IMG/VR virus record: IMGVR_UViG_3300017751_000076 | Span: 1-36,171 of that record | Source: a virus | Length of the DNA: 36,171 nt | Strand: one strand, 5' to 3' | Shown: piece after piece, positions 1-36,171 of the stretch | Numbering within the stretch: the first letter of the stretch is position 1 | Layout of the letters: the number at the start of each line of letters is the position of its first letter | The notes under the pieces: generated by a model | What the model was told of the DNA's origin: nothing | The model's input: the letters and a program-made list of their open reading frames with translations, nothing else | Database searches by the model: none | Program-made: the position numbers and the translations under genes

Positions 1-372
1 AGTGTCATTGGTTTCTACATATGTTCCGCTTTTAACAAAAATTGTTGTGCCAGCAGTTGAACCAGGAGTTGCCGCTTCCAAAACTGCTAAAGAATCAAGC
101 GCTGCTTTAATATTTGCGAAAGCAGTACCTAATGTTTTTCCGTCATTAGCATTGTTTCCGCTTTTTGACACATATAAAACATTTTCAACAGAATCTGCTT
201 TGCCTATCTCTTTAAGAGAAATATTGCCGGATGCATCCTGACGAATGAACATCTTGCCGTCATGCGTGTTGATTGCAATTTCGCCGAGTTCTAATTCATT
301 GGTTGCATCATTTGATACTACAGGAACTACACCTGTAGTAGCGTTTTTCTTATGAATTATTCTTGTTGACAT
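1..372 (-). CDS. Tail fibre/spike protein with start of a beta-helix domain (C-terminus cut by window edge)
   Basis: This frame is open from an ATG at 372 to the left edge, giving 124 visible residues. Residues 1-55 carry a phage-fibre N-terminal motif (ELELGEIAINTHDGKMFIR), in the style of fibre domains that anchor to the virion. From about residue 66 it reads LYVSKSGNNANDGKTLGTAF and then GTTIFVKSGTYVE, which is the usual opening of a right-handed parallel beta-helix (DUF1565/pectate-lyase-like) seen in tail spikes. The start is supported by an AAGG-type ribosome site about 10 bases upstream and by a late promoter box at 402-409. The gene is separated from the upstream fibre gene by 32 bases. 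The rest lies outside the window, so length and enzymatic activity cannot be judged. Fibre/spike identity is an inference from N-terminal style and fold. Confidence 0.72.
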   Translation of the reverse strand, partial: MSTRIIHKKNATTGVVPVVSNDATNELELGEIAINTHDGKMFIRQDASGNISLKEIGKADSVENVLYVSKSGNNANDGKTLGTAFANIKAALDSLAVLEAATPGSTAGTTIFVKSGTYVETNDT

Positions 373-401
373 CTATGATCGCCTTGTATATAGTACAATT
401 A

Positions 402-409
402 TATTTATG
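402..409 (-). promoter_or_regulatory. T4-type late promoter box (CATAAATA)
   Basis: On the minus strand the sequence is CATAAATA, matching the NATAAATA late box used by gp55-type sigma factors of T4-like phages. The box contains the TAA stop of the 613-residue gene and lies 30 bases before the ATG at 372. Spacing matches the other late boxes here. The first base differs from strict T4 TATAAATA. Confidence 0.65.
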
Positions 410-2246
410 GGGTGCCGTAAGTTCCGCCATCAATAGTCGTTATTTCTGCCCATCCATCAGTCACTGCAAATTGATCATTATTAAATTCTACAACACCCAA
501 ATTGTTTTTCCAGTTACCTCCATAATTAGCATCATTTGTATCAGTAATCGCAGCAGCGTTTCTTGTTGCAGTTGCCAATCGAATATCAACTGTTGCAATA
601 TCACCATTAGATGTACTGTTTGCCGAGTCAATTATAACAGAAGATCCTGCACCATCTGCAGCAAACACAGGATTTGCCGGATCAGTTGTATCAAGCGTAC
701 CTTTTACTTGAAGATCTTTTACATAATCTCCTATTGCAGTTGAAACATCTGTTGTTAATGTTGTTTCTATTGACAAACCTGAAGTTAAGTCACTAGATAC
801 TGTACCTGTAACAGCACCTGTCAATTCAAATGTTTGAGCAGCTGCTAAAGCACTTGCCGTAGATGCATTACCTGTAACAGCACCCGTAAGATTAGCAACA
901 AGCGTTCCTGTAGTTCCTGCAAAGACTTGCGAAGTATCAGTTGCGTCTGTAAGTAAAGTGAAGTTTCCTTGATCTTTATCATAACCCATGAACCCAATTT
1001 TATTAGCAGTCGTGCCGTCATGATAATGGAATTTGATACCACGATCAAATGCATCATTAACAGCTCCTTCACCTAATTCTAATACAGGATCATCAACTTG
1101 CATCACAGATGTATTAACTGTGGTTGTTTCACCACTTACAGTCAAGTTACCTGCGATAACAGTATTTCCGGCAACTGTCAAATTATCACCAATTGCAACT
1201 GTACTATTGACTGTGTTGCCAATGTTGATTGCATCAGTAGTTGCAAATAGATTTACAGGATTAGACGTTGATTGTATTACATCATTTTGCGAACCGCCCG
1301 TATTAGTTGGAGCGGTTTCAGCAGTTCTAGGTGCTTGTTCATCTGTCGAAAGTTTAAATGAATTATCATCTACTTTTATCACATAATATGTTGTGCCGTT
1401 TACAAATCCGTCAATTGCTTGTGGAGATGTGTACGTTACTTGTTGTCCTTCTGCAAACCCATGAGCATTAATATCGAATGCATTTGTTGATCTGTTAAAT
1501 GCGTTACCCACTAAAGCGTCAGTTGATACGAATTCATGGAATATTGAAGGGTATAGTTGCTCGATAACATTACCATCAACTAAGACTTCTTGATTTCCGG
1601 TACCGACAGTTACTGAGCCGAATGCAACATCGTCATCAACATCTAGTTGTTGTTGCAAACCTATTGTCATAGTAGCAGTACCATCATCGTAACCGGTTGT
1701 TACGCCTTGAGCACCAGCAAATTTAAATACATCATTGCCTGCAATATTACCTGTGTTGGGTGTAGACTGTGCATCTGAAACATTAATACCAGTTGCAATA
1801 CTTGTAACATATCCTACAGTTGCGACTGTTGAAGAGTCTGCACCTGCTTGAGGAGTAGGTAATCCTGTGATTGTTGCGGAGCCATCTGATATAATATTTC
1901 CGCCACTAAAGGTTAAACCTGTACCTGTCAACACTAGCGTTGTGTTTGTTAATGTGGAATTATTCGACCCGTCACCTAAAATAAGCGATCCGAGTGCTCC
2001 TGCACTGCCTGCAATAATTGCTTTATTTGCAGCGGGTGTTCCTGGGGTTGCAGTTAACAGATCAGTGAATTTCTTACCGCCAACAGGAATTGCAACAGAA
2101 TCGATTCCGTCTGTTGAACCTACATATAGCGTGTTACCGCCATTTGGGTTGTCGTCTTTAAGTGAATATGCTAATTCACCTTGCTTCAGAGCGCCTTGAA
2201 TCGGTGTCCCTGCGCTTGTTGATCTTTTTACCTTAATGATACTCAT
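405..2246 (-). CDS. Tail fibre protein, 613 aa
   Basis: The N-terminus (VKRSTSAGTPIQGALKQGEL, then DGIDSVAIPVG) is the fibre N-terminal module common in marine T4-like phages and resembles the start of the gene at 1-372. Residues about 261-303 hold an HGFxxGQQVTY...GTTYYVI...FKLS module that also occurs twice in the 1187-residue protein. Residues about 353-445 have the pattern DNLTVAGNTVIAGNLTVSG, TTTVNTSVMQVDDPVLELG, DRGIKFHYHDGT, typical of phage fibre shafts. Residues 461-500 (TASALAAAQTFELTGAVTG) resemble part of the S74 fibre. The ATG overlaps the stop of the preceding 76-residue gene (TAATG), which suggests translational coupling. Fibre role is strongly suggested by style; receptor is unknown. 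No S74 or endosialidase domain is visible at the C-terminus. Confidence 0.8.
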   Translation of the reverse strand: MSIIKVKRSTSAGTPIQGALKQGELAYSLKDDNPNGGNTLYVGSTDGIDSVAIPVGGKKFTDLLTATPGTPAANKAIIAGSAGALGSLILGDGSNNSTLTNTTLVLTGTGLTFSGGNIISDGSATITGLPTPQAGADSSTVATVGYVTSIATGINVSDAQSTPNTGNIAGNDVFKFAGAQGVTTGYDDGTATMTIGLQQQLDVDDDVAFGSVTVGTGNQEVLVDGNVIEQLYPSIFHEFVSTDALVGNAFNRSTNAFDINAHGFAEGQQVTYTSPQAIDGFVNGTTYYVIKVDDNSFKLSTDEQAPRTAETAPTNTGGSQNDVIQSTSNPVNLFATTDAINIGNTVNSTVAIGDNLTVAGNTVIAGNLTVSGETTTVNTSVMQVDDPVLELGEGAVNDAFDRGIKFHYHDGTTANKIGFMGYDKDQGNFTLLTDATDTSQVFAGTTGTLVANLTGAVTGNASTASALAAAQTFELTGAVTGTVSSDLTSGLSIETTLTTDVSTAIGDYVKDLQVKGTLDTTDPANPVFAADGAGSSVIIDSANSTSNGDIATVDIRLATATRNAAAITDTNDANYGGNWKNNLGVVEFNNDQFAVTDGWAEITTIDGGTYGTP

Positions 2247-2476
2247 TAGAAAGTGCCTCCTTCAAGCACGGTTTCTTCGCTATCTAATTCTGTTGTTGCA
2301 GTCCACTTCCCTACACCTTGATTTTCTTTGTATATTAACATTGCACCGTTTGCAAGATTTGTGGCGTCTACATCGAATAAATTATTTAATTGAATGCTTC
2401 CGGCGGTTCCTCCAACTGCATAATTCGTGACAAGTAATCTGCTTGAAGGTGTTACAGTAGCTTTTATATTAGGCAT
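2246..2476 (-). CDS. Small virion structural protein, 76 aa
   Basis: A 76-residue protein with pattern KATVTPSSRLLVTNY, IQLNNLFDVDATNLANGAML and a C-terminal VLEGGTF. From memory this resembles a short protein family that recurs beside fibre genes in marine T4-like phages and usually ends in GG[ST]F; no database was consulted. It has no membrane segment or catalytic motif. A ribosome site AAGGA sits about 6 bases before the ATG. It starts one base after the stop of the 132-residue gene and its own stop overlaps the next start (TAATG). These tight junctions make it part of a three-gene unit with the 132- and 613-residue proteins. A role as fibre connector or accessory virion protein is inference. 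Confidence 0.72.
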   Translation of the reverse strand: MPNIKATVTPSSRLLVTNYAVGGTAGSIQLNNLFDVDATNLANGAMLIYKENQGVGKWTATTELDSEETVLEGGTF

Positions 2477-2477
2477 T

Positions 2478-2864
2478 TTATATCCTTGTTATTCCGGGTG
2501 TGACAGTAACAGTCCCTTGAACCACACGATCTGTTTTACTATTTTGACTTACAGGTGCTGTAATCTCGACATCGTATAAATATCTACCAGGTTCAAGAGA
2601 AGTTGTACCCGCATGTGTTACTGTATCAGGTTCACTGCCTGTTGTATAATCATCTTTAGGCAATACTAAAGTAATTTGACCTGATAAGCCGTTGTGTGAA
2701 GTTTGAAATGTTGTTGTCGGTGTTGATGATGCATAATTTTTGCGCATTTGTGAAGCAACAGTATAATCTGTTAGGTTCACGGGTACACCAGATGCATCGG
2801 ATAAATCAATTGTGGCATCAAAGTCAGCGCCTTGATCTATTGTTATATTTGCTTTAATAGCCAT
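2478..2864 (-). CDS. Small virion protein with a beta-sandwich-like repeat pattern
   Basis: The protein reads MAIKANITIDQGADFDATID, SGVPVNLTDYTVASQMRKN and later GQITLVLP, EPGRYLYDVEITAP, VVQGTVTVTPGITR. This is the well-known phage pattern of a short beta-sandwich protein (N-terminal domain of baseplate/fibre accessory proteins, BppU-like in style). Three in-frame starts are possible: a TTG at 2876 and ATGs at 2867 and 2864. The ribosome site GGAG (2871-2874) overlaps the TTG-initiated extension, so that start is unlikely. Its 6-base spacing fits the ATG at 2864 best, giving 128 residues. It is the first gene of a unit with its own late promoter at 2891-2898. Its function in the virion is not known; an accessory role in the fibre or baseplate is inference. 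Confidence 0.75.
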   Translation of the reverse strand: MAIKANITIDQGADFDATIDLSDASGVPVNLTDYTVASQMRKNYASSTPTTTFQTSHNGLSGQITLVLPKDDYTTGSEPDTVTHAGTTSLEPGRYLYDVEITAPVSQNSKTDRVVQGTVTVTPGITRI

Positions 2865-2870
2865 CATTTT

Positions 2871-2874
2871 CTCC
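2871..2874 (-). promoter_or_regulatory. Ribosome binding site deciding the start at 2864
   Basis: The minus strand reads GGAG here. It is 3 bases from the ATG at 2867 and 6 bases from the ATG at 2864. It also lies inside a possible TTG-initiated extension, so it argues against that upstream start and in favour of 2864. Confidence 0.6.
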
Positions 2875-2890
2875 AATTAGTGTTAATTAG

Positions 2891-2898
2891 TATTTATA
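2891..2898 (-). promoter_or_regulatory. T4-type late promoter box, minus-strand half of a palindrome (TATAAATA)
   Basis: The minus strand reads TATAAATA exactly, 27 bases before the ATG at 2864. It shares four bases with the plus-strand box at 2895-2902, so the two form one 12-base perfect palindrome. It would drive the 132-, 76- and 613-residue genes. Confidence 0.75.
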
Positions 2899-2902
2899 AA
2901 TA
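2895..2902 (+). promoter_or_regulatory. T4-type late promoter box, plus-strand half of a palindrome (TATAAATA)
   Basis: The plus strand reads TATAAATA exactly, 35 bases before the ATG at 2937, with an AAAGGAA ribosome site in between at 2926-2932. It is the only upstream signal seen for the lone plus-strand gene. Confidence 0.75.
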
Positions 2903-2936
2903 ATATAAACACAAGTCCCTAACTTAAAGGAAAAAC

Positions 2937-5498
2937 ATGTCAGTATCTAAATATTTAAGAATTGGTTTGAGAGCAGACAAAAACCTTGCAGATCTGCCAA
3001 ACAAAACAACAAGTTTGGGCAATATTCTCGATGATCTAATCCCCAACCAGTCATTCATTCCAGGCGACCTACAAGTTATCAATGGATTAAATACAACAAA
3101 TATTTGGGCTGAAGATTTAAAGGAACTTATCGATATATCTGTTCAATATTCACCTTTATACGTAGACAGTGACGGCAACCTAGCTTTTCTAGCTCCTAGT
3201 GATGTGCAGCCACGAATCAGATCAGTTGATAAGATAAGAAATGAAAAGGTTATTCTTGGCGATCCTGCCTACAGGTTAGGCGGCCAAGGACCAATTGCAA
3301 AAGTATTTCCTTCATATGCTTTAATATCTCCAAGCAGCGCACGACAAAGTCATCGCACTCAAGGCACTCCGCTAAGGCCATATAATGATATTTTTGACCC
3401 TGACCATGCAACCGTTATTACAACACAAGATTATTGGATGGACGGCAGATTCGGATTCGATTCAGCATTTCATCCATCATTCCCAGATAGGTTTGGAGGA
3501 ATTTCTTGGACAGGTTGGTTGTCCAATTCAGCCTCTCGTAGGGTTGATTTCGAATGCACATCATTCTTTCTTTTGGAAAAAGACACTGGTACAACCACTG
3601 AAGCATGGGAGCCAGTTAAAGTCAGATCTGCAGAAGAATGGACAGCGACAGTCCACGTAGATAATACTGCTGACACAACAAAAATAACATTCACGGCTGT
3701 TGATAGTTTGCATTTGTTTCAAAATGTTGGAATGGGTACTGTCGCAGGATCACCTACACATACAATTATTGATATTGATTATACATACTCTGAACCTGTT
3801 TGCACGTTACAATCCATATCTGGAGCAGCAAACTTGAGTGTTAGTTCAGGTGATACGATACATTTCTCGTCAAAGATAGGCACAATGATAACAGATCTAG
3901 GCTTTAGACACACTGACGAGATGGCTGTTGGAGATACGCAGCAAGTTAGAATAACAGTGTGGAATCCAAAGCCTGAAGATTTTGTTACTGCGAAAACAGT
4001 ATCTGATTTTCCTTCGTTCGGCATGAGATATGATTTAGGTATTGATATTGATATTGCAGGTGGTAATGAGAGTGAAGACGGCGATTCATTATACACGCCT
4101 TACAACTATTTCTTTGCTGAAAAATCAGGCAGTGTTAATGCACCCGTTATTCCTAATACATATACTCATTTTTCACGAAACGTAATATCTGAAAGAAATA
4201 AACATTTATCACACTACTTTCAAAATGCGCAGCCTCTTTATATTAGATATACTGCAAAATTAAAACCTAGCGAGGTTTCGAGATTCAATACAGGTTCGGG
4301 TAATTATGAACCAACTTCCACCACCTTGACCTGGCGAGGCAATACAAGATTCCAGGGTAGCCCGACAGTAATGCGAACTATTAAAGTCGGTGATATTTTG
4401 CTATTTGCTGACCGCCTTGCGCCGAATACAATTGCAGGCACCTTAGGACCGGGAGGTGATCATTATTTTTTACAAGTTGCATCAACAAATAACGAAGATA
4501 CTTTATTTGTCGAACCATTTAAATTTTCAAACCAAGGTACAAATGAATCTCCAAATACTATTATAGGCGGCGCTTACAGCAATTCGGTTAATGCACCAAT
4601 AAGATTTTATGTTATTGATAGTAAAGGTCTTATAGGCATATATAATCAAACAAGTGCTGACGGTGCTGATTCCACTGCAACCAGACAACATGTGTTGCGC
4701 AGAGTGAAAAATAGTGATTATCAAGATAGTGGCTTATCAACATCAGATTATTTTGCCACTGATGTTCGTGCAGGTGACTTATTTGTAAACCTTTCGGTTT
4801 TGAGGCAAACCGATGGGACTCCTGTACAGACACAGGCGAAGTGGTTTGATAAAATAACAGAGGTTTCGACTACCAATTCCGGTATAAATATTACGACTAC
4901 TCCGTTTAATACTGGGAGCAATTCGCCTAGCATGAGCCGATCACGATCAGTGAATGGGTATGGGTTAATATATGCGCATAGAGGATTAAGCGACCAATCA
5001 ACTGCTACTGAATGTGTTGGTGTTGTAGGTGCAGAAGTTGCCAATCAGGTTACTAACAGCGCAAATGTTCCTTTGACTTTCATTCCTGAGGGACTTCAGA
5101 CAGGAATGAAAGTTTATTTTGCAGGGATAGATATTAATAACCCAATTATTCCTGACGGAACAACGATTCAAAGTATAACTGGAAATACTGTAGTTTTAAG
5201 CACAACAGTTTCTTTGAACCAATCTGTCACTATTGTGTTTGCTCCTTCAGTATCAGCAACCAACAAAGAAGGTTGTATCATGCCTTTAAATACTGCGCCG
5301 CCATTTGCAGGTACTGATGATGGATTAGAGACAACAGGAACAGCACCGCATTTAGTTGTTGGCGGCGAGTTTGCAATTTCAGGAATAAAATTCGAGGATG
5401 CGACATCCGTAGAAGTGACGCCATCAACCGATGATGCTGATGGAGGGTTATTACTTAAAACACCTGATGGAACTAAGTATTGGGCACTTACAGATTAA
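2937..5498 (+). CDS. Large virion structural protein, 853 aa, on the opposite strand to all neighbours
   Basis: The N-terminus (SVSKYLRIGLRADKNLADLP) followed by a GLNTTNIW...LIDISVQYSPLYVD section and a YWMDGRFGFDSAFHPSFPDR block resembles, from memory, large structural proteins of marine T4-like phages. Much of the rest is beta-rich with no catalytic signature. Residues about 697-765 (GLQTGMKVYFAGIDINNP, IQSITGNTVVLSTTVSL) look like a small immunoglobulin-like or carbohydrate-binding-type sandwich repeat. The C-terminus ends DGTKYWALTD. A good ribosome site (AAAGGAA) precedes the ATG, and a perfect late promoter box lies 35 bases upstream. Its TAA overlaps the TAA of the converging 391-residue gene, with no terminator visible between them. 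No membrane segment or signal peptide is seen. Virion location and fibre or baseplate-decoration role are inferences from context and style. Confidence 0.72.
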   Translation: MSVSKYLRIGLRADKNLADLPNKTTSLGNILDDLIPNQSFIPGDLQVINGLNTTNIWAEDLKELIDISVQYSPLYVDSDGNLAFLAPSDVQPRIRSVDKIRNEKVILGDPAYRLGGQGPIAKVFPSYALISPSSARQSHRTQGTPLRPYNDIFDPDHATVITTQDYWMDGRFGFDSAFHPSFPDRFGGISWTGWLSNSASRRVDFECTSFFLLEKDTGTTTEAWEPVKVRSAEEWTATVHVDNTADTTKITFTAVDSLHLFQNVGMGTVAGSPTHTIIDIDYTYSEPVCTLQSISGAANLSVSSGDTIHFSSKIGTMITDLGFRHTDEMAVGDTQQVRITVWNPKPEDFVTAKTVSDFPSFGMRYDLGIDIDIAGGNESEDGDSLYTPYNYFFAEKSGSVNAPVIPNTYTHFSRNVISERNKHLSHYFQNAQPLYIRYTAKLKPSEVSRFNTGSGNYEPTSTTLTWRGNTRFQGSPTVMRTIKVGDILLFADRLAPNTIAGTLGPGGDHYFLQVASTNNEDTLFVEPFKFSNQGTNESPNTIIGGAYSNSVNAPIRFYVIDSKGLIGIYNQTSADGADSTATRQHVLRRVKNSDYQDSGLSTSDYFATDVRAGDLFVNLSVLRQTDGTPVQTQAKWFDKITEVSTTNSGINITTTPFNTGSNSPSMSRSRSVNGYGLIYAHRGLSDQSTATECVGVVGAEVANQVTNSANVPLTFIPEGLQTGMKVYFAGIDINNPIIPDGTTIQSITGNTVVLSTTVSLNQSVTIVFAPSVSATNKEGCIMPLNTAPPFAGTDDGLETTGTAPHLVVGGEFAISGIKFEDATSVEVTPSTDDADGGLLLKTPDGTKYWALTD

Positions 5499-6670
5499 TT
5501 AGGGTCTTCGAATAAACTTTCGTTACTCGTCAACAACAAATAATAATCTTCTCCGTTGACCGTAATTTTTGCTTTGTGTGTCCAATTAGATGCAGCATCA
5601 ACAGGAACATTGTTCAGTATTGTTCGGGTTGATTGATTAGCGCCTGAAGTTGTAGTGACTAATATTTTTGGACTCTCTTTCCAAATCAAATTTAATACTC
5701 TTGCTGATTGATTCGAAACACCTGTTTTAATCACTGCTCTAGAAGTATTGTCCGACCCTGTGAAACTATTATCTTCCACCCAAGGATTTCTTGTATCACT
5801 GAATGCTCTTAATACTTGCGGAGGCTCGCCGCCATAAATGAATAACCCAGGCATAATATCATTATTCGCAAATGAATTTGCTTCAGTGGGCAATGGAATA
5901 TTATTAGGATTTACAATATGAACGGGCCCGCCAAATTCAATTAATCTATCGAATGCATTTGACTTATATGAAACCAAATTTCTCGATTTTTTATACAGCA
6001 AAGTGTCTAACGAATTTTCGACCTGAGTAGCAAATTCACTTGCGGTTGTTGACTTCAAAAAGGTTACTTCAAAACTCTGATCTCTTTCTGCATTTAACCC
6101 TTCTTCATTTTCCTGATTGTTCCAGGTATTGATAATTCCGCCAGTTCCATCATTTAGCGTGACCCTATCTTTTGAAAAGTTGGTGATATTTTCGAAATAT
6201 ACTGGCTCGGGACGAAAGAATTTTTTAACTTCAAGATCATAAAAAGATGACCAATTGCGAACAGGACCTTTAGTGCCCCCAGAATATTCATATAATCTAA
6301 ACCTGTCTACTCCATTACTGTCACCTACAATATGATATACTCGTTGACTTGAACTGTTAAGCGTATACAATATTGTATCATTTGAATACGGAACTCTGCC
6401 TAATGCTGTTTTCGGTATAACGACATAAGTAAACGTAGAATCAGGAATGCCTGTTGTATAAAAAACTTCATCATTTTCAGCAAATTCATTTGCGCTAGCA
6501 GTATATGCATCGGCGCCATAATCAAACTCATCCTCAAAAGATAAATTACCTGCAAAAAGTCTAATGTCATCAGCAATACCTACGCCGCCAAGGTTATTGA
6601 GAATACCTGCCGCCGATGCGGGATCTTGTGATTCCAGTAAATTGTTATCTCGTGCAAAACCTAATGCCAT
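5495..6670 (-). CDS. Putative tail fibre/virion protein, 391 aa, function not recognised
   Basis: The N-terminus (LLESQDPASAAGILNNLGG, then GIADDIRLFAGN) has the alanine/asparagine/leucine-rich linker pattern common near the N-termini of phage fibre proteins. The middle is beta-rich (NDTILYTLNSSSQRVYHIVG), and residues about 203-245 look helical (TASEFATQVENSLDTLLYKK). The C-terminus (ITVNGEDYYLLLTSNESLFE) resembles a small terminal beta domain. I recognise no specific family. It is the last gene of the long minus-strand unit that begins at the 22331 promoter, and its AAGG ribosome site lies in the 12-base gap after the LRR gene. Its stop codon overlaps the stop of the converging plus-strand gene (shared TTAA at 5495-5498). 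A fibre or accessory role is inferred from position. Confidence 0.6.
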   Translation of the reverse strand: MALGFARDNNLLESQDPASAAGILNNLGGVGIADDIRLFAGNLSFEDEFDYGADAYTASANEFAENDEVFYTTGIPDSTFTYVVIPKTALGRVPYSNDTILYTLNSSSQRVYHIVGDSNGVDRFRLYEYSGGTKGPVRNWSSFYDLEVKKFFRPEPVYFENITNFSKDRVTLNDGTGGIINTWNNQENEEGLNAERDQSFEVTFLKSTTASEFATQVENSLDTLLYKKSRNLVSYKSNAFDRLIEFGGPVHIVNPNNIPLPTEANSFANNDIMPGLFIYGGEPPQVLRAFSDTRNPWVEDNSFTGSDNTSRAVIKTGVSNQSARVLNLIWKESPKILVTTTSGANQSTRTILNNVPVDAASNWTHKAKITVNGEDYYLLLTSNESLFEDPN

Positions 6671-6682
6671 TTTAGTACCTTA

Positions 6683-9600
6683 TTATGGATTAACACTTAT
6701 TGTCCAACCCTTACCTTTCAAAAAGTCAATGATTGCTTCAGTGTCTCCATCTGCGTTTAGTCGAGTCAAAGTGACCCTTGAGTTACCTGTTAAAGTTATG
6801 TTTACGCCGCCTCTGTTTCTTAAATCGTAATTTGATTTCATGTCCTGTAATAGACGTTTAGCAGAACCCAAGAATAAATCGTTGTTTGCCACGTTTAAAG
6901 TATTAATATATTTATTAGAACTAAGAGACCCTGACTGATATGTCGTTAATAAATTATTGCTGAGATTGACTTTAGATAGCCTAGGCGATAATGACAAATC
7001 AGGCATAAATCCTACCATTGCATTGTTACTTGCATTTAAATTCCATGCTCTGGGACAATCGATAGTTGAAATTGCAGTGAACTCATTATTTTGCACTTGT
7101 ATATTTCTGACATTATTGTTCTTTAAAGCAAATGTGCCTGTCAACTTATTGTCGTGCAAAGTGAGCTCTCTTAACGAATCAGAATTTTCCCAATCAGGCA
7201 TAACACCAGACAATTGCGTTGATGTTATACTGAATTCTTGAATTGCAGTTAGGAAAGATATATTTGGCATTTTTCCTCTGATATTAGTCCCAGTTGTTTT
7301 ATCTCTTCCCTGTCCTGTCAAGGAGAATTCTATTAAAGATCCGCCACAAGGTTCGAAAGTTTTTGATGTTTCCTGGCGCTCTGAATTGGTAGCAGATGCA
7401 ACAAGAATTCTCCTTACAGGTCTTACATTATATATTGCTCCTTTCTGCGCTTCAACTTGCTCACCCGTTTTAAAACTTTGTGCCATACCACTAACAAGGG
7501 CATTTCCGTTGACTTGTTGCTGTTTTGGATTAGGTCCTTCAGTGGATGACCAATATATTCCGCCTTGACTCTTGATATTGAAACTGTTAATCTTATAATC
7601 TTGATTAGTTGATACTATTTTAAATACAACATCCGTATTGCCGGTCAGGGTTATAGGTAAAAGTGCTGAAAAGGTTGTTGTTACGGCTGTACTTGATTGA
7701 CTAATATGAAACACAGTATTCGTAACTACCCCTAATTCCTGTGCTTGGCGAGGAGATTCTGCAATGATGTCAATATCGCCATATTTTCCTGGTGAGCTAC
7801 TTGTACCTGCAGGCAGAGGATTTGCCGACCCTCCACTAACATTGCTTCCAGTAGTTGCTGCCGTAAATGTGCTATTTAAGCTATACGACTCCCCAGTAGT
7901 TCCAGCAATTATATTCCATTGAGGGTCGCCGCCGTTACCTAAATCTGTAATAGCGTAATCTCTTCCTACAACAAAAGAACCTGAAGGAACTTGAGCATCT
8001 CTAACATAAGCAACAGTACACGAAACTTCATATGTACCCTGAGGCAATGATATCGGATCAGTTTCTAATGTTGTTCCTACACTGGGAACGCCTCCATCAT
8101 TTGCTATGGCAACAGTTAATTTGTTCGATCCGCCAGTAAGAATAGTCGGATTACCTGATGCTGTAAATCCAAAAGAAGGTGATGATGATGATGTAGCGGT
8201 GAAATTAGGGTTTACAAAATAATTTACATCACCATTGGTGCCATTGTGATTATTTGATGTCCTAAACGCCTCTGACCCAGTATTCTTAAATGCGGCAGGT
8301 GTCGAGACATTTGAAGGCACAGAGGAAGTATATGCACCCTGCGATAAAGTAGGCACTGAAAAATTATTTGATTCAGGTGCTGTGATGTCATTACTAGAAC
8401 TTGTTGGTTTCAGGTTTCGATACATTAATTCAAGTTCATCTCTAGCAGGCAAATACCAATCACTTTTGCCGCCAGGAGATGTCGCATTAAGATCGACAAT
8501 GTATTTTGTAGCTGCATAATCAGTACTATTCGCACCACCGTGTTCGTCAGTCGTATTTGTTACGCCGTCATTTGTTGACGGTGATCCTTGCGCACCTGTG
8601 CCGGAGCCAGTAAACCTAGGCAAAAATTCTTCGTATTGTTTATCAGCAACAACAAGATGATATTGCTCTTGAGAATTGTTCTTTAATGTTCCTGCGTAAT
8701 ATCCTCCGCCGTACTCTGATCCTATTCCCCCGGTAGGTTCATCAGCAATCACCTCTTGAAAGTCGTTGCCAAAGAAGTTTGCTTGTCCTGGTTGACTATC
8801 ATGGTTGCCGCCGCTTAATTTAAATACCTTTAACTGTTCTGTCCCGCTAAATGTCCCAGGAGTCATTTTTCCAGTAAGGCGTGTATTCTGAAAATAAATG
8901 TTTGACAACTCCGGCAATCCGATAAATAATGTGGCAGTATTTGCTGTTACATATGAATTTTGAAAGTGTAAATATTTTAACTTGTTGCAGCCAGTAAAGT
9001 ATCCGTCAATTCCCCCTGACGGATTTGCACGACTGTAATTATTGTAATGCCAATAATATGTTAAATTTTGTTTACCCGATACGTTAATTACTTCTAAATT
9101 ATTGTACCCTGCTTGAATTTTTATTATTGAATCAGGTACAGTAACTACTTGCCCCGGGGTCCCATTAGAAGATAGTTGGGAATACATATAATTGCCGTAA
9201 ATATATAAGTATTTAAGGTTATTGGGTTGTCCTTGAACTTTGCCGTCCATACTGTATGAGTTATGCGTAACTTCGTGATGCAAGTACTGATACTGTTGAC
9301 GATAAATTTCATATAATTCAATATTATTGCCGTTAACTTTAGGTGAGCAGGCATTGCCAGATTCTCTAACTCCTAACATTCTTCTTGTTCTTTTGCTGTA
9401 CCAATCCCAAGCGTCAAAGTAAAAGTTCTTTAATTTTGACGGTTCAAGGGAACCTGTTCCGCTCGCCTTAAGTTGCCGGATATCTATAGGAGTCTCATCC
9501 GAAAAGGTGCATCTGGTAACAAGCGATGTCACGGAAGATGGCATATAATCTGTTAATTGCTGCTGTGCAGTTTTATCTGATCTTGAAAAATCGTTATTAG

Positions 9601-10630
9601 TTTGATATATAGTAATAAGTTTACCGTTTGTGTTACTTGAAACATTGCCTCCAGATATATCAAAGAAATCGGGCATTTCGTAAAAATCGTTTGCAGCAAT
9701 GTTAATATATGACAAATTTTTCATTTCAACCTTCGGAAACTCATTTACTCTTAATGCTCTTCGGGATGAAGTATCCCACAAATCTAGTCGTGAAATATCG
9801 TTAGGATTTTTAAAGATATCTATATGCGTTTCAGCAAATGTTACACCCGGATTATAGAAAAAAGTTTTTGTTGCAGTGCCAGCTGACCCACTTATTGCGA
9901 CCTCCCTACCTATAGAACCTTCGGCCATTGCAGTATTAGTAAACAGTATTGATGGCGGAATATTTTTTGTTGCATTCGTACTATCAACTCTTATCCTCGC
10001 CTTATTAAATACTCCAATAATCCTAAATGGAATGTTTCTCATCGCAAAGAATTGTTTATTTGTGCCGTTTATGTTTACGGTTACTTTATGTGTAGGAACT
10101 TCAGCGAGAAATCTTTTTGCAGTCAACTCTCCTGTGAATAGTATATTCTCGGCTTGAAGAACTGACTCGCCACCTGAACCAGTGATTACGGTATCAGCGC
10201 CATAAAATATAGGATCTGATGCAGCAAAAGGAGGTAGTTGCGACCATGAAGAAACACGACTTGTGGATATATCCGCACTTTTGTGTCCTGGGACAGACGT
10301 AGAATAATCAACATAGTTGTATTTTATTGCGCCTGCTCGAAGTTGATGATCTATTCTCAGATTAAAATTAGTTTCTCTTTCAATGCCGCCTAGTAATAAA
10401 GCATCGTTGCCGACAGCTATACTAGATTGATAGTTTGAATAGTTTTCTTTTTCCTGGTCAATGTCAAGACCTGACAGATTATGCAATTGCGCTGTTGTCA
10501 AATCATAATTCTGAATGCCACGAATGTGATCTAAATCAAGTCTATTTAACCCGATGTTTCTTAATGACTCAGATTGATTTTCTACATCACTAAGATAATT
10601 ACCGACATTTAATCCTGTGTAAATTGCCAT
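6683..10630 (-). CDS. Giant fibre-like protein with leucine-rich repeats and a split DUF1566 domain, 1315 aa
   Basis: Two stretches show leucine-rich-repeat spacing: about 470-620 (LKYLYIYGNY, LEVINVSGKQ, LKYLHFQNSY, LSNIYFQNTRLTG, LKVFKLSGGN) and about 1090-1290 (LRELTLHDNKLTG, VRNIQVQNNEF, LSKVNLSNNLLT, INTLNVANNDL). Between them lies a DUF1566-type domain (C-type-lectin-like in style): GGKSDWYLPARDELELMYRN at about 721-740 and IYWSST...YNVRPVRRI at about 1025-1075. A roughly 210-residue segment (about 800-1020) sits between these halves and includes a GRDYAITDLG...WNIIAGTTG module found also in gp8. Together these suggest a receptor-recognising fibre or tip. The start overlaps the stop of the 1267-residue gene (TAATG), with AAGGAG just upstream. 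LRR and DUF1566 calls are by eye; receptor is unknown. Confidence 0.75.
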   Translation of the reverse strand: MAIYTGLNVGNYLSDVENQSESLRNIGLNRLDLDHIRGIQNYDLTTAQLHNLSGLDIDQEKENYSNYQSSIAVGNDALLLGGIERETNFNLRIDHQLRAGAIKYNYVDYSTSVPGHKSADISTSRVSSWSQLPPFAASDPIFYGADTVITGSGGESVLQAENILFTGELTAKRFLAEVPTHKVTVNINGTNKQFFAMRNIPFRIIGVFNKARIRVDSTNATKNIPPSILFTNTAMAEGSIGREVAISGSAGTATKTFFYNPGVTFAETHIDIFKNPNDISRLDLWDTSSRRALRVNEFPKVEMKNLSYINIAANDFYEMPDFFDISGGNVSSNTNGKLITIYQTNNDFSRSDKTAQQQLTDYMPSSVTSLVTRCTFSDETPIDIRQLKASGTGSLEPSKLKNFYFDAWDWYSKRTRRMLGVRESGNACSPKVNGNNIELYEIYRQQYQYLHHEVTHNSYSMDGKVQGQPNNLKYLYIYGNYMYSQLSSNGTPGQVVTVPDSIIKIQAGYNNLEVINVSGKQNLTYYWHYNNYSRANPSGGIDGYFTGCNKLKYLHFQNSYVTANTATLFIGLPELSNIYFQNTRLTGKMTPGTFSGTEQLKVFKLSGGNHDSQPGQANFFGNDFQEVIADEPTGGIGSEYGGGYYAGTLKNNSQEQYHLVVADKQYEEFLPRFTGSGTGAQGSPSTNDGVTNTTDEHGGANSTDYAATKYIVDLNATSPGGKSDWYLPARDELELMYRNLKPTSSSNDITAPESNNFSVPTLSQGAYTSSVPSNVSTPAAFKNTGSEAFRTSNNHNGTNGDVNYFVNPNFTATSSSSPSFGFTASGNPTILTGGSNKLTVAIANDGGVPSVGTTLETDPISLPQGTYEVSCTVAYVRDAQVPSGSFVVGRDYAITDLGNGGDPQWNIIAGTTGESYSLNSTFTAATTGSNVSGGSANPLPAGTSSSPGKYGDIDIIAESPRQAQELGVVTNTVFHISQSSTAVTTTFSALLPITLTGNTDVVFKIVSTNQDYKINSFNIKSQGGIYWSSTEGPNPKQQQVNGNALVSGMAQSFKTGEQVEAQKGAIYNVRPVRRILVASATNSERQETSKTFEPCGGSLIEFSLTGQGRDKTTGTNIRGKMPNISFLTAIQEFSITSTQLSGVMPDWENSDSLRELTLHDNKLTGTFALKNNNVRNIQVQNNEFTAISTIDCPRAWNLNASNNAMVGFMPDLSLSPRLSKVNLSNNLLTTYQSGSLSSNKYINTLNVANNDLFLGSAKRLLQDMKSNYDLRNRGGVNITLTGNSRVTLTRLNADGDTEAIIDFLKGKGWTISVNP

Positions 10631-13600
10631 TATTGCTCCTTACACGTTAGCGTCATTTGAACTGATGCCGTATCTGACTCAGCAACGGGTGTCACTTTAA
10701 AATAATACGCTTCATTATTAAACAATCCGGGAGTTATTACTGCCCTGTCGATGTCAAATATATTTTGTAATCCGAATTTCACAGCTTCATCTTCTCCGAT
10801 ATAAAATGAATATATGTTTTCGCCTGGCGCTAAAGGCAAATCAGTTTGAGTATCAAACCTTATCCCTGATAAATTATCTTCAGATAAAAAGTTTGACGGC
10901 GCTTGATCTGCAGTTGTTTGTACGTCTTTGACGATGACAATATTCGATGTTTCATTACCTTCAACATTAAATTCACTACTAGATCTTCCAGGACCTTCAA
11001 ATTGTGCATCTATCTGACTCTGTTCAACGGACTTCGAGAAATTGCCTTGTGAATCTAATCCTGTTGCATCCACTTGTCCTATAGTGCCTAAAAAGTTAGG
11101 GACATGTGTGTTTCTGGTTGTTGAAGATATTTCTTCAACAATAATATTATTTATTCGAGCGTTAGACTTCATTGCAACAAACAAGTAAAGAGGTTGAACA
11201 TCAAACCGAAAAACTTCTGCAACCGTGAAATCTCTTGAACTATCAGCTATTGAAATTTTATTATCATCCTCAAGGGTTACGACCTTTGCATCTATTGCTG
11301 ATGTCGATGAAAAATCAAAATCTGGGGTTTCAGTAGTACGCTTTGCTATATATGCAGTAAATATTCTTGATCCGTCAACAAGTTCAATAGAAGGTTTAGT
11401 TACGAACACATACCCCGTACCCACGCCGCCAACACCCACTTCCGCTTCTCCTAAAGTGTTGCCTGATACCGGAGGAAAGGTTGATCCGAATCTTATTCTT
11501 TGATCCCAGGTAATTTCATCTACTTCACTTGAAGGTTCAGCAGGTTGATCGATACCTTGAATAGCATACGGTATTGTTTGAACAGTTACTTGTATGCAGG
11601 AAGCGAGACCATATCTGCCAGAGAATGGGCGTTCTACGCCCTCAATACGATAATCCTGTTCAAACCTTGTGCCTTCCGTGACATCAGCTTCACGTAAATC
11701 AGCAAGCGATGAAGCCGATCTTAGATGAGTACTTGATGACCATTCAACATGTAATTGTTTGTTTATGTCAAAATATTCACCTGAGTCGAAAACTGAAGTG
11801 GCTTGTTCTTCGCCTTCGCCTTCGCCTTCACCGCCTTCTTCGCCATCACCTTCACTTTGTATGACAGGGGGATCATACGGATACACTTTTTTATTTGTAC
11901 CAAATGTCAGAACTCCTACTGAATCATCACCTTCAGTGCTAGTAGAAGGAGCATCACCCGTCACACCAATTGCAAAATCTGCTGCAAGTCTGTGCGCACT
12001 AAATCTGGGGTCTCGATTATAAGGATTCAAAAAATGAATTTTAAATCTATTTGCGTATATTGGCGTATCAGAAGCAACAATACTCCTATACGAGGTCAGT
12101 TTTGCGGGAAATAGATTTGTATCCAAGCCCGAATTAATTTGAACAACATCGGAGTCGGCAAAGCCATTCAAAAATGCCCTTTCGCCGAAATCATTTTGTA
12201 CCAACTCGCAATTTGAACCATCTCTTCTTACAAGATCAGCTGAATCAGTAACTCCTTCTCGTAGACTTAAATACGTATTCGGCAGCCCCTGCCCTATAAG
12301 TTTGCCGAAATTATCAAGTAGTGTTAATGGGGTAGGCGCCTGAGTATAAGGTAGTGTTGTGTCAGCAGGATCTTTAAACTCTAATACATTTCTATTTGTA
12401 AAAGTAACAGCGACATCTTTTTCAAATCTTTGTTTTGAACATAAACTGACCGATTTAGTGCCGTGATGCCCGTCAGGACTAACTTTGACTTTAAATATAT
12501 CAACCCTTACATTTTTATCTGCTATAGCAGAAAGTGTCATGGGATAAATCTTTTTATTGTTTAGTGTGCCTTCATAAGCAGCAAACGATGGATCGTATCC
12601 GAAAGAATTTAAAATTTTTGTTTTTGGGTGCATTGCAATAATTGATCCTACGGGTACAGGTTCACCGGGCGATCTGGTGAACGTCCGAGTATCTCCGGTT
12701 ACTGCGCTCAAAGTAATATTGCCTTCATCGCCTCCATCGATATAGTACGATGATCCGTATTTGTAAACAAATGATGGCTCAACAAGGTTAGAAGTATTTT
12801 TGTTGAATACAACATATCTAAATTTAAAATCTGCTGCTTGCAATGCAGGTGTTGTCAGTTTATTCTCAATCACCCACGTATGCAAAAGAACCCATCGTGC
12901 TTCACCACTTCCTGCAGGAACATATGCATAAAACTTTGCGCCGATTGCGCCATACCATGAAAATTCAATTTTGTACATTGTCACAGTTTCTAAATTGGCA
13001 ATGTGACCTGAAGGACCTGTGCCGTTTAAAGGATCGCCATTCCACTTAGATCTTGGCACTCTTACTTCAAACATCTCAGATGATTTGTCACGACCAGGTG
13101 GCAGTTGAGGCTCTGCTCTTTCGCCAGCAGAATTTTCATCCATTTCAACTTGTGGTTTTCTGTAATCATTGGCAGGCTGCAAGTTCATTCCTGCAGGATC
13201 TTCAAGAACCGAATCAGGAATCCTTTGTGTTGATCTTCTTACGATATTCCATTGTGACCCTGTAACCTGCATCATATATTGATCGGTGTCATTGGAGCAA
13301 CCCCATTCTATTTTATCAGATTGCTCTCTAGGATTGTTTTTCATGCGTAAACCAAACGTAAACCCTGAAACACGACCTGGCTGATATCTAAAGGTTTGTT
13401 TACTTTCTAATACACCTACAGAAGTATTATTTTCGTCTCCGCCAGGTCTAGTGAAATCGCCTCGAGTATAATTTTGTATTGCTATATACTCTCCTACATC
13501 AGGAATCAAAGCGCCGCCAATTGACGGATTTTTGAAATTATAGTTTATTGTTGTTCGTCTAGGGACATCATAAACAGGATAAGGAGGGTATACGTCCTCA

Positions 13601-14433
13601 TCGTTTCGCATCAAAAAATAGAATAGCGTCCATCTTTCGACTTGATTCATTGATTCTTGGAAACTAAAACCGTTTTGTTCATAGATGATATTTCGCATAT
13701 CGCCTTCATTCGCCCACCCGCCAGTATCAGCAGTTATTGGCTGCCAACTAGTTTTAGTGATGGGCAATACCTCGAAATTAGAATCCACAAACTCTAGGCT
13801 TCGGCCAATAAAATTATCATTAGCAAATTTCGGATTAACGTCTATCCAGATTTCATATAACCATCTGCCTAGTGCGATGAACCTTAAATATTTACCGAAT
13901 TGACTTGATGGGGCAGGTATTTCAGAAACACCAGAAGGATGCGTGGGCCATCGGTACTGCGTAGGAAATGATTTTAGATATAGCGCTTGCTCACTTGTTT
14001 CTTCGTGAAATTCAGCAGGTCCTCGCTTACCGAAAATGGGATGCTTTCTATTATACCATTGATAAGGAACTCTTCCATGTCCTACTGTATAATAATTCCA
14101 ATTATCTCTTGCAAGGCCATATGTCGAAACGTCTGCGAATAAACTTAACTGCTCTTCGGCACGATCGACACCAAGAAGTGTGCTACTTACTTCAGATGCG
14201 CCCGCAAAAACTTCTGTGACAGCCAAAGCTTCTTTCTTTCCTTTATTGCCGACAACTGCAGGCAAAGAATTTGAAGAAACAGTGAATGCAAGGTTTCTAG
14301 CACTTTCTTGAGTAACAAGAGGGTTGCCCGCTGCGTCTGTCAGCGGAACACCCTTAATGTCTACTAATTGGTGGAAGGATTTTGTTAAAGGTGCAGGTAC
14401 CTTATCAAATCCGATCTTTACCTGTCTTGGCAT
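10630..14433 (-). CDS. Giant fibre-like structural protein, 1267 aa, paralogue of the upstream gene
   Basis: This protein shares clear motifs with the 1432-residue protein encoded immediately upstream: LLGVDRAEEQLSLFADVSTY (about 87-105), FRYQPGRVSGFTFG (348-361), RVPRSKW (458-464), TMYKIEFSWYGAIGAKFYAY (485-504), GEARWV (510-515) and YKYGSSYYIDGGD (557-569). The GEARWV and YYIDGGD region occurs in large structural proteins of marine T4-like phages, as far as I recall. Relative to its paralogue it has about 190 extra residues between 110 and 340. An acidic linker of alternating Glu and Gly lies at about residues 858-880. The ATG at 14433 directly abuts the upstream stop, and GGAAGAA serves as ribosome site. 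No catalytic motif is seen. A role as a long fibre or spike is inference from length, composition and neighbours. Confidence 0.74.
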   Translation of the reverse strand: MPRQVKIGFDKVPAPLTKSFHQLVDIKGVPLTDAAGNPLVTQESARNLAFTVSSNSLPAVVGNKGKKEALAVTEVFAGASEVSSTLLGVDRAEEQLSLFADVSTYGLARDNWNYYTVGHGRVPYQWYNRKHPIFGKRGPAEFHEETSEQALYLKSFPTQYRWPTHPSGVSEIPAPSSQFGKYLRFIALGRWLYEIWIDVNPKFANDNFIGRSLEFVDSNFEVLPITKTSWQPITADTGGWANEGDMRNIIYEQNGFSFQESMNQVERWTLFYFLMRNDEDVYPPYPVYDVPRRTTINYNFKNPSIGGALIPDVGEYIAIQNYTRGDFTRPGGDENNTSVGVLESKQTFRYQPGRVSGFTFGLRMKNNPREQSDKIEWGCSNDTDQYMMQVTGSQWNIVRRSTQRIPDSVLEDPAGMNLQPANDYRKPQVEMDENSAGERAEPQLPPGRDKSSEMFEVRVPRSKWNGDPLNGTGPSGHIANLETVTMYKIEFSWYGAIGAKFYAYVPAGSGEARWVLLHTWVIENKLTTPALQAADFKFRYVVFNKNTSNLVEPSFVYKYGSSYYIDGGDEGNITLSAVTGDTRTFTRSPGEPVPVGSIIAMHPKTKILNSFGYDPSFAAYEGTLNNKKIYPMTLSAIADKNVRVDIFKVKVSPDGHHGTKSVSLCSKQRFEKDVAVTFTNRNVLEFKDPADTTLPYTQAPTPLTLLDNFGKLIGQGLPNTYLSLREGVTDSADLVRRDGSNCELVQNDFGERAFLNGFADSDVVQINSGLDTNLFPAKLTSYRSIVASDTPIYANRFKIHFLNPYNRDPRFSAHRLAADFAIGVTGDAPSTSTEGDDSVGVLTFGTNKKVYPYDPPVIQSEGDGEEGGEGEGEGEEQATSVFDSGEYFDINKQLHVEWSSSTHLRSASSLADLREADVTEGTRFEQDYRIEGVERPFSGRYGLASCIQVTVQTIPYAIQGIDQPAEPSSEVDEITWDQRIRFGSTFPPVSGNTLGEAEVGVGGVGTGYVFVTKPSIELVDGSRIFTAYIAKRTTETPDFDFSSTSAIDAKVVTLEDDNKISIADSSRDFTVAEVFRFDVQPLYLFVAMKSNARINNIIVEEISSTTRNTHVPNFLGTIGQVDATGLDSQGNFSKSVEQSQIDAQFEGPGRSSSEFNVEGNETSNIVIVKDVQTTADQAPSNFLSEDNLSGIRFDTQTDLPLAPGENIYSFYIGEDEAVKFGLQNIFDIDRAVITPGLFNNEAYYFKVTPVAESDTASVQMTLTCKEQ
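11808..11831 (-). repeat. Short hexamer repeat encoding a Glu-Gly linker
   Basis: The plus strand shows CTTCGC three times perfectly, followed by one imperfect copy (CTTCAC). On the coding strand this encodes alternating Gly and Glu within an acidic stretch of the 1267-residue protein. Degenerate copies continue to about 11855. Confidence 0.75.
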
Positions 14434-17400
14434 CTATTGTTCTTCCCATGTCAATCCTATTGCAATTTCTGCTTTTTCATTAACCGCTCTGTCAGCATCT
14501 ATCGCAAAATACAATGTTTCCGGTATATTTGTTAGTGGGTAAGATAGATATTCTTTGTTATAATCAAAATACGTATCAAGATCCACTTGTTCTGTCCCTG
14601 TAGGCTGTAAATATAGTGTTGCTACATTCGCTCCTGTATCTGGTATAGGAACAACAACATTATTAAGCGCTTTAACAGATGTTAGCTGATCAGCCAACGG
14701 AGTTTCTGATACAGTTTCTGATGTAATTTCATCTAATGTTCCATTGTCTGCTGTGGCCCGAGCAAATCTTAAATCTTTCAAAAACTTTCCGCCGTCATTC
14801 AATTTTACAACACCATTAAATGATTGCAATACTTCGAAATAATATTCATTTGTTTTCTTATATAATCTTCCGAAAATGGTTTCAGCATCAACATCAGATA
14901 TATTGCCTTGGAACCATCCAAATATTTCTTCGCCATTTTGGAGATACGGTACGCCACTCGCACCACCCGTTTCATTAACAACTAAAGGAAGATTATTTGG
15001 CGATACTGTATATTCGCCATTTATTGCCAAGTCAACATTAGTGCCCGTTTGTGTTAGCGTTTGGAATACAGGGGTGCGCTTCATCTGTAATCTTACCGGG
15101 AATGAACCGAGGTTTGCTGTTGACATCTTAGTAGGATAAACCTGAACACGGTTACGAACAGGATTACCTTCAATTGTGCTAAAGATCACATCCTTAGTTT
15201 CCAATCCGTAAACAAGGTCGCCACGATCAGGTATTAATGTTAACCCTGTACCTTGTGGTTGCTTGTTTAAATACACTTTGTTGTTTGCGTCATCGACCCA
15301 AACAACTTTGATGCCCGTATCGACAGGATTATTTGTTTTAACTTGCGCAGCTATAAAGTATACAAGATTTGGGAAAGCGGTGCCACCTGGTGTGCTACTT
15401 GGCATTGTGACTACACCAGCGCCTGTTGCGCCACCGTTTGCAGCAGAATTAACTTCCCATTTTTTACCATACCCTTTAACAACATCATTGTTATTATGGC
15501 TGTATAGGCGAACAGTACCTCGGTCACCGCCATCAATATAATACGAAGCACCATACTTAACAATGTGATGACTTTGAGATGTTCCGTATGTGTGTGTCTT
15601 AGTTTCGCCATCACCTAATGTGTCATCTGAACCGCCGCCCCATACATTGTATGTGATTGGCAATGTTGCGTTACCGAGAGATGCAATCTTCAGCTGATTC
15701 GATGCTCTTAGGTGATGTACTCGTACCCATCGTGCTTCACCGTTACCGATTGGAACATAAGCGAGGAACAATGCACCTACCGCACCATACCACGAGAACT
15801 CAATTTTAAGCATCGTTACCTTTGTGAAGTCGAAATCGTATTCAGATATAGCATCAACCCATATGCCATCCTCATCAAGAACTTCCATGCCAGGTCGAGC
15901 AATACCTGATGCACCTGTCGCCAAATCACTGTATAATCTTTTAGACGTTTGTCCGTCTAATTTATCGTGACTAAAGCGTGAACGAGGAATACGATACTCA
16001 TAAACACCCCAGAATTCTGGTTTAACATTATTTTTAATCCAGTTAATGTATTCAGGGTTAAAGTTTATATCATCGTATTGCTGTCGTATTGATGATGTAC
16101 CTGCACTATTTGAAGGATCAACTGAAGTATCAATGTGACCGATGTAGTTTGCAGTTGTATCTGATAATTGTGTTGATGATGAATATCTGTACGGCCATTG
16201 AATGCCTATAGGGAATGGATCATCCGCTTCTGTATATCTAGTCGTTACATTTGCGCCATCAAGATCCTGAATGGTTTTATCAGCACGTTGATCGTTAGGT
16301 AATCTGTAGTATGCAGGATTATAAGTTTGATCGCCGATAAATGGCACGACCAACTCAACGTAAATATTGTCAGGTATCAATCCATTGGAGGCAGGGGCTC
16401 TATACGCATAGATGTCATTACCGTCTTGATCCCGCAAATTAAATTCAGTTCCTATAGGACCATATACACGACTTACGGTATAAATTTTATTATATTTTGA
16501 TTCAACAACATTAACATTCACGCCGCCCAGCGAAACTGATGAATTTGCATCACTTATTTTTGTTTGATTATCTGTGGTGACGACACGAACTTTTTGACCA
16601 AATGTAACTACACCTTTTGTAATTTTAAATCTTGTTGGTTGACTTGCAACAGGCGCCTCAGAAATGTGAGCTTTGATCTGTTCAACTTCTTTTAACAAGT
16701 TAGGATCGTTGACGGCAGCATGTGTCATCATCAACCCATCACGGAATACGACAAGGTTACCTGCAAACCCACGCTTACCTAATTCAGCACCTGAAGTCAC
16801 TTCTTCTGCGAAGTTGTCAATAATTATTTTTGTCAATCCTGAATTTAGGCCGTCACCCAAATCGATCAATTCTTGACTTACGCTTCCTAATCTTAACGCT
16901 GAGTCATTAAGGTCTGTTGTAATCCAATCTCTTAGGTGTTTGTGTTTTGCAACTTCTTGTGGAATGCCTTGTTCAGTTTGCGTGTAAATTGATAAACCCG
17001 AACCTCTATAATACATAGAAGCATTATAAAGTGTTTCAGCATTACCGCCACCGATCAAGTCATTCTTATAACCGTTGATTACGTATTCGAGATCTCGAGC
17101 ACACTTATACTTAATGTTTTGATAATATTCATTTAACGCAAGCGCTGAATTTGCATCTAGAGTAATATCGCTTACTGAGTTTGGCAAATCAGCAGCTGGT
17201 ATTACGTCTGCTGCAGCATAAGGATAATATTGCCCAGTGCTAGAATCAGATGATAATTCGTATCCAACTAAAGCAGAGAAATCACCCACAGGCATAAATG
17301 CAGCATTGATTGAGTTTATTTGGAAATCATATGACTGGTATCCGCCAAGTTTATTGTCAACATTGGAGGCGTCATATGCAAAAGAAGTAACAAAGTATGA

Positions 17401-18732
17401 CCAATAATGCACTCTTGTATCAAACAAGGTTTCAACTCGAGACTTATCACCGAACTGCATATTGGCTGTATTGGTATAAACTTGGGATGCTGTAATTCTA
17501 GCACCATTATTATCATTAGTGTTGCCGAGATTAGGTTGACCGAAGAATCCTATAGTAATATCTATTAATGCAGTAAGTTTAGCTTTTGCAGCTGTCTGAC
17601 TAGCATATGACCTTACGCCAGCGCTAGTATTATGAATTGAATTAGTGCCTGTAGCGGCTCCAGCTGATACAACAGAATTAGCTGCTTCATTTCTGATCAG
17701 CGCTCTTAATTCTGTGTAAAGATCTTCTTCTCTGGCTGCAGTCGATAATACTGCTGTCGTATAGTTTTTAGTATTGATTCGTGTATGAGCATCGCCGCCC
17801 CATTCCATATCCATGGCAAACATGTTCATCCAGAAAGCTGCATCACGATGACACTTATCTTTGTATACTTCTTTTGCATCTGTAGACAAACTATTATAAT
17901 ATGTCTGGAATGCGCCGGCAGTAGTAATCAAATTATTGAATGCTGCTTCACCGAGAGTAATACTATCATGCAATAATTCGTTTCTTTCACGAACGAAATA
18001 TTTGCCTTCTATTTTAGTGCCTTCTTTACCTGTAGCACGATAATCATCTGTTTGATTAAACGGAGTAAATGTGTCTCCTGCGTTAGTATTGCCTGTAGGT
18101 TTACGTAAAATTTCAGTTGTTAAACCGAAAGGTGAACCCGGAAACTTAAGCAATGATTGCGTTCTGCGAACAACAGAGAAGTTATCGCCTTGACCTGATT
18201 GTTTCGATTCCCAATAATATCCATCGAAATTGTCAAAGATACCGTACTTACGAATAACAGGATTTGTAGCATAGTGACTATTGTTTACAGAGGTTTTAAC
18301 ACCAAAGGTTGCTGCAGATACACGACCTGGTTGGTATCTGAAAAATCTTTTCGAAGTCAGAACTGCTGCTTTATCACGAGGTGCTTCTACTAATGCACCT
18401 GCTTCGGTAGGCAAATGTTTAATGCCGAACCCGTTACCAAGCGCATCTCTATTATAATATTGAGGACTTGATGACCACTCTGTCGGGTTCACATCGTATG
18501 TATTAACATCAGCAAAAATGCCAAGAGCAACCTCTGATCTAGGAATACCTAGAAGCGATAGCGCAACCTCTGACTGAACTTTATTCTGTTCAATAACAGG
18601 AACAGCAGTTTGATCACTTGCAAGTACAACAGGAATAGATTTCGCTGATGGTTGTTGACCCGGAGCAACTGGCGTAGTTCTACCTACGTTAACTACTCTT
18701 GTGTTGTTGTTAATATTCGTTAAGCTAGACAT
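14434..18732 (-). CDS. Giant fibre-like structural protein, 1432 aa, with a large inserted helical domain
   Basis: Paralogue of the 1267-residue protein downstream. Shared blocks are LLGIPRSEVALGIFADVNTY (60-79), FRYQPGRVSAATFG (131-144), FSVVRR (185-190), YRIPRSRF (913-920), TMLKIEFSWYGAVGALFLAY (973-992), GEARWV (998-1003) and VKYGASYYIDGGD (1058-1070). Between residues about 230 and 900 it carries an insertion absent from its paralogue. The insertion holds two helical units with the marine-phage motif KC.RD...GG: KDKCHRDAAFWMN (291-303) and YKCARDLEYVINGYKNDLIG (542-561). The C-terminus (NIPETLYFAID, LTWEEQ) is again similar to the paralogue. The ATG has an AAGGA about 11 bases upstream and lies three bases after the upstream stop. 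The role of the insertion is unknown; fibre or baseplate-plate function is inference. Confidence 0.76.
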   Translation of the reverse strand: MSSLTNINNNTRVVNVGRTTPVAPGQQPSAKSIPVVLASDQTAVPVIEQNKVQSEVALSLLGIPRSEVALGIFADVNTYDVNPTEWSSSPQYYNRDALGNGFGIKHLPTEAGALVEAPRDKAAVLTSKRFFRYQPGRVSAATFGVKTSVNNSHYATNPVIRKYGIFDNFDGYYWESKQSGQGDNFSVVRRTQSLLKFPGSPFGLTTEILRKPTGNTNAGDTFTPFNQTDDYRATGKEGTKIEGKYFVRERNELLHDSITLGEAAFNNLITTAGAFQTYYNSLSTDAKEVYKDKCHRDAAFWMNMFAMDMEWGGDAHTRINTKNYTTAVLSTAAREEDLYTELRALIRNEAANSVVSAGAATGTNSIHNTSAGVRSYASQTAAKAKLTALIDITIGFFGQPNLGNTNDNNGARITASQVYTNTANMQFGDKSRVETLFDTRVHYWSYFVTSFAYDASNVDNKLGGYQSYDFQINSINAAFMPVGDFSALVGYELSSDSSTGQYYPYAAADVIPAADLPNSVSDITLDANSALALNEYYQNIKYKCARDLEYVINGYKNDLIGGGNAETLYNASMYYRGSGLSIYTQTEQGIPQEVAKHKHLRDWITTDLNDSALRLGSVSQELIDLGDGLNSGLTKIIIDNFAEEVTSGAELGKRGFAGNLVVFRDGLMMTHAAVNDPNLLKEVEQIKAHISEAPVASQPTRFKITKGVVTFGQKVRVVTTDNQTKISDANSSVSLGGVNVNVVESKYNKIYTVSRVYGPIGTEFNLRDQDGNDIYAYRAPASNGLIPDNIYVELVVPFIGDQTYNPAYYRLPNDQRADKTIQDLDGANVTTRYTEADDPFPIGIQWPYRYSSSTQLSDTTANYIGHIDTSVDPSNSAGTSSIRQQYDDINFNPEYINWIKNNVKPEFWGVYEYRIPRSRFSHDKLDGQTSKRLYSDLATGASGIARPGMEVLDEDGIWVDAISEYDFDFTKVTMLKIEFSWYGAVGALFLAYVPIGNGEARWVRVHHLRASNQLKIASLGNATLPITYNVWGGGSDDTLGDGETKTHTYGTSQSHHIVKYGASYYIDGGDRGTVRLYSHNNNDVVKGYGKKWEVNSAANGGATGAGVVTMPSSTPGGTAFPNLVYFIAAQVKTNNPVDTGIKVVWVDDANNKVYLNKQPQGTGLTLIPDRGDLVYGLETKDVIFSTIEGNPVRNRVQVYPTKMSTANLGSFPVRLQMKRTPVFQTLTQTGTNVDLAINGEYTVSPNNLPLVVNETGGASGVPYLQNGEEIFGWFQGNISDVDAETIFGRLYKKTNEYYFEVLQSFNGVVKLNDGGKFLKDLRFARATADNGTLDEITSETVSETPLADQLTSVKALNNVVVPIPDTGANVATLYLQPTGTEQVDLDTYFDYNKEYLSYPLTNIPETLYFAIDADRAVNEKAEIAIGLTWEEQ

Positions 18733-18735
18733 ATG

Positions 18736-21700
18736 TTATTTAATCCTTCCGGTTGCTATTACAAACGTGTTTTCTGCTAATAATATTCCACCATTACCAC
18801 CACTTGCTTGTGCAGCGTTTGCTCCTGGCCATCGAATCTTAATCACCTTTTCTTCTTCTCCGGCACCAATATCTGTTATAATTCCGTACTCGCTAGTTGA
18901 TCCACCTGTGTCAAAATTGTTATGTGAATTCATGCCGAGCTCTTGGGGTTTTACTTTTCTATCCACTACTAAGTATTTATAATCACGAACAGTGACGGTA
19001 TAGAAATGATCGTTTCCTTCTTGGGACCATACTCCGGGATTACCTGCATTGTTGACAATCATTGCTGAACTAACATATTGTGTAATAGATGCTGACCAAC
19101 CTATGCCTACGTGATCTGGGTCACCCGCAGTCATAGCAAAATCGCCATTGTCGTCACGATGATAAACATTTTTAGTTGCATCCTTCATCGATTCAATTGT
19201 ATAAGGTTGATTTGCCAATTTCATTCTGCTAACTGTGTCAGCAGGTATTGTCCATTGGAATCCTCCTTTCGATGCAGGATTATCTGCCTCAACGCCTTGT
19301 GCAATTTGTAAGAATGAGTTACGTGTTAATGTATGCGCTGTGCCTGAAGCGCCTGTAGTGCCGCCGCTGAAGTCAAGTTGAGATGCCCCTGTTCCTGCGA
19401 GTGCATGTGAATAATTAGTAAATAATTCAATTTGCGTTGTATTGTGAGCATGTACAAAGTAACTAGCACCTTCAACTAACCCAGAACTTGTTTGCGGGAT
19501 GCCACCTGTTCCTGCGCTATAATACACAACATCGCCAGTATTCAATCCATGCCCGGCCGATATGATTATTCTATCGTTAGTGGTATCATAGCTACCACTA
19601 TTTGCGGCATTAAATGTTGCGACATATGTGTCAGCATTCATTCCTGTTGGCGGCCGCAAATCTTTAATCCAGATTGACTCTTCGCCAGCAACTGGTTCTT
19701 TCTTAATAGCAAACATTTTATATATGGGACCAGGAGTGCCTAAATCATACAGTTCGCCATTCTCTTGATATGTGTGCGGACCTGAATCAAAACCTTGTGG
19801 GCCGGATGCATGTAAACTTGATTCTGTTAAGTCAACATTAATCGAATCAAACTCAGAATTAAACGAATCTGGTTGAGGTAGGAATTCTCCTGCGGGACCT
19901 GTCAAAACATTAGGACTTGTAATCATAAATCGTGAACCGAATGCCAATAATCCTGAACCACAATTTGAAATAATGTTACCTTCAATAGCACCTTGATCAG
20001 TGATAGAACAGTCAACACTTCCTTTCGAAAAGTTTTCAAATCTGTTTGATGATATAGAAGTATTGCTACCCCCATCAGCGATTAGCGGCGAGTATACATG
20101 CCTGTCAGTTATTCCTGAATCAATGAACTCGCATCCGATGATTTTAAGGTTCACTGGATCGGTTGCAAATACTCCTCCGCCTATAGGCCTGCTCAATCGC
20201 ACTTTATCAAGAAGAATACTGTTATTTGCTGAACCGAAATCAACAGCATAGTTTCTTGAAATATCTGTTCTATCATCATATGCTACTGAGTTGCCAGAGT
20301 TACCGTCAATATCAAACCCTACAAAACTCGTGTTCTGTAATTTAACACTTGCAGCCTTAATCATGCGTGCTGATGATGATATTGATGACCCTGTCCATCC
20401 TGACCAAGGAAGTTTTGTCAGTTTAGTATTATATGCATAACCAGCAATACTAAAATTACTTGGAACGGACAAAGATGAAACAACATAATTTTTAGGATTG
20501 AATTGAATTGCCTTTCTGCCTGTAGCAGAGTTTGTGTCTATAGCACCTTGAATTGCAGCAGTATCATCATGCGATATCCACACACCTGCCTCTTCACCCG
20601 CATCAGTAATAATATTGCCAGTCAATTTCACATCAATATATGTGCTTAAAGATGGATTAACATCGTTTTGATAAATGACACTATCAATAGTTGCATCTAC
20701 CCACCCTTTGCCGCCATTGGAAGAAGGCAGTTCATGTGGCGTAAAATGTACTGTGTTTTCAGGAATGTAAGCATTAGTCGTTAAATTTTTGCCTGCATGA
20801 GTCAATAAATCATCTGTGAAATAATCAATCCAATAATTTTCTCTTAACTCCAGCGGTCCTAATACTGCAATTAACCTAGGTTCACCTTTAAGTTGCTCTG
20901 AAATAGTATTGACTTGCGATACTCTTCTGTAAATACATATGCCTCTTCCTGGCGTGATGCCTTGAGTCGGCACACCCAGTTCAAGATGTGAGAACGATAA
21001 TTTAATAAAGTTTTCAACGCTAAATGATTCGAGGATTCTGTCTACATTACCTGTTAAATATTCTTCTTGCTCAGCAGCATTTAATTGCAATGCACTCACT
21101 ACGCCAATATTTGTCGATATTTCTTCGATAATAGGAGATATTTTACCTGTAGTCATGTCCCATTCAGCAAAAGTATATGTGATGCGCTGAAAAGGATTTG
21201 TAACTTCAACCGGAGTTAATGTATGTGTTGCACCAGTTCCTGTATCGATTGATTTTGGGGTGTTTGATCCTGGTGTGTCAATCAGTTTTAAAGTTGTTGC
21301 AGTAGGAGAAAATACATAATACGTTGCACCTTCTATTAATCCGGTTATTGCGCCAGCACCGCCCGATGAATATATTACCTCTTGACCTAATGAAAAGTTA
21401 TGATTAGCAATTGTTGTAATCGTATCTGTGCCAGGGGCTACACCTGTGACGGCATTGAAAGTAGGTGTTGCACCAACTGAATTGTCATCGTATGTCTCAA
21501 ACCCTACAGTCTCGATTGATGCGATTGATGCATTGTTATCAATAGCATCAGCACTTGTAGAGCTATCGGCGCCGTAAATTCTAAGCGCTTTACCTTTTTG
21601 ATATGATGCAAACCTTACTGCTTGTTGGCGTTTTTGATAGTTATTATTTACCCCAGGCAATCTGCCTTCTGCTTTAATTCTAATTGTAGATGTCTCGCCA

Positions 21701-22299
21701 GAGAATGTTGTTGTAGGTGCATAACCAACAGTGTCAGTATAACTGTCGTTGACATTTCCTTGATCGAATGTCACATTATATTTGTTAAAGTAGTTTGCAA
21801 AATATTGATCAAAATATTCTGTTACACGATCTTCGGTGAAATATTTGTTTACCCCTTCATCAAGGTTTGTTGTAGTAATGATAGCAGGTGGATTATTAAC
21901 ACCTCCTTCTTTTTTCTGAAAAATAATTTTATTATCAGAAGGTCTGATTTTAAGAAACCCGCCTACTTTGCTTGTGCCTTCTTCGAATTGACTATTGTCA
22001 AAATCATCTAAATCAGTTTTCTCTATAGGTTTATTTTGCAGGTTGCCATAATCGAGGTAGTGTGATCCGTGCTGTCCATCAAGCAAATCTGAATTGAGAC
22101 CTGAATTGTTACCATTCAACGCTGACTTTAAGTTTGCGAGGTTGGTCGGATCGCTAAATGTTTCAGCATCTACGATAAGATTTTTTAATGTTGCAAAACT
22201 AACCGACTGCGATACGTTTGTGCTATCAATCGTTACCGCAAATAGATCATCTGCACTAAGCGTATTTGCTGTCGGTAAATCGGTAAATTTTATTGCCAT
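18736..22299 (-). CDS. Tail fibre/spike protein with pectate-lyase-like beta-helix, 1187 aa
   Basis: The N-terminus (KFTDLPTANTLSADDLFAV) is a common anchoring motif of phage fibres. Residues 72-91 (LLDGQHGSHYLDYGNLQNKP) match the shaft repeat of T4-like marine fibres. HDDTAAIQGAIDTNSATGRK near residue 575 opens a right-handed beta-helix of the pectate-lyase superfamily, running to about 800 with typical turns (VNLKIIGCEFIDSGITDRHV, SNRFENFSKGS). No catalytic residues can be assigned. Two copies of a GQ.V.Y...GL.EGA.Y.V module lie at about 290-360 and 905-995, related to one in the 613-residue fibre. The gene begins a transcription unit: a perfect late promoter box lies 32 bases upstream and AGGAAAGG precedes the ATG. 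A host-surface polysaccharide is the likely target (inference). Confidence 0.8.
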   Translation of the reverse strand: MAIKFTDLPTANTLSADDLFAVTIDSTNVSQSVSFATLKNLIVDAETFSDPTNLANLKSALNGNNSGLNSDLLDGQHGSHYLDYGNLQNKPIEKTDLDDFDNSQFEEGTSKVGGFLKIRPSDNKIIFQKKEGGVNNPPAIITTTNLDEGVNKYFTEDRVTEYFDQYFANYFNKYNVTFDQGNVNDSYTDTVGYAPTTTFSGETSTIRIKAEGRLPGVNNNYQKRQQAVRFASYQKGKALRIYGADSSTSADAIDNNASIASIETVGFETYDDNSVGATPTFNAVTGVAPGTDTITTIANHNFSLGQEVIYSSGGAGAITGLIEGATYYVFSPTATTLKLIDTPGSNTPKSIDTGTGATHTLTPVEVTNPFQRITYTFAEWDMTTGKISPIIEEISTNIGVVSALQLNAAEQEEYLTGNVDRILESFSVENFIKLSFSHLELGVPTQGITPGRGICIYRRVSQVNTISEQLKGEPRLIAVLGPLELRENYWIDYFTDDLLTHAGKNLTTNAYIPENTVHFTPHELPSSNGGKGWVDATIDSVIYQNDVNPSLSTYIDVKLTGNIITDAGEEAGVWISHDDTAAIQGAIDTNSATGRKAIQFNPKNYVVSSLSVPSNFSIAGYAYNTKLTKLPWSGWTGSSISSSARMIKAASVKLQNTSFVGFDIDGNSGNSVAYDDRTDISRNYAVDFGSANNSILLDKVRLSRPIGGGVFATDPVNLKIIGCEFIDSGITDRHVYSPLIADGGSNTSISSNRFENFSKGSVDCSITDQGAIEGNIISNCGSGLLAFGSRFMITSPNVLTGPAGEFLPQPDSFNSEFDSINVDLTESSLHASGPQGFDSGPHTYQENGELYDLGTPGPIYKMFAIKKEPVAGEESIWIKDLRPPTGMNADTYVATFNAANSGSYDTTNDRIIISAGHGLNTGDVVYYSAGTGGIPQTSSGLVEGASYFVHAHNTTQIELFTNYSHALAGTGASQLDFSGGTTGASGTAHTLTRNSFLQIAQGVEADNPASKGGFQWTIPADTVSRMKLANQPYTIESMKDATKNVYHRDDNGDFAMTAGDPDHVGIGWSASITQYVSSAMIVNNAGNPGVWSQEGNDHFYTVTVRDYKYLVVDRKVKPQELGMNSHNNFDTGGSTSEYGIITDIGAGEEEKVIKIRWPGANAAQASGGNGGILLAENTFVIATGRIK
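18974..18981 (-). promoter_or_regulatory. Possible intragenic late promoter box (TATAAATA)
   Basis: The minus strand reads TATAAATA exactly, inside the C-terminal coding part of the 1187-residue gene and 242 bases before the ATG of the 1432-residue gene. The bases are also needed to encode Asp-Tyr-Lys-Tyr, so a chance match is possible. Confidence 0.3.
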
Positions 22300-22330
22300 T
22301 TGGAATTGCCTTTCCTGTTAGTATACTGTT

Positions 22331-22338
22331 TATTTATA
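22331..22338 (-). promoter_or_regulatory. T4-type late promoter box (TATAAATA)
   Basis: The minus strand reads TATAAATA exactly, in the 40-base spacer after the glycine-rich fibre gene and 32 bases before the ATG at 22299. The TAA stop of the upstream gene lies at 22340-22342. It would drive the long unit from 22299 to 5495. Confidence 0.75.
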
Positions 22339-22339
22339 T

Positions 22340-25300
22340 TTAACCTATCGAGATGGTTTTCGCAGCACCTCTAGAGGTGCCAAAGGGGTTTGAAGTGAGA
22401 TTCCATTTCCACCTGCGCACAGGAAACAACAAATTCGCATTCTCGAATGTTGCATCAGATCTGTTATAGGTGATTCCGCCTATTTGGAGGTTTTCCCAAC
22501 CACCATTGTATAGGTGGCTAATTACGTCAACTCCCCATAGTTCAAAGGTTAGTATCATGTCACTGCCATCAGTATAACCTTCTGCTTTTATATGAACTAT
22601 ATACTCATTGCCATTGTCAGCATCTATTTCATCTCTATTCGGCAGATCACCATAAGGACTTTCTACAGTATCGGGTCGTCCGTAGGAGTTAGGAGCAAGC
22701 GAAAACGATCCATACCCTGCTTCAAATCGGGTTTTAGGATCACCGGTGCGCTGGAATGTATTATACCCAGTAGTCATTATTCCTGTGTAGACGTCAGTTT
22801 GCCCAGCGATAACAATACGTCCGTGAGTTTTGTTTTTCGGCACAGTTGATGCACCATTAGTAATAAGATGTTCTGCTTTATTAACTTCAATTGCAAATCC
22901 ACCTCTTCCGCCGTATGCTTTATAACTGGTAGCAGTGCTACTATTAGGTCCTGACCAGTGAATCCCAACAGCATCGCCACCTCTTGATCCGAAGTCGCCG
23001 CCTCCTGCGCCTCCACCATAAATATGCTGGTAAGTTCGTCTTAGATCACCTGCAGTACCAGTAATTCCTGGGAAAGTCGGCGCCACTAAAAGTGAATACC
23101 CAATCCCTGCCTCTCCGCCCGCTGGTGATTTGGTGCACCCTCCATACCCGCCAATACTTAAATCGGTATAACTAGCATGCATTCTACGTTCGCCATTACC
23201 ATTTGACGGAATTGCTGTTGGGTAAGACAAATTAGTTGAACCAGGATTGCCTTTTACTGATCCGTTTGCGCCAGAACTTACAGTTATTCCACTAACATTA
23301 TTATTATTAGGCGCCGGCCAACCGTTGCGAGTGGTTGTGCTATTATTTGGGAAAAACATTCTAACTATTCCCTGATCAAATTTCTTAACTGGATAATATA
23401 AATATTTGTGTACGTCACCTGCAGAACTTGTATTGTTACTTTTAGTGAATCCGCCGCCATGATAATAAGGTGGGTTACTAGGATTGCCGTTACCTGCTCG
23501 AAAACCAATAAGATCATAGTTAGTTTGATTCGGTTGCATTGGTGGGGCACCATCATCTGTGAAATCTACACGCTCATACCATATCCATGAACGAGTCACC
23601 TCAGCATCTTGTAATTGTCTTGTCCCAGTAAAAGTCTGCGCTAAGCGCATTCCGTACCGGTATGCACCTACGCCATAATTGTCTTGCGCTTCTAATCCAA
23701 TAGCCTTTAGGTTTCTAATATTGCCTGAGTAATCAGAATAAATTACTTTGCCTTCTTCGACAATAGCGTAATACCCGCCGCCAGTGCCGTCAATATGTTC
23801 AATAATCCATCCATTGGTGAACCCTTCTGGCACATTCTGGACAAATCGGGGATCTTCTCTAGTAAAGAAGTCGTTTGTTTCGTGAATATAATCTGGTTTT
23901 GTGTAGGGTAGATTTACTCCATGCCATTGAGGATTTGTTTTCAAAATCAACGACCCGCCAGCACCTGCGCCGCCGAACTGTTGTCGGGCTCGCACTACTT
24001 CGTTTATTTCTTTATAGCCTGTAGTGGTCACTCGAGCGGAATTAGTTGACATAGCTCTTCGATCCGCATCCCATCCACTAACATGTCGAGAACTATAACC
24101 ACTTTCTCTGTCTGCCCACAAACTGGTTTGGCCATAATACGCATCATCTACAAAGCGATCAACTAATTCATCGAGTCCTTCTAACCTATCCCAGTACGGT
24201 GAGTTACCGAGGTAATAACTTATATGATTTGTTAGTCCATTAGGTGTAAACCCAGTAGTAGCAGTATTTGAAGCATTGTAAGGATATGCAGATTTACTCA
24301 CTATCTGACTATCATACCTTGCGGCACCACCTAAGCTTCTTCCTGCACCGCCACCGCCGCCAGCACCGACAACTTTGCCGTCACTGAAGCGATAATAACC
24401 CGCAGCTCCGCCACCGCCGCCGCCGCAAATAGCATACTCTGACTCACTAGATACAGAGAGGACAAACTCTCCATCATGATTAACTCTTAATCCGGTTGAC
24501 CCATCTTTGCCGCTTCTTGAGGCGGAAGCACCATCATAATCACCATCGCCTCCATTACCGCCTCCTCCGACAATCCTTCCCCCTAAATTCAAAATTATCT
24601 TAATATCAGAGGATATTCCGTCAATATCAAATGCTGGGCGAGTACTGTCTGGACTATACACAATTGTACCCGCAGGGATAATGAATTCAACGATTTTTAC
24701 TGAACTTCTTTTATCTTGATAAATGCCGCTATTTTCTAGTAAATTCTTTGCAGTAACTAATGGAATGAATTTTTCCCTGTCGATATTAGATCCGGGATAA
24801 TCTAGTAGGAAGTCGTTATCAGCAGTATCCATATTAGACAAACTATGATCTTTTGTTACTGTGATGTATAGTTTCCCGATTGAAGAATCAAAACTATAAC
24901 CATCTAATTCTTTTTTTGTGCCATAAAGATCAGAGAATGAAATGGGTTGTCCCGTTTTAGGTATGAATGAATTTTCTGTATTGCGAGTTTTTACTCTATA
25001 TTTGCCAGTTGTAGCATTTCCAGTTCCTTCAACATGAACAGTATCAATAACTACTTCTCTTTCAAGATCATCATATCTTTCATCAGTGAAAATGCCGGAT
25101 CCGCCAGGCTGGATGTTGACTACACCAAAGTCAAAAATAGCACCGTCCAGAACAGGTTCAGCTCTTACAATCATTTTATTATTTGGATCGCCAGGATCTT
25201 TTATTGCATAAAGACCAGCACTATAATTATTATTGAAACCCATATCAAAATCACTAGATTGCACAAAACCCTCATTACGATAATATTCTTTTAATGAAGG

Positions 25301-25399
25301 ATCTGAATCCCCGCCATGCTCGGTTTTAATCTCGGACATACTAAGGGCACTATCGGCACGGCCGTCGCTGTCTGCATCTCGATATGTTTTAATAGGCAT
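22340..25399 (-). CDS. Glycine-rich adhesin-like tail fibre, 1019 aa
   Basis: Residues 19-42 (LSMSEIKTEHGGDSDPSLKE, YYRN) match the widespread phage motif found at the start of glycine-rich tail-tip proteins. From about residue 279 there are repeated poly-glycine strands: GGRIVGGGGNGGDG, CGGGGGGAAGYYRFSDGKVV, GAGGGGGAGRSLGGAARYD, FGGAGAGGSLIL (near 476), GGYGGCTKSPAGGEAG (near 750) and YGGGAGGGDFGSRGGDAVG (near 798). This resembles the poly-glycine packing of phage receptor-binding adhesins such as the gp38 family, although sequence homology is not claimed. The C-terminus (LQIGGITYNRSDATF, NLLFPVRRWKWNL) is a small closed domain. A ribosome site AAAGGAA overlaps the region right after the S74 fibre's stop, 10 bases before the ATG. 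Receptor binding is a reasonable inference, with no target known. Confidence 0.78.
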   Translation of the reverse strand: MPIKTYRDADSDGRADSALSMSEIKTEHGGDSDPSLKEYYRNEGFVQSSDFDMGFNNNYSAGLYAIKDPGDPNNKMIVRAEPVLDGAIFDFGVVNIQPGGSGIFTDERYDDLEREVVIDTVHVEGTGNATTGKYRVKTRNTENSFIPKTGQPISFSDLYGTKKELDGYSFDSSIGKLYITVTKDHSLSNMDTADNDFLLDYPGSNIDREKFIPLVTAKNLLENSGIYQDKRSSVKIVEFIIPAGTIVYSPDSTRPAFDIDGISSDIKIILNLGGRIVGGGGNGGDGDYDGASASRSGKDGSTGLRVNHDGEFVLSVSSESEYAICGGGGGGAAGYYRFSDGKVVGAGGGGGAGRSLGGAARYDSQIVSKSAYPYNASNTATTGFTPNGLTNHISYYLGNSPYWDRLEGLDELVDRFVDDAYYGQTSLWADRESGYSSRHVSGWDADRRAMSTNSARVTTTGYKEINEVVRARQQFGGAGAGGSLILKTNPQWHGVNLPYTKPDYIHETNDFFTREDPRFVQNVPEGFTNGWIIEHIDGTGGGYYAIVEEGKVIYSDYSGNIRNLKAIGLEAQDNYGVGAYRYGMRLAQTFTGTRQLQDAEVTRSWIWYERVDFTDDGAPPMQPNQTNYDLIGFRAGNGNPSNPPYYHGGGFTKSNNTSSAGDVHKYLYYPVKKFDQGIVRMFFPNNSTTTRNGWPAPNNNNVSGITVSSGANGSVKGNPGSTNLSYPTAIPSNGNGERRMHASYTDLSIGGYGGCTKSPAGGEAGIGYSLLVAPTFPGITGTAGDLRRTYQHIYGGGAGGGDFGSRGGDAVGIHWSGPNSSTATSYKAYGGRGGFAIEVNKAEHLITNGASTVPKNKTHGRIVIAGQTDVYTGIMTTGYNTFQRTGDPKTRFEAGYGSFSLAPNSYGRPDTVESPYGDLPNRDEIDADNGNEYIVHIKAEGYTDGSDMILTFELWGVDVISHLYNGGWENLQIGGITYNRSDATFENANLLFPVRRWKWNLTSNPFGTSRGAAKTISIG
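22365..22380. repeat. 16-base perfect palindrome near the end of the glycine-rich fibre gene
   Basis: GCACCTCTAGAGGTGC is a perfect inverted repeat, inside the coding sequence about 23 bases before the stop and about 27 bases upstream of the late promoter box. In RNA it could form a 6-pair stem with a 4-base loop. No U-run follows, so it is not a standard terminator. Confidence 0.6.
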
Positions 25400-25410
25400 T
25401 AGAGGTTCCT

Positions 25411-26961
25411 TTAATTACCTTTGAGGTCATCAACCTGCTGTTTCAATTCTTTAATTGCTTCAATAAGTAACGCAATTGTGTTATCATACCTAACTGCCAT
25501 TTTGCCTTCTTCAGTTTCATACACTGCTTCTGGTAACACTTGTTGTAACTCTTGAGCAATGACACCAGGAACTCGTCCTTTTTCAGGAGCATCAATATAG
25601 TTAAATGTATATCCGCCAATCGAATTAACTTTGTCAAGAGCATTTTCAATAGGCTCAATGTTTTCTTTTAGCGATCTATCTGAAAGAGTAGCGAATGCTG
25701 TAATGTCACCTGATGCTGATAGGTTTCCGTTTGTCGTATTAAATTCGAACCTAGTATTGCCGCTATGATCCTCAAAATCAATTTGATTCAATGCCTGCAA
25801 CAATATCCTACCTTTTGGATCCTGAGTTCCTTGTCCCGGACTTCCTAGAGCTTCATGCTGACCTGAATATAATATAAGTGTTGAAAATCCGTCTGTGCTA
25901 GTGTCTCTTTGAATATGAGATTCCTTCGTTAAATGATCGGATCCATCCATATCACCAAAGGAAATTAATGTTCCATTATCTACAGTGAGACCGAATCCAT
26001 TAAGTGTAGTTCGAGAGCTGGCATCAGCAGGATTCTTTTTAATAAATTCGGTGGCAAAGTTTTTCGTGCTGATTGAATTAATGTGACCGTGGCGATCAAA
26101 ACCTAAACTCTGAATGCCATGTGTTCCAGAGTTTGATGAAGAACCTGCTTCACCTGAAGTACTATCAGTACTATTTACTGAAACAGTATTGTCAGTATGT
26201 GAAATTGTACCCGTGTTTTCTGTGTCATTAAACGTGCTACCTGTGATACCACTCGCAGACAATCCGTTACCTATGGTTATACTTTCGATTGATTCAATGT
26301 CGCCATTGAAAGTCAATTCTGTTGAAACTTCTGTGCCGCCACTAACGGCAAATGAACCCGTCACATCACCAGTAAAGGTTATAGTTTGTGCGGTTTCAAA
26401 TGCAGATGCTGTCGTACAGTTACTGGATATTTGTGCAGGAAGAATTGAATCGTTAATTACAACATTCGTACCTGTCAACTCACCAGGAGTATTTCCTGTC
26501 GATCTTGTGAACGTAAATATGGCATCATTTTCACCTGTATTGCTTCGACCAAATATTTGAAGAGATGCATGTTCTAGAATACCTGAACTGTCAAGATCGA
26601 CAGGACCTATTGCCCAGGTGTTATTAGCGGCAACACTAGCATCTGTTCCATTCACAAATTGAATTGTATTGCTTAAACCAGAAGCAGGAACATATAGTAT
26701 TTGCTTTTGATTAAACTCGACAACATCGTATTTAAGTTTTAAATTGTCATTAGTGTTTAATGGCGACAATACATTTGTTTTGACACCATCAGTTGTGTCA
26801 TCAGTTCGTATATGTCCTGCCGTAATAATGTCACCAGTGTTTCCTTGACCAGATCCCATAGTAACAACATTACCTAAACCTGTAATTATGTCATTGGTTT
26901 TTGTCCACCACTGTTGAAATGTATCATTAGTATTAACTTGATTTATATTAGTTATTGCCAT
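25411..26961 (-). CDS. Tail fibre with C-terminal S74 intramolecular chaperone, 516 aa
   Basis: The C-terminal ~90 residues form a peptidase S74 (intramolecular chaperone of endosialidase type) domain: LSDRSLKENIEPIENALDKV at 426-445, GVIAQELQQVLPEAV at 466-480 and VRYDNTIALLIEAIKELKQQ at 490-509. Ser427 and Lys432 have the spacing of the known Ser-Lys autocleavage dyad, so the domain is predicted to fold the fibre trimer and then cut itself off before Ser427. Upstream, residues 1-425 are beta-rich shaft, including TASAFETAQTITFTGDVTG (184-202), similar to a segment of the 613-residue fibre, and LGFDRHGHINSIS (286-298). The ATG overlaps the 66-residue gene by 14 bases. The purine-rich sequence before it is only a weak ribosome site, so translation may depend on coupling. 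Confidence 0.88.
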   Translation of the reverse strand: MAITNINQVNTNDTFQQWWTKTNDIITGLGNVVTMGSGQGNTGDIITAGHIRTDDTTDGVKTNVLSPLNTNDNLKLKYDVVEFNQKQILYVPASGLSNTIQFVNGTDASVAANNTWAIGPVDLDSSGILEHASLQIFGRSNTGENDAIFTFTRSTGNTPGELTGTNVVINDSILPAQISSNCTTASAFETAQTITFTGDVTGSFAVSGGTEVSTELTFNGDIESIESITIGNGLSASGITGSTFNDTENTGTISHTDNTVSVNSTDSTSGEAGSSSNSGTHGIQSLGFDRHGHINSISTKNFATEFIKKNPADASSRTTLNGFGLTVDNGTLISFGDMDGSDHLTKESHIQRDTSTDGFSTLILYSGQHEALGSPGQGTQDPKGRILLQALNQIDFEDHSGNTRFEFNTTNGNLSASGDITAFATLSDRSLKENIEPIENALDKVNSIGGYTFNYIDAPEKGRVPGVIAQELQQVLPEAVYETEEGKMAVRYDNTIALLIEAIKELKQQVDDLKGN

Positions 26962-27148
26962 TTTTCTCTATCTCTTTTATTCTGCATTTTAGATTTTCAA
27001 CACACTGCTCTAATTTATCAACTTTTTCCAACAATTGATTAAATTGCAACTCCTTTTTATTACGCATTTTTGCGGCTTTGTACGATGCAACATCATTATT
27101 AACTAATGCCGAGGTTTCGGTTCTTGTATAATGATTCTGGCTCATCAT
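26948..27148 (-). CDS. Small coiled-coil protein, 66 aa
   Basis: A small, highly charged protein. The N-terminus (SQNHYTRTETSALVNNDVAS, YKAAKMRNKKE) resembles, from memory, small proteins next to fibre genes in marine T4-like phages. Residues about 34-62 form a heptad pattern (LQFNQLLEKVDKLEQCVENL, KCRIKEIEK) typical of a coiled coil, with two cysteines. Its start overlaps the stop of the 1826-residue gene (ATGA), and its end overlaps the S74 fibre start by 14 bases. Two tandem ATGs (27148 and 27145) are possible; the first is given, and there is no good ribosome site for either, consistent with coupling. It could be a trimerisation, assembly or attachment aid for the adjacent fibre, but no function is established. 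Confidence 0.68.
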   Translation of the reverse strand: MMSQNHYTRTETSALVNNDVASYKAAKMRNKKELQFNQLLEKVDKLEQCVENLKCRIKEIEKNGNN

Positions 27149-30100
27149 GTCAATGCAATCGCTCTATAGTCATACACATGCGGGAACACATTTGTACCTA
27201 TACTAGATTCCTCATGTTTAAGCACGATCTTAATCTGGAATGCATCAAAGTCAGTTATTGAAGCACTCGTATTAGAAATGAATGCTGTTTCGTCAAATGA
27301 ATATTCAAATTCACGAAAATCATTCACATCACCAGAACTCGAATACATATTAGGCGATTCGTTTGTCAATGAAACATAATCTGTATATGCATCAGGATTA
27401 CTCGGCAGTAAGAATCTTGCTTGTACATCAATCACAGAACCTGCCGGCCTAAATGCAGCAAGTATCACCCTCAAACCTTCAGCAGGATGTTCTGGCTGCA
27501 ACACTACAGGCTTAGATACATATTGCGAAGTGTTGTCACCAACATTTGATAGAACATAGTTATATGTTTGCGCTAAAGCTAAAGCATTGTCAACTGTCGG
27601 CGATACTAACCTGAAGTCATTGTTGTCTAATGTCACACGGAATCTTAGTCTGTCAACTGTGTTCGTGTTACCGTCATTAATAATATTTTGCTTAGACGGA
27701 ATAAATCTTTGCTCTGCTGATAAATACGTTGATTGGCCAAATGCAATTTGTTGCCCAGAATTCCCATCACCCAAGGCTGAATCATATGCTGATGTATGTT
27801 TAAATAATTCTAATGAAGTTCTTGTTCTTAGAGTATTTGATTCCATTACCATAGGTTGTATATACGATATAGGAGAGTCATAGATTGTTTGAATTCTTGC
27901 AGTTGCGCCCGATTGCGCACCTGTAATTATATGATCTCCGCCACTTAAGTATTGTGAAGAAGCAGTAGAAGTACTTTCTTTAATCGAAAGTTTAAGTCCT
28001 TCAATTCTGTCAAAGTATGCAACCTTACCACCGATGCCCTGCGTGACTGCACAAGACCCTACAGTAAATTGATTAGGCGGAGCATCTTGTAATCGAATTG
28101 TATGAACAGCAGTTGTGCCGGTACCTGCCGTAGAGATCGAATCCACCACACTAACATGGCTGGTTGTCGCCTGAGTAAGTATAAGCAAACTTCCTGCTGT
28201 AATGAACGACTGGAAGTTTGCTGTTTGATCAGCGTTCAAGCCAGTAACAGTCAACTTTCGATTTGATAAAATGTCTGCATTAAACTGAACACCTGCGCCA
28301 GGTTGACCTGCTTGAACATATGCAATTTCGTCATTAATGAAACTACCCACTGTGTCAGAGATAGTAAAGAATTCCATATCATTCGGAACAAGATCAATTG
28401 TTGCAGTATTCTTCGAAAATACTTTCTTATAGATATGGAATTTGATATCTTCGTTCTGGTACGATTTCCATGCTCTGTTATTCGTTGATGTGAACAACAT
28501 GCCCATACCCCAGTCAGTAGCAACACGAATACTATCGTCAGTAATAAGAGATTCGCCAACTTTTGCGGTATAGATGAAGAAGTCAGGATCAGTTGCATCC
28601 GGTATCAAAACGATAGCATATTCTTTTCCAACTTCAAGTTTGATAGGGTTGTCAAACTCAATCGTTGTTGTGGCAGTAGCATCATCAGACACATTGATTA
28701 AATCCCATTCCATATGTTTAGATGCGAAAGGCAATAATTTTGCAGTCGGGTATCCATTTTGAACTTCTCGTATCTGTACTGTAATGCCGTTCTTTCTATC
28801 TGCCGGCGACTTGCGTCTAAACCAAACATCAAGTTTGTCAGTAAACATATATGCCGATCCTTCTGCTTGTGCAGGATCAACGAGGAAGGTTTGTGCCAAA
28901 GGATCGAAATGAAGATACTGTGTGATTTCTCTATCAACCAAGAAGATCTCTGATTCAATTTTAATGTCAGGTTGTCGTATATCCATACCAATCGATGTTT
29001 TTTCAATTGCAAAACTATATGCATGATATGTTGCTCTGCCGAATGATGTTCCTGCTGAGTCAATACTTTCAAATTGATCAGAGTCTGAAATAATTAAATC
29101 TGCATCACCTACAAAGAATGCTCTTTCAGGTAAGTCAAACACGGCAAATAATTTTCCGAACTCATCTGTTTTAACAGCAGTTCCTTTTGCGCCGGCTCGA
29201 TAAACATCTTTTGCTTTAATACTTCTTCCGCCATTACCTGATACAATATCACTCTGGTAAACGCCGCCAGGTGAAGTATGATTGTTTACTGGTTTGCTGT
29301 CAAAATAGAAGAAGTGTTGCGTATTAGGTCTCAAACCTGCGCAATAAACTTTGATCGACTTTGAGTTCATATATGGCTTCATTGAGAAATCAGATATGTA
29401 TGTCCCTAAATCTAATGACTCATTGTATGAATTAATAGCTAAACCTTCCTTCAAATAGCTATCTTGATAACTTGTTGTTTGATTGTACCCTTTTCTGCTA
29501 ACCTTTTCTAGCGTCTGACCTGTGAACTGGGTTCCCATATATGTGTCTTGTGTTATGGGCGCTATTTGTTGAATATTCTCTAGTAAGTCGTTGAACCCAG
29601 AAGCCAGATCTATTTCAACATTAACAGCAGGCGCATTGGTCACATCATATCCGGCATCAAACTGTGGCGCAAGTTGCATGTCACCGTTGAATTTATAGAA
29701 ATTCGATGCCAGGTTTCTGAATGTTGTTGCATTTTCCTGGAACAACAATGTCTCTCTTTCAGATGAAGATATTGTTGTTATGTCATCAAATGTTGTAACA
29801 TTTGACGTTGTGTCTACTTTCAGATCCACTGGAATTTGTTCCAGAGCAGGTGCTAATATTCTTCTTCCTTTATGAATAGATGCCCTAAAATCAGCATCAG
29901 CTAAATCAGCAACAGTGTGATCCTTGAATTGGTCGACTAATATTCCGTTTTTGAATCTATTATTACCATTTGCATCAGGAATAAATTTGTCTCTAGTGTC
30001 TTGCTCAAGTATTGATAATGCTAATATTTCAACTGTGTTGTTGACTTTCTTTTCAAGACGCTCAATGTCTCGCATCGTATAGTTGCGAGTTGTATTTCTG

Positions 30101-32625
30101 CTCACCATTATCGCATTAGTGTCTTGCTTAGATATTTCCTTACCAGGAACAAATATGTCAGCGATGCCGAAAACTGTGTTTGTAGAAACTTTACCAGGTG
30201 TGTCTGCGGGTTGCCCTTCAATCAACACAAAACTTTGCGACTTATCAATTGCAACCTTATCAAATCTCGCTAGATAATATTCTTGTGACGAAGTGATTGT
30301 GGTTCGATTGACAATCGAAACAGGCGGCCTGTTCGGATCGAATTGTAATGTCTGTGTGGTTACAGGTGCAGCATTACTTGCAGATGTGAAGTATTGAGTG
30401 GTTGAATCAGCATAAGGTCTAAAGTCATAACAATTCAACAAATTAAATACATCACCATCCTTGGCAGGATGTGCTTTGATTATTTCAGCAGCATTAGTTA
30501 CTCCAGAATAGCTATTAGGAGTTATATATCCGCCGTTTACAGTTCTTCGAAGAGCAACAACATTTACTCTGATGGCAGTAACATCTGCCTCCATAGATTT
30601 GCCTTGCTTCATTTGCAAATATGAAATGCCGTAATAGCCGTCTTGTGCATTTTTAACAAGAGCAAATTTGTGTGTTATATCAACCCACGTGCCGCCGTCA
30701 TCATATTCTACTTTATTGAGTTTAACACAGTTAGGGACACCTGCACTACCATAGTTTGTTAATTTATTAAATGTTGTCGATAGCCAAATAGATTCATCTT
30801 CTAATGTGTCGTGCGTGGTTCCTTCTACTCTTGAATCATAGTAAACGCTACGCAATACTTTTCCTGCAGGGAAAGTCGCTTCAATGTTGTTTGTGCCTTG
30901 CAATAGTGTTGCGTTTGTTGCTTCAACATATTCATTAGTTGTAGTTACTGCAAACACGCCGCCAGAAGGTAACCCAATATTAATGATAGGCGTCTTTATT
31001 ATGTTGCCTACGATTACCTGGTTAATTTCAAGTGTCGCATCAGTATTAGTTTGTATAGGCTCATCATATGTTGCAATTTCTTTTTTAGTAAAGGTCACAT
31101 CAGTCACGCTTTTCATCGCTGAACGACCAGTTTTGAAAATAACAGCACCAGTGTTAGCAGAAACAATATTGCTAATATCGCTTGTTGCGATAACAGCAGT
31201 TTTAGATGACGCTTCAGTTGACCCAATAAATCCTATAGTATTGAATTTGCTTGCAGATACTTTATCAATAGCATACACATAGATTCTTACTTTGTTTCCG
31301 CCTATGGGATCAATACTTCGAATAGAGCATGTTCCGATAGCGTTATCATCTGTTCCTTCTGTATTGCCATCAGCACTGGGATTATAATCTGTCGCATATA
31401 AGTTGTATCTAGTTTTAAAGTTAAAGTTCTCTAAAACAGGTGTACTGCCAGACACATCAATAGTTAACCATGCTCCGTAGTCTGCACCTGTTGATTGATT
31501 CGACTTTAAATTGGTCACAGTTGAAGGCGTGATTTCTAATCGTTGTCTGCCTACTGTATTTACTTCATTACCAAATGCGTATGCTTTACCTGGACCTATG
31601 ACAGCATAAAACTTTCCGTCATCTTCGTCTTTTTCTGTTGTTATCTCGAACCCATCAACAACATAGTTACCTGCTTCGTCAAAGGTTCGTTTTGCAAGTT
31701 CCTGCTTAATAGAATTAAATTGTGTATCACCACGAACAAAGACTGTTTCGCCTCTTTCTATTCTTAATAAAGAAAAGAACTCTGCTGGGCGTGATGTTGT
31801 AGTATAAACTGCTAACTTCGGCCGCAATTTTAATCGATCAGCACCCGGAGCATTTTGATTGTTGAATCCTTGAGCATTATCAAGCAAAGATACGTCAAGT
31901 GACGAATCAACAATTGTTTCTTCGATATTAAAACCGATAGAGATGTTATCAGGATTAGGTGTGTATTTGGATGCAATGAGTAATTGTGGTTCAACGTAAT
32001 TGAAGTGGCCGTTCTGATATATGATACCGTCTGTTACGCTTACCGCAAGCGAATTGCCTACGTTATTGACTGTGCCATCTGTTGAAGTCGATAATGCAAC
32101 AGTAACCGTAGTAACATCAACTTCAATGCCTGTTGAGTTTGTAACTTGTACAAGATTCAATAGCTCGCCGCCAACAAACTGTTTAAACTCTACACCTGTG
32201 TTCACATCAGGAGTGTTTGACTTTAAATAATTAAGAAAGAATGTTTTGAGATCCGGTGCATCAGTTTGGAATCCGTTAGCGCCAGCAAGAACCTTTGCTC
32301 TTAGCCCCGAGGTTTGACCCTCAAGCACATAAGTAATATCATCTGTTGATGCATATATTGTTAAATCAGAAATGCCAGATTGATCATTGACCTTAACGAA
32401 TGAAACTTGCTTATCGACAGTAGGGTTTACACCTTCAATAATTGTGCCGTTCTGATACACATTATTACCAAATCTTTCAATTTGATTTTGAAGGATTGTT
32501 TGCAGTTGAGTCATCTCTCGTGCTTGTACTGCTCGTGCGGGTTTAAACAATACACGAACGTATTGTTTTGTTTCATCGTAGTCATCATGATACGGCGCAG
32601 TATTTAAATTTGTGTTAATGCCCAT
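27145..32625 (-). CDS. Giant DUF4815-containing baseplate/fibre structural protein, 1826 aa
   Basis: The N-terminus (NLNTAPYHDDYDE, YVRVLFKPARAVQAREMTQL, QTILQNQIERFGNNVYQNG) is the DUF4815 signature of large structural proteins in T4-like marine phages. Conserved blocks follow: GGYITPNSYSG, YYLARFDKVAIDK and, near residue 850, RDIERLEKKVNNTVEILALS; then ADADFRASIHKGRRILAPAL. The C-terminus (LRVILAAFRPAGSVIDVQAR, FDAFQIKIVL, VYDYRAIALT) is also characteristic of this group. It lies directly downstream of gp8, where T4 has genes 9 and 10, so it may take the place of those baseplate/fibre-attachment proteins (inference). AAAGGAA precedes the ATG; the gap to gp8 is 17 bases, and a possible intragenic late box lies 137 bases upstream. 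The C-terminal stop overlaps the next gene by 4 bases. Confidence 0.85.
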   Translation of the reverse strand: MGINTNLNTAPYHDDYDETKQYVRVLFKPARAVQAREMTQLQTILQNQIERFGNNVYQNGTIIEGVNPTVDKQVSFVKVNDQSGISDLTIYASTDDITYVLEGQTSGLRAKVLAGANGFQTDAPDLKTFFLNYLKSNTPDVNTGVEFKQFVGGELLNLVQVTNSTGIEVDVTTVTVALSTSTDGTVNNVGNSLAVSVTDGIIYQNGHFNYVEPQLLIASKYTPNPDNISIGFNIEETIVDSSLDVSLLDNAQGFNNQNAPGADRLKLRPKLAVYTTTSRPAEFFSLLRIERGETVFVRGDTQFNSIKQELAKRTFDEAGNYVVDGFEITTEKDEDDGKFYAVIGPGKAYAFGNEVNTVGRQRLEITPSTVTNLKSNQSTGADYGAWLTIDVSGSTPVLENFNFKTRYNLYATDYNPSADGNTEGTDDNAIGTCSIRSIDPIGGNKVRIYVYAIDKVSASKFNTIGFIGSTEASSKTAVIATSDISNIVSANTGAVIFKTGRSAMKSVTDVTFTKKEIATYDEPIQTNTDATLEINQVIVGNIIKTPIINIGLPSGGVFAVTTTNEYVEATNATLLQGTNNIEATFPAGKVLRSVYYDSRVEGTTHDTLEDESIWLSTTFNKLTNYGSAGVPNCVKLNKVEYDDGGTWVDITHKFALVKNAQDGYYGISYLQMKQGKSMEADVTAIRVNVVALRRTVNGGYITPNSYSGVTNAAEIIKAHPAKDGDVFNLLNCYDFRPYADSTTQYFTSASNAAPVTTQTLQFDPNRPPVSIVNRTTITSSQEYYLARFDKVAIDKSQSFVLIEGQPADTPGKVSTNTVFGIADIFVPGKEISKQDTNAIMVSRNTTRNYTMRDIERLEKKVNNTVEILALSILEQDTRDKFIPDANGNNRFKNGILVDQFKDHTVADLADADFRASIHKGRRILAPALEQIPVDLKVDTTSNVTTFDDITTISSSERETLLFQENATTFRNLASNFYKFNGDMQLAPQFDAGYDVTNAPAVNVEIDLASGFNDLLENIQQIAPITQDTYMGTQFTGQTLEKVSRKGYNQTTSYQDSYLKEGLAINSYNESLDLGTYISDFSMKPYMNSKSIKVYCAGLRPNTQHFFYFDSKPVNNHTSPGGVYQSDIVSGNGGRSIKAKDVYRAGAKGTAVKTDEFGKLFAVFDLPERAFFVGDADLIISDSDQFESIDSAGTSFGRATYHAYSFAIEKTSIGMDIRQPDIKIESEIFLVDREITQYLHFDPLAQTFLVDPAQAEGSAYMFTDKLDVWFRRKSPADRKNGITVQIREVQNGYPTAKLLPFASKHMEWDLINVSDDATATTTIEFDNPIKLEVGKEYAIVLIPDATDPDFFIYTAKVGESLITDDSIRVATDWGMGMLFTSTNNRAWKSYQNEDIKFHIYKKVFSKNTATIDLVPNDMEFFTISDTVGSFINDEIAYVQAGQPGAGVQFNADILSNRKLTVTGLNADQTANFQSFITAGSLLILTQATTSHVSVVDSISTAGTGTTAVHTIRLQDAPPNQFTVGSCAVTQGIGGKVAYFDRIEGLKLSIKESTSTASSQYLSGGDHIITGAQSGATARIQTIYDSPISYIQPMVMESNTLRTRTSLELFKHTSAYDSALGDGNSGQQIAFGQSTYLSAEQRFIPSKQNIINDGNTNTVDRLRFRVTLDNNDFRLVSPTVDNALALAQTYNYVLSNVGDNTSQYVSKPVVLQPEHPAEGLRVILAAFRPAGSVIDVQARFLLPSNPDAYTDYVSLTNESPNMYSSSGDVNDFREFEYSFDETAFISNTSASITDFDAFQIKIVLKHEESSIGTNVFPHVYDYRAIALT

Positions 32626-32642
32626 TTAATTTACTCTTTCCT

Positions 32643-34493
32643 TTAAAAGTCGAAAATAAGTTTTACTTTTTCTTTGGATGATTCTGTTCTCGTAATAGGA
32701 TCAAAATCAACGAAATGTAACAACTCACCAGTGAACGGTGTGTAAACACTTTGTATAACACTATTTATAGTGCTACTGAAAGCAGTGCTTGAAGATTCTT
32801 TTGTTTCTTTTATTTCAATGTTTGTATTAGTGTTAAATGTTTTACTATACGCACCTACTGCGTCTGTTACATATAACTCTGTATGCGTTAAAGATCCTGT
32901 GTTTGCGGGATCGGTATATTTAACTTCGTGAATAATGCCTTCACATGTTTCACCGTTCTCAGTTTGTGCTATATAAAATCCTGGCGCCGCTTGCGCAGTT
33001 GTCATTTTAACATCTTTGACAATTTTAATTCTGTTATCAAGCGTATTAGGTATTTCCATAACCTTGCCGCCATTGGTATCCCTATTAATAAACTTAGCAA
33101 CGATTATTGACCCAACTGAATAAACGATACCTGTTGTACCTGCTATTTCATTCCATCTGCCTTGTTGATCACCAACACCAAGATTTGTAATTTTATATGT
33201 CTTGTTCAATTCTATTTTTAAATCATCTGATAAACCTGCTCCGAATGTGTCAACAACTTTGAAGTGAGGGTTCTTAACAACTCCAACTTCAGTGTAGGTA
33301 TTTGTACTAGGAGTATTTGTCGTTATATCGCTAAGGAATGTTGTCACTGTTTCAGCCCGACTCATAAACAATTCGTGAATAGGGTCAAATCCATGGCCGC
33401 CATTAGGAGAATGAATTACACGGATTTGTGATCCTTCAATAGCAGTGCCTGCAGGTTGTCCTGGCTGTTGCAATTCAGCAATTGCATAGTCATATCCCGA
33501 ACCTTTTGTTTTAAAATTTACATTTAATAGATTGCCTGATGAATCTATAACACCGTATGCAAGCGCTTGAGTTCCTGAAGCGTCATTGGGTTTCGATACT
33601 TGTATCTTAGGCAATACTTCTACTGATTGATCAATAAACGAATTGGGAATACTTGATGCAGTCACATCAATATACAATAATTTATTTCCTGCAACAGCAA
33701 ATGCTGGAGTTGAACTATCAACAATATCTAACAATGAGCCATCAGCGAGGCGCAAGTACATATTCTTATATTCACCGGAAGTTGATTTAACTTCTTGAGT
33801 AGTTGTAAGTTCAATTCTATATGTTGTGGCATTCAGTGATGCCGCTGAAACAACAGTTGCCTGTCCGGGACTACCTACAGGTCCTACAACATACGAACTA
33901 AATGCTTCTGCGGGTGATGCATCAACTATAAGATCTCCTATACCTTGTTGAGCAGATAACGATACAGTCGTGCTTGGAATATAGGGTAAAAAATTTGCTG
34001 TGCCGAATGATATGTATTCTGCGGGAGGAACATCAAACATATATTTCCACACATATCCATCTTCTTCGGTTGTTTCATAATTAGTTGATGTTGACAAAGC
34101 GGTCGAAGGACTGTTTACAGAAGGTTGTCTGCCATTGTTACGAATACATTTAAAAACTTTATACGATGTTTCGTTTATCGTTCCATCAAGAACAGTAATA
34201 TAAAAGTTTTTCGAACTCATATCTTGACCATCATCAAATGCATCATATATTGTGCCTGATGCCCAGGGTCGTCTTTCAAACATGTATCTTACGTCAGAAA
34301 TGTCTATCTTATTGCCAAAGATAACCCTACGTTGGAATTCACGAATGTCATTCTGACTATTAATTATGGCAGTTGCATCAGCGGTATGTGATGATGCCAT
34401 AATGTAATAATCATTTTTAGCAGCGTCCGCAAAAGAATCTACAAACTCATTTGTAGATTCGATTCTAAAACTTTCAGTTACAACCTTTGCCAT
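32643..34493 (-). CDS. 8: Baseplate wedge protein, gp8 homologue, 616 aa
   Basis: The protein aligns by eye with T4 gp8 at several places: RRPWASGTIYDAF (74-86) against the RRDW region, EEDGYVWKYMFDVPPAEY (143-160) against the GDGYVWEYLFEIPP block, and GELLHFVDFDPITRTESSKE plus KVKLIFDF (589-616) against the C-terminal SGEMIYMENRPP...INILFTF. gp8 is a dimeric component of the baseplate wedge. At 616 residues it is almost twice T4 gp8 (334). Extra segments include about 180-360 and about 428-480; the latter (NKTYKITNLG, WNEIAGTTGIVYSVG) is shared with other proteins here. The ATG follows an AGGAAAA site and a CATAAATA late box 27 bases upstream. The next gene starts 17 bases downstream. Confidence 0.85.
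   Translation of the reverse strand: MAKVVTESFRIESTNEFVDSFADAAKNDYYIMASSHTADATAIINSQNDIREFQRRVIFGNKIDISDVRYMFERRPWASGTIYDAFDDGQDMSSKNFYITVLDGTINETSYKVFKCIRNNGRQPSVNSPSTALSTSTNYETTEEDGYVWKYMFDVPPAEYISFGTANFLPYIPSTTVSLSAQQGIGDLIVDASPAEAFSSYVVGPVGSPGQATVVSAASLNATTYRIELTTTQEVKSTSGEYKNMYLRLADGSLLDIVDSSTPAFAVAGNKLLYIDVTASSIPNSFIDQSVEVLPKIQVSKPNDASGTQALAYGVIDSSGNLLNVNFKTKGSGYDYAIAELQQPGQPAGTAIEGSQIRVIHSPNGGHGFDPIHELFMSRAETVTTFLSDITTNTPSTNTYTEVGVVKNPHFKVVDTFGAGLSDDLKIELNKTYKITNLGVGDQQGRWNEIAGTTGIVYSVGSIIVAKFINRDTNGGKVMEIPNTLDNRIKIVKDVKMTTAQAAPGFYIAQTENGETCEGIIHEVKYTDPANTGSLTHTELYVTDAVGAYSKTFNTNTNIEIKETKESSSTAFSSTINSVIQSVYTPFTGELLHFVDFDPITRTESSKEKVKLIFDF
32762..32769 (-). promoter_or_regulatory. Possible intragenic late promoter box (TATAAATA)
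   Basis: The minus strand reads TATAAATA exactly inside the end of the gp8 gene, 137 bases before the DUF4815 gene's ATG. It sits at the centre of a short inverted repeat (arms CACTA/TAGTG, 32759-32772). A role in raising expression of the giant protein is possible but unproven. Confidence 0.38.
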
Positions 34494-34519
34494 GTAAAAA
34501 TTTTCCTAAGTGTTTGTTT

Positions 34520-34527
34520 TATTTATG
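34520..34527 (-). promoter_or_regulatory. T4-type late promoter box (CATAAATA)
   Basis: The minus strand reads CATAAATA in the 41-base spacer between the gene at the right edge and gp8, 27 bases before the gp8 ATG. Position and form match the box at 402-409. Confidence 0.65.
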
Positions 34528-34534
34528 AAGATAA

Positions 34535-36171
34535 TCATGAATTGAATTCCACAACTACACTATCCGGTTCTTCTAATTCAACTACAAATCGTGCAGGTAT
34601 GACATAAGCATCGCTAGGCAATCCTGTTCCGTTTGTTATAGGAACAAGTCTTGTGCCAGGCAAGAATGTTCCATTGACGCCAGCAACGAGTCCCCAAGAA
34701 CCATTTCGCAGGTTGGCATCAGCAAATGTTCCTGTGCTGACAATAACATATGGTGTGCCTATTTCGAAATCACCAGCATACACATATTCGTGATTCAAAC
34801 CAAGTGAGGAATAATCAGCACCCAATAACGAACCATCTCTACTTGCTATTTCAATGTGTTGTGTAGATCCATCATGATCACGTATTAATAATTCTTCTCG
34901 TCTATTGAACCGTATAACACTTGAATCAACTCGTGGGCCAATGTCGTTAGAAGTTGAAACCAAAGGTGTCCCGAAGAACTTTGTTCCTGCTACATGAACA
35001 ACATCTTTTAGAGTTTTTTCATATACACTAGGGTCTAGGATTGTCGCAACATCGTATGAATATTCTTGATAATAATCATTGTCATGAATATATCTATTCG
35101 AATCAGATAGATGTGAAGTCGTTGTTTCCCATTTACCTTCTGTTATACCTGCGTCTGTGACAGTAATTTTTGCTGAACCAACCCACGCATTATATTTATC
35201 TTCGTTCTTAGAGTCATTATTTATTAACTTGACTTCTTCTCCTGACGTATATCTAAATCCTGATTTAATGACATCAACACCCACAATCCTTCCTGCCAGA
35301 TAGTTCGCATCGCCTTCTACAACAGCGTTTCCTCCTAAGTTGTCATACCCATTAATTTTTACAATAGAAGTGATCGATATTGTGTTGCCTGAAAATTCAA
35401 TAGAGGAACCATTAATATCAAACCCGTAAAAACTTAAGGGTTGAAATATAAAACTATCTTCTTGTTTACTTACAAGTTTTGCTTTTGCAGTATAGGGAAT
35501 TGTTCCCCCTGAATTAATAAACTCGTCATTCGAATCTTTTGTCAAATCAGGAACTTGAATTGTTTGCTCTAAGATGTCTCCAATCTGCATACCGAAGTTA
35601 GATTTGTTAAACCTCAATGCGATTGTCGTGTAATCAAACTTGTACATATCATTATTTCTAATGTATGCTCTTGCATCATTTTCATAACCTGAACCTGATG
35701 ATGTTACTTTAATTGTATCAAGCGATCCTAGTTCAGTTGTCTTAGATCCTAATGCATCTGCTAGTCGTGATCTATAATCTGAATACGGGGCGCCTGACAT
35801 TCTATAATTGTTATCTGTTCTGCTTAGAACTGTTCCTGTCATATTCGCAAGGCTGGGAGGCGGATAATGTGCATCCCATTGTGCTTCAGTAATACCAAAT
35901 GTTGTTCCCGGTAAATTATTTTCGGCACCAAAGAAAGGATGCGTGAAGTCAGTGTTACCTGATGTGATAATCTCATAATCCTTGTTGATTACAAAACCTT
36001 TAAGTATCAAGTTTACCCAGTCGCTTACATCTTGTATCGGCGGTAGCGGGAATGAAAGATACCTACTTGCAAAATCACCAATCACATCTGTAAAGAATGT
36101 AACAGTTTCTGTATTGTTAAATGTTTCGAAATCAAACTTTGCTGAATCATTAAAGTCACTTATCGCATTGA
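34535..36171 (-). CDS. Virion structural protein between gp6-like region and gp8 (N-terminus cut by window edge)
   Basis: The frame stays open from the stop at 34535 to the right edge, about 544 residues visible. A GTG at 36085 is not a convincing start, because in-frame coding-like sequence (FNDSAKFDFETFNNTETVTF) continues upstream. A block at about 331-371 of the numbering from that GTG (RYIHDNDYYQEYSYDVATIL, LKDVVHVAGTKFFG) is a signature recurring, from memory, in baseplate-region proteins of T4-like marine phages. GSGY repeats and two copies of a DYEI/G-T-DFT module (about 28-66 and 436-490) are also visible. Position just before gp8 corresponds to T4 gp7 or the vrlC-like gene of cyanophages, but homology to either is not claimed. 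It probably belongs to the baseplate. Confidence 0.7.
   Translation of the reverse strand, partial: NAISDFNDSAKFDFETFNNTETVTFFTDVIGDFASRYLSFPLPPIQDVSDWVNLILKGFVINKDYEIITSGNTDFTHPFFGAENNLPGTTFGITEAQWDAHYPPPSLANMTGTVLSRTDNNYRMSGAPYSDYRSRLADALGSKTTELGSLDTIKVTSSGSGYENDARAYIRNNDMYKFDYTTIALRFNKSNFGMQIGDILEQTIQVPDLTKDSNDEFINSGGTIPYTAKAKLVSKQEDSFIFQPLSFYGFDINGSSIEFSGNTISITSIVKINGYDNLGGNAVVEGDANYLAGRIVGVDVIKSGFRYTSGEEVKLINNDSKNEDKYNAWVGSAKITVTDAGITEGKWETTTSHLSDSNRYIHDNDYYQEYSYDVATILDPSVYEKTLKDVVHVAGTKFFGTPLVSTSNDIGPRVDSSVIRFNRREELLIRDHDGSTQHIEIASRDGSLLGADYSSLGLNHEYVYAGDFEIGTPYVIVSTGTFADANLRNGSWGLVAGVNGTFLPGTRLVPITNGTGLPSDAYVIPARFVVELEEPDSVVVEFNS

Follow-up and report, generated by a model that had tools for sequence, protein, structure and literature searches.

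The late box of bacteriophage T4 spans positions -13 to -6 (PMC1524935), and T4 late promoters have no conserved -35 sequence (PMC2988020). Single late promoters of cyanophages/pelagiphages (NATAAATA / TATAAATA) carry the same box in the same place before genes of the 128-aa family as the junction described below (PMC2984593); unlike this junction, they point in one direction and contain no palindrome. Promoters read in both directions are known from bacteria. The sigma70 bidirectional promoters analysed by Warman, Grainger, Wade, and colleagues contain a symmetric -10-type element, and the starts of bacterial bidirectional promoters are located 7-25 bp apart, 18 bp being the commonest spacing and 10 and 23 bp also being common (PMC12825309, PMC10268837). 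In E. coli, competition between the two directions is negligible as long as basal activity is low and is observed upon strong activation of one of them (PMC12825309).

A T4-type late promoter of comparable symmetry is contained in the T4 genome itself. The 12-bp word TATTTATAAATA has a single copy there (116450-116461), located in the spacer of 50 bp that separates the divergent late genes 26 (minus strand) and 51 (plus strand), and RB69 likewise has it between genes 26 and 51. A study by Scarlato, Storlazzi, Gargano, and Cascino, published in Virology in 1989, is reported to have described overlapping promoters that drive divergent transcription of the T4 baseplate gene cluster; a description of a fused late box was not found in the open literature searched. 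Among IMG/VR loci with a gene 51 of 44-96% identity, nine out of ten contain the word. It is not universal, since ten of the 12 named T4-like genomes searched lack the 12-bp form. As a separate observation, the T4 proteins 26 and 51 (L352, 1303-1929 and 1980-2729) show weak similarity to each other, 20.5% over 161 residues (E about 1e-5 in a comparison of four proteins), as if the head-to-head pair had come from an inverted duplication.

The junction analysed here is located in a 36-kb IMG/VR virus record (IMGVR_UViG_3300017751_000076; 36,171 nucleotides), the whole of which is referred to as the window. Large genes on its minus strand match T4-like baseplate and fibre proteins, and by these sequence matches the window is assigned to a T4-like phage. 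As between T4 genes 26 and 51, an identical word with two overlapping boxes is present between head-to-head genes (Table 1). The genes themselves are not homologous, as blastp detected no significant similarity between the T4 pair and the 128-aa and 853-aa proteins. In T4, and with the same arrangement in RB69 and other Straboviridae, the word separates late baseplate genes, the T4 spacer being 50 bp long; the spacer of the junction described here is longer (69-72 bp) and found in marine phages. The first-pass annotation of the locus had known of no described example of such a box. The T4 word corrects this view, and the junction is a further instance of an architecture already existing in T4, not a new kind.

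Table 1 Features of the divergent junction and its flanking genes in the window
Feature	Position	Strand	Evidence
128-aa gene	2478..2864 (including stop codon)	-	phrog_1084, E 8.6e-25; phrog_3304, E 3.4e-21
Divergent intergenic spacer with fused promoter and both ribosome-binding sites	2865..2936	.	
Predicted +1, leftward	2885 (or neighbouring 2884)	-	Predicted from T4 geometry (PMC1524935)
Late box TATAAATA of 128-aa gene, 26 bases from start codon	2891..2898	-	Exact match; equivalent single box in codirectional relatives
Fused core, two back-to-back T4-type late boxes TATTTATAAATA	2891..2902	.	Sequence; invariant in 20 distinct homologous spacers
Late box TATAAATA of 853-aa gene, 34 bases from start codon	2895..2902	+	Exact match
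Predicted +1, rightward, assuming the T4 box position (-13 to -6)	2908	+	Predicted from T4 geometry (PMC1524935)
853-aa gene, start codon ATG at 2937	2937..5498	+	Fast-evolving, beta-rich presumed virion protein

The sequence features on which the first-pass annotation was based are present. The word is identical to its own reverse complement over all 12 bp, the late box can be read on both strands with four bases in common, and ribosome-binding sites precede the 128-aa gene (GGAG) and the 853-aa gene (AGGA). Both genes start close by, as described, and the distances of 27 and 35 bases given there become 26 and 34 intervening bases, a difference of one base in counting. With these distances, both exact boxes are situated within the 20-40 bases upstream of the start codon that are characteristic of late genes. 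An AT-rich stretch adjoins each box downstream, AATATAAACA on the plus strand and CTAATTAACA on the minus strand, as in T4-type late promoters, where such a stretch melts, and the one at 2903-2912 is conserved in the close clade.

The palindrome was also considered as being unusual in itself, and this was rejected. Perfect palindromes of 12 bp are common in the window, eight being observed when about 11 are expected, so that symmetry by itself means little. Exact TATAAATA boxes are in mild excess only (eight versus 3.7 expected). For the particular word TATTTATAAATA, the chance expectation is 0.015 per window and about 3e-5 per 70-bp spacer. The case for a non-chance origin, as it can be made from sequences, rests decisively on conservation and on co-occurrence with divergent gene order. 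These are also the data against which another possibility has to be judged: only one box might work, the other half being fortuitous or vestigial, with the second gene being read from elsewhere. Late boxes are AT-rich and do arise by chance, as their number in the window indicates.

For the 128-aa gene, 51 usable relatives were obtained, 11 with a divergent and 40 with a codirectional upstream neighbour. The fused box is present in all 11 divergent loci, nine times as the 12-bp form and twice as a 14-bp form, TATTTATATAAATA, and in none of the 40 codirectional ones. In 31 of the latter, a single exact late box is found in the 200 bp upstream, in most cases at a distance of about 20-40 bases from the start codon. 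Fisher's exact test yielded a p value of about 3e-11 for the association of divergence and fused box, with 39 codirectional loci counted and with sequences that are related and not independent, since a single event, or a few, may underlie the clades. For the 853-aa gene, a profile search revealed 53 usable loci. All 27 loci facing a member of the 128-aa family carry the fused box, 25 of them in the 12-bp form and two in the 14-bp form, all 18 facing other genes have non-overlapping boxes, back to back and 1-6 bp apart, and among the eight with a codirectional neighbour no back-to-back pair was detected, most of them carrying a single box. In the group of 18, the partner is in most cases a gene of 229-247 aa, and the boxes are mostly arranged as TATTTATC-6 bp-GATAAATA. 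The first-pass annotation had proposed comparing the spacer among related phages. Wherever the gene order is kept, the palindrome is kept without exception, and other gene orders are devoid of it; its suggestion of two fused late promoters for two divergent genes is thereby supported by the gene-order comparison.

Two side observations concern the alternative partners. Repeats of GATAAATA, 6 bp apart and not fused, are located upstream of the 853-aa family gene in L389-L392, L395-L399, L401-L406, and L408, and the head-to-head protein of 229-247 aa resembles a baseplate wedge-fibre connector in its N-terminal part.

Alignment of the spacers speaks for both halves of the word. In 20 distinct spacers with the 12-bp form, the palindrome does not vary at a single position, and the two 30-base flanks have mean identities of only 59% and 46%. 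The 14-bp form keeps both boxes with a shift of 2 bp, and in a tree of the 128-aa family one of the 14-bp cases clusters with one of the 12-bp cases (support 95/84). A single working box would hardly account for the invariance of both halves between diverged flanks, for their joint retention upon a change of register, or for the fact that the half assigned to the 853-aa gene is missing wherever this gene is not head-to-head. On the other hand, the word does occur in front of a codirectional gene. In 49 records of relatives, every one of the nine junction-bearing contigs has a single copy of TATTTATAAATA, with only two copies located elsewhere, and the reversed word was absent from all 49. One of the two extra sites, in G036, is apparently located between divergent starts; the other one, in G034 near 161521, precedes a codirectional gene and looks incidental. 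It demonstrates that the word alone is no proof of a divergent promoter. Overall, a single functional box appears improbable.

Searches of IMG/VR revealed that the arrangement is not restricted to this gene pair. When the word lies between Shine-Dalgarno motifs, divergent ORFs flank it in 38 of the 120 matches listed, compared to seven of the 120 matches listed for its reversed counterpart, TATAAATATTTATA (p 3e-7); for these 12-bp scans of the collection, fractions were compared among the matches listed, 120 each, and the scans for the 14-bp form were complete. The latter has divergent flanks in 17 of 50 cases, its reversed control in four of 40 (p 0.01). Since most divergent control matches are crossed late boxes, the controls are not neutral and the comparison is conservative. 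The divergent matches of the word fall into at least 20 gene-pair families, and among the ten families examined were genes for tail tube, baseplate wedge, head-tail adaptor, sheath stabiliser, tail fibre, PAAR, and holin-like proteins. Besides the junction of the 128-aa and 853-aa genes, at least 20 further gene-pair families show the fusion of late promoters, some of these families with virion genes, and such fusion appears to be a recurrent and strongly conserved solution in T4-like phages that is not peculiar to T4 genes 26 and 51. A 14-bp word between divergent genes of the pelagiphage Mosig was not counted, being too near to one start codon for a clear promoter.

Divergent spacers are the classic place for an operator, and the word, as a perfect palindrome, could be bound by a symmetric dimeric regulator instead of, or in addition to, being a promoter. 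T4 itself offers a parallel with DsbA, whose AT-rich binding sites overlap two late promoters (PMC2988020). For the junction, this interpretation is very improbable. The step from 12 to 14 bp, or the separation of the boxes by 1-6 bp with other partners, breaks a fixed dyad and leaves the boxes intact; a shift of register by two bases with both boxes retained fits selection on two promoters and not on a fixed operator. In addition, two late boxes fully account for the word, and it is also found at unrelated gene pairs that share no adjoining regulator gene.

Much closer to even, and only slightly less plausible than its opposite, is the view that fusion is a by-product of a compact spacer of about 70 bp: with boxes about 25-35 bases from each start, they would come to overlap without any selected effect of the overlap. 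This view is compatible with a bidirectional promoter and denies only a function of the overlap as such. Ordinary distances between boxes and starts agree with it, as do further short spacers between divergent genes of these phages, in which the boxes are crossed (G004, G005, G006) or 6 bp apart. It is less easily reconciled with L369, where the spacer is longer, with a box 45 bases from the start, and the boxes are still fused, or with the 4-bp overlap being kept without exception through large divergence.

The crossed arrangement is seen at a second divergent junction of related phages (G004, 44861-46449; G005, 3457-5045; G006, 560-2394) with a spacer of 56-59 bp. There, the plus-strand box is located to the left of the minus-strand box, so that the predicted 5' ends of both transcripts overlap. 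Divergent matches of the reversed palindrome, for example L245 and L259, mostly exhibit the same crossed arrangement.

Components of the late transcription machinery were detected in two long relatives bearing the junction (131 and 144 kb), each of which contains TATTTATAAATA once. Genes for the late sigma factor gp55, 47% identical to that of HTVC008M (E 2e-45), and for the sliding clamp gp45 (E 7e-49) are present in both. With a 69-aa HTVC008M protein as query, the co-activator gp33 was not detected in these two, a weak match being obtained in one relative only (E 5e-4). The window, with its 36 kb, does not include the gp55/gp45 region, so that the machinery is documented in the relatives only.

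Based on sequence, comparison among relatives, and T4 geometry, the fused word very probably constitutes a bidirectional T4-type late promoter. Host RNA polymerase with gp55 would recognise TATAAATA alone, with no need for a -35 element, and the 12-bp palindrome would offer it two binding modes, which should be mutually exclusive because the boxes share four bases. In one mode, transcription of the 853-aa gene would start rightward near 2908; in the other mode, the 128-aa gene would be transcribed leftward from a start near 2885. The start spacing calculated from the box geometry is 23 bp for the 12-bp form and 25 bp for the 14-bp form, and the former is one of the common spacings of sigma70 bidirectional promoters. 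These differ from the predicted late promoter, which would use gp55 and an 8-bp box without a -35 sequence, would be strongly activated by the clamp, and has a perfect rather than an approximate palindrome. By analogy with T4 and with sigma70 bidirectional promoters, both directions would fire, and mutual exclusion of two polymerases at the fused box can soundly be inferred.

The first-pass annotation had expected competition to result in expression of both units in a fixed ratio. Late initiation in T4 depends on the orientation of the loaded clamp, which activates only promoters pointing one way, and the polarity of this activation is set by the DNA strand carrying the 3'-OH. If clamp activation is strictly one-way, a fused promoter need not give a fixed ratio, and the direction of transcription may instead follow the orientation of gp45 clamps left by replication. 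In an extended version, which we regard as rather unlikely, the fused box would be a switch read by replication, and clamps from leading- or lagging-strand synthesis would decide if it fires to the left or to the right. Were this the case, the ratio of two virion gene units would track the direction of the fork and change during infection, and switches of this type would be common in T4-like phages, being located at some 20 or more unrelated gene pairs. Given the strict clamp polarity in T4, fused sites are natural test pieces for the question of whether the direction of replication sets that of late transcription.

The 128-aa gene begins with the ATG at 2864, and an alternative in-frame ATG at 2867 would result in 129 aa. 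In cyanophages and pelagiphages, members of its family bear the annotation 'L-shaped tail fiber protein assembly', and the pelagiphage HTVC008M has a homologue of 44% identity. Sequence searches with the 853-aa protein in PHROGs, Pfam, and named phages yielded no match, and its 53 usable relatives are all from IMG/VR. Its AF2 model is weak (pLDDT 61), and Foldseek found weak PA14/lectin-like matches only; its role is therefore kept at presumed virion protein.

Several minor observations on these and other proteins were made. Most relatives of the 853-aa protein are only about 24-41% identical, with an N-terminal KYxRIGLRADxNLxDL and a C-terminal CxxPLNTAPPFxGTxxGL motif being kept, and the weak model resembles PA14/lectin-like beta domains. 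Elsewhere in the window, a gene for 1315 aa (6683-10630) shows sub-threshold matches to Lcl_C and LRR_8, and the product of a 516-aa gene (25411-26961) carries a Peptidase_S74 fibre chaperone domain at its end.
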